From Shouchella hunanensis (GTDB taxonomy: Bacteria > Bacillota > Bacilli > Bacillales > Bacillaceae_D): a DNA stretch of 64,000 nucleotides. Below the pieces are notes generated by a model. That model had not been told where the DNA came from and searched no databases. It worked only from the letters and a program-made list of their open reading frames with translations. The DNA lies in the NCBI RefSeq assembly GCF_028735875.1, contig NZ_CP117834.1:372001-436000 (forward strand), read 5' to 3'. The translations under genes were made by a program, and so were the position numbers. Below, piece by piece: positions 1 through 64,000 of the stretch; position 1 is the stretch's first letter; each line of letters opens with the position of its first letter.

Positions 1-1
1 T

Positions 2-367
2 ATTTCTCATCCTTTTGGTAGTATTATGAGGAGTATCCTCGTTGCCATTTATGAGCTAGGTGCAGAAGAGGTTTATGTAGTCGGGCATTATGGTTGTGGT
101 ATGACGGGGCTTTCTTCAGAAGGTGTACTGCAAAAAGCGAAAGATCGTGGCATTCAAATGGATCATATTGATTCCTTGCGCTATGCAGGTGTAGACGTTG
201 ACGCATTTTTAACAGGCTTTGATGACGTTACGGATAGCGTAAAACATAGTATTGATTTAATTGTGAACCACCCTTTGTTACCTAAAGATGTAAGCGTTCA
301 TGGACTTGTCATCAGTCCAGAAACCGGAAAATTAGACGTTGTGCAACGGGATCTTCGTCCAAGCTAA
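2..367 (+). CDS. ytiB: Beta-class carbonic anhydrase, YtiB-like (5' partial)
   Basis: The frame is open from the window edge, so the N-terminus is missing. About 121 C-terminal residues remain. Beta-carbonic anhydrases hydrate CO2 to bicarbonate using a zinc held by Cys-Asp/His-Cys. The second half of the zinc site is visible as HYGCGM, where His and Cys are the ligands; the first Cys-x-Asp-x-Arg lies upstream of the window. The stretch before it (SHPFGSIMRSI) fits the helix preceding that motif. In B. subtilis ytiB lies in the same general chromosomal area as the ytpA-metK-pckA genes that follow here. Family assignment is secure; physiological role is inferred. Confidence 0.88.
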   Translation: MSHPFGSIMRSILVAIYELGAEEVYVVGHYGCGMTGLSSEGVLQKAKDRGIQMDHIDSLRYAGVDVDAFLTGFDDVTDSVKHSIDLIVNHPLLPKDVSVHGLVISPETGKLDVVQRDLRPS

Positions 368-553
368 AAAAAACTCGTCGCTTTCATCAAAGCGACGGGT
401 TTTTTGTCTTTGTTGCTCCATATATTCTTGTTTTGTTTTTGTTTTTCTCGTCGCTAAGTCAGCCATTGCATAAACGCCTCGATTAAGTGCTGGATTTCGC
501 TTTCCTTCACGGATGCGTTTTTCCCGCTGCTTTTTTGCTTTTGATCTGCTCAT
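332..553 (-). CDS. Small basic hypothetical protein
   Basis: 73 codons beginning MSRSKAKKQREKR, rich in Lys/Arg in the first 55 residues, with GGAAG about ten bases before the ATG. I do not recognise the family. No membrane segment or metal motif is visible, and the basic N-terminal half could bind nucleic acid. Its last 20 or so residues are encoded by the bidirectional terminator hairpin and the end of ytiB, so the stop codon lies beyond a predicted transcription stop. Either the functional protein is the N-terminal part, or the terminator leaks. The good ribosome binding site and non-random N-terminus favour a real gene. Confidence 0.55.
   Translation of the reverse strand: MSRSKAKKQREKRIREGKRNPALNRGVYAMADLATRKTKTKQEYMEQQRQKTRRFDESDEFFLAWTKIPLHNV
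373..400. terminator. Bidirectional terminator after ytiB
   Basis: Twelve-base arms (ACTCGTCGCTTT and AAAGCGACGGGT, one wobble pair) around a CATC loop, with an A-run on the left and a T-run on the right. It can end ytiB transcription and also leftward transcription from position 553. Confidence 0.85.
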
Positions 554-605
554 ATAGTATCACTTCCTTTCCTTCATTATAACAAAGGAAAGAGGAGGAA
601 GGAAG

Positions 606-1388
606 TCATCGAATAAGCATGTTCACAAAACCAATTGTATAGCGAAAGACCTCTTCTTTCTCCGGTTCATTGTAAAGCTCATGATACAAACCGCTCCACT
701 CTTTTACCATTTTATGACTAAGATCTAGATGATTAAACCACGTGAAAGCTGCACTGCTATCGACAACATGATCTTCACCAGCAACCATTAATAAGATAGG
801 AATATTCGGCATCTTTTCCGGATAACGCCTTGTTTGAAGCATCGCTTTTGTTAATTCGTGATACCAACGCGCTGATACTTTCGTAACACGTAAAGGATCC
901 TTTGTATATTCCTCCCGAACGACTTCACTACGAGTCGTAAGCTCAGGTTTTAAACCTGATTGCAAACTAAACGTTGGCACCACATGATTCAATACTTTCG
1001 CAGCTGCCTTCTTTGGTGGAGAAACAGGCATCTTTAACTGCAAGCATGGTGAAGATAGCACAACTGCCTCGATAAATGAATTATCCCTTTCGATTAACGT
1101 GCGAATGGCAATTAACCCACCCATACTGTGACCAACAAGGACAATTGGCAAATGCTTTGAACGTGCCTGCTTTAACCAGCGATCGACTGTTTTTATGTAT
1201 TGTTTAAACGAGTCAATATGACCTCGCTTTCCTCTCGACTCTCCTTGACCTGGTAAATCACCAATTAAGCAGTCAAAGCCGTGTAAGTTCCATTTTTCTA
1301 TTAACCAATGATAGCGTCCACTATGCTCACCTGCACCATGGACAATGACAGCTACTCCTCGGGGTTCTGGCACTTCAAAATAACGCAC
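606..1388 (-). CDS. ytpA: Alpha/beta hydrolase, YtpA-like (lyso)phospholipase/monoacylglycerol lipase
   Basis: A 260-residue serine hydrolase of the monoacylglycerol-lipase-like branch. Visible are the oxyanion-hole motif HGAGEHSGRY near residue 17, the nucleophile elbow GHSMGG (Ser), the acid in GEDHVVD, and the late His in LYHELYNEP. B. subtilis YtpA has been linked to phospholipid turnover and bacilysocin formation; that role is carried over by homology only. The start is GTG, with GGAGG eight bases upstream; the nearby ATG at 1391-1393 is out of frame. It is divergent from ytoA across a short region holding a perfect inverted repeat. Confidence 0.85.
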   Translation of the reverse strand: MRYFEVPEPRGVAVIVHGAGEHSGRYHWLIEKWNLHGFDCLIGDLPGQGESRGKRGHIDSFKQYIKTVDRWLKQARSKHLPIVLVGHSMGGLIAIRTLIERDNSFIEAVVLSSPCLQLKMPVSPPKKAAAKVLNHVVPTFSLQSGLKPELTTRSEVVREEYTKDPLRVTKVSARWYHELTKAMLQTRRYPEKMPNIPILLMVAGEDHVVDSSAAFTWFNHLDLSHKMVKEWSGLYHELYNEPEKEEVFRYTIGFVNMLIR

Positions 1389-1426
1389 GACATTTCCTCC
1401 TTATCTAGCTATTCTATCTTACGTAC

Positions 1427-1453
1427 GATAAAATCAGTATAGCTGATTTTATC
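1427..1453. promoter_or_regulatory. Perfect 11-bp inverted repeat between ytpA and ytoA
   Basis: GATAAAATCAG and CTGATTTTATC flank the 5-base spacer TATAG in the divergent intergenic region. There is no following T-run typical of a terminator. It could be an operator serving one or both promoters, or a leader hairpin for ytoA. Confidence 0.5.
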
Positions 1454-1477
1454 CCTTTTAGGAAAGGACAGGTTTAG

Positions 1478-1996
1478 ATGATTTTACCTTATCACGATAA
1501 AAAACCGTTTATTGATTCAACGGCTTATGTAGCAAGTAACGCGGTTATTACTGGAGATGTTGAAATTGGTGCGTATTCAAGCATTTGGTTTCATTCCGTT
1601 ATCCGTGGCGATGTGGCGCCTACTCGTATTGGCAAACGTGTAAACATTCAGGATCAATCCATGCTTCATCAAAGTCCTAATCGAACGCTTCTTATTGAAG
1701 ATGACGTTACAATTGGTCATCAAGTGACCCTTCATAGTGCGATCGTTCGTAAACATGCGCTCATTGGCATGGGCTCTATTGTTCTTGATGGCGCAGAAGT
1801 TGGTGAAGGTGCGTTTATTGGCGCTGGAAGTTTAGTACCCCCAGGAAAAACCATTCCCCCAAACACCCTTGCATTAGGAAGACCAGCAAAAGTCGTACGA
1901 GAGTTGACAGAAGCTGACCGAAAAGATATGGAACGAATTCGCACAGAATATGTAGAAAAAGGTCAATACTATAAACAAGTAGATGATTGTCACTAA
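1478..1996 (+). CDS. ytoA: Gamma-carbonic-anhydrase-like hexapeptide-repeat protein YtoA
   Basis: 172 residues dominated by left-handed beta-helix hexapeptide repeats (for example GDVEIGAYSSIW, IEDDVTIGHQVTLH). Histidines in MLHQS, GHQ and TLH are placed like the three zinc ligands of the gamma-carbonic anhydrase family. A C-terminal helix (residues 145-170) follows, as in that family. Catalysis is not proven for most bacterial members, so 'carbonic anhydrase-like' is the safe name. AGGAAAGG lies about a dozen bases upstream of the ATG. The neighbourhood (ytpA, metK) matches B. subtilis. Confidence 0.88.
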   Translation: MILPYHDKKPFIDSTAYVASNAVITGDVEIGAYSSIWFHSVIRGDVAPTRIGKRVNIQDQSMLHQSPNRTLLIEDDVTIGHQVTLHSAIVRKHALIGMGSIVLDGAEVGEGAFIGAGSLVPPGKTIPPNTLALGRPAKVVRELTEADRKDMERIRTEYVEKGQYYKQVDDCH

Positions 1997-2023
1997 CTCC
2001 TTACATAGGTCATGAACAAAAAC

Positions 2024-2050
2024 AGCTCCTCAAACAATGTTTGAGGAGCT
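2024..2050. terminator. Terminator between ytoA and metK
   Basis: Thirteen-base perfect arms AGCTCCTCAAACA / TGTTTGAGGAGCT with a one-base centre. The better T-run (GTTTTTG) follows on the minus strand, so it mainly ends metK. Confidence 0.8.
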
Positions 2051-2062
2051 TCATTATTGATT

Positions 2063-3262
2063 TTAGGCTTCTGCTTTTAGTACTTCTGCTTTATCTGTTC
2101 TTTCCCAAGGAAGTTGCACGTCTTCGCGGCCAAAGTGACCATAAGCAGCTGTTTGCTTGTAAATCGGACGGCGCAAATCAAGCATTTTAATAATGCCAGC
2201 AGGACGTAAATCAAAATGTTTTCTTACAAGTGACACAAGCGTTTCTTCATCGGCTTTACCAGTGCCGAATGTATTAATGGAAATAGAAACTGGCTGTGCC
2301 ACACCAATTGCATACGCAAGCTGTACTTCACAAGATTCCGCAAGACCTGCAGCGACAAGGTTTTTCGCCACATAACGAGCAGCATAAGCTCCTGAGCGAT
2401 CAACTTTTGTTGCGTCTTTACCTGAGAACGCACCGCCACCATGACGAGCAAAACCGCCATAAGTATCAACAATAATCTTTCTTCCTGTTAATCCAGCATC
2501 TCCTTGAGGTCCACCAATAACGAATCGGCCCGTTGGATTAATAAAGAATTTTGTTTTCTCATCCATTAATTCAGCAGGAACAACGGCTTTAATAACGTGC
2601 TCTTTAATGTCTGCTTGAATTTGTTCCAGTGTAATCTCAGGTGCATGTTGTGTCGAAATAACGATTGTATCTACACGAACAGCCTTATCGTTTTCATCAT
2701 ATTCAACGGTTACTTGTGTTTTACCATCTGGTCGTAAATAATCAAGGGTTTCGTTTTTACGCACTTCACTTAAACGAAATGCTAATTTATGACTGAGTGA
2801 AATTGGAAGCGGCATAAGCTCCTTCGTTTCGTTTGATGCAAAACCAAACATCAACCCTTGGTCTCCTGCACCAATTGCTTCAATTTCTTCATCCGTCATT
2901 TGCCCTTCTCGTGCTTCTAAAGCTTGGTCAACACCTTGAGCAATATCAGCAGATTGTTCGTCAATTGACGTAATAACCGCACATGTCTCAGCATCAAAAC
3001 CATACTTTGCACGCGTATAGCCAATTCCTTTAATCGTTTCACGCACTACACTTGGAATATCAACATACGTGCTCGTTGTAATTTCACCTGCAACAAGAAC
3101 CATACCCGTTGTTACCGAAGTCTCACACGCAACACGCGCATTCGGATCTCTCTTTAAAATTTCATCAAGGATCGCATCAGAAATTTGATCACAAATTTTA
3201 TCTGGGTGCCCCTCCGTAACTGACTCTGATGTAAATAAGTGCTTTCCTCTTTTTTCAGACAT
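2063..3262 (-). CDS. metK: S-adenosylmethionine synthetase
   Basis: 399 residues, the usual family length. The enzyme makes SAM from methionine and ATP in the cytoplasm. Visible signatures are GHPDK near residue 18 (ATP/methionine site), [10 protein letters not shown] (family signature 1), [13 protein letters not shown], and the phosphate-binding [16 protein letters not shown] (signature 2). It is transcribed alone from a promoter upstream of an S-box riboswitch, so high SAM should lower its own synthesis. It is divergent from pckA, the same arrangement as in B. subtilis. Confidence 0.98.
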
Positions 3263-3435
3263 ATAAAGTCCTCCCTTATTCCAAACTCTCGCTCGGAAGC
3301 ATCTAGTATTCTAAAAACTAAAAACGAACAAATCAGATCTGATTTTAGTAAGTAGGCTAAAGGCATCTTATGCCCCCGGACACATAATCGCAACTTATCC
3401 GTATCGTTTTTATCTTATTGTTCACGTATGTTTAC

Positions 3436-3472
3436 AAAAAGAAAAAGCTCTTTTCTACATGAGAAAAGAGCT
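3436..3472 (-). terminator. Riboswitch expression-platform terminator of metK
   Basis: AGCTCTTTTCTC and the complementary GAAAAGAGCT arms at 3446-3472 are followed on the minus strand by a U-rich tract (TTTTTCTTTTTG). It lies directly after the aptamer, as expected for transcription attenuation. Confidence 0.9.
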
Positions 3473-3487
3473 GACTTGTCTATCGAT

Positions 3488-3598
3488 CGCCTCTTATCTC
3501 CCAGAACAAAGATGTTCTGCAGGTTAGCACCTTTTCACGGAAGTGATGGTTGCTGGGTTTCAAAGGGCCTGTCCCTCCACCTTCTCTTGATAAAAGCG
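3488..3598 (-). promoter_or_regulatory. SAM-I (S-box) riboswitch aptamer in the metK leader
   Basis: On the minus strand the leader shows the conserved S-box core: TATCAAGAGAAGGTGGAGGG, then GGCCCTTTGAAACCCAGCAA, GTGCTAACCTGC and the closing GGGAGATAAGAGG that pairs back as P1. It sits about 225 bases before the metK ATG. SAM binding is expected to favour the terminator at 3446-3472. A -10-like TATACT (plus-strand 3622-3627) lies about 25 bases upstream of P1, with only a weak -35. Confidence 0.95.
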
Positions 3599-3629
3599 TG
3601 ATGTTATCTGTTTTAAAAAGCAGTATAAC

Positions 3630-3890
3630 TTTACCTATGAACATTCTTCACTATTCCATAGTCGCTTTCAACGCACTATGTAAAAGAACCGAGTGACGTT
3701 TAATGGAATAAAGTAAATCAATCAATAGGCTGCGCTTTGTTCGTTTTCGGACATTAGCATAACATAGTTTACCTGACTTTAAAAGGGAAAAGGCAGTAGA
3801 GCGGATTTCTTTTTTTAGATGATATACCTATTGCTGCACTTGCCCTTATTAGATATGTATCATTTCTTTCAACCATCTTTCACTTTAGTA
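3630..3890. other. Intergenic region metK-pckA with no gene seen
   Basis: About 260 bases between the metK promoter area and the pckA promoter. No ORF with a ribosome binding site, tRNA or strong hairpin was found on either strand. Confidence 0.6.
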
Positions 3891-3907
3891 TGGATTATTT
3901 AATACAA

Positions 3908-3918
3908 TGTGTTATACT
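3908..3918 (+). promoter_or_regulatory. Extended -10 pckA promoter overlapped by CcpN-like operator
   Basis: TGTGTTATACT fits TRTGHYATAYW, the CcpN consensus as I recall it, at every position. Its last six bases TATACT, preceded by TG plus one base, form an extended -10 element. The -35 region is poor. CcpN represses pckA and gapB during glycolytic growth in B. subtilis, so position and gene both fit. Confidence 0.6.
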
Positions 3919-3952
3919 AATACCACGAACACTGACCTTAAAGGAGCCGATT

Positions 3953-5536
3953 ATGAAAATAGTAAATGGATCAACACAATTAGAACAGTTGCTTTCTAGC
4001 CCTAAAACAGTTCATCAGCTACCTGTCCCAGCTTTAGTAGAGCGAGCATTAATGAATCATGAAGGTGAACTTACAAACACTGGTGCGTTATCAGTTCAAA
4101 CGGGTACGTATACAGGTCGCTCTCCGAAAGATAAATTTATTGTCGATGAGCCAAGTGTTCGCTCTACCATTGATTGGGGCTCAGTGAATCAACCCATCTC
4201 ACGAAACACATTTAAAGCGCTTTACGAGAAAGTGTTATACTATTTACAGCAAAAAGATGTTCGATACGCTTCAAATGGATTTGTAGGTGCGGATCCTGCT
4301 TATCAACTTCCAATCACATATATTAATGAATTCGCTTGGCACCACCTTTTCGCACGTCAACTATTTATTCGTGAAGGTCAACCTGGAAAAAGCAATCAAG
4401 AGCCGTTCACCATTGTGAGTGCGCCAACTTTTAAGGCAAACCCAGCAATTGATGGCACAAATTCAGAAGCATTTGTCATCATTTCATTCGAAGAGCGCGT
4501 TGTTTTAATTGGTGGAACCGAGTACGCTGGCGAAATGAAGAAATCAATGTTTTCCGTGATGAATTACTTAATGCCCGATGAAAATGTGCTGCCAATGCAC
4601 TGCTCGGCTAACACGAATGAAAATGGAGAAACAGCACTTTTCTTTGGTCTATCCGGTACAGGTAAAACAACGCTATCTGCTTCAACTCACCGTTCACTTA
4701 TTGGTGATGATGAGCATGGATGGACGGAAACAGGCATTTTCAATATTGAAGGCGGCTGCTACGCGAAATGCATACATTTATCACAGGAGCAAGAACCACA
4801 AATTTGGAATGCGATTTCGTTTGGTACTGTACTCGAAAATGTTGCAGTAAGTGAAGGAAAGCCTGATTACGATGATGCACAGTTTACAGAAAATACGAGA
4901 GCGGCTTATCCCATTGAAGCCATACCGAATGCATTAAAGCCTAGTGTTGCTGGAAGTCCAACTGCAATCATTTTCTTAACCGCCGATGCGTTTGGAGTAT
5001 TGCCTCCTATTAGCAAACTAACAAAAGAGCAAGCTATGTATCACTTTTTGTCTGGGTACACGAGTAAATTAGCTGGAACCGAAAGAGGCATCACTCAACC
5101 CGAGGCAACATTCTCTACTTGCTTTGGCGCACCATTCTTACCAAGGAAGCCTGAAACATATGCATCCATGCTTGGTGAAAAAATCGAAGCAAACGATGTT
5201 GACGTATTTTTAGTAAACACTGGCTGGACTGGTGGAAGTTATGGAACAGGGAGCAGAATGAAGCTACGCTACACTAGAGCAATGGTTGAAGCTGCACTTC
5301 AAGGAGAACTCAACCAGGTTGAAACGGAAACAGACCCCATTTTCGGACTCCACCTACCCTCTCGTTGCCCAGGTGTCCCAGATGAACTATTAAATCCTCG
5401 AAACGCTTGGGCTGATAAAGCTGCATATGATAAAACAGCTAGCGCTTTAGCAAGCCAGTTCGCAGATAATTTCGTCCGTTTTTCTTCTGCTAAAGCAAGT
5501 ATCCAACAAGCAGGGCCAACGGTACCTAAACAGTAA
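3953..5536 (+). CDS. pckA: Phosphoenolpyruvate carboxykinase (ATP)
   Basis: 527 residues from the ATG at 3953, which has AAAGGAG nine bases upstream. An upstream in-frame ATG at 3890 is rejected because it lies before the promoter -10. The enzyme converts oxaloacetate and ATP to phosphoenolpyruvate in gluconeogenesis. Motifs seen: [11 protein letters not shown] near residue 50, the kinase-1a P-loop [10 protein letters not shown], and the kinase-2/metal site LIGDDEHGW. It is a single-gene unit with its own terminator. The candidate CcpN site suggests repression when sugars are plentiful. Confidence 0.97.
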
Positions 5537-5538
5537 AA

Positions 5539-5560
5539 AGAGTAGATTACGATCTACTCT
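5539..5560. terminator. Bidirectional terminator pckA/ytmA
   Basis: AGAGTAGAT and ATCTACTCT around TACG, with A-run on the left and T-run on the right. It overlaps the last codons of the convergent hydrolase gene. Confidence 0.85.
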
Positions 5561-6332
5561 TTTTTTGCATCCAACTAGCCGCTTTTTTTAGTATCGTAGC
5601 CTGTGCTGTCGCAGGAAAATGGTGTTCATACTCTGGAAAAAGCCATGTTTCCACTTGATGTTGTTTCGCTTCTGGAATGGAATCCAACAGTTGATAGACG
5701 TGCTCACTCGAGACATGTTGGTCTTTTTCTCCATGTATTAGTAAAAGTTTTGGTGAAAAAGAACTAAGGTGTTTTAATGGTGTTCTTGCTTCATACCGAT
5801 CTGGATACTTCCATGGCGTTCCTCCGATTACTCGCTTCATCATTTTCCTTAAATCAATCCGCTCTTCATAGGTAAGGACCATATCCGTAATGCCATTCCA
5901 AGACGTCACTGTTTTCGTTTGCGGCCGATATAACCCTGTCCAAAGCGCCATAATACCACCACGAGAGAAGCCGACAACATGAATTCCCTTTTCACACGCA
6001 ACAGAAGGATGTTGCTCAAGTAAATCAAATCCATTGATGGCATCAAATCGATCATCCCCGCAAAAATCTTCACGTCCTTCACCACCACGATTTCCTCGGT
6101 AGTAAGGAGCAAACACGACAAAGCCCTCACTCGCCCACTGAATGATTCGCTGTGACCTTACCATTCCAACCGTTTTAATGCCACCTCTTAAGTAGAGTAA
6201 CCCAGGTAGTCCTGTTTGATTGATGGGTTCAGCCATTAAGCCGATCACGTTGAAACCACTGCTTTTATATGTCACTTCAAATAAATGGATTTTCCTACTA
6301 GGTGAGGGTACTCTTATTTTTTCAATGATCAT
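5547..6332 (-). CDS. ytmA: Alpha/beta hydrolase, YtmA-like (prolyl-oligopeptidase/dienelactone-hydrolase fold)
   Basis: 261 residues with no signal peptide, so probably cytoplasmic. The nucleophile elbow is GFSRGG near residue 121, the acid is likely in LIHGEKDQHV, and a late His is in YEHHFP. This arrangement is typical of the S9-peptidase-like/esterase branch. Substrate is unknown. AAGGAGG precedes the ATG by five bases. In B. subtilis ytmA also lies beside pckA and the ytl genes, which supports orthology. Divergent from ytlA. Confidence 0.82.
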   Translation of the reverse strand: MIIEKIRVPSPSRKIHLFEVTYKSSGFNVIGLMAEPINQTGLPGLLYLRGGIKTVGMVRSQRIIQWASEGFVVFAPYYRGNRGGEGREDFCGDDRFDAINGFDLLEQHPSVACEKGIHVVGFSRGGIMALWTGLYRPQTKTVTSWNGITDMVLTYEERIDLRKMMKRVIGGTPWKYPDRYEARTPLKHLSSFSPKLLLIHGEKDQHVSSEHVYQLLDSIPEAKQHQVETWLFPEYEHHFPATAQATILKKAASWMQKKSRS

Positions 6333-6438
6333 AAAACCCTCCTTTTAGGCATACACCCTTTTCCTACTTAGCGCATAGTGTAACAATAAAATCTTTTTTC
6401 TGTTCTAATGCTAACAATAACATGTAAGGAGTGATACG

Positions 6439-7425
6439 ATGAAACGATTGCTTGCTTTTCTATCTGTCGCTTGTTCACTCGCCTTCGTAGTAGGCTGTCA
6501 GTCAGATGGCCCTACAGAAACGCTTGAAGTCGCGGAAGTCACACGTTCTGTCTTCTATGCGCCATTATATGTTGCGCTCTCAGAAGGATTTTTCGAGGAA
6601 GAAGGCCTTTCCATCGAATTAACGACAACGTGGGGCGGCGACAAAACGATGACAGCTTTGTTATCTGGCGGTGCCGACATCGCACTTGTTGGGTCTGAAA
6701 CCTCTATTTATGTTGCTGGCCAAGAAGCAACAGATCCAGCCATTAATTTCGCTGCATTAACGCAAACCGACGGCACTTTTCTCGTTGCTCGTGACCAAGT
6801 TGATTCGTTTCAATGGAGCGAACTAAAAGGAACAACTTTTTTAGGTCAACGTAAAGGTGGAATGCCACAAATGGTAGGGGAATTTGTTTTAAAGCAACAT
6901 GATATAAATCCCCGAACCGACTTAACACTCTTGCAGAATGTGGATTTTGGCAACATTCCTAGTGCCTTTGCTTCTGGTACAGGTGACTACGTACAATTGT
7001 TCGAACCTCAGGCCTCTACATTTGAGAAAGAAGGTCTTGGTCATGTCGTCGCTTCATTTGGCGCAGAATCTGGTCGTGTTCCCTATACGTCATTTATGGC
7101 AAGACAGAGCATGATTGAAAAAGATGAAGAAGCGCTCATACGATTTGCCAGTGCCATTTACAAAGGTCAACAGTATGTAAAAAATGAAGATTCTTCCACT
7201 ATAGCCATGTCTATTCAAGACTACTTTGAAGATACAGAACTAGACATTCTCACTAGCGCGGTAGAGCGATACAAAGACCAGGGTTCGTATGCGACGGATC
7301 CTTTATTGACAGAGGAAGCCTGGTCTACACTACTTGCTATTATGGATGAAGCGGGCGAACTCCCACTTCATATTCCATTTGATGAACTTGTTAATACAGC
7401 CATTGCTTCGAAGTCAATGGAGTAG
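6439..7425 (+). CDS. ytlA: ABC transporter substrate-binding lipoprotein, YtlA-like (NMT1/THI5 fold)
   Basis: 328 residues with a lipoprotein signal peptide: basic MKRLL, hydrophobic core, lipobox VVGC with Cys at about residue 20. The mature protein has the NMT1/THI5-type binding fold (FYAPLYVALSEGFFEEEGL, then LLSGGADIALVG). Relatives bind pyrimidine thiamine precursors, sulfonates or nitrate, and the ligand cannot be fixed from sequence. No TPP riboswitch was seen upstream. First gene of a three-gene importer with ytlC 12 bases downstream. Its mature part is rich in Asp/Glu. Confidence 0.85.
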   Translation: MKRLLAFLSVACSLAFVVGCQSDGPTETLEVAEVTRSVFYAPLYVALSEGFFEEEGLSIELTTTWGGDKTMTALLSGGADIALVGSETSIYVAGQEATDPAINFAALTQTDGTFLVARDQVDSFQWSELKGTTFLGQRKGGMPQMVGEFVLKQHDINPRTDLTLLQNVDFGNIPSAFASGTGDYVQLFEPQASTFEKEGLGHVVASFGAESGRVPYTSFMARQSMIEKDEEALIRFASAIYKGQQYVKNEDSSTIAMSIQDYFEDTELDILTSAVERYKDQGSYATDPLLTEEAWSTLLAIMDEAGELPLHIPFDELVNTAIASKSME

Positions 7426-7437
7426 AGGAGGAAAATC

Positions 7438-8190
7438 ATGTCGGATGTATCAATTGATTCAGTCTCCTTAACCTACGTAAACGAGTCTGGCGCTTTTCCC
7501 GCCCTGGAAAATGTCTCACTAACGATTAAAGAAGGAGAGTTTGTTTCCTTTATTGGCCCAAGCGGATGCGGAAAAACAACTCTGCTATCGATTATTGCTG
7601 GCTTACTTGAACAAACCAGTGGTTCACTTTATATAAAGAATACGGAATCAATTGGCTATATGCTGCAACACGACTATCTGTTCCCTTGGTTAACAATCGA
7701 AAAAAACATGACCCTTGGGCAGCGTATTCAAGGAACCCATAATGAAGTCTCTCACCGGAAAGCACTCCGATGGCTCGAGCGATTCGGTCTGGCCGATAAG
7801 AAATTCGATCTTCCTAAAGCTTTATCTGGAGGGATGAGACAACGTGTTGCCTTAATTCGTACATTAGCAACAGACCCTTCTCTCATTCTTCTTGATGAGC
7901 CTTTTTCAGCATTAGATCAACAAACAAAGTTAAAACTAGAAGATTTAGTTTCACACACATTGAAAGCAGAACAAAAAACCGCTATTCTCGTTACTCATGA
8001 TATTAGTGAAGCCATTGCGATGAGCGATCGTGTCATTCTTTTTTCACCTCGACCAGGTAAAGTTGCTCAAGTCTTTACGATTCCTCAAGAAATTCGAGCA
8101 TGTACGCCATTTGAAAGTAGACAGCATAAAGATTTTCAAGACCAGTTCCAATTAATATGGAAGGAGCTGGATCGGTTTGAATCCAACTAA
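7438..8190 (+). CDS. ytlC: ABC transporter ATP-binding protein YtlC
   Basis: 250 residues, the energising subunit of the YtlA importer. Walker A is GPSGCGKTT near residue 41, the signature is LSGGMRQR, Walker B is [12 protein letters not shown], and the switch His is in VTHD. It belongs to the nitrate/sulfonate/taurine-type (SsuB/TauB-like) ATPases. GAGGAGG lies just upstream of the start. The 3' end overlaps the permease start by 14 bases, indicating translational coupling. Confidence 0.9.
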
Positions 8191-8974
8191 ATTACATGAG
8201 CAATTTGTTCTGGAAAAGAAAAAAGAAAAGCGTTTTGTGAGGATAACCCAGATCACGATCATTGTCGTTCTTATTGCAATATGGGAGCTTGCGTCTCGCT
8301 TGGCATGGATTGATCCTTTATTATTCAGTATGCCGTCACGCATTGTTACATTGCTTTATGAGCACATAACAGCTGGCACTTTATGGATTCATGCGTCTGT
8401 AACAATGTTTGAAACGATCGTTGGCTTTTTACTTGGAACGATTGTCGGTACCTGTTTGGCTGCTTTACTCTGGTGGTCAAAACGATTATCGACCATTCTT
8501 GATCCCTTTTTAGTGATTCTTAACTCTATGCCGAAAGTAGCAATTGGACCGATTTTAATTGTTGGCATTGGTCCTAACATCGGTTCCATTATCGCTATGG
8601 GAATGCTTGTTTCTGTTATTATTACCACAATGGTCGTTCATACAGCTTTCAAAGAGGTAGATGAAAACTATATAAAAGTGCTTCAAACGTTCTCTGCTTC
8701 AAAAAAACAAATCTTTTTTAATGTCGTTTATCCTGCATCTATCCCGGTCATTATTTCCACTTTAAAAATGAATGTTGGCCTTGCATGGGTCGGCGTCATT
8801 GTCGGGGAATTCCTTGTTTCAAAACAAGGATTAGGCTATTTAATCATATATGGCTTCCAAGTATTTAACTTCAATCTTGTATTCATGAGTTTACTTGTTA
8901 TCGCAATATTAGCCACATTTATGTATATCTTCGTTGAATACATTGAGAAAAAAATGACGAAATATAGCATTTAG
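8177..8974 (+). CDS. ytlD: ABC transporter permease YtlD
   Basis: 265 residues with about six membrane segments and a binding-protein-dependent transport inner-membrane domain. The EAA-type loop is in the region of [17 protein letters not shown]. The start is TTG, with AAGGAG ten bases upstream inside the end of ytlC; no in-frame ATG is available before the first membrane segment. Third gene of the ytlA-ytlC-ytlD importer. An equivalent of B. subtilis ytlB is not present. Confidence 0.88.
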
Positions 8975-8998
8975 CGCCCTTCAATGAGGGCGTTATTT
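8975..8998 (+). terminator. Weak terminator after ytlD
   Basis: CGCCCT and AGGGCG arms with a six-base loop, followed by a short T-rich stretch (TTATTTGCTT). Confidence 0.5.
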
Positions 8999-9017
8999 GC
9001 TTGTATAGTACCGTTTT

Positions 9018-9497
9018 TTAGTTAAATAACCCGGTTGAAATGGCGTATTGAACCGCTTGTGGAACTACGTCATCTTGCATAATGGGGCTAAACCGATTAT
9101 CTGCCTTCATTCCAATAGGTAATTCTTCTATCAGCTTTCGTCCATTTGTTTCAAATCCAGAAGGCGTTTCGTCAAACCGTTTGATTTGAACGGCATAGAT
9201 TGATTTATAAAAGACCTCTTGTGGATCTTGAACTTCATATTGACCAATATAGGAAATCCACTGAGCGTATCCACCTGTTTCCTCCCATAGTTCACGCTTT
9301 ACCGCTGCCTCAAGCTCTTCATTCATTTCAACTTTACCACCTGGAAATTCATACCCTCTTGCTTTATGGTCCGTTAAAACCCAAGAACCTTGATGCCGCG
9401 CAATAATAAGCACATGTTTAGGTGACGATGTAAACGGCGATTCATCTCCAAGTACGAGGTTGACTGTATAGCCATTTTTATCTTGAAACGTTCGCAT
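9018..9497 (-). CDS. ytkD: Nudix hydrolase YtkD (nucleoside triphosphate/8-oxo-dGTP diphosphatase)
   Basis: 159 residues, matching the length of B. subtilis YtkD. The Nudix box is complete: GGKVEMNEEL, then REL and EETGG, giving Gly-x5-Glu-x7-Arg-Glu-x2-Glu-Glu. YtkD removes oxidised guanine nucleotides in B. subtilis; the same activity is inferred here. GGGAGG lies before the ATG at 9497. It is convergent with ytlD, as in B. subtilis. Confidence 0.88.
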   Translation of the reverse strand: MRTFQDKNGYTVNLVLGDESPFTSSPKHVLIIARHQGSWVLTDHKARGYEFPGGKVEMNEELEAAVKRELWEETGGYAQWISYIGQYEVQDPQEVFYKSIYAVQIKRFDETPSGFETNGRKLIEELPIGMKADNRFSPIMQDDVVPQAVQYAISTGLFN

Positions 9498-9562
9498 GAT
9501 AGCCTCCCACTTTTACAGTATGTACCGTAAATTATAGAGGAAAACCCAACTGAGTTCTAATC

Positions 9563-10774
9563 CTACCATGTCTGCCTTCCTTTTTTTTGCGGTCGTATGC
9601 CCCATAAAACAAGTAAGATGGTGAGTAAGATCACGAACGCATTTCCTGTAAATGTTAGAAAATGATGGCCTTTCATAAAAATCGCAAACAATGGTGGACC
9701 TGCCGCAACACCGATAAACCGTGTACTATTGTAAAAAGAAGAAATAGAACCTCGCTGTTCTGCGGGTATGCCTTCTGTCACAAACGCATCTAAACTTGGT
9801 AGCGTAGCACCTATACCAATACCAGCTGCAAATAGTGCTGTCAACATCATATACAACTCCTTATTAAACGAAATGACAAACACAGCTAGAGTGAGAAGAG
9901 ATAGCCCACCAACCGTTAACCACTTCATTTTTAGCTGATCTTGTCCAATTCCCTTTCCAGCTACATAAGAAGTTAAACATAGCGCAAGTAAAGGAAATGC
10001 AAGCATAACTCCCTTTCTAACGCCATGAATGTGATGACTTTCTTCTAAAAAAGTAGATAAATAAAAGAGAATACCAAAGAGAATGTACATAAGAATGCCA
10101 CCAGTAATAAAGACTGTGTATAACCAACGGCCTTCGCGTTTAAAAATTTGCTTCACTGATTTAAGAAATTGCTTAAATTTTTTAGGTTTTTCTTTTTGTG
10201 GAGGTGTTTCAATAAGGTAAGACACCATGATAATAGAAATAGCACAGAAGACCGGAAAAGCAAAAAACGGTAAATACCAAATAATTGAAGCTAATAAAGC
10301 TCCAAATATCGGACTAAGCACTTTTCCGAACGTATTAGAAGTCTCAATTATTCCTAATCCTTCACTCACTTCTTGTTTCTTTTTAAACAAATCACCAACA
10401 AATGGCATAACAATAGGTGCTGCACCAGCGGCACCTATGCCCTGCAACAATCGACCAATAAAAATAATCCAATAAGAATGGTCTAATTTCCACGCAGCTA
10501 ACCCTGCAACAAGTCCTCCTATTCCAGCTAAGATTAAACTTGGAATAATAACTTGTTTACGCCCGATATGATCCGATAAATATCCTGCAACAGGAATAAA
10601 AATAATTGCTACTACTGAATAAGCAGTTATTAAAAGACTTACCATAAAAGAACTTACATCTAATTCGCTTCCTATTTTTGGGAGAACAGGAATAAGCATC
10701 GAATTACCTAATGTCATGACAAGGGGTACAGATGACAATGATAATAATCCCCACATTTTCTTTGAATTTTCCAC
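9563..10774 (-). CDS. Major facilitator superfamily exporter (drug/metabolite efflux type)
   Basis: About 400 residues with 12 membrane segments. The MFS loop motif is GYLSDHIGRK near the second/third segment, and GRLLQGIGAAG fits the TM5 motif C of drug:H+ antiporters. A basic cytoplasmic loop (KEKPKKFKQFLK) divides the two halves. The ORF extends upstream to 10864, but those codons lie in the preceding gene's terminator. GTG at 10774 with AAGGGG about 12 bases upstream is preferred; ATG at 10801 is the alternative. Substrate unknown; bacillibactin-type exporters such as YmfD are similar in layout. Confidence 0.8.
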   Translation of the reverse strand: MENSKKMWGLLSLSSVPLVMTLGNSMLIPVLPKIGSELDVSSFMVSLLITAYSVVAIIFIPVAGYLSDHIGRKQVIIPSLILAGIGGLVAGLAAWKLDHSYWIIFIGRLLQGIGAAGAAPIVMPFVGDLFKKKQEVSEGLGIIETSNTFGKVLSPIFGALLASIIWYLPFFAFPVFCAISIIMVSYLIETPPQKEKPKKFKQFLKSVKQIFKREGRWLYTVFITGGILMYILFGILFYLSTFLEESHHIHGVRKGVMLAFPLLALCLTSYVAGKGIGQDQLKMKWLTVGGLSLLTLAVFVISFNKELYMMLTALFAAGIGIGATLPSLDAFVTEGIPAEQRGSISSFYNSTRFIGVAAGPPLFAIFMKGHHFLTFTGNAFVILLTILLVLWGIRPQKKGRQTW

Positions 10775-10850
10775 GTTGTTCTTAGACCCCTTTTTTTGCA
10801 TGAGATACATGTAGTATGAGCAAACAGGAACAACGTATTCACAAATAAAA

Positions 10851-10881
10851 AAGCCTGCTATCAAAAAATGATAGCAGGCTT
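10851..10881 (-). terminator. Terminator of the YwpF-like gene
   Basis: Thirteen-base perfect arms AAGCCTGCTATCA / TGATAGCAGGCTT, followed on the minus strand by a T-run. Confidence 0.88.
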
Positions 10882-10885
10882 ACTA

Positions 10886-11377
10886 TTAGTGGAGATGATA
10901 TTTTTCACTTTTCTTCAGTTGATCGTATACTTCTGCAATCGTTTTGTCAGAGTATGCATCTAGCTTTTCAACACGACTTTTATATTCTGATAAAAGTGAT
11001 TCACGCTGAATACCTTCTTCTAGAATATCCTCAAATACGTCTTCTAAAACATCGTCACGACCTGAAACAATCTTTCCTTTCAAAATAATGCTCTTTCCTT
11101 CTTTTAAATCCGTTATCGATTCAATAGAAGTAATCATAACAGCTGGATGATTGTCTTTACTCGTAATGACAACGCTGACGAGAATATGACGTTCCGCTTC
11201 CTGCTCTCGTTCAAATAAACGAGCATCCTCCTTAGAAATTACCGCATCAATAAACCAGGTATGCTCCTCATTTTCCATATTAATAATGAGTCCCTCATGA
11301 AGCGGAATGGGCTCTTGTGTTACCTTCCCTTGCTGCCCATCAATTACTTGCATTGCGTATAGCTTGAACGTCTTCAT
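10886..11377 (-). CDS. YwpF-like protein
   Basis: 163 residues beginning MKTFKLYAMQVID, the start pattern I associate with the YwpF-like family. It is predicted to be cytoplasmic, acidic and beta-rich in the first half (LHEGLIINMENEEHTWFIDAVIS) with a charged helical C-terminus. Function is unknown; B. subtilis ywpF belongs to the DegU/ywp region. GAGGGG precedes the ATG. It follows a short ORF by 20 bases and is closed by a strong terminator. Confidence 0.6.
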   Translation of the reverse strand: MKTFKLYAMQVIDGQQGKVTQEPIPLHEGLIINMENEEHTWFIDAVISKEDARLFEREQEAERHILVSVVITSKDNHPAVMITSIESITDLKEGKSIILKGKIVSGRDDVLEDVFEDILEEGIQRESLLSEYKSRVEKLDAYSDKTIAEVYDQLKKSEKYHLH

Positions 11378-11397
11378 AAAACGCCCCTCTTTCTACA

Positions 11398-11577
11398 TTA
11401 TGAGCTTTTTATTTCCTTAAACACTTGCTGAAAGTGGTTTGACACAACCCATTCGAGCAACTCACGCTCTTTTTCCACTAGCTCTCGTTGCAGCTGATCT
11501 GTACATTCCTTTTCAAGTTCGTCAAGCAAATAATTAGAAGGGTTTATCATTTTACTAACCGACTCCTCTTCACTCAT
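11398..11577 (-). CDS. Small hypothetical protein
   Basis: 59 residues from the ATG at 11577, which has AGGA five bases upstream; an in-frame ATG at 11598 would add seven residues but has poor ribosome-binding context. The sequence is acidic and helical (LLDELEKECTDQLQRELVEKERELLEWV), likely a short coiled coil. It appears co-transcribed with the YwpF-like gene. No family recognised. Confidence 0.5.
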   Translation of the reverse strand: MSEEESVSKMINPSNYLLDELEKECTDQLQRELVEKERELLEWVVSNHFQQVFKEIKSS

Positions 11578-11632
11578 TCGTCCTGCAAGCTTGTCCATTC
11601 ATGTATTTCGCTAAAAATGAACGCTTTCCTGC

Positions 11633-12805
11633 TTAAAACTGCTTTTGATTGTAAGCTTTATGAAGTTGATCAAGTGCCTTCATCAAGGTTTCCCTTGATG
11701 TAGCAAGATTCATTCGCTCGTAGTGTTTGCCTTCCTCACCAAAAATGGGCCCATGATTTAATGCCACTTTTGCCTCTTCAAGTAGCCATTTTTTTCGTTC
11801 TTCTGCCGTTAACCCAAGCATTTCAAAATTCATCCATAACAAATACGTACCTTGAGGTTTCATTAATTGAATCTTTGGCATATGGGTACCGATGTAATCT
11901 TCCACCAATGAATAATTCTCTTGAATATAGCTCATTAACTCCTCTAACCATGGCAATCCATGATCATAGGCAGCTTTCGTTGCAACTTGTGAAAACATAT
12001 TCGCGCCAATGAAGGTATTTGCTAGCACTTGTCGATACTTAAGTCGAAGAGCTGGATCCTTTATCACAACATACGCGCCTTGAACACCAGCCAAATTAAA
12101 CGTTTTCGTTGGTGCTAATGCTGTAAACACATGATTTTCAAACGCTTCATTTACAGAGGCAAACGGTGTGTGGCTATAACCATCAAACAACAAGTCTGCA
12201 TGGATTTCATCAGAAATGACGTATACATTATGCTTTAGACAAATCGATGCAAGCTTACTTAATTCCTCTTTCGACCACACTCGACCACCAGGATTGTGCG
12301 GGTGACACAAAATCAACATTTTTGTTTTTTCTGTTATCATTGATTCAAGACCGTCGAAATCCATTTTATACAGTCCATCTTTTAAAAGCAGAGGGTTTTT
12401 AACAACGTTGCGATTATTCTTTTCAATCACATCATAAAATGGGTAATATACAGGTGTCTGAATAATAATATCGTCTTCTTCTTCGCTGAATGTTTGAATT
12501 AAATTGCTAATAGCTGGAACAACACCCGTCACATGAACAATGTCAGATTCTTGAATGGTCCAGTTGTACCTGTTCGAAAGCCAGTTAACAATGGATTGAT
12601 TTACAGCAGGAGAAGCTGCGGTATATCCATAGACCCCATGTTCTACTTTTTCTTTTAATGCATCAATAACAGGTTGAGGTGCTTTAAAGTCCATGTCTGC
12701 TACCCATAGTGGCAACAAACCCTCTTGACCAAATCTATCTTTGGCACCATCCCATTTCATTGAATCCGTTCCAACTCGATTAATGGTTTCATTAAAATGA
12801 CTCAT
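11633..12805 (-). CDS. patB: PatB/MalY-type PLP-dependent aminotransferase / cystathionine beta-lyase
   Basis: 390 residues, fold-type I aminotransferase. The PLP-binding Lys is in APTKTFNLAG, the Asp/Tyr pair in SDEIHADLL, and the substrate loop PHNPGGRVW is present. The beginning (WVADMDFKAPQPVIDAL) is typical of MalY/PatB, which cleave cystathionine or cysteine S-conjugates. B. subtilis patB lies in the yug region, so the relocation next to the nucleoside kinases here is a difference. Substrate is inferred from family only. Confidence 0.88.
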   Translation of the reverse strand: MSHFNETINRVGTDSMKWDGAKDRFGQEGLLPLWVADMDFKAPQPVIDALKEKVEHGVYGYTAASPAVNQSIVNWLSNRYNWTIQESDIVHVTGVVPAISNLIQTFSEEEDDIIIQTPVYYPFYDVIEKNNRNVVKNPLLLKDGLYKMDFDGLESMITEKTKMLILCHPHNPGGRVWSKEELSKLASICLKHNVYVISDEIHADLLFDGYSHTPFASVNEAFENHVFTALAPTKTFNLAGVQGAYVVIKDPALRLKYRQVLANTFIGANMFSQVATKAAYDHGLPWLEELMSYIQENYSLVEDYIGTHMPKIQLMKPQGTYLLWMNFEMLGLTAEERKKWLLEEAKVALNHGPIFGEEGKHYERMNLATSRETLMKALDQLHKAYNQKQF

Positions 12806-12953
12806 CTACTTGCTGCTAACGCAGACTCCCTCCTACTCACTCTATTTTATATATACAGTGTAACATAAACAGCGATAACGGTCGGTGTTCAGGCATCTTA
12901 AAAAATGATACACTATCAAAGTCGTTTAGAACAAAAGAAAGGAGTGATGGTAA

Positions 12954-13586
12954 ATGGATGGGACATTCATCTGTGTTGAAGGCGTGATTGGCGTAGGAAA
13001 AACCACACTCGTAACAAAACTTTCCGAGCACTATCAAACGGAGCGATTGTACGAGATTGTAGCTGAAAATCCGTATTTAGAAAAATTTTATGATGATATG
13101 GATGCGTGGAGCTTTCAAACAGAAATGTTTTTTCTCTGCAATCGAGTGAAACAATTAGAAGATATCGGAAAAATACTTAAAAAAGGACAAACTGTCTTAT
13201 CCGATTATTATATAGGTAAGAATCTCATTTTTGCTCATCAGACGCTAGATGAACAAAAGTATGATCAATATAAACGTATATACAACATCGTAAGCGAGCC
13301 GCTACCTAAACCAAGAGCGATTATCTATTTAAAAGCTGATTTCGATACGATCATGCACAGAATTAAACAAAGAGATCGCTCGTTTGAACGAAAAATGGAT
13401 CCGTTTTATATTGAATCTTTAATGCAAGACTACGATCAAGCCATGACAGCCATAAGTGACGTCATTCCTGTGTTAACCATTGATACGACTCACCTTGATT
13501 TTGTCATGAATCAAGACGACCTTTATTCAATCATTCATCAGATTACGTCTACATTTGGCCCACTAAAGGAGAATAAATATGACTAA
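12954..13586 (+). CDS. dgk: Deoxyguanosine kinase-type deoxynucleoside kinase
   Basis: 210 residues of the dNK/dGK family, which salvages deoxynucleosides by ATP-dependent 5' phosphorylation. The P-loop is EGVIGVGKTT near residue 9, followed by the base-binding helix (ENPYLEKFYDD, WSFQTEMFF). Where the DRS motif usually stands it has SDYYIGKN, a feature of the B. subtilis Dgk branch. The lid RDRSFERKMD supplies Arg residues. Its stop overlaps the next ATG by eight bases. In B. subtilis dgk-dck lies near the origin, so location differs. Confidence 0.87.
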   Translation: MDGTFICVEGVIGVGKTTLVTKLSEHYQTERLYEIVAENPYLEKFYDDMDAWSFQTEMFFLCNRVKQLEDIGKILKKGQTVLSDYYIGKNLIFAHQTLDEQKYDQYKRIYNIVSEPLPKPRAIIYLKADFDTIMHRIKQRDRSFERKMDPFYIESLMQDYDQAMTAISDVIPVLTIDTTHLDFVMNQDDLYSIIHQITSTFGPLKENKYD

Positions 13587-14208
13587 TATTCCATCTAACG
13601 CTATTATTACAGTCGCTGGTACTGTAGGTGTTGGCAAAACGACAATGACGAAAAAACTTGCTCACGCATTACAATTCAAAACATCTTTTGAAAAAGTAGA
13701 CAACAATCCATACTTAGATAAATTTTATGCAGATTTTGAACGGTGGAGCTTTCATCTTCAAATTTATTTTTTAGCAGAACGATTTAAAGAACAGAAAGCA
13801 ATGGTAGAAGATGGTGGGGGCTATGTGCAAGATCGCTCTATCTATGAAGATACGGGGATTTTCGCAAAAATGCATGCAGATAAAGGAACGATGACGAAAG
13901 TCGACTATGAAACGTATACCAGCCTATTTGAAGCCATGGTGTTAAATCCTTATTTTCCTACTCCAGATGTTCTCATTTATATAGACGGTGATTTAGATGC
14001 CATCATCAACCGTATTCAAAGTCGAGGTAGAGAAATGGAGAAACAAACATCTACAACCTATTGGGAAGAAATGCACGGTCGTTATCAAGACTGGATTGCC
14101 TCTTTTACTGCTTGTCCTGTGTTGAAGCTTAATATTCAAGATTATGACTTAATTAACGATGAATCGTGTATTCAAGACATCGTCAAAAAAATCGAACAGT
14201 ACTTTTAA
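13579..14208 (+). CDS. dck: Deoxyadenosine/deoxycytidine kinase
   Basis: 209 residues, paralogous to the preceding gene. P-loop AGTVGVGKTT, base-site segment NNPYLDKFYADFERWSFHLQ, catalytic DRSIYED and lid QSRGREMEKQT are all present. It phosphorylates dA/dC for salvage, probably in the cytoplasm and perhaps as a heteromer with Dgk. AAAGGAG eight bases upstream and the overlap with dgk indicate one operon. No terminator was seen before the convergent gene. Confidence 0.87.
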   Translation: MTNIPSNAIITVAGTVGVGKTTMTKKLAHALQFKTSFEKVDNNPYLDKFYADFERWSFHLQIYFLAERFKEQKAMVEDGGGYVQDRSIYEDTGIFAKMHADKGTMTKVDYETYTSLFEAMVLNPYFPTPDVLIYIDGDLDAIINRIQSRGREMEKQTSTTYWEEMHGRYQDWIASFTACPVLKLNIQDYDLINDESCIQDIVKKIEQYF

Positions 14209-14209
14209 C

Positions 14210-14815
14210 TTACTTAAGGAAATAATCACCAACCTGAATTTTTCTCCCATCGGTGGCAACCTTATCTAATTGGTTGCTCCGATTGCTCTTTTCAGGGATA
14301 TGCGGAGTGGCTAGTAGCCAGTACACATCCTCCCACTTGTCTTTTTTAATAAGCTTAATCATTTCCTCGATATCGTCACGTACTAAAAAATGAACGTCCG
14401 TCATCGCCGCTAATTGCCAACAAGAGTCTGTTACGCTTTCAGCCGTTGTCAGAACAACGCTTTTTGATGCTTGATAGTACGCTCTTGCTGCATAAATCTC
14501 TTGTACGCTACTTAAGCCCAGATTTGCTCTATAGCGCTTTAATTGAATGACCGTAGTTTCATTTTCATCATCTGTTAGGACTAAATCAGCACCGTAATCT
14601 CTGCTTTTTTTCGTTTGCCACGTCCTGAATCCGCTCGCTGCATAGACTACAGCCATATAGTCTTCAAAGGCGTGTCCATCCATCTGGTCAATTTGCCGAA
14701 GTGTGACTTTCTTAACATCTGTTTGCTTGCGATGGGAGGCTTTTTGCCAAATCCATATAGTCAATATGATTATAAGACTGACGCCAATAACGCTAATAAT
14801 TTGGTTAAACTCCAT
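14210..14815 (-). CDS. Membrane-anchored Mrr-like restriction-endonuclease-fold protein
   Basis: About 201 residues from the ATG at 14815. One N-terminal membrane segment (VIGVSLIIILTIWIW, residues 7-22) is followed by an Mrr-cat domain: a Glu in DGHAFEDYMAVVY, then DYGADLVL and VIQLKRY, giving the (E)...D...QxK signature of PD-(D/E)XK nucleases. No methylase or specificity gene is nearby, so it is not an obvious restriction system. Such anchored proteins occur widely in Firmicutes with unknown role. A GTG start at 14872 is possible but has no ribosome binding site. Confidence 0.72.
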   Translation of the reverse strand: MEFNQIISVIGVSLIIILTIWIWQKASHRKQTDVKKVTLRQIDQMDGHAFEDYMAVVYAASGFRTWQTKKSRDYGADLVLTDDENETTVIQLKRYRANLGLSSVQEIYAARAYYQASKSVVLTTAESVTDSCWQLAAMTDVHFLVRDDIEEMIKLIKKDKWEDVYWLLATPHIPEKSNRSNQLDKVATDGRKIQVGDYFLK

Positions 14816-14881
14816 TTTCACTCTATCCTTTATGTTCGTCTCTTTGGAAGCATACACAAATTGTACGTACACGTCAAAAAA

Positions 14882-14914
14882 AAGTAAGCAACAGCCAATA
14901 AGCTGTGCTCACTT
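14882..14914 (-). terminator. Terminator of the yclNOPQ operon
   Basis: Arms AAGTAAGCAACAGC / GCTGTGCTCACTT (near-perfect) around CAATAA, with a long T-run on the minus strand just after yclQ. Confidence 0.85.
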
Positions 14915-14926
14915 CTTTTAGGATTC

Positions 14927-15901
14927 TCATTGTTCGTACGCTTCATTGATTTCGTCAACAATTAGTTTGACTGATTCTAGACCACTACCACTTAAATACC
15001 ACACTTCACTATTTAACTGATAAATATTGTCGTCTTGATACGCGTTTGTACGCTGAACTTCTTCATTTCCTAATACTTGATCAGCTGTTGCGGAATTTCC
15101 AATTGACGCACCCCGGTCAATAGCGAAGATGTAATCAGGATTTGTTTTGGAGAAGTATTCGTTTGAGACATTGCTTCCATGACCTTCAGCTGGAATATCT
15201 TCGTCTGCTGCAGGAATATTCATAACGTCATGAATAATTCCAAAGCGTGAGCCGATTCCATATGCACTTGCAGAGCCCTCATCGATTGAGACGATTAATG
15301 CATTAGCTTCACTGTCTGCTGCTCGACCTTGAACTTCTTCAATGACACTGTTAATCTCGGCTAATTGGCTATCTACTTCTTCAGAAGCATCAAAGATTTC
15401 GCCGAGAACATTCATGTTACTTTCAAATGTCTCCATGAAATTTTGATTATCTACTTGTAAAAAGACAGTTGGCGCAATTTCGCTTAACTCTTCGTAATTG
15501 TCCGATGCACGTCCTGAAATAAAGATAACGTCAGGATCCATCTCGTAAATCTTTTCAAAGTCTGGCTCAAATAAAGAGCCAATGTTCTCGACATCACCAT
15601 TTTCTAATTCTTGCAAATATTCAGGAACATTACTCCCCATTGGAATACCAGAAATGTCTCCGCCAATTGCTCTGATAGAATCTGTCACACCGTGGTCGAA
15701 CGAAATGACTTTTTCTGGATTAACCGGAACCTCTACCATATCGCCATTCATTGTCTCTACTTCAACAGTTTGTTGCTCTTCTGTTTCGTTTCCTTCACCT
15801 GAAGAAGCGTTATTTGTGTTCTCTTCGCTATCTCCATTCCCACATGCTGCTAAAAATAGTGCTGCTCCTGCTGTAACAAACCACTTACTTGATGTATTCA
15901 T
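14927..15901 (-). CDS. yclQ: Siderophore-binding lipoprotein YclQ (petrobactin type)
   Basis: 324 residues with a lipoprotein signal (LFLAAC lipobox, Cys about residue 20) and a very acidic linker rich in Asp, Glu, Asn and Ser before the class III binding fold (PEKVISFDHGVTDSIRAIG). The four-gene order permease-permease-ATPase-binding protein is that of B. subtilis yclNOPQ, which imports petrobactin-iron. GGAGG lies nine bases upstream of the ATG. The Fur box before yclN should give iron-dependent repression. The acidic linker fits an alkaline outer environment (inference). Confidence 0.88.
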   Translation of the reverse strand: MNTSSKWFVTAGAALFLAACGNGDSEENTNNASSGEGNETEEQQTVEVETMNGDMVEVPVNPEKVISFDHGVTDSIRAIGGDISGIPMGSNVPEYLQELENGDVENIGSLFEPDFEKIYEMDPDVIFISGRASDNYEELSEIAPTVFLQVDNQNFMETFESNMNVLGEIFDASEEVDSQLAEINSVIEEVQGRAADSEANALIVSIDEGSASAYGIGSRFGIIHDVMNIPAADEDIPAEGHGSNVSNEYFSKTNPDYIFAIDRGASIGNSATADQVLGNEEVQRTNAYQDDNIYQLNSEVWYLSGSGLESVKLIVDEINEAYEQ

Positions 15902-16002
15902 TTATATAATCCTCCTAAGATATGTTGGTTTATCCTTATCATCGTATCGTAATATGTACTAAATACGTTCGGTCCACTCACCTCCTTCAATTACTAAAGC
16001 TT

Positions 16003-16818
16003 TTAATTAAAGTACACGCAAATTTTATTGCAGTTCACTTCTTGTATGGCAATTTCCATATCGTAAATATTGCGCAGTGAATCTGAATTGATGATGTCGT
16101 GACAATGACCTTCCTCAACAATCTCACCATTTTTCATGGCAACAATATTATCTGAGTAACAAGAGGCAAAATTAATGTCATGAACGACAATAAGAATGGT
16201 CTTGTTTCGCTCGTCAACTAAGCGCCGTAGTGTTTTCATAATTGAAACAGAGTGCTTCATGTCTAAATTGTTTAAAGGCTCATCAAGAATAATGTACTCC
16301 GTATCTTGTGCCAGAACCATTGCAACATATGCTCGCTGACGCTGTCCACCGCTTAATTGGTCTAAATATTTATCTTGAATATCTCGCAGCGACATAAAAT
16401 CAATCGCATCTTCAACATATGCCCAGTCTTCTTTTGTTAACCGGTTTTGTGAATATGGAAATCGGCCAAAGCTCACTAATTCACGGATCGTCAATCGAAT
16501 GTTAATGTGATTGGCTTGTTTTAAAATCGAAATCTTTTTTGCAAGATCTTTGCTTTTATAAGATTCTATTTCTTTACCATCAATTAAGACTTCACCACTG
16601 TCTTTTTTAGCAATACGGCTAATGAGTGAAATCAAGGTACTTTTACCAGCACCATTTGGTCCGATAAAGGAAGTAATGGTGCCTTTTTTTACGTCAACGC
16701 TGACGTTATCTAGCACTTTTTTTCCGTCATAATATTTACTTACTCCGTTTACTTGTATAGCCACTGGTAACGTTTTCCGATCAATCCGTATTTCGCGATC
16801 AATTAATGCTGTTGTCAT
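16003..16818 (-). CDS. yclP: Siderophore ABC transporter ATPase YclP
   Basis: 271 residues. Walker A GPNGAGKST near residue 54, signature LSGGQRQRAY, Walker B YIILDEPLNNLD and switch VVHD are intact, all typical of FecE/BtuD-type siderophore ATPases. Its ATG overlaps the yclO stop by four bases. It is about 18 residues longer at the N-terminus (MTTALIDREIRIDRK) than many family members, but AAGGGGG upstream supports this start. Confidence 0.9.
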   Translation of the reverse strand: MTTALIDREIRIDRKTLPVAIQVNGVSKYYDGKKVLDNVSVDVKKGTITSFIGPNGAGKSTLISLISRIAKKDSGEVLIDGKEIESYKSKDLAKKISILKQANHINIRLTIRELVSFGRFPYSQNRLTKEDWAYVEDAIDFMSLRDIQDKYLDQLSGGQRQRAYVAMVLAQDTEYIILDEPLNNLDMKHSVSIMKTLRRLVDERNKTILIVVHDINFASCYSDNIVAMKNGEIVEEGHCHDIINSDSLRNIYDMEIAIQEVNCNKICVYFN

Positions 16819-17768
16819 GTCGTTTTCGTCCCCCTTAATAATAAGTAAATGAAGTAAATACCACCGACGAAGTTAATGAATACACTAAGTGGTGCAGAAT
16901 AAGAAAATACTCGTTCAACTAATAACGTTCCTCCTACTAAAGCGATGATGCTGACGAGTGCACTTACTGCTGCCATATGAGTATGCCTAAAAGTCGGCAA
17001 CATCTCTCTAGCCACGTTAACGACCAGTAACCCTAAGAACAAAATCGGGCCAACAAGCGCCGTAGATATAGCTACAAAAATCGCAATCATAATTAAAAAT
17101 TTCCGGATCGCTTTATCATAAGGAACACCTAAATTAATCGCTTGGTCTCTCCCTAATGAAATAGCATCCAAATATTTCAAATATGGCCATATGTATAGAA
17201 TCGTACACGCAATTAGTAGCGCGGATATCCACAACAGGTCTACGTGAATGTTGCTAAAACTCGCAAACATACGGTTTTGAATCGTCAAAAAATCGTTCGG
17301 ATCAATGATTACTTGCATAAACGTTGATAGACTAGAAAATAACGTTCCGAACACAATACCTACTAGTAACAAAAAGTAAAGATTTTGCTGTTCACGTCTA
17401 AAAAGCATAACGTAAAGTAAGAGTGCAAATAATACCATAAAAACAATGGATAACCCGTAATTCACGTAGCGACTCACCGCCACAATGCCTGCCGTTCCAA
17501 ATACAAACACTAGAATGGTTTGTATGAGCACATAGAGAGAATCAAGTCCAATAATGCTCGGTGTTAAGATCCGATTGTTCGTAATAGTTTGGAAGACTAA
17601 TGTCGAAAAAGCAATCACTGCGCCTACGATTATAATAGCGAGCACACTTTTTGCTCGTCTTGGAAGGGCATAGCCCCATACACCAGGTGAAATCCCTGAA
17701 AATAAATAGAGTAAAATCAACACAATTGCTCCAGCACCGAAACCAATATAAATCCATTTAGCTCGCAT
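16815..17768 (-). CDS. yclO: Siderophore ABC transporter permease YclO
   Basis: 317 residues of the FecCD permease family with 9-10 membrane segments. It pairs with YclN to form the membrane channel. AAGGAGG lies before the ATG, and the gene overlaps yclN by 11 bases and yclP by four, so translation is coupled through the operon. Family motif region GRDQAINLGVPYDKAI contacts the ATPase. Confidence 0.9.
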   Translation of the reverse strand: MRAKWIYIGFGAGAIVLILLYLFSGISPGVWGYALPRRAKSVLAIIIVGAVIAFSTLVFQTITNNRILTPSIIGLDSLYVLIQTILVFVFGTAGIVAVSRYVNYGLSIVFMVLFALLLYVMLFRREQQNLYFLLLVGIVFGTLFSSLSTFMQVIIDPNDFLTIQNRMFASFSNIHVDLLWISALLIACTILYIWPYLKYLDAISLGRDQAINLGVPYDKAIRKFLIMIAIFVAISTALVGPILFLGLLVVNVAREMLPTFRHTHMAAVSALVSIIALVGGTLLVERVFSYSAPLSVFINFVGGIYFIYLLLRGTKTT

Positions 17769-18711
17769 ATTTTGGCCTCCTTAAGAGCAAATAAAGGAAA
17801 ATTCCGCTCCCAATGACGCCAACCATTAAACCAATTGGTATTTCGTATGGATAAATAAGGATTCGACCTAAAATATCACATGCTAGAAGAAAAATGGCTC
17901 CAAATAACGCCGTATGCGGTAAACTATTTTTTAGATTGTCTCCACGCATGATGGATACAATATTCGGTATAATCAATCCTAAAAAGGGAACAGACCCAAT
18001 CGTAACAACAACAGTAGCTGTTACCATCGCAACAATTAATAATCCGATATTCATAATTCGGTTATAATTCATTCCCAAGTTTGTTGCGAAATCTTTCCCT
18101 AAACCGGCAACCGTGAAGCGATTTGCAAATAGGAACGCAATAAACATTAATGGAATTCCTATGTAAAGCAACTCAAAATTACCCCGAATGACTAGAGCAA
18201 AATTTCCTTGCATCCAAGATGAGAGGGTTTGAATTAAGTCGTTTTGATACGCGATGAACGTCGTAATAGAATTCACAACACTTCCAAGCATTAAGCCTAC
18301 CAATGGCACAAAAATCACATTCTTAAAACGAATTCGTTCTAAAATTTTCATGAATAACAGCGTGCCACCTAACGCAAAGATAAATGCAACAAGCATACGC
18401 TCCATTGTGCTTGCCTGCGTAAATACAAGCATCGCTACTAAAATACCTAAGCGAGCCCAATCCATGGTTCCTGCAGTTGTAGGCGAAACAAATTTGTTCT
18501 GCGTTAGTTGCTGCATAATCAATCCACAGACACTTAAGCTAACGCCAACAATGAGAATGCTCAAAAGTCTTGGTATTCGGTTTATTAATATAGTTTGGAC
18601 TTCATCATCAGTTAAACGGAAAAGATCAAGTGGTGAAATGTCGTGTGCACCAATAAAAAGTGAACTAATCGATAACACAATGAGAATCGGCAAGAGAATC
18701 TTTATTTTCAT
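17758..18711 (-). CDS. yclN: Siderophore ABC transporter permease YclN
   Basis: 317 residues from the ATG at 18711, beginning MKIKILLPI and aligning in my memory with the start of B. subtilis YclN. FecCD fold, 9-10 membrane segments; the motif KDFATNLGMNYNRI contacts the ATPase. The reading frame is open back to a TTG at 18777, but that start would lie in the Fur box. The ATG at 18711 has only a weak ribosome binding site, while a strong one sits 32 bases upstream ahead of minimal ORFs. First gene of the operon. Confidence 0.85.
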   Translation of the reverse strand: MKIKILLPILIVLSISSLFIGAHDISPLDLFRLTDDEVQTILINRIPRLLSILIVGVSLSVCGLIMQQLTQNKFVSPTTAGTMDWARLGILVAMLVFTQASTMERMLVAFIFALGGTLLFMKILERIRFKNVIFVPLVGLMLGSVVNSITTFIAYQNDLIQTLSSWMQGNFALVIRGNFELLYIGIPLMFIAFLFANRFTVAGLGKDFATNLGMNYNRIMNIGLLIVAMVTATVVVTIGSVPFLGLIIPNIVSIMRGDNLKNSLPHTALFGAIFLLACDILGRILIYPYEIPIGLMVGVIGSGIFLYLLLRRPKYAS

Positions 18712-18719
18712 GCTGTTCT

Positions 18720-18749
18720 TTACATGATTAAACCATGCAAGTGCCTCCC
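18720..18749 (-). promoter_or_regulatory. Strong Shine-Dalgarno before two minimal ORFs in the yclN leader
   Basis: Reading leftward: GGGAGG (18744-18749), seven bases, then ATG-GTT-TAA (18728-18736), then ATG-TAA (18720-18725), then eight bases to the yclN ATG. The strong binding site serves no in-frame yclN codon. Confidence 0.5.
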
Positions 18750-18761
18750 TCTCGTTAATAG

Positions 18762-18776
18762 TGATACTCATTATCA
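18762..18776 (-). promoter_or_regulatory. Fur box controlling yclNOPQ
   Basis: On the minus strand TGATAATGAGTATCA matches the 7-1-7 Fur consensus TGATAAT-n-ATTATCA with one mismatch. It lies just upstream of the yclN leader and covers a -10-like GATAAT, so iron-loaded Fur would block initiation. Confidence 0.8.
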
Positions 18777-18876
18777 ATTACATTCTCATTCTACCATTTC
18801 ATACGTAAGAGTCAAGAGTAAATGAGAAAGAATATCATTATTAATTAGAAAGGCAGCTACATGTGCATACAAAAAA

Positions 18877-18899
18877 ACATAGCTCACATGAAGCTATGT
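18877..18899 (-). terminator. Terminator of the PAP2 phosphatase gene
   Basis: ACATAGCT / AGCTATGT arms with a seven-base loop and a seven-T run on the minus strand, about 60 bases past the PAP2 stop. Confidence 0.8.
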
Positions 18900-18960
18900 C
18901 TTTTAAAACCATATTCTTTTTTCTTTTTTAAAAGCTTATGAAACCTTGAGTAAACTACTG

Positions 18961-19599
18961 TCATCTATTCAAATTCCTGCCATTACGTTGATAGTAAAAC
19001 CAATAAAAGAACGATAGGATGGCGCCGCTGAGAAAGAGACCACCCATTACGTCTGTCGGAAAATGCACCCCTAAGTATACTCTTGATATACCCATTAATA
19101 CAATCATGCCAATTGAGAAACTACTAATGGCAAAACGAATAGATCGACGGTCGGTTCTTTTCCAGATGAGAAAAGCTACTACGCTATAAAATGATGCAGC
19201 TCCCATTGTATGTCCGCTGGGAAAGCTAAAAGTCGAAAGTTCAACAATCATAAATTCTTCTGGTCTAACCCGAGCAAAGCTGTATTTCGCAGCAGTATTT
19301 AAAACACCTGTTGTAAGTAATACCGCTGCCGAAAAATAGACATCGTTAAGTGGAGAACGTCTGACTAATAGAAAGATTATGAGCACAATCCCTAAAATGG
19401 CGACTATCTTCGTTGAGCCAACAAACGCTAAGCCATCCATTAGCATAAGGAAACCATCGGTACGAGTTTGTTCAAACCACGATAGAATGCCTCGATCAAA
19501 AGCTGTTACAATGGTGGTTCGGTAAGTCAAGAAAACCACGAAAAAAGCCATAACAAATATCATACTTACGCGCAACGGCGCTTTTTGAATACGGTTCAT
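18961..19599 (-). CDS. PAP2-family membrane phosphatase
   Basis: 212 residues with six membrane segments. The three phosphatase motifs are complete: KYSFARVRP, PSGH and SRVYLGVHFPTD, supplying the catalytic His residues on the outer face. Family members dephosphorylate undecaprenyl pyrophosphate, phosphatidylglycerophosphate or related lipids; which one is unknown. GAGGAG lies ahead of the ATG. It is monocistronic with its own terminator. Confidence 0.86.
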   Translation of the reverse strand: MNRIQKAPLRVSMIFVMAFFVVFLTYRTTIVTAFDRGILSWFEQTRTDGFLMLMDGLAFVGSTKIVAILGIVLIIFLLVRRSPLNDVYFSAAVLLTTGVLNTAAKYSFARVRPEEFMIVELSTFSFPSGHTMGAASFYSVVAFLIWKRTDRRSIRFAISSFSIGMIVLMGISRVYLGVHFPTDVMGGLFLSGAILSFFYWFYYQRNGRNLNR

Positions 19600-19733
19600 A
19601 CTACTCTCCTCTTAAAACCATTATGTTCCCTACACAACATAAGCGGTTCAGACGTAAAGATCTTTTGAAATCATTTCCATAATCGCGTTTAGTTTCCACA
19701 GATAGTGGAATAAATAAACTGGGAGTGATCAAC

Positions 19734-19877
19734 ATGATAGAAAAGCAACTTAACCAAACCGATCAATTAATTGACGAACTGATACAACAAGGCATCTATA
19801 AAATAAATGATCGACACTTATTCGAGTTAAGTGAAGAAGAAATAAAAGGGTTTTACTCCATATGGGTGAAGGAGTAG
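19734..19877 (+). CDS. Small FbpA-like (Fur-regulated basic protein) family gene
   Basis: 47 codons: MIEKQLNQTDQLIDELI, then QQGIYKINDRHLFELSEEEI. The pattern LIxxLIxxGIYKxxDxxLxELS resembles the FbpA family of small iron-stress proteins in bacilli. GGGAG lies eight bases upstream of the ATG. A TTGAAA / TTTAGT promoter pair with 17-base spacing lies upstream, the -35 overlapping the small dyad GAAAT-C-ATTTC, only weakly like a Fur box. Family call is from memory of the motif; not certain. Confidence 0.6.
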   Translation: MIEKQLNQTDQLIDELIQQGIYKINDRHLFELSEEEIKGFYSIWVKE

Positions 19878-19885
19878 TGAGTGAT

Positions 19886-20380
19886 TTACACTACTCTTCC
19901 TCCAGCTTGGGGTCCAAAGAATGGTTCAAACCAGTGACTTGCATAAACAGAAACAATACCAAACACAATTGCCCAAATCACAACCCCTACTACTGTCCAA
20001 AAGATAGCCAGACCTTTTGGTACACCTAACGCTACAGCCGTAGCAGCCGATAAATGGCTACTTAATAAAAAAGATCCTAAAATACCAACTCCAGGCATAC
20101 CATACTTCTCTAAGTATTTCTGCGTTTTCTCTTTCCGTTTATTCGGTTTTTCTTCTCCTTTTTCTTTTGCTCGCTTCACCATGCGTGAACGAATTTTGTC
20201 ACCTAACAGAACAATGGCAACCACACCTAAGCTATTACCGATAATGGAAATAATGACTACTGGGACAACAGGCTCTCCCATCAAAATGACACCTACTGGT
20301 ACTGCAATCATGTATTCCACTAATGGAATAAACGAGCCAATGAATAAAACGAGCATTAGGGATAAATCGACTTCAGCCAT
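19886..20380 (-). CDS. Small multidrug-export (Sm_multidrug_ex) family membrane protein
   Basis: 164 residues from the ATG at 20380, chosen because AAAAGGAG lies nine bases upstream; the ORF itself opens nine codons earlier. Four or more membrane segments (FIGSFIPLVEYMIAVPVGVIL, the VVIISIIGNSLGVVAIVLLG region, two near the C-terminus) flank a basic loop (RAKEKGEEKPNKRKEK). The family name reflects historical annotation; transport activity is unproven. It converges on the FbpA-like gene. Confidence 0.75.
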   Translation of the reverse strand: MAEVDLSLMLVLFIGSFIPLVEYMIAVPVGVILMGEPVVPVVIISIIGNSLGVVAIVLLGDKIRSRMVKRAKEKGEEKPNKRKEKTQKYLEKYGMPGVGILGSFLLSSHLSAATAVALGVPKGLAIFWTVVGVVIWAIVFGIVSVYASHWFEPFFGPQAGGRVV

Positions 20381-20600
20381 ATTCTTATTCTCCTTTTTAC
20401 GTCTCATTAACTAGAATCAACAAACGAAAAAAGCGCAAGAGCAGCGTCTTCTTTTTAAGCTCCATCACAGCTAAACGATTCGCTTCGTCATAACTGAATG
20501 GGACCATTGACTAAGCAACTAGAATAGAATGATGAATAGTAGCTTTATCAAAAAAAGAAGGACGTCCGACTCAAAGCGCTTCATGATCTCACGTCATTAA

Positions 20601-20972
20601 TTAGAAATTAATGACGCCAAATCCCATTAACACAACAACTAGTGCTAACACGAGAACAATAAACAGCGAACCAAGACTATTTTCGTTCCGCTTTGCCTTC
20701 CCAGCCGCCATTTCCATAAACCCAATCACTAATACAGCTAAGAGACCTTTTACAACATAGAAGAGATTAAAGTTAAGCGCAACCAACATAGCTATACCAG
20801 ATACAAGCATAAAGAGATAGAATAGTCTTGTAATCATATGTAAGATTGTAGCTGCTTTCAATTTTCTACTTCTATATAAAACAAAGGCAACGATAAAAAG
20901 AACAATTAGAAATGCCCAAGAACCTTCGTGTGTTGCTCTGAAAATACTGTAGTATTCAGTAAAAAAGTCCAT
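20601..20972 (-). CDS. yisL: YisL-family (DUF1516) membrane protein
   Basis: 123 residues with four membrane segments. ILHMITRLFYLFMLVSG and the conserved GFMEMAAG.K region match the YisL pattern in my memory. Function unknown. GGAGGG lies before the ATG. It precedes no obvious partner; the upstream ccdC gene is 70 bases away in the same direction and may be co-transcribed. Confidence 0.78.
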   Translation of the reverse strand: MDFFTEYYSIFRATHEGSWAFLIVLFIVAFVLYRSRKLKAATILHMITRLFYLFMLVSGIAMLVALNFNLFYVVKGLLAVLVIGFMEMAAGKAKRNENSLGSLFIVLVLALVVVLMGFGVINF

Positions 20973-21041
20973 TTTTGTTCACCCTCCTTTCCATTATTTC
21001 TCTGTCATTAGTATACCGTCTCTGTTTGCAAAATGCGAATG

Positions 21042-21536
21042 TTACGAAGTCGTGTACTGATTCAAATTTTGTTTAAGTTTAGCGTAACGTCTTAGCATCG
21101 CAATTCTCCATGGTAAGAGCATGGAGAAGGCCAAAATGAAAAACATACCTGACAGCTCGGCAGGATCAATGTTCTGCCCGATAACCAATCGAAAAACAAT
21201 TCGAACAAGTAGCAGAATAACCAGAATATAAGCAAATGCCTTCGATCGCTTTAAATATATATCTCCGTCACGAATTTCGAATTTAGACGTGTAAATCAAA
21301 ATGAGGGAGAACAAAAATCCAACAACCATTGCTTCAATAACGTAAAACAATGGAGGTCTAGTTGGTTCATATAGAAACATGAGTGCGCCTGTAGACATTG
21401 CTATAGGTGGAATAATAATTCGTCTTGCTGATGTCGGTCTCTTTGCAGCTTTCATTCGAATGATGAGAGCCGCCCCTCCCATAAAAGCCGCAATGAGAAC
21501 AGGGATAACAATTAAAATCCAGTTTGTTTCTTCCAT
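21042..21536 (-). CDS. CcdC-family membrane protein
   Basis: 164 residues, about five membrane segments. IIIPPIAMSTGALMFLYEPTRP fits the CcdC/DUF1453 family, a gene sometimes found beside ccdA in cytochrome c biogenesis loci. Its contribution to cytochrome maturation is not established. No ccdA is present here. Lies downstream of ctaB in the same orientation, separated by ctaB's terminator. Confidence 0.68.
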   Translation of the reverse strand: MEETNWILIVIPVLIAAFMGGAALIIRMKAAKRPTSARRIIIPPIAMSTGALMFLYEPTRPPLFYVIEAMVVGFLFSLILIYTSKFEIRDGDIYLKRSKAFAYILVILLLVRIVFRLVIGQNIDPAELSGMFFILAFSMLLPWRIAMLRRYAKLKQNLNQYTTS

Positions 21537-21583
21537 AAATAATCACCCTAACATAGGCATTCATTTGATATGTACTGAATAAA

Positions 21584-21611
21584 AGGTGCCTTGCGATTAT
21601 ACAAGGCACCT
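21584..21611. terminator. Terminator of ctaB
   Basis: AGGTGCCTTG / CAAGGCACCT perfect arms with an eight-base loop; T-rich tails on both strands. Confidence 0.85.
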
Positions 21612-21618
21612 CTTTTTA

Positions 21619-22563
21619 TTAAAACAATGGAGCTAGCATAGAGAAGCCGATGATGACGGCAAATAAAAGAACCAAATGATTTAATGAGAAAACGAACATA
21701 AACGTTGCCCATTTCTTTGGTTCCATTCGCTTATGCCCAACGATACTTACAATGAGCCAAGCTAATGCTAGAAGAAATGCAACAACGGTAATTACCCAAC
21801 TTACTGACACAAATAAAAAACTTGCAGCTATAAGAGCAACTAAATAAACGTTTGTTTGCAAGTACGTACGTTTAAACCCTTTTACAACCGGCAACATCGG
21901 TACATTAGCCGCTTTATACTCATCATGTCTACGTATCGCAATCGCATAAAAATGCGGCATTTGCCAGATCACCATGACAACAAAAAGCCCTAAAATAGCT
22001 GGGTGAAATAAATCCGGAGAAATGGCAGCCCAACCAATTAATGGCGGAACGGCTCCACCAATGCTCCCAATTTCCGTATTGTATATCGTCCGTCTCTTTG
22101 ACCACATTGTATAAGGAACAACATACAAAAACAGACCTAAGAAGCCAAACAAAGCAGCGAGTGGCGTCGCTAACAGCAACAAGAGAATACCAACTAGCGA
22201 TAATGAAATTCCTAGAAGAAGCGCATTTAATGGCTGCATTCTACCTGTAACGGTCGGTCTATTTTTCGTTCGATCCATAATGGCGTCAATATCTCTGTCA
22301 TACAAGTTATTAAAAGCTCCTGCAGCTCCTATAACCAGTGCTGAACCAATGACGGCAAATAGTATTTCCGTAAAGCGCTCATTGAGTGTTGTCCCACTTA
22401 TATAAAGCGCTAGACTTAGACCAGCAATCATTGCTAATAAGTTTGATTTTATAATCCCCGTCTTTAATGTTTCTGATAATACTTGTGAGAATGCCTGCTT
22501 AGGCGCAGCAAGAGAGGCTTTCTTTTCTATTTTTATTGACCGCAATCCTCTCTTCCCCCCCAT
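21619..22563 (-). CDS. ctaB: Protoheme IX farnesyltransferase (heme O synthase)
   Basis: 314 residues, UbiA-type prenyltransferase with about nine membrane segments. The first Asp-rich motif NNLYDRDIDAIMDRTKNRP is near residue 84, and YAIAIRRHDEYKAANVPMLP gives the second. It farnesylates heme B to heme O for terminal oxidases. No ctaA, ctaC or other oxidase gene lies nearby, so it has been separated from that cluster. Start choice is uncertain: the ATG at 22563 lacks a clear ribosome binding site and TTG at 22545 is an alternative. Confidence 0.93.
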   Translation of the reverse strand: MGGKRGLRSIKIEKKASLAAPKQAFSQVLSETLKTGIIKSNLLAMIAGLSLALYISGTTLNERFTEILFAVIGSALVIGAAGAFNNLYDRDIDAIMDRTKNRPTVTGRMQPLNALLLGISLSLVGILLLLLATPLAALFGFLGLFLYVVPYTMWSKRRTIYNTEIGSIGGAVPPLIGWAAISPDLFHPAILGLFVVMVIWQMPHFYAIAIRRHDEYKAANVPMLPVVKGFKRTYLQTNVYLVALIAASFLFVSVSWVITVVAFLLALAWLIVSIVGHKRMEPKKWATFMFVFSLNHLVLLFAVIIGFSMLAPLF

Positions 22564-22788
22564 CTGTTAGTATGATTCGTTAAAAGAATACCTTCATTTT
22601 ATCATAAACCTTGAACATAGAAAGAAGCTGACAAAACTGTCGTTTGCTTGTCAAGAAGTTATGGCTAATTCTTGAACAACCCTTGTCCTTTTTACATCTC
22701 TTCTATTATACGCTTTTTAAATAGTAATGCAAAGCAAATCACGAACAAATATGAATTTTTGTCAGTAAACGTAGAAGGATGTCTTAAC

Positions 22789-22820
22789 CTACCCTATTTG
22801 AACATGATATGATAGGGTAG
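22789..22820 (+). promoter_or_regulatory. Dyad and promoter upstream of ppaC
   Basis: CTACCCTAT and ATAGGGTAG are perfect 9-base inverted arms separated by 14 bases. The spacer begins with a possible -35 TTGAAC (22798-22803), and ATTATA follows 17 bases later. This is a likely promoter with a possible operator, although the stem could also form in the leader RNA. Confidence 0.4.
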
Positions 22821-22854
22821 ATTATAACTTATGGATAAAAGGAGTCATTAACCA

Positions 22855-23787
22855 ATGTCAAACCTGTTAATTTTCGGTCACAAGAATCCAGACACAGACA
22901 CCATTTGTTCTGCTATTGCATATGCAGACCTTAAATCACAATTAGGCTTTCAAGTAGAAGCTGTTCGCTTAGGGGATGTAAGTGGTGAGACGGCCTATGC
23001 ACTTGAAACGTTTCAAGTAGAAGCACCGCGTTTCATTGAATCTGCTTCTAATGAGACTAAAGAAGTCATTTTAGTCGATCATAACGAGCGCCAACAAAGT
23101 GTTGATGACATTGATGCCGTTCATGTTCGTGAAGTAATAGACCATCACCGCATCGCTAATTTTGAAACAGCAGACCCTGTTTATTATCGTGCAGAACCTG
23201 TTGGTTGCACAGCAACAATTATTTACAAAATCTATCAAGAAAAAGGGTTGTCCATTCCGAAACATATAGCTGGACTGATGCTTTCTGCTATCATTTCTGA
23301 CTCCCTTCTTTTTAAATCGCCAACGTGCACTGATGAAGACGTAGCAGTTGCAAAAGAACTAGAGCGTATTGCTGAAATTGATGCTGCATCGTATGGCTTA
23401 AATATGTTAAAAGCAGGAGCGGATGTTTCTACCAAAACATCAAAGGAACTGTTGACAATTGATGCAAAAGAGTTCTCAATGAATGATTATTCAGTAGAAA
23501 TTGCACAAGTGAATACCGTTGACATTCAAGATATTTTAACAAGAAAACAAGAGCTTGAGACGGAAATAAGCAGCACGATTAAAGCAAAAAACTTGGATCT
23601 CTATGTATTAATTATTACAGACATCTTAGAAAACAATTCCACAGCTTTAGTCATTGGAGAGAAAACGGCTGTTTTTGAAGAAGCCTTTAACACTTCCTTA
23701 ACTCAACATATAGCGTCACTCCCTGGCGTTGTATCACGAAAAAAACAGGTTGTACCTCCGTTAACTGAAAGCTTTTTAAATAAATAA
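22855..23787 (+). CDS. ppaC: Manganese-dependent inorganic pyrophosphatase
   Basis: 310 residues, family II DHH phosphoesterase. Metal-binding motifs are GHKNPDTD near residue 8, VDHNE near residue 75 and the DHH in IDHHR near residue 97. The C-terminal DHHA2 domain ends with the substrate-binding SRKKQ. It hydrolyses pyrophosphate in the cytoplasm and drives biosynthetic reactions. AAAGGAG lies before the ATG; monocistronic with its own terminator. Confidence 0.96.
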
Positions 23788-23809
23788 GAGTAGGCGAATG
23801 CCTACTCTT
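23786..23809. terminator. Bidirectional terminator ppaC/ger operon
   Basis: AAGAGTAGGC / GCCTACTCTT perfect arms around GAAT with T-rich tails on both strands. Confidence 0.85.
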
Positions 23810-23811
23810 AT

Positions 23812-24996
23812 TTATTGTTGTTCTGATTTCGGAACACGGTCACGGTAGAATTCATATTCTCCAGTATGCTCAATGACAGCTCTAACGGTAATGTTTCGGA
23901 GTGACGCCTCCGTTAATTCAAACGTCTGCTTCATCTGATTATAGCTTCTCACGTCACTTCGATAGAATTGATTTTCTAAGCTATATACATCCTTCTCATT
24001 ATTCAGTCCAAGTAAATAGGTGTCTCTTACCTGTTTTTCAATCATCTTTTCCATCAATTGAAGAATCTCTTTTATTGTTCTTGATGCGCCTAGGGTTTCA
24101 TCTGGTGGAAAATCTAAAAGCGAAGCATGTACATCTATATGAACATCAAAAAAGACTTCTCCATTTATCACTTCTGAATGAATACGATTTTTAGGACGAA
24201 TAATATTCAATGCAGCAATGGTTTTACCGTCTTCTTCAATTTGAAGTGGGCTATTTTCAGTCTGGTTATTTAGCCAGCGCAAGCCCGCAAGCTGAAGATC
24301 GGTAAACAACTTTGGCTCACTATCGCCTTTTAATAAAATCGCTCCATCAGACGACATGGCATCCTTTTTCTTGTTATTATTGTCCTTTAATTCCTTTTTA
24401 TTTATCCCTACCCTCGGTAACACAACAATGCGCCCTTTCTCCGCATAGTTTCGCATTAGCTGGTGCAACGTAATGGGTTCAATGAACGCTCGCTCTTTAT
24501 AGACCGTATCTGGGTTAAACAGCTCAGTATGAACAATATCGCCATACATATTCGTCAATAGCAAGATTTCCTCTAGGCTCTCAGCTGTTCCAAAAACCCA
24601 AGGTGTTGTTCGGACTTGATGAAAGCGATACAATCCTTCATTAATCTCAATAATTGGTTCATGTTCTAGTGCTTTCATGCTGTAAACCAATACATTTACA
24701 TGTCCCCAATGAAGCATTTGATTTGATTTGGAACTGAAGTTTTCGAGCGCCATCAGGATTGTTTCCCCCCGTGCTTCTGCTACCCATGCGCCTGAATCTA
24801 CCTCACTCATTCCTTCTTGACTCACTGACAAATGGCTAAAATCAATGGATTGTGCATAAATGATATACTCATCTTCTTCTGAATCATAATCTATCCCTAG
24901 AGCTGTTACATACTGGATATCTTGAAGATCGAATGAATCCCAGCAACCACTTAAACCAATTGCTGCTAATGTTAAGACAATCATCATTCTTTTCAC
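23812..24996 (-). CDS. Spore germination receptor lipoprotein, Ger(x)C family
   Basis: 394 residues. Lipobox LSGC at about residue 18 followed by WD (GCWD), the hallmark start of GerAC/GerBC/GerKC lipoproteins that sit on the spore inner membrane. The C-terminal domain (LGLNNEKDVYSLENQF, late VRAVIEHTGEY) is as in the family. GTG start with AAGGAGG eight bases upstream; overlaps the stop of the A subunit by four bases. It forms the C subunit of a nutrient receptor with the two genes upstream. Which germinant is sensed cannot be told. Confidence 0.88.
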   Translation of the reverse strand: MKRMMIVLTLAAIGLSGCWDSFDLQDIQYVTALGIDYDSEEDEYIIYAQSIDFSHLSVSQEGMSEVDSGAWVAEARGETILMALENFSSKSNQMLHWGHVNVLVYSMKALEHEPIIEINEGLYRFHQVRTTPWVFGTAESLEEILLLTNMYGDIVHTELFNPDTVYKERAFIEPITLHQLMRNYAEKGRIVVLPRVGINKKELKDNNNKKKDAMSSDGAILLKGDSEPKLFTDLQLAGLRWLNNQTENSPLQIEEDGKTIAALNIIRPKNRIHSEVINGEVFFDVHIDVHASLLDFPPDETLGASRTIKEILQLMEKMIEKQVRDTYLLGLNNEKDVYSLENQFYRSDVRSYNQMKQTFELTEASLRNITVRAVIEHTGEYEFYRDRVPKSEQQ

Positions 24997-26450
24997 CGAA
25001 ATTTCCTCCTTGTAGAGTCAACCGTTTTTAGATTGGCCGGCCTACGTTTCCGCCACTTCCACGGCTTTACAAAGACTCCGGAAATAAAATCTCTTTTGTT
25101 GAAAGGCGATAACGGCGATAAATACGGTAAACCAAATGACTCTAAACTTGCTAAGTAAACAATGATTGAAATCACAGCAATACAAAAACCAAACATACCT
25201 AAGAAGGCTGACAGCATCAAAACATAAATCCGAATGAGTGATACGGTTCCTGACAATACTTGGCTCGTTATTGCAAACGTAGATACTACGGTTAATCCTA
25301 CAACCACCAACATTGTAGGTGATGTCAATCCTGCTCTAATGGCAGCATCTCCAATTATAAGACCACCAACGACAGCTAATGTTTGACCAACAGATTTTGG
25401 TAACGTGGTCCCAGCTTCCCTAAATAATTCAAATAAAGCAATCATGAGAAAAATTTCCAAAACAGAAGATAAAGGTAAGCCTAATCGAGAGACATAAATT
25501 GTAGCTAAAAAAGGGAGAGGGAGTTGATCAACATGAAATGTATTTAATGCAATCCACAGTCCCGGAAGAAAAAGCGCAAGTAGTAATCCAGTCATTCGTA
25601 AAAGCCGCTGAAAACCAACAGAAATGAATGAGTTATGTAAATCCTCGGCTGTCTTCAATAAAAACATTAAATTAACAGGTGCAATAATTCCACCTGGAGA
25701 ACCATCGATCAATATAGCCACGCGCCCATTGTCCAAACAGGAAGAAATAAAGTCTGGTCGACTTGAATAGACCGTTAACGGAAAAAACGTAAATTTTGTG
25801 TTCGTTAATCGTTCCTCTACTTCAGCTAAACTTAAAACAGCATCAGTATCAATTGCTTCAATTTGTTTTCTTACTTCATTTAGTATCTCATCACGCACAA
25901 TATCTTTCATATAAAGAAGGGATAGTTGCACTTGTCCCCTTTTACCAACTATATAGGATTCGTTAACGAGGGAACTAGTACGAAGTCGCTTACGAACAAG
26001 TGCAATGTTCTCTTCAACATCTTCGGTAAAACCATCTCGTGGGCCTCGAAAAGAAATTTCTGTGTTTGATTCCTCTGGTTTTCTTTTTGGAAATTGGGGT
26101 AATTCGATTTCAATAAACTGTTTATCCTGCTGATCATTAAAAAGAATATAACCTGAAAAAATTCGTTGTATGACGTCTTCTTCATTCGCATCTGCAGCAA
26201 CCTTTTTCGCTTGGAGATGATGAATGGCTGAAGCATGTTGAAAAAAATCAGTGTCCGCTTGCTCAAACACCCTATACATAAGAGGAATTGTTTCAGTGTT
26301 CAATGCCTTAACATCCACAATAGAATGACAGTAAATCACCTCAACCTCATAGGGAGGCTGCTCACGAAATACAATTCGTTCTACAACAATATCGTCATTA
26401 ATCGCTAGCTTTTGTTTAATTGAATCAAAGGAAAGTTTAGAAGGATACAT
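24993..26450 (-). CDS. Spore germination receptor A subunit, GerA family
   Basis: 485 residues: a large soluble N-terminal region (to about residue 280), then four to five membrane segments (ALFLPGLWIALNTFH, then a stretch with LPLSSVLEIFLMIALFELFREAG). The family landmarks DGSPGGIIAPVN and LRTSSLVNESYIVGKRG are present. AAAGGAGG precedes the ATG. It overlaps the B-subunit gene by 14 bases. Order here is B-A-C rather than the common A-B-C. Confidence 0.9.
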   Translation of the reverse strand: MYPSKLSFDSIKQKLAINDDIVVERIVFREQPPYEVEVIYCHSIVDVKALNTETIPLMYRVFEQADTDFFQHASAIHHLQAKKVAADANEEDVIQRIFSGYILFNDQQDKQFIEIELPQFPKRKPEESNTEISFRGPRDGFTEDVEENIALVRKRLRTSSLVNESYIVGKRGQVQLSLLYMKDIVRDEILNEVRKQIEAIDTDAVLSLAEVEERLTNTKFTFFPLTVYSSRPDFISSCLDNGRVAILIDGSPGGIIAPVNLMFLLKTAEDLHNSFISVGFQRLLRMTGLLLALFLPGLWIALNTFHVDQLPLPFLATIYVSRLGLPLSSVLEIFLMIALFELFREAGTTLPKSVGQTLAVVGGLIIGDAAIRAGLTSPTMLVVVGLTVVSTFAITSQVLSGTVSLIRIYVLMLSAFLGMFGFCIAVISIIVYLASLESFGLPYLSPLSPFNKRDFISGVFVKPWKWRKRRPANLKTVDSTRRKFR

Positions 26451-27540
26451 GATCTTGGTTCCTCCTTTTTTTAGGTTTTTTCACCTTTTTAAAACTTACT
26501 AACCAGAGCCAGATCAGGACAATAACTGCAAACAAAAGTGAAAATGGCATATAAAAACGGCTCAAGTAAACGGAAAAAACAGGTTCATCTAAAGGGATGA
26601 AAATGGTCAGCCATAGTAAAACACATAGTGTCGCAATCGTTATGAATCGAGCTTTAGGCGATTCCTTCCCTAACAAATCGGCAGCAATATACAAGGCAAC
26701 TGCTTGTCTTGTAAAAGCACCGGCTAGCCATTGAAAAATTGAAAAAAAGTCTAGCCTCGTTAAATATTTTCCAAGCTCTAAAATTCTCCACTGTGAAAAA
26801 GCAGGATACTTCATTCGCTGCGCTTCTTCAATTCCAAAAATCGTAATTGCCCCTACAAGTGGGCCTAACGCAAGACCAAATAATAAGAAAGCAACGATAT
26901 ATAAGTGCGATTTTTTTAATTTTGTGCGCGCACGATGTTGAACGAAAAGAAGAAAAATTAGTTCGGCAAAACCACACGCTGCGAGGAACGCACTTAAAAA
27001 CGTTTCAGTATAGCCATTTTCAAACAGTGGGACTAAGAGCGAATAATCCTTTTCTTTTAGATTCCCTATCCCTACTAAAAAACCGAATGAAACAACGATT
27101 GGTAGTAAAATTCCTGCAGTAAACGCTATCGTTCGAATCCCACAATAAGCAGCAACTCCGCAAAGCAATAAATAGGGGAGGGCTAAAACAGGATTCGGTG
27201 TTAAAAGTAAGTATGTACTGGTTGTCCAACTGATGGTTGAATACAAAGTTGTATAACTAAACACGGTTAAATAGAGGAACAGTAAGAAACCAAAAAGAAA
27301 TGCGCTCACTTTTGTTGAACGAGCACTAACGAAATCCATAATATGTTCTTGCTTTGTTTTTTTGCTTATAAAGACGATAATGGGTATCCAAAAAATTAGG
27401 AATAATATGGAAACCAATACACCTACCCACGAATCTTTTTCACCAAACTGTAAAAGAATTGGCATCATGATAACGTGATTCATTAATCCACTTGAGAGCA
27501 ATATTAACGGAAACAGTTGAAACATCGTAACAGATCGCAA
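26437..27540 (-). CDS. Spore germination receptor B subunit (GerB-type permease-like protein)
   Basis: About 367 residues with ten membrane segments, the endospore germination permease branch of the APC superfamily; likely the germinant-binding subunit. TTG at 27540 has GAGGTG six bases upstream and is preferred; GTG at 27549 sits inside that binding site, and ATG at 27525 is another option. First gene of the operon, following a candidate sigma-G promoter. Confidence 0.85.
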   Translation of the reverse strand: MRSVTMFQLFPLILLSSGLMNHVIMMPILLQFGEKDSWVGVLVSILFLIFWIPIIVFISKKTKQEHIMDFVSARSTKVSAFLFGFLLFLYLTVFSYTTLYSTISWTTSTYLLLTPNPVLALPYLLLCGVAAYCGIRTIAFTAGILLPIVVSFGFLVGIGNLKEKDYSLLVPLFENGYTETFLSAFLAACGFAELIFLLFVQHRARTKLKKSHLYIVAFLLFGLALGPLVGAITIFGIEEAQRMKYPAFSQWRILELGKYLTRLDFFSIFQWLAGAFTRQAVALYIAADLLGKESPKARFITIATLCVLLWLTIFIPLDEPVFSVYLSRFYMPFSLLFAVIVLIWLWLVSFKKVKKPKKRRNQDHVSF

Positions 27541-27572
27541 TTCTTTCACCTCATTTTAGTGGACTGTACCGT

Positions 27573-27602
27573 TATCATTCCAGAGTTGAATGAATTTATT
27601 CA
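27573..27602 (-). promoter_or_regulatory. Candidate sigma-G (forespore) promoter of the germination operon
   Basis: On the minus strand TGAATA, 17 bases, then AATGATA: the -35 equals the sigma-F/G consensus and the -10 agrees with CATnnTA except for its first base. Start point would be about 35 bases before the B-subunit start. A perfect dyad (GTTGAAT / ATTCAAC, 27585-27604) covers the -35. Confidence 0.55.
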
Positions 27603-27611
27603 ACTACAAAA

Positions 27612-27641
27612 AAGCTCGCATTCATAAAAGAATGCGAGCTT
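27612..27641 (-). terminator. Terminator of the acid-sugar operon
   Basis: AAGCTCGCATTC / GAATGCGAGCTT perfect arms, loop ATAAAA, T-run on the minus strand directly after the GntP stop. Confidence 0.88.
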
Positions 27642-27647
27642 TTCCTT

Positions 27648-29015
27648 CTAAAAGAAGAAATCAGCAATGATAAGCATGATTAGTGAAACAAACCAAGCAA
27701 TTGTTGTTGGAACCGACCAAACAAGAATTTGTTCTTTTGCTTGTTTTATGCCAATTGTCCGGTTCACAACCCAGAAAAGACTATCATTAAAATAAGAGAA
27801 AAACAGTGAGCCTAGCGCAGCTGCTTGAGCTGCCAATATCATGTTTACATCCATCCCTGCTAGAATAGGGGCTGTTATCGATGCAGCTGTAATCATCGCA
27901 ACAGTTCCGCTACCTTGAATAAAGCGGACTAGTGTAGCAACAACAAATGGTAATAAAATCGCCGGAATTCCTGTATTTACGACAATTTCTGCAATATGGT
28001 CGCCAACACCCGTTGAACGAAGGACGAAGCCTAATGCACCACCTGCACCAGTAACAAGTAACACAATACCTGCTTGCTTAATCCCTTCCTCCATTCGATC
28101 GAGTGCTTCTGAACGCTGAACGTGTCCAAATAGTCCATAAATCGCTAGTAATACACCAATTCCTACTGCAATGACAGGTGATCCAAAGAACTGTACATAT
28201 TCAACCCACATACCACTTACGTCCATAGCGGCAGTCGTCGTGTTTAAAAAGATTAAGAAAACCGGTACAAAAATGGGTAAAGCTGATCGTAACAATGACG
28301 GTAAATCTTTATTCTCTTTTTCTTCAATCCAATCTTCAATTGTCACTTCTTTTTCAGGACGAATCCAATCCATTCCATCTTCACTTGGAATTTGGTAAAT
28401 TCGCTTTCCTAACCATTTCGCATAGAGTACCATCGCAATAACGATCGGAATGGCGAACAGCATACCTGTAATAATCATCCAACCAATATCAATATCAAAG
28501 ATTCCAGCTACGCCTAATGGACCGGGTGTCGGGGGAACCGCACTGTGGATAACAACCGCACCACCAGCTAATGCAACAGCCAGCGTTACGATAGAGCGCC
28601 CTGTTTTCTTTGATAACGCTTTCGCAAGTGGACTTAAAATGATGAATGCCGAGTCAACAAAAATTGGGATAGACACAATATAGCCAGTGAGAGCCATCGC
28701 CCACTCTTCTTTTCGTCTTCCTAGCCACTTTACGACGGTGTAAGCTAACCGTTCAGCTGCTCCTGAAACTTCTAAAATACGTCCCATCATAACACCGAAA
28801 CCGATGACAATCGCGATGGAGCCTAACGTATTTCCAAAACCTTGTGTGATGGCGTCTACAACGGCAGTTGGTGTCATACCGCCAACTAATCCAGTGATCG
28901 ATGCCGCAATAATTAGTGCTAAAAACACGTGAACCTTTGTTTTCACAACCAAAAAGATTAAAACGATAATTGCAATGACAAGACCTAGTATCATTTGTGT
29001 ACCAGATACGTCCAT
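27648..29015 (-). CDS. GntP-family permease (sugar-acid transporter)
   Basis: 455 residues from the ATG at 29015 (TTGGAGG eight bases upstream), 12 or more membrane segments. GntP-family members move gluconate, glycerate or other sugar acids with protons. Landmarks include GGMTPTAVVDAITQGFGNTLG near the start and VPPTPGPLGVAGIF in the middle. Its position as the last gene of the DeoR-kinase-PdxA2 operon suggests that the substrate is a four-carbon sugar acid such as threonate or erythronate (inference). Confidence 0.85.
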   Translation of the reverse strand: MDVSGTQMILGLVIAIIVLIFLVVKTKVHVFLALIIAASITGLVGGMTPTAVVDAITQGFGNTLGSIAIVIGFGVMMGRILEVSGAAERLAYTVVKWLGRRKEEWAMALTGYIVSIPIFVDSAFIILSPLAKALSKKTGRSIVTLAVALAGGAVVIHSAVPPTPGPLGVAGIFDIDIGWMIITGMLFAIPIVIAMVLYAKWLGKRIYQIPSEDGMDWIRPEKEVTIEDWIEEKENKDLPSLLRSALPIFVPVFLIFLNTTTAAMDVSGMWVEYVQFFGSPVIAVGIGVLLAIYGLFGHVQRSEALDRMEEGIKQAGIVLLVTGAGGALGFVLRSTGVGDHIAEIVVNTGIPAILLPFVVATLVRFIQGSGTVAMITAASITAPILAGMDVNMILAAQAAALGSLFFSYFNDSLFWVVNRTIGIKQAKEQILVWSVPTTIAWFVSLIMLIIADFFF

Positions 29016-29102
29016 TTTTCTGTCCTCCAATACGCGTAAGCGCTTTAATTGTTACTAATTTGTGTGAAGGGCTCGTTACAGCCCTTCACGATAACTCTTC
29101 TT

Positions 29103-30095
29103 TTATTTCCCTACAAAATGTGGCGCGTATTTTGCAGCTAATTTAATGGATTCTTCCATAGAGACAGAGCTTGCAATACCTTGCCCAGCAATATCAAAAG
29201 CGGTTCCATGATCAACGGATGTTCTAAGGAACGGTAGACCGTTTGTGATGGAAATAGTACGGTGGAAGTCTGTCATTTTTGCTGCAATATGCCCTTGATC
29301 ATGATAAAGAGAAAGAACTGCATCATAACGTCCATTTAAGGCTTGGAAGAATACAGAGTCAGCCGGTACCGGACCAACGGCATCAATCCCGCTCTCTTTC
29401 GCAAGCTCAATGCCAGGTTTAATCTCATCCATTTCTTCCGTACCAAAAAGTCCATTTTCTCCGCTATGTGGGTTCAATCCCGCTACAGCAAACTTACGAT
29501 TTTCTACGCCCAACTGTTGCAGCGCAGCGTCGCAACGAACAAGATAATCATGTACGCGCTCTTTTGTCATTTGTCCAATGGCATCTTTTAAAGATAAATG
29601 ACGAGTTAAGAAAAAGATTCGCATGTTGCGCACTTCGAACATCGTTAAAGGATCATCAATGTCGGCAATACCGGCTAACATTTCAGTATGACCAATGTAA
29701 GGAACCTTTGCTGCTTTTAAAGATTCTTTGTTTATAGGTGCTGTTGCCATTGCTTGAGCTTCATTGGATTGACACAGTTCAGCTGCATGCTTAATGTATT
29801 GAAAAGCGGCCTCACCATTCGCTGCATTTACTTGACCGAACTCATATTCTGGTAAATCAGGAAAATCAATGATATCGACAGTCCCAAACTCACCCTTTGC
29901 TTCACTTGGCTTTTCAATCTTATTTAATGTGAAATTAACTTCTTTTACTGAAAATAAGTTTTCTAATACTCTTGCATTCCCTATAACAACTGGTGTGCAT
30001 AAATCATAAATCTCTTTTTTATTTAAAGAACCAAGAGTAATTTCTGGTCCAATTCCTGCTGGGTCTCCCATTGTAATGGCAATAACTGGTTTCAT
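29103..30095 (-). CDS. pdxA2: PdxA2-type 4-phospho-D-threonate/erythronate 3-dehydrogenase
   Basis: 330 residues from the ATG at 30095 (AGGAGG nine bases upstream). PdxA fold: MGDPAGIGPE near the start, metal His residues in GHTEM, SLYHDQGHIAAK and SVDHGTAFDIAG. True PdxA acts in pyridoxine synthesis, but Bacillus-type organisms make PLP by PdxS/PdxT, and the partner here is a four-carbon acid-sugar kinase. That pairing defines PdxA2, which oxidises the 4-phosphate to a product that decarboxylates to dihydroxyacetone phosphate. Context carries the substrate call. Confidence 0.85.
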   Translation of the reverse strand: MKPVIAITMGDPAGIGPEITLGSLNKKEIYDLCTPVVIGNARVLENLFSVKEVNFTLNKIEKPSEAKGEFGTVDIIDFPDLPEYEFGQVNAANGEAAFQYIKHAAELCQSNEAQAMATAPINKESLKAAKVPYIGHTEMLAGIADIDDPLTMFEVRNMRIFFLTRHLSLKDAIGQMTKERVHDYLVRCDAALQQLGVENRKFAVAGLNPHSGENGLFGTEEMDEIKPGIELAKESGIDAVGPVPADSVFFQALNGRYDAVLSLYHDQGHIAAKMTDFHRTISITNGLPFLRTSVDHGTAFDIAGQGIASSVSMEESIKLAAKYAPHFVGK

Positions 30096-30100
30096 TCTCA

Positions 30101-31399
30101 TCATCCTCCTATTTTTGTTGACGCTTGATCAATAAACTTTACACATTCATAAATGGCTTTCTTATCGCCAATTAATCCACCTTTTGTCACAACAGGTAAT
30201 CCGTCGAAATAGCCCCCATCAAAGGTGCCATATGCTGCTAACGGCATCACTTCATCCTTTAATGCAATGCCATTTGCCCGTCCTAAAGCACAAACCGAAG
30301 CGGTTACATCTCCGCCACTTGTAAAACAGCCTGCGTATGACATTTGCTCTTGTGTAAGCAGTTTTCGACTAATCGTCGCTAACCCATCGGTAATACGCTT
30401 GGCAAGGGCATCTGCACTTTTTCCTTCTACAAGTGCCTTTTCTTTTAAAGGAACAAGCTTCTGCCCGCTTTTATGAGTTGTTACAATCAGAATTCGGTCT
30501 ACCTTCGATTGCTCTAGCGCCGCATGTGTTGCACGTTCTACTTCTTCATCCCATGTCTCGGTGTAACTCGCAAGCTTTTCTGGATCAACATAAACAGGGG
30601 TTGATCCTGTTTTGTCGATTAAATAAGACAACTGCTCCCCAGTTAAACTTGTTGCGCTCCCTACAGAAACAAGAATCGTGCCATTTTGCTGTTCTTTTTG
30701 AACCATTGCCCGCGCGTAATTCGCCGTTAATGGTCCCGGATCTGCACAAAGAATGGTTCTTTTCAATAACGTTAATGCGTTAGCCACTTTCTCAACCTGC
30801 TCGGTCGTCATCGCATCAACAACCATCACTCGTTTACCTTTGTTTATTTCCTGTTGTAAGCTGTTGCAAATGTCTGATTCCGCTTTCATTACTGTACTCA
30901 AGGGCACAAAACCAACTTGATGAATCGTTTGTTCCGCAAGTAAATCTGGTATAAAGGATTCAGTAATCGGAGCAATTGGATCTTTTGACACATAGGTTTC
31001 TTGCAATGGCACACCATCTAATAAAAGATACCCACCTGCCATTGTTCTTCCTGATTCCGGAAATGACGGCATCACGACGCTGATGGCGTCTTCTGGCATT
31101 AATGCGAGCATTTCATCAATCTCGATGCCAATGTTTCCACGGAATGTACTATCAATTCGCTTCGTGAAAATATCTGCTCCCCATGCTAACAACTCATTCA
31201 TTGCCCGACTGACACGTTGTTTTGCAATTGGTTGATCAATATAACGACTATCCGTATCCATTACCACGGCATCGAAATAACTATTAGCTGGTAAGCTTGC
31301 ACTATGAACAATCGTCGTCGCTTGAAAGCCTTGCTTTACTAGCTTGACACCGGATGCATTAGCGCCAGTTAAATCGTCTGCGATTACGCCAACCTTCAT
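30101..31399 (-). CDS. Four-carbon acid-sugar kinase (DtnK/DerK type, former DUF1537)
   Basis: 432 residues with both domains: N-terminal substrate domain (ADDLTGANASG at residue 7, KRIDSTFRGNIG near residue 80) and C-terminal nucleotide-binding domain (LVSVGSATSLT; FTSGGDVTASV). Such kinases phosphorylate D-threonate, D-erythronate or related acids at O4. Coupled to pdxA2, whose start follows the kinase stop by six bases. AAAGGGG lies upstream of the ATG. D-threonate and D-erythronate cannot be told apart by eye. Confidence 0.85.
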   Translation of the reverse strand: MKVGVIADDLTGANASGVKLVKQGFQATTIVHSASLPANSYFDAVVMDTDSRYIDQPIAKQRVSRAMNELLAWGADIFTKRIDSTFRGNIGIEIDEMLALMPEDAISVVMPSFPESGRTMAGGYLLLDGVPLQETYVSKDPIAPITESFIPDLLAEQTIHQVGFVPLSTVMKAESDICNSLQQEINKGKRVMVVDAMTTEQVEKVANALTLLKRTILCADPGPLTANYARAMVQKEQQNGTILVSVGSATSLTGEQLSYLIDKTGSTPVYVDPEKLASYTETWDEEVERATHAALEQSKVDRILIVTTHKSGQKLVPLKEKALVEGKSADALAKRITDGLATISRKLLTQEQMSYAGCFTSGGDVTASVCALGRANGIALKDEVMPLAAYGTFDGGYFDGLPVVTKGGLIGDKKAIYECVKFIDQASTKIGG

Positions 31400-31419
31400 G
31401 TCGCTCGAACCCCTTTCTT

Positions 31420-32187
31420 CTACTCTACTAAGTCAACTTGAATAACATTTTCATGATAGTGCTCAAGTCCATTCAACGATTGATCTTTATTTGTAATAAT
31501 GCCTTCTACTTTATTAAGTTCACTCACATGTGCAAATGACTTCTGTTCAAACTTACTTGAATCACAAAGCAACCACGTCTCTCGTGCCGCTTCAATCATT
31601 AATTGCTTCATTCTCGCTTTTTCTAGCGTCGGTGCCATAACGCCTAACGCTGCGTGTACCGCGTGAGCACCAAGTAAAAACAAATCAACGTGGATGGATT
31701 CAATTAGCGCTTGCGCTTGACTACCGTAAAGAGCGCCAACATCTGCTTGTACTTCACCGCCGGTCACAATGCACGTTACGGAAGAGTGTACGAGTTCAGC
31801 CGCAATCTTAATGTCATTTGTCACCACCGTTAAATCAGCTCGGTCTTTAATTAATCGCGCTACTTCAAGTGTCGTCGTACCTGAATCCAAGAGAATGGTT
31901 GAATTTGGTGCAATTAGCGCAATTGCTCTTTGTGCTATTTTTCTTTTTGCTTGCAGTTGTTCTACTTCTTTTCTGGCATAAGGTGTTTCTCGAATTAACG
32001 CTTTTTGTGGTACTGCTCCACCAGGTGTACGAATGACTTGATTTTCAGCCTCTAACTGGCTTAAATCTCTCCGAATCGTCATTTGTGACACTTGAAGCTG
32101 CTCTGCAAGCTCGTCTATTTCTACTTTTCCTTGTTCATCTACAAATTGTTTTATAAATGCTTTTCTTTCTTTCGCTTTCATGTTCAT
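31420..32187 (-). CDS. DeoR-family transcriptional regulator
   Basis: 255 residues: N-terminal winged HTH (LAEQLQVSQMTIRRDLSQLE, residues 27-46) and C-terminal DeoRC sensor domain with the phosphosugar-type loop LLDSGTTTLEVARL. First gene of the acid-sugar operon and presumably its local regulator, responding to a phosphorylated intermediate. The ATG at 32187 has AAAGGTG eight bases upstream. Upstream DNA holds repeated elements and a good sigma-A promoter. Confidence 0.87.
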   Translation of the reverse strand: MNMKAKERKAFIKQFVDEQGKVEIDELAEQLQVSQMTIRRDLSQLEAENQVIRTPGGAVPQKALIRETPYARKEVEQLQAKRKIAQRAIALIAPNSTILLDSGTTTLEVARLIKDRADLTVVTNDIKIAAELVHSSVTCIVTGGEVQADVGALYGSQAQALIESIHVDLFLLGAHAVHAALGVMAPTLEKARMKQLMIEAARETWLLCDSSKFEQKSFAHVSELNKVEGIITNKDQSLNGLEHYHENVIQVDLVE

Positions 32188-32207
32188 TTATAACACCTTT
32201 CATTGTT

Positions 32208-32236
32208 AATTTAAAACATATTTCGACATATGTCAA
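32208..32236 (-). promoter_or_regulatory. Sigma-A promoter of the acid-sugar operon
   Basis: On the minus strand a perfect -35 TTGACA (plus-strand 32231-32236) and -10 TAAATT (32208-32213), spaced by 17 bases. The spacer contains the dyad ACATAT-n6-ATATGT. Confidence 0.65.
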
Positions 32237-32312
32237 CATAATTATGTTTATTTTTATCAATAACATGTGATTTATTTTCACAAAAGACGTTAGAATGTTT
32301 ATTTTTATCAAT
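32235..32312 (-). repeat. 18-bp direct repeats and 14-bp palindrome upstream of deoR
   Basis: ATGTTTATTTTTATCAAT occurs exactly at 32244-32261 and again at 32295-32312, 51 bp apart (about five helical turns). The perfect palindrome AACATAATTATGTT at 32235-32248 joins the first copy to the -35. These are candidate regulator binding sites. Confidence 0.65.
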
Positions 32313-32352
32313 TTAAGTATAGCAGAGAACAGAAAGAATATCATAGGTGCAT

Positions 32353-32388
32353 AAAAAAAGTACTTTCTTTAAAGAAAGTACTTTTTTT
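32353..32388. terminator. Perfect palindromic bidirectional terminator
   Basis: A 36-base perfect palindrome with AGTACTTTC / GAAAGTACT arms, centre TTTAAA, and seven A/T on either side. It ends the tRNA-Ala transcript. Confidence 0.88.
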
Positions 32389-32392
32389 AACA

Positions 32393-32465
32393 TGGAGCCT
32401 AGGGGGCTCGAACCCCTGACCTCTTCGCTGCCAGCGAAGCGCTCTCCCAGCTGAGCTAAGGCCCC
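32393..32465 (-). tRNA. tRNA-Ala (anticodon GGC)
   Basis: 73 bases forming a full cloverleaf on the minus strand: acceptor GGGGCCT / AGGCTCC, D-arm GCTC...GAGC, anticodon stem CTTCG/CGAAG with loop CTGGCAG (anticodon GGC), T-arm AGGGG TTCGAGC CCCCT, discriminator A. CCA is not encoded. It reads GCC and GCU codons. Confidence 0.96.
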
Positions 32466-32517
32466 TCATTCATATAAAATTACAGTATGTATTGTCTGCA
32501 TTCAATTGCACTCTCAT

Positions 32518-32547
32518 AATATAGCATATGCGTCACTCAGACGACAA
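32518..32547 (-). promoter_or_regulatory. Candidate promoter of tRNA-Ala
   Basis: TTGTCG and TATATT on the minus strand with 18-base spacing, about 50 bases upstream of the tRNA 5' end. Confidence 0.45.
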
Positions 32548-32577
32548 GACGTTTCATTCACTTTTTCTACAAAAAGA

Positions 32578-32739
32578 TTACCCTAACAATACCCCAATTC
32601 CGTACCATAATACACCTGCCACTACGCCGACAAATCCTGCTTGAATGATGACTTCTCCTGTTAATTTCTTTGTTTTAACAACATCCAAAATCAGCCAACC
32701 AAAAAAAACAGCCAATGCAAGGACGATAGCATCTACCAT
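32578..32739 (-). CDS. 53-residue small membrane protein
   Basis: Starts MVDAIVLALAVFFGWLIL and ends VLWYGIGVLLG: two hydrophobic segments (about residues 4-20 and 31-52) joined by the basic turn KTKKLTGE. GGAGGG lies seven bases before the ATG, a strong start signal. I do not recognise a family. It sits between yugN and the tRNA gene, same strand as both. Too short for length-limited ORF calling. Confidence 0.7.
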   Translation of the reverse strand: MVDAIVLALAVFFGWLILDVVKTKKLTGEVIIQAGFVGVVAGVLWYGIGVLLG

Positions 32740-32800
32740 AGCGATCCCTCCAACTTCTGTTTTTACTTTAGCAAGAAGCTAGAGGGACTGCAACTAATAA

Positions 32801-33217
32801 CTAGATATGAAAGGTCTGTTCGACTTCTTCAAGTAGATTTTTTGCGGTGCTTACGTACTTTTCGTCCACTTCTCCATCTTTATCAATGGGACGTTGAAAT
32901 TGATTTATGAGTCCGTCTACTGCTGGAGGAACATAGCCACCAATGCCTTCATCTGTATTACCATCTTGATAAACATGATTTAACAAATAGGGTTTTCCTA
33001 ATTTAAAGACCGCGCCACTTGAGCCCACTTCCCCTTCTACGGCAGTAAATGGTAACCGTAAAAACGTATATCCTCCCTCTTCGGAGAGCTTGTAATCGTA
33101 ATAGCCATGATCATAATCCCAATTTCCACCTAGATCGTAGCCAAGCGGCGTTAACAGCGATTCTAATTCTTTTGCCTTTACGACTTTTCCTTCTATTTTT
33201 GATGAAAGCTCGATCAT
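32801..33217 (-). CDS. yugN: YugN-like protein
   Basis: 138 residues from the ATG at 33217 (GGGGCGG upstream), beginning MIELSSKIEGK. YugN-like family: soluble, mixed alpha/beta, conserved aromatic core (NWDYDHGYYDYKL). Function unknown. In B. subtilis yugN is next to pgi, as here. Confidence 0.8.
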   Translation of the reverse strand: MIELSSKIEGKVVKAKELESLLTPLGYDLGGNWDYDHGYYDYKLSEEGGYTFLRLPFTAVEGEVGSSGAVFKLGKPYLLNHVYQDGNTDEGIGGYVPPAVDGLINQFQRPIDKDGEVDEKYVSTAKNLLEEVEQTFHI

Positions 33218-33281
33218 TCTTACCGCCCCTAACATTTTTATTTATTAGTGTGTGAGGCTTCTTGGAACTTATACATAAAAA

Positions 33282-33309
33282 AAGTACGGATGACAATTCA
33301 TCCGTACTT
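33282..33309 (-). terminator. Terminator of pgi
   Basis: AAGTACGGATGA / TCATCCGTACTT perfect arms around CAAT with a T-run on the minus strand. Confidence 0.88.
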
Positions 33310-33315
33310 CGCCTT

Positions 33316-34662
33316 CTAGAGACGTTTTTCGAGCTCTTCTTTTTCTTTTTCAAAACCTGGCTTACCAAGTAGTGCAAACATATTTTTCTTATATGCTTCC
33401 ACGCCTGGTTGATCAAATGGGTTTACTCCCATTAAATAGCCACTTACCGCGACTGCTTTTTCAAAGAAGTACACGAGATAACCAAACGTATATTCATCAA
33501 GTTTTGGTATGGATACGATTAAATTTGGTACTCCACCATCTGTATGAGCGAGCATTGTGCCTTTAAACGCTTGCTTGTTCACAAAATCCATCGTTTCACC
33601 AGCAAGATAGTTTAAGCCATCCAAGTCTTGATCTGCTTTTTCAATCTCAATATGCTTGTCCACTTGCTCCACATGAAGGACCGTTTCAAACAAGTCTCTA
33701 CGTCCATCTTGTACGTATTGACCCATTGAATGAAGATCTGTCGAGAAGTCTACTGATGCAGGATAAATCCCTTTTTGATCTTTGCCTTCACTTTCGCCGA
33801 ATAATTGCTTCCACCATTCGGAAACAAAATGTAGCTGTGGCTCGTAATTCACCATTAGTTCAATGGTTTTTCCTTTATTGTAAAGAACATTACGAACAGC
33901 TGCGTATTGATACGCTTCATTTTCTTCTAATGTCGGTGACGTATATGCATTTCTAGCTTCTTGAGCACCTTTCATCATTTGCTCAATATCAAGACCAGAC
34001 ACGGCAATAGGCAATAAACCAACTGCTGTTAAAACAGAGAAGCGTCCGCCAACATCATCAGGAATAACAAATGACTCGTAGCCTTCTTCGTTTGCCAGTG
34101 TCTTAAGCGCACCTTTTTCTTTATCCGTTGTTGCATAGATACGCGTGCGCGCTTCTTCTTTTCCGTATTTCTTTTCTAAGAAGTCTCGGAAGATGCGAAA
34201 GGCAATGGCTGGCTCCGTCGTTGTTCCTGACTTAGAAATAACATTAACGGAAACATCCTTGCCTTCAAGAAGGTCGAATAAGTCACGAATATAGGTGGAA
34301 CTAATATTTTGACCAACAAAAATGACTTGTGGTGCATTTCGTTGTTCATTTGATAAAACATTAAAAAACGAATGGTTTAATGCTTCAATTGCCGCTCGTG
34401 CACCTAAGTAAGAACCGCCGATTCCTGCAACAATGAGCACATCTGAATCTTGACGAATTTTCTTTGCTGCTAACTGTATACGTGCAAATTCCTCTTTATC
34501 ATAATCGACCGGTAAGTCAATCCATCCCAAAAAGTCATTCCCTGCTCCCGTTTTTTCGTGAAGGGCTTGATGTGCAGTTGTCACTTGGTCTTGCAATTGC
34601 TTCATCTCATGCTCTCCGAAAAAGGAAAGTGCCTTACTGTAATCAAATTGAATATGTGCCAT
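33316..34662 (-). CDS. pgi: Glucose-6-phosphate isomerase
   Basis: 448 residues from the ATG at 34662; the ORF opens 20 codons earlier, but those precede the ribosome binding site AAGGAGG. Interconverts glucose-6-P and fructose-6-P. Signatures: [10 protein letters not shown] near residue 68, [26 protein letters not shown], and the C-terminal catalytic region [10 protein letters not shown]. It follows ddl by 66 bases. The binding site is buried in a hairpin with a U-run (34671-34713), so translation or transcription may be attenuated. Confidence 0.96.
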
Positions 34663-34670
34663 AAAAAAGA

Positions 34671-34713
34671 GCCTCCTTCTATTCGGTACTTCATAAATGT
34701 ACCGAAAGGAGGC
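34671..34713 (-). promoter_or_regulatory. Terminator-like hairpin sequestering the pgi Shine-Dalgarno
   Basis: On the minus strand GCCTCCT plus TTCGGTAC pairs with GTACCGAA plus AAGGAGGC, leaving a three-base TAG bulge and a nine-base loop. The 3' arm is the pgi ribosome binding site, and TCTTTTTT follows immediately, ending at the ATG. It can act as terminator/attenuator or as a translation block. Confidence 0.7.
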
Positions 34714-34728
34714 CAAAAACACAAGTCA

Positions 34729-35832
34729 TCAGCGCTCAAATACAGAACTCTTGAGTAGTTTGTCTTGCTCGTGTCGTTCAATGGCTAAGTCAATTAACGT
34801 AGAAATTAAGTCTTGGTATGATAAACCACTTTCTTCCCAGAGCTTTGGATACATACTGATTTTTGTAAATCCTGGTAATGTATTAATTTCGTTAATGATG
34901 ACTTCGTTTTGGTTTGTTAAAAAGACATCCACTCTTGCTAATCCTTCACAATTTAGTGCTTGGTACGCACGTATGGCGATGTCTTGAATAGTTTTACTTA
35001 CTTCACCGGTTAAATCAGCTGGGATTGCTAATTTGGCACCGTCTTCGCTAATGTACTTTGCATCGTATGAATAAAAACCATCTTGAGGTAAAATTTCACC
35101 ACAAACACTTGCTTTTGGGTGATCGTTTCCTAAAACAGCACATTCAATTTCTCGACCAACAACAGCCGCCTCAATTAAAATTTTGTGATCATAGGAATAA
35201 GCAAATTCAATTGCCTCGTTAAATTCTTTTTCATTCGATGCTTTACTTACACCTACTGAAGAACCTTGATTGGCCGGTTTAATAAAAACAGGCATCCCGA
35301 GATTTTCTTCAATTGTTTTAAAGTTAATTTGCTCTTTTGTACCACGAGTAAAACTAACCCCTGTTGCAACGTTTAAGCCAGCTATTTGAAGCAGCTTTTT
35401 TGCAACGTCTTTATCCATACTTACAGCCGAGCCTAAAACATTTGAGCCAACAAACGGTAAATTTGCCAAACGCATCATGCCTTGTAAGGACCCGTCTTCT
35501 CCAAGTGTTCCATGAACGATTGGAAAAATAACATCTAGTTGTCCAAGGGCCGTATTTTGATCGACTGGCTGAAGTTGATTGGACTCTTTCCCAGGCATAA
35601 AGGATACACCTTGATTTGATTTATTAAGCTCGATTAGAGCGGGGTTGTGTTCATTTAATAAAAAGTTCGTGGCTTCATTTAAGTGCCATTGTCCTTGTTT
35701 ATCAATACCAATGAGTGTTACATCAAAACGATCTTTATCAATGGCGTCTACGATGTTTTTCGCCGACTGTAGCGATACTTCATGCTCAGCTGATTTTCCA
35801 CCGAATATAATTCCTACACGTGTTTTTGCCAA
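34729..35832 (-). CDS. ddl: D-alanine--D-alanine ligase
   Basis: About 367 residues. ATP-grasp enzyme joining two D-Ala for peptidoglycan. Seen: [12 protein letters not shown] at the start, [24 protein letters not shown], and metal ligands in VDVFLTN plus INEINTLPG. The omega loop reads FYSYDAKY, with the Tyr that gives D-Ala (not D-lactate) specificity, so no vancomycin-resistance type. TTG at 35832 with AAGGAG ten bases upstream is preferred over GTG at 35841, which is only one base from that site. Confidence 0.95.
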
Positions 35833-35902
35833 ACCCTTCACTCTCCTTCCCGTTTATTATACACGGAAAAGGCTTGTTACAGAATGAGAAAAACGTAATG
35901 AA

Positions 35903-35931
35903 AAAAGACAGTCCCATTTGGACTGTCTTTT
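35903..35931 (-). terminator. Terminator of the alcohol dehydrogenase gene
   Basis: AAAAGACAGTCC / GGACTGTCTTTT arms with a T-run on the minus strand. Confidence 0.82.
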
Positions 35932-35944
35932 CTGCAGACATTCA

Positions 35945-37108
35945 TTAAAGTGCTTGCTTTAAAATTTCTAGTGCTTCTGGGCGACCTATTTTATGGTAGT
36001 TACCGAAAATACCGTTCGCACTTGCAATATCTGCAATTTCATCAAGCTGATCTTCTGTAATAGTGTAATCACTTAGAGCGGTAGGTGCACCTAAAGCCGT
36101 CCAGAATGAAGCAAGTTTATCAATGCCTTCTAAAGCGGCATCTCGATCTTCTTTTCCAGAACGATCGACTCCAAATACCCGTTGTGCTAGTTGCGCGCCT
36201 CTTTCAGGGTTTACATCAACACTATGTCTCATCCAGTGAGGGAATAAAATAGCAAGACCGCCAGCATGTGGAATATCTGATACCGCTGAAACAGCATGCT
36301 CTAAGTTATGTGATCCCCAGTCACCGCGAGCCCCCATTTGCGTAATCCCATTTAGTGCCATTGTACCACTGTAAAGAATCGTTTCTCTTAAATCAACATC
36401 GTCTAGGTTGTCCAGTAAATCTGGCGCTGCCTCCATAACAGTTGTAAGAATCGATTCACAGATACGATCTTGTAACGGTGTGTTTTCTGCAGGGTGAAAA
36501 TACGCTTCTAAAACGTGAGTCATCATATCGACAATACCGTATACCGTTTGATCTTTTGGAACAGACACTGTGTTTTCCGGATCTAAAATAGAGAAGTTCG
36601 GGAACGTAAAAATACAACCCCAGCCAATCTTTTGGTGGGTTTCCCAATTTGTTATAACAGAACCAGAGTTCATTTCTGAACCGGTAGCTGCTAATGTTAA
36701 AATCGTTCCAAAAGGCAGGGCATCTTCAGCAAGTTCCTTTTTAGTAATGATGTCCCATATGTCACCATCATATCGAGCACCTACTGCAATTGCCTTTGTT
36801 GCATCGATAACACTCCCACCGCCTACAGCTAAAATAAAGCCAATGGCGTGTTCTTTGCACAAATCAATTCCTTTTTGCACCGTTGTTAAACGAGGGTTTG
36901 GTTCAACACCTGCAAGCTCTGTCACATTGCAACCTGCATATTCCAACTGCTGTCTTACTTTGTCATACAAGCCATTATTTTTTATGCTGCCACCACCATA
37001 AACAAGTAGCACATTTCGATCATAGACAACAAGCTCATCTGCTAAGCTTTCTGTCTTTCCTTGTCCAAAAATTAATTTTGTTGGGTTATAAAATGTAAAA
37101 GCGTCCAT
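35945..37108 (-). CDS. Iron-containing alcohol dehydrogenase, YugJ/YugK (butanol dehydrogenase) type
   Basis: 387 residues of the group III Fe-ADH family. NAD(P) site [10 protein letters not shown] near residue 97; metal ligands in [10 protein letters not shown] (Asp, His) and in HNLEHAVS / IPHAGGLA (His, His). B. subtilis carries two paralogues, yugJ and yugK, beside pgi; only one copy is present here, so which orthologue it represents is uncertain. Probably reduces aldehydes with NAD(P)H. Confidence 0.87.
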
Positions 37109-37279
37109 TAAGGAGCCTCCTTTTTAATTTATCCACATCTATCGTAGCGCGTTTTTATTATTTCCGCAAAGACAATGCTTCATTATTGGCAGACATCACC
37201 TAACATAAACACGCCCATTCTATCCCATTCTAAGAGGAGCACATCATTACTGTGCACAATCATTAGGAGGTGAAATCGA

Positions 37280-37513
37280 ATGAGCGGAATTCAAAAAACA
37301 GCTTTAGTATTAGCCATTATTGGTGCCATCAACTGGGGACTAATTGGATTCTTCCGTTTTGACCTTGTTGCTTTTATTTTCAATGGTCAAGCATCAGTCA
37401 TTTCTCGACTTATTTATGCTTTAGTCGGATTAGCAGGCCTTTACGCTATTTCCATTTTATTGAAGCCTAAAGAAGAATTAGGCAGAGACCACGAAGTCGA
37501 GCCACAACGATAA
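37280..37513 (+). CDS. yuzA: DUF378-family membrane protein YuzA
   Basis: 77 residues with two membrane segments (residues 6-26 and 45-63). KTALVLAIIGAINWGLIGFF is the family hallmark. Function unknown. AGGAGGTG eight bases upstream of the ATG is an excellent binding site. Divergent from the alcohol dehydrogenase; B. subtilis has yuzA in the same yug neighbourhood. Confidence 0.83.
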   Translation: MSGIQKTALVLAIIGAINWGLIGFFRFDLVAFIFNGQASVISRLIYALVGLAGLYAISILLKPKEELGRDHEVEPQR

Positions 37514-37541
37514 AAACAGCTAGTTTTCACTAGCTGTTTTT
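37512..37541. terminator. Bidirectional terminator yuzA/yugI
   Basis: AAAAACAGCTAGT / ACTAGCTGTTTTT perfect arms around TTTC. Confidence 0.88.
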
Positions 37542-37542
37542 T

Positions 37543-37956
37543 TTATTTCTTCGCGCGCTTATTCAGATCTGCTTGAATTTCGTTAGACTGCTTTAACCAT
37601 TCTTTTAACTTGTCTTCTAATGTATTAAAGCCTTGTTGTTTCTGTTGAGGCGCTTGAGGTTTACGCGCGCCACCGCCCGTATTAGCACGTGGCTTCGCTT
37701 GTGGACGAGCAGGCGCCTCTTGCGTTGCACGGATTGATAAAGAAATCTTTCCAGATTCTTGATCTACTGACATCACTTTTACTTTGACTTCGTCTCCTAC
37801 TGTTAATACATCTGCAATATCTTTCACATAACCGTGAGCAACTTCAGATATATGAACAAGTCCTTGTTTTTTTTCATCGATCGCAACAAAGGCACCGAAC
37901 GGCTTAATTCCCGTTACTTTCCCTTCGATAATGCTACCTTCTTCGTAATTAGACAT
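37543..37956 (-). CDS. yugI: S1 RNA-binding-domain protein YugI (general stress protein 13)
   Basis: 137 residues from the ATG at 37956 (AGGAG ten bases upstream). S1 domain at residues 7-75: GSIIEGKVTGIKPFGAFV, GLVHISEVAHGYV and GKISLSIRA. The tail is rich in Pro, Gln, Ala and Lys. It probably binds ribosomes or RNA. B. subtilis YugI is 130 residues, a good length match. Convergent with yuzA. Confidence 0.9.
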   Translation of the reverse strand: MSNYEEGSIIEGKVTGIKPFGAFVAIDEKKQGLVHISEVAHGYVKDIADVLTVGDEVKVKVMSVDQESGKISLSIRATQEAPARPQAKPRANTGGGARKPQAPQQKQQGFNTLEDKLKEWLKQSNEIQADLNKRAKK

Positions 37957-38035
37957 TAAACACAACTCCTAAACAATGATTTAACCTTTTAATTTTACCA
38001 TAGGTTTCGCTATAGCGCAAAGTCTGATCAATTGT

Positions 38036-39169
38036 TTATTGTGTGACCAAGGCCCCATTTTGTAAAATTGCGTTCGTAATCGTAATTGCTAACCGTTTTT
38101 CATATTTATCTTTTAAATACTGTTCTTGCTCATTAAACAAAGAAATCACTTTCCCTGCCTCGTTTACTCTTCCTGTTCGTCCAGCCCGATGAAGATAGCT
38201 TTCCACAGAACGAGTTGCATTTAACTGGATAATATGGGTTACTTTTTCAACATCAATTCCTCTTGCCGCCACATCTGTTGCTACTAGAATAGTGGCTGAA
38301 CCATTTTTAAACTGAGAGATCGCTTGTTCTCGCTCTATTTTTGTCTGTTCAGACGATAACCCTACAGCTTCTATCTTACGGTATCGTAACTTATCGACTG
38401 TTTCCACTAATCGCTCTAACTGATTCACAAACACAATGCCTTTTGTAATTTGCTCAGCATGAATGATTTTTCGAACCGTATCAACTCGATCACGCTCTTC
38501 AATAGTGAGCGCCACATGTTCGATTTGTTCTGGCAGTGTGGACGTATTCTCTTCAACTTTTTCCACTTGAGGAGAAAATACCTTCAGTCTATCCTCTAGA
38601 CCTTTTGGGATCGTTGCCGATGCAAACAACCCCTGCGCATTATAGCCAAGACGTTTTCCTAGCTCTTCGACGTCTTTCCACGATTCTTGCTCTTCTACGA
38701 GTCGATCAACTTCATCAAGCACATACAGACGCACATTAGTTAGTTTCAGTTTCTTTAAACGGACGAGCTCCATTACTCTTCCTGGTGTTCCAACCGCAAT
38801 ATGCGGCTTGCTTTTCTTTAGTTTTTCAACTTGACGGTTGATATTCGCTCCACCAATAAATGCCATTGACGTTATGTCTGTATTAGCTGTGACTTCTTTA
38901 ATAACCGTTTCAATTTGGACAGCAAGTTCTTGAGATGGAGCGATAATGATTCCTTGTATGGTTTGTTCCTTTGCAGCGATCGCAGAAAGCAATGGCAATA
39001 CATAAGCAAGCGTTTTTCCCGACCCAGTTTGTGATCGAAACATTAAGCTTTCGCCTTGAATTGCTCGAGGAATGACAACATCCTGTATAGGTGTCGGTTC
39101 CTCAATTCCTTTCTTTACTAAATTGGCTCCTATTTGTTCTGGTAAATCCATGGTTAATTGTTTAATCAT
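38036..39169 (-). CDS. DEAD-box-type RNA helicase, YfmL-like
   Basis: 377 residues from the ATG at 39169 (GAGGAG upstream; the eight earlier codons lie before it). Motifs: Q-motif region EEPTPIQ, motif I QTGSGKT, Ia PSQELAVQ, TPGR, motif II DEVD, motif III SAT, motif V VATDVAARGID, motif VI HRAGRTGR. The second residue of motif II is usual but the third is Val instead of Ala. Lacks a long basic C-terminal extension. Likely acts in ribosome assembly or cold RNA metabolism (family inference). Follows thiM by 14 bases. Confidence 0.88.
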   Translation of the reverse strand: MIKQLTMDLPEQIGANLVKKGIEEPTPIQDVVIPRAIQGESLMFRSQTGSGKTLAYVLPLLSAIAAKEQTIQGIIIAPSQELAVQIETVIKEVTANTDITSMAFIGGANINRQVEKLKKSKPHIAVGTPGRVMELVRLKKLKLTNVRLYVLDEVDRLVEEQESWKDVEELGKRLGYNAQGLFASATIPKGLEDRLKVFSPQVEKVEENTSTLPEQIEHVALTIEERDRVDTVRKIIHAEQITKGIVFVNQLERLVETVDKLRYRKIEAVGLSSEQTKIEREQAISQFKNGSATILVATDVAARGIDVEKVTHIIQLNATRSVESYLHRAGRTGRVNEAGKVISLFNEQEQYLKDKYEKRLAITITNAILQNGALVTQ

Positions 39170-39183
39170 ACTTAACTCCTCTA

Positions 39184-39963
39184 TTATAGCCATTCCATTC
39201 GGTAAAACGGTTCTGCTTCTTCTTCTGATAACGTGCTCAATGCATCTAAAAATTCCAACTGAAAAGAAGCAACGCCTCGATCACTTGCTTTTGCAAAGGC
39301 ACGTTCTGCTGCGACTCCATAATGAGCAAGTCCTTCTGCTGCAGCTTTAATCTTGTCGTCCCTATTAATAGCTAAGTAAGCCGCTAGGACACCACCTAAT
39401 AAACATCCTGTGCCGACTACACGTGTTAGCCACTCATGTCCATTTTTTATCGTGACCGTACGGGACCCATCCGTCACAACATCTTGCTCACCCGTTACAA
39501 CGATAAGGGTATTTAATTCCTCTGCTGCACGTTTTGCTAGGACAACCGGGTCTGTTTTAATTTGGGCATCTACCCCTTTTACAGTCCCTACTTCTCCTAA
39601 AATTGCTGCTATTTCCCCTGCATTTCCCCTAATTAAGGTGATATCAACGTGCTGTAAAATCCGAGCCACCAATTCATTGCGAAACGATGTCGCTCCTGCA
39701 CCAACAGGATCAAGAATAACAGGTGTTCCTTTTTTATTCGCTGCTTGACCAGCATGTATCATTGATTCAATAACAGTTTCAGACGGCGTTCCAATATTTA
39801 ACAGAAGCGCATCTGCCGCTTCTGCCATTTCATGTGTCTCTTCTTTTGCGTAAGCCATCACAGGTGAAGCACCAATAGCAAGAAGTCCATTAGCAGTGAA
39901 ATTTGTTACAACTAAGTTAGTCATACAATGAATTAATGGATTCTGTTGTCGAAGTGTACTCAT
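39184..39963 (-). CDS. thiM: Hydroxyethylthiazole kinase
   Basis: 259 residues from the ATG at 39963 (AAAGGA upstream). Ribokinase-like thiazole salvage kinase: NFTANGLLAIGASPVM near residue 24, ILDPVGAGAT, RGNAGEI, and the anion-hole VGTGCLLGG with catalytic Cys region. It phosphorylates hydroxyethylthiazole for thiamine synthesis. No thiE, thiD or TPP riboswitch lies nearby; it appears carried in the alaR-alaT transcription unit. Confidence 0.92.
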   Translation of the reverse strand: MSTLRQQNPLIHCMTNLVVTNFTANGLLAIGASPVMAYAKEETHEMAEAADALLLNIGTPSETVIESMIHAGQAANKKGTPVILDPVGAGATSFRNELVARILQHVDITLIRGNAGEIAAILGEVGTVKGVDAQIKTDPVVLAKRAAEELNTLIVVTGEQDVVTDGSRTVTIKNGHEWLTRVVGTGCLLGGVLAAYLAINRDDKIKAAAEGLAHYGVAAERAFAKASDRGVASFQLEFLDALSTLSEEEAEPFYRMEWL

Positions 39964-39991
39964 ACATAACGATCCTTTCTCATAAAAAGCT

Positions 39992-41185
39992 TTACGTTTC
40001 CTTTTGCCAGTCATGCTTTTTCAAAAACCGCCCGACCCGATGAAGAGCCTCTTCTAAATTCTTTAGAGATGTAGCGTATGAACAGCGAATATGCCCTTCG
40101 CCACCTTCACCAAATACGGAACCAGGCACCACAGCAACTCGTTCTTCTATAAGTAGTTTTTCCGCAAACGCCTCAGAAGATAAGCCTGTATGTTTAATTG
40201 ATGGAAATGCATAAAATGCACCGCTTGGCTTATGACATGGCAAACCAATCTCATTTGCTGTTTTCACAAAATAGTTTCGTCGCTGTTGATAGGACAACTT
40301 CATTTTTTCTACATCTTCCATACCGTTTACTAATGCCTCTAACGCCCCGTATTGTGCCATCGTCGGCGCGCACATTAAGCTATATTGGTGAATTTTGAGC
40401 ATGGCTTGCAGGAGATCAGGAGGCGCAAGAACAAAGCCAAGTCTCCATCCTGTCATTGCAAATGCTTTTGAAAACCCATTGATCACAATCGTTTGATCTT
40501 TCATACCTGGTAATTCTGAAAAGCATGTATGCTCGTCGTCGTATGATAGTTCAGAGTAAATTTCATCTGAAAATACAATTAAGTTATGCTTCTGAATGAT
40601 TGCGGCTATTTGTTCTAACTTTCTTCTATTTAAGGAAGCGCCAGTCGGGTTATTCGGGTAACAAATCATAATGGCCTTCGTTTTTTCAGTGATCACTTTT
40701 TCAATATCAGCAGGATTAACTTCAAAATGATTTTCTGCACTTGTTCCAACCGAGATAGGAACTCCACCAGCAAGGGTTACGAGCGGTGCATAAGAGACAA
40801 ACGTCGGTTCCACAATAATGACTTCATCACCAGGATCTAAAATGGCTCGCATCCCAATATCAATGGCTTCACTTGCACCAACCGTTACAAGAATTTCTTC
40901 TTCCGGGTTATAGTGAACGCGATAACGCTGTTCCATATAAAGCGAGATCGCCTGTCGAAGTTCTGGTAAGCCAGCGTTTGCTGTATAAGCGGTAAACCCT
41001 CTTTCTAAAGAAGAGATGCTTGCTTCACGTACATTCCAAGGCGTTACAAAGTCAGGTTCTCCAACGCCTAGGGAAATTATATTGTCCATCTTAGATGCCA
41101 AATCAAAAAAACGTCGAATGCCTGACGGCTGAATACTTGATACTTTTTGTGATAAGCGCTCTTTTTTAATAACAGTATGTTTCAT
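39992..41185 (-). CDS. alaT: PLP-dependent aminotransferase, AlaT/YugH type
   Basis: 397 residues, class I aminotransferase. PLP Lys in NGFSKAFAMTGWRLG, Asp/Tyr in FSDEIYSEL, Asn in YPNNPTG, C-terminal Arg in HIRCSYATS. In B. subtilis the yugG-yugH pair was renamed alaR-alaT (alanine synthesis); the same adjacent pair here, overlapping by one base, supports that identity. Substrate is inferred from context. Confidence 0.85.
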   Translation of the reverse strand: MKHTVIKKERLSQKVSSIQPSGIRRFFDLASKMDNIISLGVGEPDFVTPWNVREASISSLERGFTAYTANAGLPELRQAISLYMEQRYRVHYNPEEEILVTVGASEAIDIGMRAILDPGDEVIIVEPTFVSYAPLVTLAGGVPISVGTSAENHFEVNPADIEKVITEKTKAIMICYPNNPTGASLNRRKLEQIAAIIQKHNLIVFSDEIYSELSYDDEHTCFSELPGMKDQTIVINGFSKAFAMTGWRLGFVLAPPDLLQAMLKIHQYSLMCAPTMAQYGALEALVNGMEDVEKMKLSYQQRRNYFVKTANEIGLPCHKPSGAFYAFPSIKHTGLSSEAFAEKLLIEERVAVVPGSVFGEGGEGHIRCSYATSLKNLEEALHRVGRFLKKHDWQKET

Positions 41186-41688
41186 TACGGTGTCACCACA
41201 ATTCTACGGTCTTCTTCAGGTTCTTTAAAGATGACGCCATCATGTTTGTAGGTTTTCAACTGAAAGTGCGTCGTTGTTGATAAAACCGAATCAATTGTAG
41301 ACAAGCGCTCCGAAACAAAACGAGCCGTTTCTTGCATTGTCCTTCCTTCCACAACGACTGATAGGTCATATGCTCCTGACATTAAATAAAGGGCCTTCAC
41401 TTCTGGAAAGCGATAAATTCGCTCAGCAACTTCGTCAAATCCGACGCCTCGCTTAGGCGCGACTTTCACATCAATCATCGCTGTGACTGCTTCTTGGACA
41501 GGAAGCTTTGCCCAATTTACAACTGCCGAGTAACTTAAAATTACGTTATTGTTTTCTAATTCTTCAATATACGAATCGACTTCTTTCGCAGTCAAATCAA
41601 CCATCTTTGCGATTTTCTCTGAATCAATTCGACCATTTGCTTCTATAATTTGCAAAATCTCAATTGATTTTTTATCAAACATAGCCAT
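41185..41688 (-). CDS. alaR: Lrp/AsnC-family regulator AlaR (YugG)
   Basis: 167 residues: N-terminal HTH (IAKMVDLTAKEVDSYIEELE, residues 25-44) and C-terminal RAM ligand-binding domain (VEGRTMQETARFVSERLS). It likely controls the downstream aminotransferase, and by read-through thiM and the helicase. The first base of the alaT ATG is the last base of its stop codon. Confidence 0.85.
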   Translation of the reverse strand: MAMFDKKSIEILQIIEANGRIDSEKIAKMVDLTAKEVDSYIEELENNNVILSYSAVVNWAKLPVQEAVTAMIDVKVAPKRGVGFDEVAERIYRFPEVKALYLMSGAYDLSVVVEGRTMQETARFVSERLSTIDSVLSTTTHFQLKTYKHDGVIFKEPEEDRRIVVTP

Positions 41689-41811
41689 CTCTCCTCGCCA
41701 AATCCTTCTCCTAAAGAGTAATTATACATTGTTTGTTTATCCTAATCATAACATAGGAATTTCCCAATCTCTTGTTTAAAATTAAGGGATCCTTTAGGAG
41801 TGTACACAACA

Positions 41812-42360
41812 ATGGATAAACAGACTGCCTTACTTATTATAGATATGATCAATCCGTTATCTTTTGAGCATGGAGAAGATATCTATCCACAGACAAAAGA
41901 GACCGCTGAAAAGATCGCCTTACTAAAAGATGCAATGAAAGCACGAGGTTGTCCAATACTTTACGTAAATGACAACTACGGTAAATGGCAATCCGACTTT
42001 AACCAACTTGTTTACGACATTAAAACAAGTCATGAGTTGGGCGCCACTATAGCTGCTCGCCTCGAACCAACCGAAAACGATTATTCTGTCATTAAGCCGA
42101 AGTACTCTGGTTTTTTCAACACACCACTTCACTTGTTATTAGAACATCTTGAGGTACACACCCTTGTCTTAACAGGTATTGTTGGAAATATGTGTGTACA
42201 ATTTACAGCGAACGATGCGTACACGCTTGAATACTCGCTCGTTATCCCCCAAGATGGCATTGCTAGCTTTACACAAAAAGACACGGATGTCGCCTTGCAT
42301 CACTTTAAACACATATTAAAAGCGGACGTCCGACCCATTCAAACCTGGATAAAGAAATAG
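41812..42360 (+). CDS. Isochorismatase-family cysteine hydrolase
   Basis: 182 residues from the ATG at 41812; an upstream GTG at 41800 lies inside the ribosome binding site TTAGGAG. The catalytic triad is visible: Asp in LIIDM, Lys in KPKYSGF, Cys in GIVGNMCVQFTANDAY. Relatives hydrolyse amides such as nicotinamide or N-carbamoyl compounds. The true substrate is unknown. Divergent from alaR. Confidence 0.82.
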   Translation: MDKQTALLIIDMINPLSFEHGEDIYPQTKETAEKIALLKDAMKARGCPILYVNDNYGKWQSDFNQLVYDIKTSHELGATIAARLEPTENDYSVIKPKYSGFFNTPLHLLLEHLEVHTLVLTGIVGNMCVQFTANDAYTLEYSLVIPQDGIASFTQKDTDVALHHFKHILKADVRPIQTWIKK

Positions 42361-42363
42361 AAA

Positions 42364-42392
42364 AAAAGCGCAACCCAAACGGTAGCGCTTTT
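42364..42392. terminator. Bidirectional terminator isochorismatase gene/luxS
   Basis: AAAAGCGC / GCGCTTTT arms, a 13-base loop with an internal ACC/GGT pairing, and A/T runs on both sides. Confidence 0.75.
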
Positions 42393-42424
42393 CAAATATG
42401 TGCTAAATACTAGGTGAACGATAG

Positions 42425-42895
42425 TTAAAAAACTTGCTTTAACTTTTCTTTATCTTCTGCAAGCCATTTCCGCATTCTTTCTTTTGTTCCTTCTAAATCA
42501 TGTAGAATGGCCTGACCGCACTCTTTTTCTGTTGCAGCAGGAACTTGTTCTGTTTGAAGAGAATAAGTCATAGTCTTTTCGAGAACATCAATAATTTCAG
42601 CTACAGTTGGTGTCCCACTCATAATGAGATAGTAACCAGTTTGGCAGCCCATTGGGGAAATATCAATCACATCAAAATGATGATACTCCTCAGAGAAACG
42701 ACGAATGTTAATAGCTAATAAATGTTCCAAAGTATGAATGACGTCAGGTTTAAGCGCGTCTTTGTTTGGCTGACAAAAACGAATATCAAACTTATTTACT
42801 TCTCCATCCGTTCCGATTTTGTGTGTTCCGCAATGTCGAACGTATGGCGCTTTTACTATTGTATGATCGAGCTCAAAGCTTTCTACTGATGGCAT
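42425..42895 (-). CDS. luxS: S-ribosylhomocysteine lyase
   Basis: 156 residues, full length. The metal site is HTLEHLLA (His-x2-Glu-His) plus Cys in PMGCQTGYY, and the catalytic Cys is in FCQPNKD. It splits S-ribosylhomocysteine into homocysteine and DPD (autoinducer-2 precursor), completing the SAM recycling that begins with metK at 2-3 kb. AGGAGAG lies upstream of the ATG. Confidence 0.97.
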
Positions 42896-43017
42896 TTGCT
42901 ACACTCTCCTTTCGTATTCGTTTATAGTATAAAGGATAGAAGTCTGTCCTGTCGAAGCTTTGATGGATTTTAACGAATTAAATTTAGTAAGAGGGTTTAC
43001 CTCTTTAGGAGGAACGA

Positions 43018-43842
43018 ATGAATTTCAAGCTTTTTTTCAAACAATTAATAGAACAAATTAAAAAAGACCCGATTCCCGATTTAGCCGCAACCCTGTCCTT
43101 TTATTTCTTGCTCGCTATATTTCCTTTGATGATCTTTGTGCTAGCAGGCGTATCCTTTTTTGATATTGACAATGACCAAGTTTCAGAGATGATTACCGAT
43201 TTCTTTCCTGGTGAAATTGGCATTACCTTTAGTGAGATTGTGTTAAATACCATTGGTGAGCCACAAGTTGGTTTGTTTTCCATCGGCATCATTGGCACGC
43301 TTTGGTCTGCATCGAATGCCATTAATTCTTTTATTCGCTCTGTTAACCGCGCGTACAATATCGAGGAAACGCGTCATTTCTTGCGACTACGAGGAACTGC
43401 TATTGTTCTTACAGTCGCAATGGTCATCGTTATTATTATTACCCTTGCACTACCTGTATTTGGCAGTCTTATTCTTGATTTCTTAGAGAACTTTTTATCT
43501 GTTCCATCTGAATTAATCGCTATCCTTAATAATCTTCGTTGGGTTGTCGCTGTTATTGTGATGATATTTTCACTTATGGTGCTTTACCGTATTGCGCCGA
43601 ACAAGAAGTTGCAATTAAAAGATGGTTTCCCAGGAGCTGTTGTTGCTACTATAGCGTGGTTGCTTATCTCGTTTTTCTTTTCTCTTTATGTAAATGATTT
43701 TACCAACTTTGAAAGTACATACGGACCACTAGCTGGTGTGATCATTTTAATGTTTTGGTTCTTCTTAACAGGCGTTATTTTAATTATTGGTGCAGAGATT
43801 AATGCCACTCTCCATCAAATGAAGAAAAAAAACGACCGATAA
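43018..43842 (+). CDS. YihY/BrkB-family inner-membrane protein
   Basis: 274 residues with six membrane segments. AATLSFYFLLAIFPLMIF near residue 23 and GTLWSASNAINSFIRSVNRAYN are family landmarks once mistaken for RNase BN. Function unknown. AGGAGG lies close to the ATG (six bases). Confidence 0.83.
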   Translation: MNFKLFFKQLIEQIKKDPIPDLAATLSFYFLLAIFPLMIFVLAGVSFFDIDNDQVSEMITDFFPGEIGITFSEIVLNTIGEPQVGLFSIGIIGTLWSASNAINSFIRSVNRAYNIEETRHFLRLRGTAIVLTVAMVIVIIITLALPVFGSLILDFLENFLSVPSELIAILNNLRWVVAVIVMIFSLMVLYRIAPNKKLQLKDGFPGAVVATIAWLLISFFFSLYVNDFTNFESTYGPLAGVIILMFWFFLTGVILIIGAEINATLHQMKKKNDR

Positions 43843-43912
43843 TGTATAAACTTTTGACAGCTGGGCATGATGGTACCAGTAATTAACTTATACGTTTTAA
43901 GGAGTGTTCGTT

Positions 43913-44185
43913 ATGAATAAAACAGAATTAATTAATTCACTTGCGGAGCGTGCAGAACTTTCTAAAAAAGATGCAACAACTGCCGTTAACAGTATGTTCG
44001 ATTTAATTGCTGAGTCATTAGGAAAAGGCGAAACCGTTCAACTGATTGGATTTGGAAACTTCGAGGTTCGTGAACGTGCCGCTCGAAAAGGACGTAATCC
44101 ACAGACAGGTGAAGAAATTGATATCTCTGCAACGAAAACACCTGCTTTTAAAGCAGGTAAACAGCTTAAAGACGCTGTAAAATAA
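43913..44185 (+). CDS. hup: HU-type DNA-binding protein
   Basis: 90 residues from the ATG at 43913 (AAGGAG ten bases upstream; a GTG at 43904 lies within that region). The HU signature [20 protein letters not shown] near residue 46 includes the DNA-intercalating arm RNPQTGEEI. Dimeric nucleoid protein. A perfect -35 TTGACA lies at 43854-43859, but the -10 is unclear. Whether this is the main chromosomal HU (hbs) or a second copy cannot be told from the window. Confidence 0.93.
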
Positions 44186-44186
44186 A

Positions 44187-44215
44187 ACAAAACGCAGTCG
44201 CTGACTGCGTTTTGT
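44187..44215. terminator. Bidirectional terminator HU/yuiF
   Basis: ACAAAACGCAGTC and GACTGCGTTTTGT arms around a three-base loop, followed by a T-run. Confidence 0.88.
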
Positions 44216-44219
44216 TTTT

Positions 44220-45545
44220 TTATAAAATTAAAGCTGCAATCCAGCCTACGAAGAATAGAGGAACCGTTAAATGAAGAAAAGTAGGCACACAAGTATCCCA
44301 TATATGGTCATGTTGCCCGTCTGCATTTAACCCTGCTGTCGGTCCTAACGTGGAGTCGGAAGCAGGCGCACCTGCATCGCCAATTGCTCCAGCTGATCCG
44401 ATAATTGAAATAATGGCCAGTGTCGACAATCCAACCTCTAAACCGAGAGGCACAAAAAGCGTCGTAATAATGGGGATGGTCGAAAAGGAAGAACCAATTC
44501 CTAACGTAATGATTAAGCCTACCACCATCATAAGAAGAACAGCAATGACTTGGTTCCCGTCGATCATATCCGATACATTTGTAACTAAACTTTCCACGTG
44601 CCCGGTTTCACGAATAACAGCTGCGAAGCCGGCAGCAGCTAGCATGACAAACCCAATAAAACCCATCATTTTAATTCCTTCAGACATCACTTCATCGGTT
44701 TTTTTCACTTTAACAGCACCTGAAACAAATAATACGAGTAAGCCTGCTAAAGCAGCTGGAATCATTGAATCGCGATAAAAGCTCTGAACGACGACCGTTA
44801 CAACAACAGCAAAAACGGCTAATGATAATGACGTTACACTATAAGTTTTTGTTTCATCATTGTTTTCTTCCGATAACGGCACATTTTTATAAATACGGCG
44901 CTGACGATACGTAATAAATACAGCAACCAGTAAACCAATGAATGTACTAATTGTTGGTAGAAGCATTGCCTCTGGAATTAAATCAATATTAATTGAAAGT
45001 CCGCTTGCTTCCATATTATCTGCTATCGTCTTATGAAAAATCTGCCCAAATCCATAAGGCAATAACATATATGGCGCTGTTAAACCAAAGGTTAAGATGC
45101 AAGCAATTAACCGTCGATCCACTTCTAACCGATTGAGAATAAGTAAAATAGGTGGAATTAATATAGGAATAAATGCGATGTGTACTGGCACAGCGTTTTG
45201 GGACATACACGCCACTGCAAGCAGCATTAAAAACAATAACATTCTCGTTAGCGTATCACGGTCACGATCCCCTTTACGCTTCATCCAAATTTGCAAACGA
45301 TCAACTAAAAAGTCTGGTAAACCTGTTCTAGATAATCCAATTGCGAATGCCCCAAGTAGCACATAGCTAAAGGCAATCTCAGCATTTCCGCCAAGTCCAC
45401 TTCCATAAATTTCAACCGTATCTGAAAATCCTAATCCGCCTATAAGCCCTCCAATTAAAGCCGAAAGCGTAATGGCTAGGACAACATGCACCCGAGCCAA
45501 ACTGAGTATAATCATTAAAACTACTGCAATAATAACTGCATTCAT
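44220..45545 (-). CDS. yuiF: YuiF-like Na+/H+ antiporter-family transporter
   Basis: 441 residues from the ATG at 45545 (AAAGG nine bases upstream), about 11-12 membrane segments. The family repeat is seen in SQNAVPVHIAFIPILIPP and GSAGAIGDAGAPASDSTLG. Annotated variously as Na+/H+ antiporter or amino-acid transporter; substrate unproven. First of the yui block, in the same order as B. subtilis (yuiF-yuiE-yuiD-yuiC-yuiB), but with a small extra gene before pepA. Confidence 0.82.
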   Translation of the reverse strand: MNAVIIAVVLMIILSLARVHVVLAITLSALIGGLIGGLGFSDTVEIYGSGLGGNAEIAFSYVLLGAFAIGLSRTGLPDFLVDRLQIWMKRKGDRDRDTLTRMLLFLMLLAVACMSQNAVPVHIAFIPILIPPILLILNRLEVDRRLIACILTFGLTAPYMLLPYGFGQIFHKTIADNMEASGLSINIDLIPEAMLLPTISTFIGLLVAVFITYRQRRIYKNVPLSEENNDETKTYSVTSLSLAVFAVVVTVVVQSFYRDSMIPAALAGLLVLFVSGAVKVKKTDEVMSEGIKMMGFIGFVMLAAAGFAAVIRETGHVESLVTNVSDMIDGNQVIAVLLMMVVGLIITLGIGSSFSTIPIITTLFVPLGLEVGLSTLAIISIIGSAGAIGDAGAPASDSTLGPTAGLNADGQHDHIWDTCVPTFLHLTVPLFFVGWIAALIL

Positions 45546-45626
45546 AACCATCATCCTTTAGTCTGATAAATCACTAAAACATTTGTCTAACTTATCACCC
45601 TTTCCTTACTTTTGTCAAGACGAAAA

Positions 45627-45655
45627 AAACCGAAAGGCTTTTAGCCTCTCGGTTT
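45627..45655 (-). terminator. Terminator of the small gene at 45666
   Basis: AAACCGAAAGGC / GCCTCTCGGTTT arms (one mismatch) around TTTTA; T-run on the minus strand. Confidence 0.75.
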
Positions 45656-45665
45656 TCTATACAGT

Positions 45666-45947
45666 TTATATTGCTAGGATTTTTGTAAAAGATAGTGATT
45701 TATCGCGACACCCTTTTAGCTGATAAGAGACTTTATCGCCTTCTTGAATCGATAATTCAACGGTCTCCGTAAAAGAAGCGTCATTTGTTGCGAAAAGTTT
45801 ATGGGTTCCTGCCGGTACTTCAATCGTCATTTTTTGCCTACGTTTTAACGATCCTACAAAGTGATCATTAATAAACACTCGATATTTTCGATTTGCGGCA
45901 TAAAGCTCACGTGCACACTTTATCTCCACATAAGCAGTATCAATCAT
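45666..45947 (-). CDS. Small beta-sandwich-like hypothetical protein
   Basis: 93 residues from the ATG at 45947, with GGAAGGGG upstream; sixteen earlier in-frame codons precede that site. The pattern YRVFINDHFVGSLKRRQKM, then EVPAGTHKLFA, looks like a PEGA/DUF2846-type beta fold that displays a short turn. No signal peptide. Unknown function. It interrupts the yuiF-pepA synteny and has its own terminator. Confidence 0.6.
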   Translation of the reverse strand: MIDTAYVEIKCARELYAANRKYRVFINDHFVGSLKRRQKMTIEVPAGTHKLFATNDASFTETVELSIQEGDKVSYQLKGCRDKSLSFTKILAI

Positions 45948-46082
45948 TTTGTTCCCCTTCCTCTTACAGAAACGTTCTGCTTGAATAGGTTCCACTCATT
46001 AATACCCTTCATTATAACGATATGCTTCTTACGGTACAAGTATTAATATCTATTTATCTGTTTACGATTTGTTAATCGCTTT

Positions 46083-47567
46083 TTAGGAATGAGCCACGAA
46101 CCATGCAAGCGTTCGCGCCATGATACCTGTTGCTCCAGCTGGTCCAAGAGACGATCCTTTGTCTTTAGAAGCTGTTCCAGCAACATCTAAATGTACCCAA
46201 GGTGTAGAACCGACAAACTCTCCGATAAATAAGCCTGCTGTAATGCTTCCACCTGCTCGGCCAGGAGCATTATTCAAGTCTGCTACATCACTTGTCTTAA
46301 GCATATCCTTGTAAGGTTGGCTATTTGGGAACGCCCATACAGGTTCACCCGTTTCTTCACCAGCGCGTCTTACACGTTCCATTAGCTCATTATCATTTGT
46401 TACCGCTCCTGTTGTATCATGTCCGAGAGCCACCACGCATGCTCCTGTCAATGTTGCAACATCAATGAGACGTGTCGCACCAAGTTGGACAGCATATGCC
46501 ACACCATCGGCGAGAATGAGTCGACCTTCTGCATCTGTATTTCGTACTTCTATTGTTTTCCCATTCATTGCTCTTAATACATCGCCAGGCTTCATTGCCG
46601 AACCATTTATTAGGTTCTCACTAGAAGGGATGACACAAAGAACATTTTGCTTCGGCTTTGTTTGACCAATGATATCCATTGCACCAAGAACTGCTCCAGC
46701 TCCGCCCATATCTGTTTTCATGGTATGCATATTGGCAGCAGGTTTAAGAGAATACCCACCCGCATCAAAGGTTAATCCTTTTCCAACGAGTGCCGTCACT
46801 TCTTTACTTTCTTTATTCCCGTTATAGCGCATAACGATCATTTTTGCTTTTTGATCACTTCCTTGCGAAACAGCGAGAAGCGCGCCCATGCCAAGAGATT
46901 CCATCTCATCTTCTTCGAGCACATCATAGTCGAATCCATGTTTTTCAGCAAGTACTTTCGCTTCATAGGCAAGGTCTGTTGGCGTTAATAAGTTACCAGG
47001 AATATTAACTAATCGGCGAGCAGTGTTAGCGCCCTCCCCATATGTATATCCAAGCTCTGCCTGTTTTGTGAAACCTTCTTCGTCTACGTAAAAACTAACG
47101 GCCGAAAGGTTTTTCTTCACTTCATTACTTTTTTCTTTATACGTCACTTTATCGTAAGAACTTAAAGCAAGAGCTTCTCCAAACGTAAAGGCAACCTCGT
47201 CAGTTGATAAACTTCCTTGTAAAAAGCTATCGACGATAAATCCAACTTGTTCTACTTTTTCTTTCTTTAGTTTCAGTCCAACGTTTCCAAGAGCATTACG
47301 CAATTCGTCTTTGTGTAGCTCTCCTTGAACCCCTAAATAAACCGCATAAATTTTTTTTACCCCTAACGTCCCAAGAGTAAAAAAGTCTATACATTCTCCT
47401 TTTTTTACAGGAAACGATTTCTGCTTTGACAATTCGGTTAACTGATGATTCATTTCACGATCAATTGCTTGAACCCCTGGTGTAAACTCACCTTTACTCC
47501 AAACGGCTAATACGAGCACATCCTCGTCTAATTGCCCTACATTCCATTGTGCTTTTTCCTTAAACAT
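46083..47567 (-). CDS. pepA: Leucyl aminopeptidase (M17), YuiE
   Basis: 494 residues. Di-metal catalytic domain: VGKGLTFDAGGYSLKP near residue 255, MKTDMGGAGA, and the M17 signature NTDAEGRL near residue 338. Removes N-terminal residues from peptides in the cytoplasm as a hexamer. GAGGAG precedes the ATG. Divergent from yuiD. Confidence 0.95.
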   Translation of the reverse strand: MFKEKAQWNVGQLDEDVLVLAVWSKGEFTPGVQAIDREMNHQLTELSKQKSFPVKKGECIDFFTLGTLGVKKIYAVYLGVQGELHKDELRNALGNVGLKLKKEKVEQVGFIVDSFLQGSLSTDEVAFTFGEALALSSYDKVTYKEKSNEVKKNLSAVSFYVDEEGFTKQAELGYTYGEGANTARRLVNIPGNLLTPTDLAYEAKVLAEKHGFDYDVLEEDEMESLGMGALLAVSQGSDQKAKMIVMRYNGNKESKEVTALVGKGLTFDAGGYSLKPAANMHTMKTDMGGAGAVLGAMDIIGQTKPKQNVLCVIPSSENLINGSAMKPGDVLRAMNGKTIEVRNTDAEGRLILADGVAYAVQLGATRLIDVATLTGACVVALGHDTTGAVTNDNELMERVRRAGEETGEPVWAFPNSQPYKDMLKTSDVADLNNAPGRAGGSITAGLFIGEFVGSTPWVHLDVAGTASKDKGSSLGPAGATGIMARTLAWFVAHS

Positions 47568-47656
47568 CCTTACAACTCCTCTCTTTAAAAACTAGTATAG
47601 CATGTAAAAAAAATGTCTCAAACAAATCGAACTGCAGGGCAATCACCGTTTTGGTA

Positions 47657-47665
47657 TGATATAAT
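47657..47665 (+). promoter_or_regulatory. Extended -10 promoter of yuiD
   Basis: TGATATAAT is a perfect TGn-TATAAT element about 40 bases before the yuiD ATG; the -35 is not recognisable. Confidence 0.6.
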
Positions 47666-47706
47666 ATCCTCATTATCATTAACGAGAAGAGCGAAAGGAA
47701 GACATT

Positions 47707-48180
47707 ATGGAAATCTTTCAGAACTACCCGCTTTGGACAGCATTAATTGCGATCGTGTTAGCTCAAGCGATTAAAATTCCTCTCGCTTTTATTGCTACCC
47801 GTAAGCTAGACTTATCGCTTCTAACGAGTACAGGCGGTATGCCGAGTTCCCATTCCGCTGCAGTAACAGGTGTTTCAACAGCTATCGCAATTGAACATGG
47901 TTTAGACTCTTCTCTCTTTGCCATTTCAGCTATTTTTGCTGTTATTGTTATGTTTGATGCCACCGGAGTAAGAAGACACGCTGGCTATCATGCAACCGTG
48001 TTGAATCAACTCGTATTAGATTTTAATCGACTTGTAGAAGAAGTAAAAACATGGCCGAAAAAAGAAAACGAACAAAAACTGAAAGAACTACTTGGGCACC
48101 AGCCAATTGAAGTTTTCTTTGGCGCAGTACTTGGAGTGATTCTCGCCTTTGTTCTTTATCCACTTCTAGGCTCAATATAA
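47707..48180 (+). CDS. yuiD: YuiD, divergent PAP2-family membrane protein
   Basis: 157 residues with four to five membrane segments. Conserved family residues are in GGMPSSHSAAVTG near residue 45 and DATGVRRHAGYHATVLNQL. It resembles acid-phosphatase/vanadium-haloperoxidase-related proteins; activity unproven. AAAGGA lies before the ATG. In B. subtilis yuiD also lies between yuiE and yuiC. Confidence 0.87.
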   Translation: MEIFQNYPLWTALIAIVLAQAIKIPLAFIATRKLDLSLLTSTGGMPSSHSAAVTGVSTAIAIEHGLDSSLFAISAIFAVIVMFDATGVRRHAGYHATVLNQLVLDFNRLVEEVKTWPKKENEQKLKELLGHQPIEVFFGAVLGVILAFVLYPLLGSI

Positions 48181-48217
48181 AAAAACAAGCTCACCTCTTG
48201 TAAGTGAGCTTGTTTTT
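48181..48217. terminator. Bidirectional terminator yuiD/yuiC
   Basis: AAAACAAGCTCAC / GTGAGCTTGTTTT perfect arms with a nine-base loop. Confidence 0.87.
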
Positions 48218-48847
48218 TTAGGTTTCTCGTGTACGCTTGAAGTCATGAATACTCGTCCGCTCATTTAATTGGTTTAATTCCTCTTGCGTAATAGTCCCAG
48301 TTCCTTCTTTTATCACAAACACATCTAAATCTTTCTTCCCCCACTCATTAAACACATCTTCAATTGAATCATAATATAAATCAATTTTTGTTCCTTTTAT
48401 GGCCGATCCTGTATCAGCTACAACGCCATACCCATATCCAGGAATAAACAATACCGTTCCTAAAGGGAATACCGTCGGATCCGCTGCCACTGTTGAATAA
48501 GCATCTCTTAAAACAGGCAATCCAGAATACGTAATGCCGTATGCTGGGTCTCCTGGATTTTTTCCAGTCGATTCTTCACCAGCTGTATAACCTGTTGCTG
48601 TAACGTGAACTCGATGATAGTCATTTGTCTCTAATTCTTGTTCCATTAACGTATAAGTAGGAACAGTCAACCCTGGTATAGATCGATCATGTTCATGAAA
48701 CGGCTTTTCTCCCACATCTTGCACGTACAGTTTAGAAAAAGGTAAATTAGTAAAAACAGAAATAGTCATAAATACTGCACCTATAAACAAAGCACTCATA
48801 AATAAGCGAAACGCCCATTTAAACGTTGAATTATTATACATATTCAA
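48218..48847 (-). CDS. yuiC: YuiC, 3D-domain cell-wall protein
   Basis: About 209 residues with one N-terminal membrane segment (residues 15-32) and an external 3D domain named for three Asp residues, here in [18 protein letters not shown] and DVFNEW. The double-psi barrel is like MltA lytic transglycosylases, so murein cleavage in stationary phase or spores is likely. GAGGAG with seven-base spacing favours TTG at 48847; GTG 48853 and ATG 48841 are alternatives. Confidence 0.86.
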
Positions 48848-48899
48848 TGTCACACTCCTCTACTACAGCTTTTCCAGTAGAGAGAACATTATGCAAAAA

Positions 48900-48928
48900 A
48901 AAACAGACCATACGCGTTAGTCTGTTTT
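48900..48928 (-). terminator. Terminator of yuiB
   Basis: AAAACAGAC / GTCTGTTTT arms, T-run on the minus strand, overlapping the yuiB stop codon. Confidence 0.8.
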
Positions 48929-49253
48929 AAAACATCTGATAACCTGCTTTTCTTAGTAATTTCATAATAATTCCAGCGGCAATAGCACCTAGAAAGCCAC
49001 TTGTTAACACAATGATATCTGCAACATATAAAGACGTTAACCGGTCAAATAGCTGCGTAAATGCCGCCCCCGGCTGTTGAATAAATGTTCCATAAGGCGC
49101 TCTGTTTACAATGAGCAATACAACAATTGGGTAAACAAATGCCATGATCCACGTTAATCGTAATACCATATTTAATAGAAAGCCAATTCCGGCAAATAAA
49201 ATAAAAAACAATATAATCGATACAATTAATTGTAATATATGTAACCCTTCCAT
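48927..49253 (-). CDS. yuiB: YuiB membrane protein
   Basis: 108 residues from the ATG at 49253 (GGGAGG seven bases upstream), three membrane segments. ILFFILFAGIGFLLNMVLR and the C-terminus LRKAGYQMF match the YuiB pattern I remember. Function unknown. The tiny zinc-ribbon gene yuiA found before yuiB in B. subtilis is absent; only about 70 bases separate yuiB from yumB's terminator. Confidence 0.85.
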   Translation of the reverse strand: MEGLHILQLIVSIILFFILFAGIGFLLNMVLRLTWIMAFVYPIVVLLIVNRAPYGTFIQQPGAAFTQLFDRLTSLYVADIIVLTSGFLGAIAAGIIMKLLRKAGYQMF

Positions 49254-49322
49254 CATCCATCCTCCCCTCTCAGTGTACGAAAAAGCGCTTCCGAAAGTCA
49301 ATACGAATCTACACTCATGAAA

Positions 49323-49352
49323 AAACAGTAAGGCACATTCGCCCTACTGTTT
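49323..49352 (-). terminator. Terminator of yumB
   Basis: AAACAGTA / TACTGTTT plus inner AGGC/GCCc pairing; T-run on the minus strand. Confidence 0.8.
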
Positions 49353-49374
49353 ATTTTATAACCTCACATTCATT

Positions 49375-50577
49375 TTATAGAGGAAACTTCCCTTTTTTAA
49401 GAGTAAGCATCGGTCCACCAAGAATAAATAAGGCACGGTTATCAATCATTTTTTTCATGAAGTTTGCTGTTCCACCGTAAATTTTCTTCGAACCAACAAC
49501 ACCAATTGCTTCTTTTCCACCAAGAGAAGCTACAGTCCCTTTAATGTCTGGCTTAAAGCTCTCAAGACTTGAACCACCTTTGTTAAGTGTTACGATGTTA
49601 TTTGCACATGTTTTAGCCATTTGCATCGCAATCTGTGCTGTCGGCGGATAAGGACGGTTTATTTCTTCATTAATAATCAGCGCACAGTCACCGATAACAA
49701 ACACATCATCAAAGCCTGGTGCACGTAAATCCGGCTCCACTTTAATACGTCCGCGATTTGCTTCAAAACCTGATTGATCAATAACTGGATTCCCACGAAC
49801 CCCTGTCGCCCATACGATTGTCTCAGATTTAATTTCTTCGCCTTCTCCAACAATAACACCTGAAGCCGTAACCTCTTTAATAGGTGTGTTAATTTTGAAC
49901 TCAACGCCACGACTTTCAAGCAAGTTCATTCCGTATTCAACAAGCTCTGGATCGAATCCAGGAAGCGCACTTGGAGCTGCTTCCACTACGAATAAACGAA
50001 CTTTTTCACGTGGTACATCGTATTTTTTACATAGCTCTGGAATACGCTCAGATAATTCACCGATAAATTCAATACCTGTAAAGCCAGCGCCAGCTACTAC
50101 GAATGTTAACATGCCCTCATGAGGATCAGCTGTGTTGTTGTAATTAGCAAACTGGGCATCAATGTGATCTTTTACTTGACGCGCGCCGTTTAACGTCCAC
50201 TTTGTGAATGCATGTTCATGAACACCTGGGATGCCAAATGTTTCTGATACAGCACCTAACGATACAACTAAATAGTCGTAATCTAGCTCACCATCTTTAA
50301 GCATCACTTTTTTGTCGTCTGTTTTAATTTCTAGCACTTCATCTTGAACGAAATTCACTTTGTTTGTATTTAAGACATCGGAAATCTTAACTCGAGTACG
50401 ATCTGGGTCCATCGTTCCCGCTGCTGGTTCATGTAACCACGTTGTTTGGTAATGGTAGTCGTGCTTATTAACAAGTGTAATGGATGCTTCGTTGTGCCCT
50501 AATTTTTTTGACAACGCTACAGCGGTATTCATTCCACCATATCCAGCACCTGCGATAACGATCTTTGCTTTGTTCAC
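49375..50577 (-). CDS. yumB: Type II NADH dehydrogenase YumB
   Basis: 400 residues. FAD site [10 protein letters not shown] at the N-terminus, NADH site [16 protein letters not shown] near residue 164, FAD-binding FVIGDCALI near residue 299. Membrane-associated through the C-terminal region; passes electrons from NADH to menaquinone without proton pumping. A second homologue (YutJ) is at 63.1 kb. Divergent from yumC, as in B. subtilis. Confidence 0.9.
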
Positions 50578-50762
50578 TTCAAATCACTTCCAATTTAGTA
50601 TTTTAATTCTTATGGCGTTAATGTTTGTGAGAAATTTCACGTTCTTATTCACAACAAAGGAATTTCATAGAATCGTCATATAATCCAACACTCTAATAAT
50701 ATTCGTTTTTTCTTCAAAATTCAACTCCATTATACAAAAAAATTATCTTTCATTCCTGCCCT

Positions 50763-50791
50763 TTGTATTTGTTTCTTCCTCCATGTATAAT
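50763..50791 (+). promoter_or_regulatory. Sigma-A promoter of yumC
   Basis: TTGTAT, 17 bases, perfect TATAAT. Transcription should begin near 50798, before the TTG start and its GGGGGTG site. Confidence 0.75.
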
Positions 50792-50827
50792 GAGAAAGGA
50801 TCTCAATTCAGTCGGGGGTGTAACACA

Positions 50828-51823
50828 TTGGAAGAAAGAGAAGATTTGTATGATTTAACGATTATCGGCGGTGGTCCAGCCGGACTATTTGCAGCCTTCT
50901 ACGCAGGTATGCGTCAAATGAAAGTAAAAGTAGTTGAAAGTATGCCTCAATTAGGTGGTCAACTTTCAGCACTGTATCCTGATAAATATATTTATGATGT
51001 TGCTGGTTTTCCAAATGTAAAAGCGCAAGATCTAGTTGATCAGTTGACTGCTCAAGCGCAGCAATTTAATCCTACACTTGCATTAGAGGAAGCTGTTCAA
51101 ACATTGGTAAAGGAAAATGATGATACGTTTACATTAACCACAAATAAACAATCTCATGCAACAAAAGCTGTTTTAATTACAGCTGGTGCTGGTGCTTTTG
51201 CTCCAAGAAAACTAAAAGTAGCAGATGCTGAACAATATGAAGATAAAAATATTCATTATTTCATTCGCGATTTAAGTGCGTTTACCGGAAAACGCGTTGT
51301 TGTTATAGGCGGCGGTGATTCTGCTGTGGACTGGGCATTAATGCTTGAGCCTATCGCAAAAGAAGTAACCCTCGTTCACCGTCGTGATGAGTTTCGCGCT
51401 CACGAACATAGCGTAGAATTGCTGAAGAAGTCTAAGGTGCGTTTATTGACACCATTTGAAACAACAGAGCTTCATGGCAACGGTGAGCTCGTTGAATCAC
51501 TTACATTCACAAAAGTAAAAGGTGAAGAAACTGAGACGATTCATGTAGACGATGTTGTTGTCACATTTGGCTTTGTTTCTAGTCTAGGACCAATTAAAGA
51601 ATGGGGATTAGACATTCATAAAAATGCGATTAAAGTGAACTCCAAAATGGAAACGAATATTGAAGGGGTTTACGCCGCTGGTGATGTGAGTACGTATGAC
51701 GGAAAAGTAAAACTGATTGCTACCGGCTTTGGTGAAGCACCAACTGCTGTAAACAATGCAAAAGTATATATCGATCCAAAAGCCCGCGTCTTCCCTGGTC
51801 ACTCCACAAGTCTTTTTGAATAA
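50828..51823 (+). CDS. yumC: Ferredoxin/flavodoxin--NADP+ reductase YumC
   Basis: 331 residues from TTG at 50828 (GGGGGTG nine bases upstream); the earlier ATG at 50783 lies in the promoter. Thioredoxin-reductase-like flavoprotein without the CxxC: FAD site [19 protein letters not shown] site [13 protein letters not shown] with [10 protein letters not shown], and C-terminal FAD motif GVYAAGDVS. Supplies or takes electrons from ferredoxin/flavodoxin. Length matches B. subtilis YumC. Confidence 0.92.
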
Positions 51824-51828
51824 GAAGG

Positions 51829-51852
51829 AGCTCGCTACTAACGTAGCGAGCT
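51829..51852. terminator. Terminator yumC/mtl operon
   Basis: AGCTCGCTAC / GTAGCGAGCT perfect arms around TAAC, then a T-rich stretch on the plus strand. Confidence 0.83.
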
Positions 51853-51862
51853 TTCTTTCTTT

Positions 51863-52993
51863 TTATTCATGTCGTTTCCGTAGTAATTCAACAAGAGGGT
51901 GTGATTCTTCAATCCCAGTAATACTTGTAAACGCCCCGATTTTTCCTTTTTCTTCAATGAGCTGTTTAAGCTTTATACTTTCTTCATCTGTTTCATCATA
52001 AAAATGTAGGGCATCATCAATCGTTTCCACAAGTGATTCAGGATGCAAGCCTTTTTCAGCTAATGCTTTTGCTGGTTTTACTAAGCGATCCTTTACTCCT
52101 AATTTACGGATAGGGCCTCGACCAACACGTTGAACTTTATCCTCTAAATAAGGATTCTCAAATCGCGTAATGATTTTATCAATATAAGCTTCCTGTTCAT
52201 CTGGATCAAATCCATGATCGTCAACTAGAATGGCTTTTGTTTCATTTAAAGCTCCGCGTACACGATGTTTAATATAATCACTCGCTAACGCCTCTTTGAT
52301 CGTCTCAATCCCTGCTCGAAAGCCTGCATAAGAGGCTACAGCATGTCCAGTATTGACCGTAAACAGTTTACGCTCAATAAAAGGAGCTAAATCCTGTACT
52401 AGTTTCGCTTTACCTAGCGCTACGGTATCACCTATTAAGGACGGCTCCTCCACAACCCATTCAAAAAATGGTTCCACTGTGACAGCTAAAAGGTCTTCAG
52501 ACTGCACATTCGGTACGATACGGTCAACGGCAGCATCTGCAAAGCCTGTGTATCCTTGGATCGTTTCCCATTCACTTTGACTTAGTTTTTCGATAACCGC
52601 TTCTTTCAGTTGTGATGTAGCGCGTATTGCATTTTCACAAGCAATAATATTAACCGGCTTTACCCCTTTACGCGCAAGCAACCCTTTGGCAATTGTGCTC
52701 GCAAGCATTGGCAAAATATGCGGTCCTACAGCCGTTGTAATCACATCAGCATCTTGAATCGCTTCTATTACAGCACCTTCGTTTTCTTTACTGTTGATTC
52801 CGGACACATTGTCCACAGTAAACGTCGTATGCTCTTCTCCAACAACATGAACTGTGTAGTTTCCACGCTCATTTAATGCTTGAATAACGGTATCGTTCAC
52901 ATCTACGAATTGTACGTGGTAGCCTGCATCAGCTAACAAAGCACCAATAAAGCCTCTCCCAATGTTTCCTGCCCCAAAATGAACAGCCTTCAT
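51863..52993 (-). CDS. mtlD: Mannitol-1-phosphate 5-dehydrogenase
   Basis: 376 residues. N-terminal Rossmann motif FGAGNIGRGFIG, catalytic-domain signature with Lys in FTVNTGHAVASYAGF, and FENPYLEDKVQRVGRGP. Oxidises mannitol-1-phosphate to fructose-6-phosphate with NAD+, feeding Pgi/glycolysis. Last gene of the mtl operon; its ATG shares one base with the mtlF stop. Confidence 0.95.
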   Translation of the reverse strand: MKAVHFGAGNIGRGFIGALLADAGYHVQFVDVNDTVIQALNERGNYTVHVVGEEHTTFTVDNVSGINSKENEGAVIEAIQDADVITTAVGPHILPMLASTIAKGLLARKGVKPVNIIACENAIRATSQLKEAVIEKLSQSEWETIQGYTGFADAAVDRIVPNVQSEDLLAVTVEPFFEWVVEEPSLIGDTVALGKAKLVQDLAPFIERKLFTVNTGHAVASYAGFRAGIETIKEALASDYIKHRVRGALNETKAILVDDHGFDPDEQEAYIDKIITRFENPYLEDKVQRVGRGPIRKLGVKDRLVKPAKALAEKGLHPESLVETIDDALHFYDETDEESIKLKQLIEEKGKIGAFTSITGIEESHPLVELLRKRHE

Positions 52994-53427
52994 TATTCAG
53001 CAACCTCAGAGAAAAAATCGAGTACGTCTTTTTCGGACTTCGCTTTAAGTAGTTCACGAACATTTTCTTCTTCAGAGCAAGCAATGGCAATCTGTGAAAG
53101 AATAGCTAAATGCTCGTCTCCTTTCCCAGCTATACCGATTACAAGCTGTACAGGGTTTCCGTTCCAATCCATTTCTTCCTCCAGTAATTGAATGGATAAA
53201 CCAGAAGAACGTACTTCATCTCGTGCATCTTCTGTACCGTGTGGTATAGCAAGTAAATTGCCCATGTACGTGGACGTTACTTCTTCTCGTTCAAACATTT
53301 TATCAATGTACGTTTCGCTAATGTAACCTTGTTCAGCTAAAATTTCACCTGCTTGACGAATGGCTTCTTCTTTAGAGCTTACGTTCACATGTAAACGGAT
53401 GTTTTCTTCTTTTAAAATACTCATCAT
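52993..53427 (-). CDS. mtlF: Mannitol-specific PTS EIIA
   Basis: 144 residues. Active-site His in LAIPHGTEDARDEV near residue 62. Carries phosphate from HPr to the EIIB domain(s) of MtlA. The start overlaps the end of mtlR by four bases (ATGA), giving translational coupling; GGAG lies seven bases upstream. Confidence 0.94.
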   Translation of the reverse strand: MMSILKEENIRLHVNVSSKEEAIRQAGEILAEQGYISETYIDKMFEREEVTSTYMGNLLAIPHGTEDARDEVRSSGLSIQLLEEEMDWNGNPVQLVIGIAGKGDEHLAILSQIAIACSEEENVRELLKAKSEKDVLDFFSEVAE

Positions 53428-55487
53428 GTATCGACTCCTTCGTTAATAAATCGCATTAAAAATGTTTTACTTTTTTCTTCAAGCAACGATTGGATGCTTG
53501 AAATGGTTTCTTCTTTAAAAACTTTCGTTTGTTCCTCCGATTCAATCAACAGGATACTTAAGTAACTCATATAAGCAAGCTGTTGCTCTGTTAAATCAAG
53601 AGGAGCTAGCATTAAGATAACCCTAGCAATGTCTTCTTTTTCTCCTGCCATCGATAACACAGAAGTAGATCGGCTTAATGTTAGTATCCCAAAAACAGGC
53701 GCAAGTATATCTTCTGTACGTGTATGATATAAAGCCATACCCGCATTTGGAATTGCTAACCCTCCAAGTTCTTCCCGCTCTTTTAAAGCCCTAAGAACCT
53801 GGTCGTGTTTTTTTACTTTACCCTTTTTTTCAAGATCCTCAACAACATTATCTAGGTCGTTTTCTACGGTATCAATACGACAATGAAACACAGAATCAAG
53901 GACTTGTTCCATAAACAAGCTCATTGTTGTAATGTCCTTCATTGTTATAGGTGTCTGCAGCTCTCTAACTGAAGGAACGGTTACCATTGGCGGCTGTTCA
54001 TTTTGACGATCTAGATACGTTTGAATCATCTTCACTTCATTGTCTGTTAAAACAGGACTAACATGGATTGCTTGACGCTTTCGCTCATTAATACGAACAG
54101 TAGACAAAAATAAATCAAAAGAATGAGGATCGTATTGATTTAAATCTAATAGTGAGGCTAACGTAATCGATTGAACTTCAGGAAATTCATCTCGAATCCG
54201 ACTAGACAGCATTCGAGCTGATCCGATCCCACTCGAACATACAACAAGCGCACGAATGGGTCCACGGTTACGATTTCTTGTAATGACCGCACCAAAGTGT
54301 AACGTTAAAAAACCAATTTCTTCATCTGGTAGTTCAATTGGCGAAAATACTTTTCCTGCTTTTTCTTTTGTAACATTGAATAGCGAACCGTAGTCTGCTT
54401 TAATTTTGTCGAGAAGCGGATTGTGTATTTTCATATGCTGCTCAACTCGATAAATCGTAGGTCTCAAGTGTGCAAGTAGTCCTTGAAAAAAGGAAGGATC
54501 GCTAAAGGAAATACGTAATGCCTCTTCCATTTCTCTTATAAGCGCTTTTACCCGATAAGACAGTTCAGGGTTCCCTTTTATAAACGTTTCTTCAAAAGGT
54601 TGAGACGTTCTCGTCCCTCGTAAATGCATGACTAAATAGCCGACTTCTTCTTTTGGAATATGAATATGAAACGTCTTCTCTAGCGCTTTTGCCAAGCTCT
54701 GCGCTAATGGCAACACATCTTTTTCCCGTTCTAGCACTTCTAGCTGCATAGCATCCATTTGAATCTTTTCACCTTGGCGAATTCGCTCGATTGCCAATGT
54801 AATATGAACGACGAGGGCTATATACGACTGGTCGGTTAATCGCTCCAAAGCCTCAGCATGAAGTTGAGCTAATGTTTTCTGAACGTTTCGTATTGTCACT
54901 AGATCAACGAAATGAAGCAAACGATTCGCTACTTCTTGTTGTAAATCCTCAGAAAAAACCGCATGATAAAACGTCTCTTCTGTTAAATGCTCTGAAAGAA
55001 CAGCCGACATCGCTCGTCGTATAGACGTTTCGGTTCCAATTGCTTCAACCCCAAACCCTCTTTTTCGAACAAGTTCAATGCCAAAACGTTCAAGCCACTC
55101 ACTCGCCTTATATAAGTCAGAACTAACGGTTGCTACTGCGACGTCTAACTCTTTTGCAAGGGCATAAAGTTTTACTGGCCCTTTCGCATCTAATAAGGTA
55201 GCAAGCAGTAGACTCACTCGTTCTTCTGCTGTTAAATGCTCTTGTTTGTTGTCCACTAATTTGGTTGCAAGCTTCTGCTTCGCTTCGATTGTGCCAAGAA
55301 CTCTAACACGCGGTTTTCGCTGTAGCGTTAATTCATTCGTTTTAAGCGTCTTTTCTACATCTTTTAAATCGCGTTGAACAGTACGGAGACTAACCGAGGC
55401 CATTTCCGCTAGTTCTTTTATGCTCAATCCCATTTCATGATCCAGCAGCGTTTTAATGAGTATACGCTCTCTCGCCGTTAAGAACAC
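53424..55487 (-). CDS. mtlR: Mannitol operon activator MtlR (PRD-containing)
   Basis: 687 residues from GTG at 55487 (TTGGAGG eight bases upstream). Order: HTH domains (ELAEMASVSLRTVQRDLK near residue 25), two PTS-regulation domains, a GatB-like EIIB domain with Cys in VVCSSGIGSARML, and a C-terminal EIIA-like domain with His in ALYHTRTED. Phosphorylation by HPr activates and by MtlF/MtlA restrains such regulators. It lies inside the operon between mtlA and mtlF, the Geobacillus arrangement. A stem-loop separates it from mtlA. Confidence 0.92.
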   Translation of the reverse strand: MFLTARERILIKTLLDHEMGLSIKELAEMASVSLRTVQRDLKDVEKTLKTNELTLQRKPRVRVLGTIEAKQKLATKLVDNKQEHLTAEERVSLLLATLLDAKGPVKLYALAKELDVAVATVSSDLYKASEWLERFGIELVRKRGFGVEAIGTETSIRRAMSAVLSEHLTEETFYHAVFSEDLQQEVANRLLHFVDLVTIRNVQKTLAQLHAEALERLTDQSYIALVVHITLAIERIRQGEKIQMDAMQLEVLEREKDVLPLAQSLAKALEKTFHIHIPKEEVGYLVMHLRGTRTSQPFEETFIKGNPELSYRVKALIREMEEALRISFSDPSFFQGLLAHLRPTIYRVEQHMKIHNPLLDKIKADYGSLFNVTKEKAGKVFSPIELPDEEIGFLTLHFGAVITRNRNRGPIRALVVCSSGIGSARMLSSRIRDEFPEVQSITLASLLDLNQYDPHSFDLFLSTVRINERKRQAIHVSPVLTDNEVKMIQTYLDRQNEQPPMVTVPSVRELQTPITMKDITTMSLFMEQVLDSVFHCRIDTVENDLDNVVEDLEKKGKVKKHDQVLRALKEREELGGLAIPNAGMALYHTRTEDILAPVFGILTLSRSTSVLSMAGEKEDIARVILMLAPLDLTEQQLAYMSYLSILLIESEEQTKVFKEETISSIQSLLEEKSKTFLMRFINEGVDT

Positions 55488-55513
55488 AATAAAAACCTCC
55501 AATTACAGCAGGA

Positions 55514-55537
55514 AGCACCCCTAGAGTTAGGGATGCT
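55514..55537 (-). other. Intercistronic stem-loop between mtlA and mtlR
   Basis: AGCA-CCCTA / TAGGG-TGCT arms (one mismatch) around GAGT, just before the mtlR ribosome binding site. No U-run follows in the operon's direction, so it is more likely an mRNA-stability or processing element than a terminator. Confidence 0.5.
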
Positions 55538-55542
55538 ATTTT

Positions 55543-57264
55543 TTATTTCAAGCGTTCAATTAACTCATCATACTTCGGACTGTTCATGAAGTTTTCCACG
55601 GAAATGTGTTCAGCGTTTGGCTGTTTTTGTTTTGCACGCTCCGTTAAGTCTTTATGGGTAATCACAATGTCAGCATCCGACGGAATAGAATTAATTGCTG
55701 TATTCGATATATGGATACCCTCAATGTTTGCCTTCTTAAACTTATTTTTTAATAAAGAGGCACCCATTGCACTTGACCCCATTCCGGCATCACACGCAAA
55801 GATAATTTTATCAACTTCTTCTTTTGTCGCTTCTGATGAAACAGGCTCCTCTATCGATTGACCACCTTTTAAATCTTCAATAATTTCATTATAGCGTGGG
55901 CTATTCATAAAATTATCCACAGATACGTGTATAGCAGATGGATTCTTTTGCTTAGCACGCTCGGTAAGATCCTTATGGGTAATCACAAGATCGGCACTGT
56001 CTGGAATATTGCTAATGGACGTATTCGAAACCGACACGCCTTCAATTCCTGCTTTCTTCACGCGATCTTTCATAATGGACGCACCCATTGCACTCGAACC
56101 CATACCAGCATCACATGCGAAGATGATGGATGAAACGTTTTCGTATCCATTTCCTGTTTTTGAACCGCTTGTTGAAACAACAGAAGATTTCTTACCTTTC
56201 ATATCCTGCATCTTTGCTTGTGCTTCTTCAATATTGTCTTCCTCGCCTTTTTTGTCGAAGCGGAGGATAAGAGAAGCAATTACAAAGGAAACAACCGTCG
56301 CCACTAAGACCCCTAAAATAACACCTAGATAATCTCCCTGTGCTGTTAAAGCCATGATTGGAATAATACTTCCTGGTGAAGCTGGAGCAACTAAACCAAC
56401 TTGGAAGAGGTTAAATACAAATACTCCAGATGCACCACCAAAGATAACGGCAAGAAACATTAATGGTTTCATTAGTACATAAGGGAAGTAAATTTCATGA
56501 ATACCACCAATAAAATGAATGATACCAGCTCCATATGCAGAGCCTCGAGCAACACCTTTACCAAATATCATAAACGCTAGTAAAATACCTAAACCTGGAC
56601 CAGGGTTAGCTTCTAATAAGTAAAAGATTGATTTACCGAGAGTGTCAAATTGTGTTGCTGCTAAAGGTACGAGCACGCCATGATTGATGGCATTGTTTAA
56701 GAACAAGATTTTTGCTGGCTCAATAATAATACTTACAAGCGGTAATAAGCCAGTAGAGATAAGAAAATCTGCCCCTGCTCCTAGCGCACTTGTCAGTCCT
56801 TTTACAATTGGTGCTACAAGGAGTGATCCTATTACGGCTAAAGCAGCACCAATTAATCCAGCCGAGAAGTTGTTAACAAGCATTTCAAACCCTTGTCTAA
56901 TCTTCCCATCAACTAATTGGTCAAACTTTTTAATGGCATAACCACCAAGTGGCCCCATAATCATTGCTCCAATAAACATTGGTGCGTCTGGTACAGCTGC
57001 AATGACACCCATTACTGCTGTTGCCCCTACTACACCCCCGCGCATATCATGGACTAGCTTACCACCTGTATAAGCAATTAGTAGTGGTAGCAAGTAGTAG
57101 ATCATTGGTACAACCATGTTATCTAAAATTTGTATAAAGAAGAATGCATTAATAGCTGTGATAGTACCAAAAGCAATAAACGCGCCAATGTTTGGCATGA
57201 TCATGCTGCTTAAATTACTTCCGAATCGTTGTACACGGGATCGGATGCTTTTTTTCTCGGTCAT
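55543..57264 (-). CDS. mtlA: Mannitol-specific PTS permease EIICB with duplicated EIIB domain
   Basis: 573 residues. EIIC (about residues 15-340) has the usual membrane segments and the substrate loop near GGIHEIYFPYVLMKP. Two EIIB domains follow: residues 377-466 and 484-573, each with the phosphorylation motif FACDAGMGSSAMGAS (Cys384, Cys491) and ending NFMNSP.Y. Bacillus MtlA normally ends after one EIIB at roughly 470-480 residues. The 17-residue linker is GGQSIEEPVSSEATKEE. AGGAGG lies before the ATG. First gene of the mtl operon. Confidence 0.95.
   Translation of the reverse strand: MTEKKSIRSRVQRFGSNLSSMIMPNIGAFIAFGTITAINAFFFIQILDNMVVPMIYYLLPLLIAYTGGKLVHDMRGGVVGATAVMGVIAAVPDAPMFIGAMIMGPLGGYAIKKFDQLVDGKIRQGFEMLVNNFSAGLIGAALAVIGSLLVAPIVKGLTSALGAGADFLISTGLLPLVSIIIEPAKILFLNNAINHGVLVPLAATQFDTLGKSIFYLLEANPGPGLGILLAFMIFGKGVARGSAYGAGIIHFIGGIHEIYFPYVLMKPLMFLAVIFGGASGVFVFNLFQVGLVAPASPGSIIPIMALTAQGDYLGVILGVLVATVVSFVIASLILRFDKKGEEDNIEEAQAKMQDMKGKKSSVVSTSGSKTGNGYENVSSIIFACDAGMGSSAMGASIMKDRVKKAGIEGVSVSNTSISNIPDSADLVITHKDLTERAKQKNPSAIHVSVDNFMNSPRYNEIIEDLKGGQSIEEPVSSEATKEEVDKIIFACDAGMGSSAMGASLLKNKFKKANIEGIHISNTAINSIPSDADIVITHKDLTERAKQKQPNAEHISVENFMNSPKYDELIERLK
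55546..55815 (-). repeat. EIIB domain copy 2 of mtlA
   Basis: Ninety codons homologous to 55867-56136, 321 bases away. The copies differ at many codons, so the duplication is not recent, but all catalytic residues are kept in both. Confidence 0.85.
55867..56136 (-). repeat. EIIB domain copy 1 of mtlA
   Basis: Ninety codons, aligned without gaps to the second copy; the phosphocysteine loop is identical between copies. Confidence 0.85.
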
Positions 57265-57280
57265 ATTCGTTCCTCCTATT

Positions 57281-57299
57281 CAAGTAAGTACTTTACTTG
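57281..57299 (-). promoter_or_regulatory. Dyad immediately upstream of the mtlA ribosome binding site
   Basis: CAAGTAA / TTACTTG arms separated by five bases, ending a few bases before AGGAGG. Could be a leader hairpin or an operator. Confidence 0.45.
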
Positions 57300-57346
57300 C
57301 ATTGTATCCATCAATAGCTTGCCCTTCAAGAAAAGGAAAATACAAT

Positions 57347-57369
57347 TTCGTCGCACTCGTTGCGACAAA
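57347..57369 (-). promoter_or_regulatory. Candidate mtlA promoter/MtlR operator dyad
   Basis: On the minus strand TTGTCGCA and TGCGACGAA form a dyad with a five-base centre (core GTCGCA/TGCGAC perfect). Its first six bases can serve as -35, with TGTATT 18 bases further as a weak -10. MtlR as operator-binding protein is inferred from position. Confidence 0.5.
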
Positions 57370-57415
57370 ACTGTTAAAAGTGCTTTCTTTTATAATAGAA
57401 GAAACTGTTTTCAAC

Positions 57416-57444
57416 TTGATTGTTTTATACTTTCGTTGCATACT
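57416..57444 (+). promoter_or_regulatory. Promoter of the amino-acid ABC genes
   Basis: TTGATT, 17 bases, CATACT; about 30 bases before the binding-protein ATG. Confidence 0.5.
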
Positions 57445-57475
57445 TACAAAGTACATAGAATTAGGGGGAATTACG

Positions 57476-58303
57476 ATGATTAACAAACTTATTTTTCCTT
57501 CTTTGATTGCGACGGTTTTCCTTACCGCTTGCGGATCAAACGAAGACGATATAGCATCTGGAAACACAGCTTGGAATGCCATTCAAGAATCTGGAACGAT
57601 GACGGTCGCTACGGCTGGCACTTTGTTTCCGACTTCTTACCATTCGGAAGACGATCAATTGACTGGTTATGAAGTGGAACTTGTTAGGGAAATTGCTGCC
57701 ATTCTTGATGTTGAAGTTGAATTTGAGGAAATTGGCGTAGATACAATGACACAGGCCTTAAACAGTGGTCGTGTTCATATTGCTGCCAATAGTCTGACAA
57801 AAACGGAGGAGCGGGAACAAAACTTTGATTTTTCTACTCCATATAAATACTCGTTCGGAAGTGCCATCGTTCGAGAGGAAGATTTATCTGGCATTGAAAC
57901 GTTAGAAGACTTAGATGGAAAGATTGCGCTAGGAGCCATGAATACGACTTATATGCAAAAAGCAGAAGAATACGGCGCAACGCCAAAATTCTTTGATAAT
58001 GTCACAAATGACGTCTATTTAAGAGCAGTCGAAAATGGTCAAGGAGACGTTATTCTAAACGATTATTACCTTCAATCCATTACAGTCAATCATTTAACGG
58101 ATATTGATGTTCAAGTACATCCGACACTCTTTTACGATCCAAGCGAGCAAGGTATTATGCTTGCTAAAGACGAGCCTCTTTTACTTGAAGCGATAAATGA
58201 AGCCATTACACAACTATTAGAAGATGGAACAGCCGCATCGCTGTCTGAAGAATTTTTTGACGGCTATGATGTCACTCAACTTCCTGATATTGATTTTGAA
58301 TAA
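57476..58303 (+). CDS. Amino-acid ABC transporter substrate-binding lipoprotein
   Basis: 275 residues from the ATG at 57476 (AGGGGG eight bases upstream). The open frame begins 120 codons earlier but that part is antisense to mtlA. Lipobox LTAC at about residue 18; family-3 binding fold: GTMTVATAGTLFPTSYH, LTGYEVELVREIA, VDTMTQALNSGRVH. Relatives (TcyA/FliY) bind cystine or polar amino acids. The mature protein is strongly acidic. It is followed 18 bases later by the permease. Confidence 0.87.
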   Translation: MINKLIFPSLIATVFLTACGSNEDDIASGNTAWNAIQESGTMTVATAGTLFPTSYHSEDDQLTGYEVELVREIAAILDVEVEFEEIGVDTMTQALNSGRVHIAANSLTKTEEREQNFDFSTPYKYSFGSAIVREEDLSGIETLEDLDGKIALGAMNTTYMQKAEEYGATPKFFDNVTNDVYLRAVENGQGDVILNDYYLQSITVNHLTDIDVQVHPTLFYDPSEQGIMLAKDEPLLLEAINEAITQLLEDGTAASLSEEFFDGYDVTQLPDIDFE

Positions 58304-58321
58304 CATAAAGGGTGTTTAAGA

Positions 58322-58996
58322 ATGAGTTCTTTTGATCTGACACTTGCCATTGAATCGTTCCCCTATATTTTAAAAGGGCTTCAATATACTATGCTCGTTG
58401 CGGTTGTAAGCATGATCATTGCTTTAGTTCTTGGCTTTTTTCTAGCTTTAGGTAGGATGTCCAAGCATATTTATTTTCGCTGGCCAAGTATGCTTTTCAT
58501 TTCCTTTAATCGCGGTGTACCGATCCTTGTTCTACTTTTTCTTCTTTACGCTGCACTACCAGAACTTGGGTTTAGTTTAAGCACAGTCGCTGCGGCTATC
58601 GTCGCCTTCAGTTTAAATACTTCCGCCTACATCGCGGAAGTAAACCGTTCGGCACTTTCTTCCGTGCCTTTGGGGCAACATGAAGCTGGCTCTGTATTAG
58701 GGTTAAATAAATGGCAGACGATGCGCTACGTTATTTTGCCACAAGCGATTCGTATTGCGTTACCTCCGTTAAGCAACGTCTTTTTAACACTCATTAAATC
58801 CACTTCAATTGCCTCTACGATTGCGTTACCAGAATTAATGTATCAAGCACGCATAATCGGTGGTCGTGAATTCAATTACTTAACCGTCATTATTGTAGCA
58901 GCATTAATCTATTGGGTTGTTTGCTCTTTACTATCCTGGCTACAACGGTATTTAGAAAAACGCTACAATCACTACTTAGAACCAGAACAAAAATAA
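58322..58996 (+). CDS. Amino-acid ABC transporter permease (HisM/TcyB type)
   Basis: 224 residues, five membrane segments. The EAA loop is EAGSVLGLNKWQTMRYVILPQAIRI region, where the ATPase docks. AAAGGG lies before the ATG. No ATPase gene follows: a terminator and the opposite-strand yutM come next. The importer must borrow an ATPase from elsewhere, or the operon has lost its third gene. Confidence 0.88.
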   Translation: MSSFDLTLAIESFPYILKGLQYTMLVAVVSMIIALVLGFFLALGRMSKHIYFRWPSMLFISFNRGVPILVLLFLLYAALPELGFSLSTVAAAIVAFSLNTSAYIAEVNRSALSSVPLGQHEAGSVLGLNKWQTMRYVILPQAIRIALPPLSNVFLTLIKSTSIASTIALPELMYQARIIGGREFNYLTVIIVAALIYWVVCSLLSWLQRYLEKRYNHYLEPEQK

Positions 58997-58998
58997 GA

Positions 58999-59024
58999 AG
59001 AACCGAAGCAAACGCTTCGGTTCT
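58999..59024. terminator. Bidirectional terminator permease/yutM
   Basis: AGAACCGAAGC / GCTTCGGTTCT perfect arms around AAAC, T-rich tail. Confidence 0.87.
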
Positions 59025-59029
59025 TTGTT

Positions 59030-59383
59030 TTAACAGTTTTCTGGTGTACCGGCATTTGTTGCGGTTCTGAATGAAGAGCCACACCCACAATTGGCGATCG
59101 CGTTAGGATTATCAATCGTAAAGCCGCCACCCATCATATTTTGTTTATAGTCAATGACTAGTCCTTTAATAATTGGTTCACTTTCCTGGTCAACAATAAC
59201 GTCAATTCCATTTACTTGGAATGCTGTATCGTCCTCTGTCTTCTCATCATCAAAGCCCATGCCATAGGAAAGACCAGAACAGCCTCCGCCTTGTACACCG
59301 ATTCGGAGCTTTAGTGACTCGTCACCTTCCTCTTTCTTCATGGAAAGAATTTGCGCTGCCGCTGCATCTGTAAGAGTAATCAT
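59030..59383 (-). CDS. yutM: HesB/IscA-family iron-sulfur carrier YutM
   Basis: 117 residues, A-type carrier. Three conserved Cys: GGGCSGLSYGM near residue 35 and CGCGSSF near residue 99. Delivers Fe-S clusters or iron to target enzymes; mqnE two genes away is an Fe-S enzyme, though no functional link is shown. B. subtilis yutM is near dapF (yutL), the same neighbourhood. Confidence 0.92.
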   Translation of the reverse strand: MITLTDAAAAQILSMKKEEGDESLKLRIGVQGGGCSGLSYGMGFDDEKTEDDTAFQVNGIDVIVDQESEPIIKGLVIDYKQNMMGGGFTIDNPNAIANCGCGSSFRTATNAGTPENC

Positions 59384-59446
59384 GTTCGTGCCTCCCTTTT
59401 TTCTTTCCTATAGTATAGACCTTTTTGTTTTTATACTCAAGTTTTT

Positions 59447-59617
59447 CTACTCTAAGGGTGATTGGTCTTTACGCATTAATCGATTATGTATATCGTCAAT
59501 TTGTTCGCTGTATGTCAATACAAGAGGATGATTTAAACCATGACGCTTAGCCGCTTGCAGCATTTCATAGCGCAACAGCTCCAGCCTTTCCAAACATAGG
59601 TCATTCCGTACGTTCAT
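59447..59617 (-). CDS. Spo0E-like sporulation regulator (aspartyl-phosphate phosphatase family)
   Basis: 56 residues: helix one LCLERLELLRYEMLQAAKRH, turn GLNHPLV, helix two LTYSEQIDDIHNRLMRK. The S-x-x-x-D motif (SEQID) of Spo0E/YisI/YnzD phosphatases is present, with Asp as the key residue. Such proteins dephosphorylate Spo0A~P and delay sporulation. GAGGT precedes the ATG by four bases. It is too short for length-limited ORF calling. Confidence 0.75.
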   Translation of the reverse strand: MNVRNDLCLERLELLRYEMLQAAKRHGLNHPLVLTYSEQIDDIHNRLMRKDQSPLE

Positions 59618-59756
59618 TTTACCTCACACCTCAATTTTATAAGTATTCACCAACCTGTATATTACATCGTACACCTACCGTGTTTCAATAAGTCATTCTA
59701 CTTATTTTCTTCCTTGTGTCTGTTTCACGTTTCTTTCTTTCTTAAAAGTGTAGTAG

Positions 59757-59762
59757 TATAAT
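59757..59762 (+). promoter_or_regulatory. -10 element of the mqnE promoter
   Basis: Perfect TATAAT; the -35 17 bases upstream (TTTCTT) is weak. Confidence 0.45.
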
Positions 59763-59830
59763 AGAATGTGAAATCAACAAAAAGACTTCGTTATGTGCAT
59801 CAAGCGATGTTTTAAAGGAGGATTCCGAAG

Positions 59831-60925
59831 ATGAGTGTGCTTTTGACAGACACAAACCTTCAAAACGTAAAAGAGAAAGTTTTGAACGGTGAACGCTTAT
59901 CCATAGAAGATGGTCTAACATTATACGAAACACCAGATTTACTGGGTGTTGCTCAATTAGCTAATCTTGTAAACGAAAGAAAGAATGGTCAAAACGTTTA
60001 TTTTATTGAAAACCTCTATATTAATCCGACAAATGTATGTGAGGCAAATTGTGGCTTTTGCGGGTTTAAACGGAAGCCAGGTGAAGAAGGTGCCTACACA
60101 ATGGACGAAGAAGCGTTGTTAAAATACGTTTCTGACCGTTGGAACGATAATATTCGAGAGTTTCATATTGTTGGTGGTCACAACAATGAAGTCGGCTTTG
60201 ACTATTACGTCAATATCGTTAAAACATTGAAGAAACATTATCCACAGGTAACAGTAAAAGCATATACTGGCGCCGAGATTGAATTCTTCTCCCGTCTCGC
60301 TGGCATTTCTATGAAAGAAGTGATTCAAACGTTAATGGATGCTGGCCTATCAACACTTACAGGTGGTGGTGCTGAGATATTAACGGAGCGCTACCGTGCC
60401 ATTATGAGCCCTGAAAAAGCTTCTACTGACCAATGGCTTGAAGCACACGAAACGGCGCACAACCTTGGTTTACGCACGCATTCAACGATGCTCTATGGCT
60501 CAGTTGAATCAAAAGAAGAACGTTTGATTCATATGCAACGAGTACGTGAGCTACAGGACCGTACAAATGGGTTTATGGTATTTATTCCACTAGCGATGCA
60601 GCCAAGAAACGTGAAAGCTGGGTTAAATAGACGAACGTCTGCTTACGACGATATGAGAACCATTGCAGTTAGTCGCTTAATGCTTGATAACTTCCCTCAT
60701 ATTAAAGCCTACTGGATTAATATTGGCGTTCAACTTACACAAATGGCATTAACATTTGGATCAAGCGATATCCATGGTACATTAATTGAAGAACGGATTT
60801 CTCATTCTGTCGGCGCCTTAACGTCTGCCGGTATTACGAGAAAAGAATTAATTCATATGATTAAGAGTGCAGGAAAAAATCCGGTTGAGCGAGATACGTT
60901 CTACAACATTATTAAAGAATACTAA
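59831..60925 (+). CDS. mqnE: Aminofutalosine synthase MqnE (radical SAM)
   Basis: 364 residues. The radical-SAM cluster motif Cys-x3-Cys-x2-Cys is in NVCEANCGFCGF near residue 72; C-terminal PVERDTFYN is typical of MqnE rather than MqnC. It joins 3-enolpyruvyl-benzoate to SAM in the futalosine route to menaquinone, used by some alkaliphilic bacilli instead of the MenFDHCEB route of B. subtilis. AAAGGAGG lies nine bases before the ATG. It stands alone; mqnA, B, C and D are not in the window. Confidence 0.88.
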   Translation: MSVLLTDTNLQNVKEKVLNGERLSIEDGLTLYETPDLLGVAQLANLVNERKNGQNVYFIENLYINPTNVCEANCGFCGFKRKPGEEGAYTMDEEALLKYVSDRWNDNIREFHIVGGHNNEVGFDYYVNIVKTLKKHYPQVTVKAYTGAEIEFFSRLAGISMKEVIQTLMDAGLSTLTGGGAEILTERYRAIMSPEKASTDQWLEAHETAHNLGLRTHSTMLYGSVESKEERLIHMQRVRELQDRTNGFMVFIPLAMQPRNVKAGLNRRTSAYDDMRTIAVSRLMLDNFPHIKAYWINIGVQLTQMALTFGSSDIHGTLIEERISHSVGALTSAGITRKELIHMIKSAGKNPVERDTFYNIIKEY

Positions 60926-60927
60926 AC

Positions 60928-60963
60928 AAAAAAGCTTGGGGCTTATTCGCCCCAAGCTTTTTT
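60928..60963. terminator. Bidirectional terminator mqnE/dapF
   Basis: AAAAAAGCTTGGGGC / GCCCCAAGCTTTTTT arms around TTATTC. Confidence 0.9.
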
Positions 60964-61814
60964 TACAAGCACACATCCCCACTGCATATATATTCAGCAG
61001 GGCCTTTCATCCACACATCTCCATCATCTTTCCACGTGATCTGTAAATCCCCACCTAATAAGTGCACAGTAACCTCTGATTCTTTCTCTAAGTGACCATT
61101 CAAAACACCTGCTACTACTGCTGCGCAAGCACCCGTTCCACAAGCCTGTGTTATACCGGAACCTCTCTCCCACACGCGGAAGTGAATTTCCTTTGGGCTC
61201 ACAACTTCAACCCATTCGACGTTTACCCACTCAGGAAACCGGTCATGTTTTTCAATTAAAGGGCCAATTTCTTTAACTGGCGCCTTCTCAATTGAGTCGA
61301 TAAATTGAACAGCATGTGGATTCCCCATAGAGACGGCGGTTACTCTAATGTCTTGATGGTACACAGGGATCACTTCGTTAACGATCATTGCCTCACTATG
61401 CTCGTTTTTCATAGGAATTTCTTTTGCTAACAAACGTGGTTGTCCCATATTAACCGTTACAGATTGAACACAATTTTCATGGTCAACTGAAACGGTTGCT
61501 TCAACATTTCCACCTAACGTTTCAATTGTAAAAGAAGTTGTTGTTACAAGTCCATGCTCATAGCTATATTTTGCTACACAGCGCAAACCGTTGCCACAGT
61601 TCTTCGCTTCTGATCCATCATTGTTAAACACTCTCATTTTGACTGCTGCAGTTTGCGATGGATAGATCAAAATCATCCCATCGCTTCCGATACCTTTATT
61701 CTTATCTGCTAATCGTACAGCGGTTTCACTTAATTGCTTTTCGGGTAAGTTTTCATTAAACATATTGACATACACATAGCTATTCCCTAAACCATGCATT
61801 TTTGTAAATTTCAT
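60963..61814 (-). CDS. dapF: Diaminopimelate epimerase
   Basis: 283 residues. Both catalytic Cys are visible: [16 protein letters not shown] near residue 73 and [11 protein letters not shown] near residue 226. Interconverts LL- and meso-diaminopimelate for lysine and peptidoglycan. Six bases downstream of a small Cys-rich gene, so likely co-transcribed. Confidence 0.96.
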
Positions 61815-61820
61815 CTTGTT

Positions 61821-62060
61821 TCACCCTCTTAATGGTTGGTCTGCCCAGAAGTAATCATCATCTGCCTCTATTATTGTCATAACCGTATGACAGCAAGGCA
61901 TATTTAAACGAACTTTAAACTGTTCTTTTGCGCGTTTTACGTCTTTTGGCTTCATGTTCGTTAACACATGTTCTTGCTTACAAAAAGGACATTCTTCAAT
62001 ATAGATATCTTTACCTTGTACTTCATATGGCCAAGTGTGACTAAATGGTAAAGGGTGCAC
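61821..62060 (-). CDS. Small putative zinc-binding protein upstream of dapF
   Basis: 79 residues, GTG start with GGAGGAG upstream. Cys/His pairs CPFC (residues 24-27) and PCCH (residues 55-58) could bind one zinc ion as a small ribbon. I do not recognise a named family. Probably in one transcript with dapF. It has no membrane segment or signal. Confidence 0.65.
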   Translation of the reverse strand: MHPLPFSHTWPYEVQGKDIYIEECPFCKQEHVLTNMKPKDVKRAKEQFKVRLNMPCCHTVMTIIEADDDYFWADQPLRG

Positions 62061-62103
62061 AGTTCTCCTCCTCTATTGCTTGTTCAATACTCACTCAAAC
62101 ACG

Positions 62104-62334
62104 TTATGTTAAAGTAAAACATATCTTATTTATCTTTTCTAGTAATTGAGCTGGTGTCTCACCAGCAACATACGTATCATTAATGAACAGAAAATGCTCT
62201 TGGTTACACACTCCACACTGTGTTAAACAGCCATATTCTACTATTTCAACGTGTGGAAGTGACAGTAAGGAGTTAATGACTTCATCTGTCCCATTATGTA
62301 CATTGTTCATGCAGCACTCAATCAACATCTTCAC
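62104..62334 (-). CDS. yuzB: YuzB-family (DUF1450) protein
   Basis: About 76 residues. The pattern EYGCLTQCGVCNQEHFLFINDTYVAGE with CCMNN near the N-terminus matches YuzB: conserved Cys residues suggest a thioredoxin-like/ferredoxin-like small fold. Function unknown. GTG at 62334 has GAGG eight bases upstream; ATG at 62328 is the alternative. B. subtilis yuzB is divergent from yutJ; here a TetR frame intervenes. Confidence 0.82.
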   Translation of the reverse strand: MKMLIECCMNNVHNGTDEVINSLLSLPHVEIVEYGCLTQCGVCNQEHFLFINDTYVAGETPAQLLEKINKICFTLT

Positions 62335-62426
62335 TTCGTTCACCTCTTTTTTATGCTACTTTGTCACTACTGTAAAGTCAATCTGAATCAAACGTATTGG
62401 TAAAAGAAGAAAGTATAAATTTTGGG

Positions 62427-62478
62427 TTGTCGAATGAAAGCACAATCGGTATAATCAAAACTGACCAGAGTCATTTTT
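62427..62478 (+). promoter_or_regulatory. Promoter and dyad operator of the TetR-YutJ frame
   Basis: TTGTCG (62427-62432), 17 bases, perfect TATAAT (62450-62455). Directly after the -10, AAAACTGAC and GTCATTTTT form a near-perfect dyad around CAGA (62457-62478; core TGAC/GTCA) that covers the expected start point near 62462. A TetR protein bound there would repress its own transcript. Confidence 0.65.
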
Positions 62479-62541
62479 AGTTCCAATCACTCGTAACCGA
62501 GGTGAAAAAACAAACCGTATTCTTTAAACGGTTTTTAAAAA

Positions 62542-64000
62542 ATGAATCAATCGAAAAAAAACCGAACACGATCTGCCATACTTCAATCTGCACATACCTT
62601 ATTTTATGAAAAAGGGTTTGAAGAAACAACGGTTGCAGAAATTACAAAAGGAGCACATGTAGCGAAAGGTACATTCTTTAACCACTTCCCTACAAAAGAA
62701 TCCATTTTACACGCTCTATTTGAGAAACAATTGTTAGAGCTATTAAATCAACAGCAAGAGAACCTTTCTTCAGAAACAATCTTAACGCAAATTCGTTCAA
62801 GCTTACTTTATTTACTAAAGGATTATGATATTCATCCTAGCCTAACGATTCAAACTTGGAAACATGTAATTGAAAATGAAAAGCGCTTGCACACCTATTG
62901 GGTTGAGCTGTTAGAAAAAGCTTACGAAACACTTTCGTTAGCAGAGAGAGAGCATTACGCTCATATTATTAACAGCCATATTGCCTATACGATGAGTGCT
63001 TTCCATCAAGAATCCACAAGAATAGGACTTGTTCATCGAGCGATGTCCTTAATTGAAACTAGTTTTAACGCAATTTCGCTTAAAAGGAGATCTCTACTTA
63101 TGAAGAAACTCGTTGTACTTGGAGCAGGTTATGGTGGTATGCGCGTCTTACAAAGACTGCTACCAAATGACTTACCAAAAGACTGGGAAATTATTCTCGT
63201 TGATGAAATGCCTTATCACTGTCTAAAAACTGAATACTATGCACTTGCAGCTGGAACCGCATCAGATCACCATTTACGAGTTACCTTCCCAGAAGATGCT
63301 CGTCTACAAATTAAATACGCAACTGTCACTGCTATCCACGCTGAAGACCACTCTATCCAGTTGAACAACGGTGAAACCCTTGCCTTCGATAAACTTGTTA
63401 TCGGTTTAGGCTGTACAGACAAATATCACGGCGTACCTGGTGCGGATACATATACGTATAGCATCCAAACGATGAGTGCGACTCGCCGCACGTATGAAGC
63501 GCTAAATAATGTTAGACCAGAAGGCGTCGTCTCCATTGTAGGTGCTGGCTTGAGTGGCGTTGAATTAGCAAGTGAGCTACGCGAAAGTCGACCTGACCTC
63601 TCAATTAAACTATTTGATCGCGGCGAATCTGTTATGAGTCAGTTCCCTAAGAAATTAAGCGCATATGTTCAAAATTGGTTTGTAGAGCACGGAGTTGATG
63701 TCAGCAACAATTCAAACATTACGAAAGTAGAACCCGGCGCACTTTACAATCATGATGAACGAATTGAAAGTGATGCAGTCATTTGGACTGCTGGTGTCCA
63801 GCCTGTTCGTGTCGTACGCGATCTAGATGTAGAAAAAGATCGATCTGGACGTATCATTTTAACACCACAACATTTTATCCCCAATCATCCGGATATCTTT
63901 GTCGTTGGTGATTGTGCGAGCTTACCTCACGCACCAAGCGCACAGCTTGCGGAAGGGCAAGCGGAACAAATCGTTACCATCTTAAAACATCAATGGAAAG
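62542..64000 (+). CDS. TetR-family regulator in continuous frame with NADH dehydrogenase YutJ (3' partial)
   Basis: The first 186 codons encode a full TetR protein: HTH segment RSAILQSAHTLFYEKGFEET, then TVAEITKGAHVAKGTFFNHF and PTKESIL, followed by an all-helical ligand domain. No stop codon follows; codon 187 is the ATG of yutJ and the frame stays open to the window end. The predicted product is a TetR-flavoprotein fusion. An in-frame TAA at 62536 fixes the start at 62542 or later. The nearest Shine-Dalgarno (GAGGTG, 62499-62504) is 37 bases away across a hairpin. A lost stop by one-base indel is the alternative. Confidence 0.75.
   Translation, partial: MNQSKKNRTRSAILQSAHTLFYEKGFEETTVAEITKGAHVAKGTFFNHFPTKESILHALFEKQLLELLNQQQENLSSETILTQIRSSLLYLLKDYDIHPSLTIQTWKHVIENEKRLHTYWVELLEKAYETLSLAEREHYAHIINSHIAYTMSAFHQESTRIGLVHRAMSLIETSFNAISLKRRSLLMKKLVVLGAGYGGMRVLQRLLPNDLPKDWEIILVDEMPYHCLKTEYYALAAGTASDHHLRVTFPEDARLQIKYATVTAIHAEDHSIQLNNGETLAFDKLVIGLGCTDKYHGVPGADTYTYSIQTMSATRRTYEALNNVRPEGVVSIVGAGLSGVELASELRESRPDLSIKLFDRGESVMSQFPKKLSAYVQNWFVEHGVDVSNNSNITKVEPGALYNHDERIESDAVIWTAGVQPVRVVRDLDVEKDRSGRIILTPQHFIPNHPDIFVVGDCASLPHAPSAQLAEGQAEQIVTILKHQWK
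63100..64000 (+). CDS. yutJ: Type II NADH dehydrogenase-like flavoprotein YutJ (internal start, 3' partial)
   Basis: Starts MKKLVVLGAGYGGMRVLQRL, matching the beginning of B. subtilis YutJ as I recall it, with AAAGGAG ten bases upstream of the ATG. About 300 residues are present; some 50 are missing past the window edge. FAD site GAGYGGMRV, NADH site VGAGLSGVELASEL near residue 147, and VVGDCASLPHAPSAQLAEGQ near residue 268. It would oxidise NADH and pass electrons to menaquinone. Independent initiation here would release YutJ without the TetR part. Confidence 0.88.
   Translation, partial: MKKLVVLGAGYGGMRVLQRLLPNDLPKDWEIILVDEMPYHCLKTEYYALAAGTASDHHLRVTFPEDARLQIKYATVTAIHAEDHSIQLNNGETLAFDKLVIGLGCTDKYHGVPGADTYTYSIQTMSATRRTYEALNNVRPEGVVSIVGAGLSGVELASELRESRPDLSIKLFDRGESVMSQFPKKLSAYVQNWFVEHGVDVSNNSNITKVEPGALYNHDERIESDAVIWTAGVQPVRVVRDLDVEKDRSGRIILTPQHFIPNHPDIFVVGDCASLPHAPSAQLAEGQAEQIVTILKHQWK

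Follow-up and report, generated by a model that had tools for sequence, protein, structure and literature searches.

The question raised by this locus is whether a TetR-type regulator and the flavoprotein YutJ, which share one reading frame near the downstream edge of the 64,000-nucleotide stretch of Shouchella hunanensis DNA analysed here (the window), form a single gene in nature and, if so, what such a gene might do. An uninterrupted frame from TetR into YutJ had been proposed in the original prediction, and this is borne out. Positions 62542-63999 of the plus strand are free of stop codons, giving 486 codons up to the window edge, and the upstream ATG, the internal ribosome-binding site and an out-of-frame TGA (63101-63103) that overlaps the internal ATG are positioned as described. 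In the whole genome (G000), which is a single contig of 4.06 Mb, the fused protein has 541 amino acids: a TetR-type domain of 186 amino acids preceding the internal ATG (62542-63099, plus strand) and a YutJ flavoprotein domain of 355 amino acids that starts at that ATG (63100-63102) and occupies 63100-64000 of the plus strand before ending just outside the window. Pfam TetR_N matches residues 13-59 with 55.6 bits (cut-off 24) and Pyr_redox_2 matches residues 189-468 with 120.1 bits (cut-off 26.1). Both domains are present in all 38 aligned relatives (alignment A1; TetR_N at E <= 0.001).

A comparison with close relatives, which the original prediction had named as a check, finds the fused frame conserved. 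We searched 60 genomes, counting our own, and in 34 the query is matched almost from end to end with no stop: 33 of the family's 36 genomes, six of them single-contig assemblies, and G039 of another family. The exceptions within the family are G006, which has both halves in different frames, and G007 and G032, which have YutJ only. We also ran a profile of the TetR part against 397 genomes of the order, where it found 47 genomes at E <= 1e-25. The best 39 TetR orthologues (E <= 3.2e-40, from seven families) all lie in frames of 542-596 codons and are therefore fused, with G215, G383 and G324 scored from frame length only; the remaining eight matches (E >= 4e-30) belong to other TetRs, with frames of 201-216 codons. 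Against 398 genomes of the class the profile gave four matches at E <= 1e-28, two of them already known; G497, from another order, is fused, and G491 has an unfused TetR of 206 codons.

We aligned 55 loci to the window: residues 155-200 show no deletion, and residues 165-200 no insertion. The 55-locus counts given here and below omit the duplicates L008, L169 and L176, the split L108 and a near-copy of the window's locus from the Shouchella miscanthi chromosome (L032, with a TetR part 100% identical in protein to that of the window), include L021 despite its broken N-terminal frame, and are not independent trials because the loci share descent. A second alignment, A2, comprises 33 of the 38 A1 rows (omitting L008, L009, L013, L021 and L104). 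The fused locus L179, which lies outside the 55, keeps the internal ATG with a weaker ribosome-binding site, AAAGGAAG, and has the palindrome described below with one mismatch.

The internal start of yutJ is strongly conserved. Its ribosome-binding site, AAAAGGAG (63082-63089, plus strand), lies inside the fused frame with a spacing of 10 bases to the ATG. Across the fused loci the ATG is kept in 55/55, as is the 10-base spacing, and the core of the site reads AGG(A/G)G, or GGG(A/G)G in two. Bases -16, -14, -13 and -11 relative to the ATG are invariant in all 55. The residue ahead of the AGG codon may be K, Q or R, yet its last base is A in every locus, and the codon that follows encodes Arg, Ser or Gly and always starts with AG or GG. 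AGG itself is used in 53 of the 55, and the two loci with GGG (L174 and L177) lose the arginine to glycine and retain the ribosome-binding site. AGG makes up 8.7% of the 437 arginine codons of the TetR parts and 2.7% of the 976 of the YutJ parts. Synonymous diversity, calculated like pN/pS below from six groups of close relatives that together hold 31 of the 55 loci, is also lower over residues 160-186 (pS 0.50) than in the helix-turn-helix (HTH) region (0.71), the remaining TetR part (0.75) or YutJ (0.76). The internal site is thus conserved as bases, beyond what the amino acids need. Because site and ATG are conserved at this level in 55/55 loci, two products are likely, as had been proposed, and we consider it highly probable from the sequence that both TetR-YutJ and free YutJ are made.

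The upstream start is arranged differently. GAGGTGA (62499-62505, plus strand), which probably serves the fused gene as ribosome-binding site, is far from the ATG at 62542: the distance from its AGGTGA core to the ATG is 38 bases, and no ribosome-binding site adjoins the ATG. A distant upstream site, 29-38 bases from the ATG and separated from it by a possible hairpin whose sequence varies, is found in all eight Shouchella loci examined. A possible hairpin (arms 62512-62518 and 62528-62534) lies between the two elements in the window, with arms that look compensated where the sequence varies. The eight Shouchella leaders gave z values of -0.3 to -2.1, none of them significant, and in six the fold of lowest energy base-pairs some of the ribosome-binding site itself. 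Regulation of the upstream start by a structured leader is conceivable.

The promoter region of the fused gene carries a candidate operator. A -10 box, TATAAT (62450-62455, plus strand), is followed by a 20-bp palindrome, AAAnTGACCnnGGTCAnTTT (62458-62477), the core of which, TGACCAGAGTCA (62462-62473), has one mismatch. The palindrome TGACCnnGGTCA is found just downstream of the -10 box in 55/55 fused loci, 46 of them perfect and nine with one mismatch; after shuffling, 4 of 1100 upstream stretches contain a core this close (at most one mismatch), and the 15 yutJ loci without a TetR part contain none. The palindrome should cover the transcription start, since a box at most one mismatch from TATAAT lies 5-7 bases ahead of it in 53/55 loci (12-13 bases in L025 and L026). 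Within 62104-62541, a small divergent gene of 79 amino acids (62104-62343, minus strand), which looks like yuzB, has the same upstream region as the fused gene.

We searched for further copies of this site. In its own genome the 20-bp form is matched best at 62458-62477, and 35 sites with up to three mismatches compare with 32 in the reversed control; because the count is at control level, no second target is supported and we rejected the idea of a wider regulon. The 12-bp core alone, with up to one mismatch, gives 72 sites against 126 in the control and is uninformative. A search of 36 genomes included 21 TetR-bearing family genomes, among them G006, with 14 other family genomes lying outside the sample. 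The 20-bp form (up to one mismatch) stands at this gene in 21/21 of these TetR-bearing genomes and is the sole site in 20. Extra sites across the 36 genomes number one in G016 and one in G037, and the reversed control has matches in 7/36. The fused genome G039 has no 20-bp form within one mismatch, and its 12-bp core is perfect (L107). The simplest reading looks like a dedicated self-repressor, and it is very probable, judging from these patterns, that the palindrome is bound by the fusion.

We examined the history of the fusion in a tree of 71 YutJ sequences. One clade, with support of 99/98, holds 52 of the 55 fused rows; nested within it are four rows labelled separate (L108, L109, L110 and the long-branched L123), and the fused L045, L164 and L165 fall outside it with weak support. 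This topology suggests one early fusion followed by losses. However, the tree needs seven changes, at least five of them forced by supported branches, so a single origin is not proven and there may have been more than one gain.

Several of the separate or broken loci retain an intact yutJ. In L108 the TetR frame ends in a TGA on the yutJ ATG, the arrangement that the original prediction had given as evidence against a fusion; it is found in this locus, and the great majority of relatives are fused. As L108 comes from an incomplete draft (86% complete, 290 contigs) and is adjoined on very short branches by the fused sister L006, its split may be a recent event or a draft error. In the draft locus L021 the fused product is broken near the N-terminus (L021 1462-1530). 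L109 and L110 have yutJ without a TetR part, using the same yutJ start alone, and both have a divergent 78-amino-acid gene at the place equivalent to that of the 79-amino-acid gene in the window. L109 (3300-3577) belongs to G007, a 2.6-Mb genome of the same genus that has no close TetR orthologue (best match 4.4e-15). Its promoter is still present ahead of yutJ, together with what looks like a decayed operator: TATAATCAAAAC is kept and is followed by a two-mismatch version of the palindrome. That version alone is not significant, as shuffling TetR-less stretches 300 times produced a match with two mismatches or fewer on 20 occasions, and it looks like a relic on the strength of the flanking TATAATCAAAAC. 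We interpret L109 as a probable natural loss of the TetR part.

Both halves of the protein are under selection. The pN/pS ratio is 0.16 in the HTH, 0.34 in the middle of the TetR part, 0.40 in the last helix and linker, and 0.12 in YutJ, and the recognition region hardly varies, which parallels the near-invariance of the palindrome. An AlphaFold model built from 38 sequences (mean pLDDT 77.9, pTM 0.59) has nine TetR helices in residues 3-181, with ten-residue pLDDT means of 64-92, and the first flavoprotein strand from residue 189; it is unreliable for the relative placement of the halves, and most of residues 500-541 fall below a pLDDT of 50. With its N-terminal TetR_N HTH and a predicted all-helical fold that includes a C-terminal regulatory domain, the first half appears to belong to the TetR family. 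The usual input of a TetR repressor is a small molecule bound in its own pocket. The C-terminal domain, in which W106, W120 and H141 are nearly invariant and of which the ninth modelled helix runs to residue 181, could respond to an unrelated ligand.

The YutJ half aligns with structures of type II NADH dehydrogenases (NDH-2; 4nwz and 9pxk) over nearly its full length, from residue 193 to beyond 530. NDH-2 enzymes are described as marked by GxGxxG (FAD), GxGxxGxE (NAD) with E172, and a GD pair, and by a quinone-site motif AQxAxQ with the named variants AQxAxR and APxAxQ (PMC5299459). The window's protein has GAGYGG, GAGLSGVE (with the E172 equivalent) and G456-D457. None of the A1 rows departs from the GD pair or from the G and E positions of the second motif, and four of the 38 (L016, L017, L023 and L106) have another residue in place of the final G of the first. 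The quinone motif and its variants are absent from 55/55 fused rows, which have AQLAE(G/S/E)Q there; AQLAGQ occurs in one of 16 separate yutJ rows. The name NADH dehydrogenase is uncertain because AQxAxQ is lacking: the quinone-motif test of an NDH-2 assignment failed, and the type II NADH dehydrogenase label of the original prediction is doubtful, although the fold is NDH-2-like. Nor is the protein a member of TIGR03169 (Nterm_to_SelD), with 104 bits against a cut-off of 310. There is a single C-terminal amphipathic stretch (moment 0.50, against a 95th percentile of 0.45 and a maximum of 0.59 for the protein), in a part of the model that is mostly below a pLDDT of 50.

The best Foldseek match of the model is 9a5s_A, which belongs to a PDB entry titled as an integrative B. 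subtilis YutJ-ferredoxin model, with 63% identity over 359 columns. The link between YutJ and ferredoxin derives solely from that title, since the main text of PMC10090944 does not mention YutJ. In a B. subtilis spore study YutJ is counted as an NADH dehydrogenase isoform that was undetected in spores (PMC12772218). A second NDH-2-like flavoprotein gene, a 402-codon frame with 33% identity to the YutJ part, is present about 12 kb away in the window (49615-50586, minus strand), and a comparable second gene lies within about 15 kb in several relatives.

The fusion, the palindrome, the internal start and selection on both halves are supported by the sequence, and we infer repression, the making of both products and flavin-gated release. 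Our preferred reading, to which we assign a probability of roughly 0.6, is a PutA-like enzyme-repressor: one gene, two proteins, and a flavin domain that gates transcription of its own gene. Initiation at the first ATG would give a DNA-binding repressor with a C-terminal FAD/NAD(P)H oxidoreductase half, which would repress itself by binding the palindrome that covers the start of its transcription. The internal ribosome-binding site and ATG would yield free YutJ from that same transcript. The fused dimer would be altered by the redox or substrate state of its flavin domain, with NAD(P)H as partner on one side and ferredoxin, quinone or another acceptor opposite, such that the operator is released. 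The demand on the enzyme would then determine how much of it is present, much in the manner of PutA although the domains differ. Gating of the operator by the flavin domain is the least secure step, and we place it only a little above even odds. A further, tentative extension, which we think possible but would not bet on, is a new class of redox-gated transcription factors in which an entire respiratory-type flavoenzyme, fused to TetR, serves as the sensor; the enzyme-only isoform would pair with the fusion via the flavoprotein half, the isoform ratio and the flavin redox state would tune self-repression, and ferredoxin rather than quinone may be sensed.

Three other explanations bear on this reading. 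The fused frame could be a sequencing or assembly artefact in which two ordinary overlapping genes have been merged by a one-base error, the alternative that the original prediction had offered, and the out-of-frame TGA that overlaps the internal ATG and the overlapping-gene arrangement of L108 are what such an error would predict. However, the same open frame in 33/36 family genomes, six of them single contigs, and in 39/39 close orthologues of the order, together with the lack of deletions and insertions near the junction in 55 loci, is incompatible with a local error. Because so many independent relatives share the frame, we rejected the indel artefact for this genome, its probability being negligible, and we regard a true fusion in nature as practically certain. 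A real fusion might still make one product, with the internal start a relic or the upstream start hardly used, so that the gene is effectively yutJ. The remote upstream ribosome-binding site of the eight Shouchella loci fits this idea, as do the two drafts (L108 and L021) that lost the fused product and retained yutJ. A relic, though, would not be expected to show bases that stay invariant while codons drift in seven families; purifying selection acts on the HTH, for which there is a matching palindrome; and L109 and L110 use the same start with no TetR part upstream. A single product is therefore improbable.

The strongest competitor accepts the fusion and removes the redox gating: an ordinary ligand-sensing TetR self-repressor, with YutJ as a covalent passenger or an amount-coupling device. 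The usual length and helix order of the TetR domain and its near-invariant C-terminal residues such as W106, W120 and H141 are expected of a repressor that senses through its own pocket. On the other side, the C-terminal TetR domain is less constrained (pN/pS 0.34) than the HTH (0.16) or YutJ (0.12), and one stop codon would suffice to split the halves, yet it is absent in 39/39 close orthologues among 397 genomes. We consider this explanation a real contender that is nonetheless clearly the less probable, and we retain the enzyme-repressor with flavin gating as the preferred reading. Whichever holds, several families of Bacilli have retained a TetR repressor in one chain with an oxidoreductase, together with a second start and a matching palindrome, and the fusion bears on the function of YutJ. 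If gating is true, the locus would illustrate in compact form how an enzyme can signal its redox state to the promoter that drives it, with one gene yielding both a repressor-enzyme and the free enzyme.

We found no description of a TetR-YutJ fusion in the open-licence literature among the matches listed, an absence that is weak evidence; in PMC8824206 the two Pfam names occur in separate tables. Similarly, no PDB chain among the best 60 of 304 for the whole profile matches both halves. Each half has known counterparts. Stand-alone YutJ of B. subtilis and other Bacillales is the same enzyme and has a comparable ribosome-binding site and start, but lacks the TetR part and, in the 15 loci examined, any palindrome within one mismatch. 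NDH-2 (C. thermarum 4nwz and B. subtilis YjlD 9pxk) shares two dinucleotide-binding domains, GxGxxGxE and GD, whereas the YutJ half is shorter, has AQLAE(G/S/E)Q for AQxAxQ and carries the additional N-terminal TetR domain. TetR self-repressors, such as the Bacillus fatty acid regulator 3whb, have the HTH, the nine helices and a palindrome at their own promoter; their chains of about 190-200 amino acids stand alone, and here the domain is fused to YutJ.

The closest parallel is PutA, a flavoenzyme whose N-terminal domain binds DNA and which is described as repressing its own regulon and switching to a membrane-associated enzyme (PMC5293562). Both proteins combine a DNA-binding domain and a flavoenzyme in one chain, and here a candidate operator, identified in silico, lies at the protein's own gene. 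Domain searches of the fusion and of the A1 rows gave no ribbon-helix-helix or proline dehydrogenase model among the matches listed. As the domains are unrelated, the likeness is functional at most, and by analogy TetR-YutJ may work like PutA without being a member of that family. PutA joins ribbon-helix-helix and proline-oxidising domains, whereas TetR-YutJ joins a TetR domain to an NDH-2-like domain and has a conserved internal start between them.
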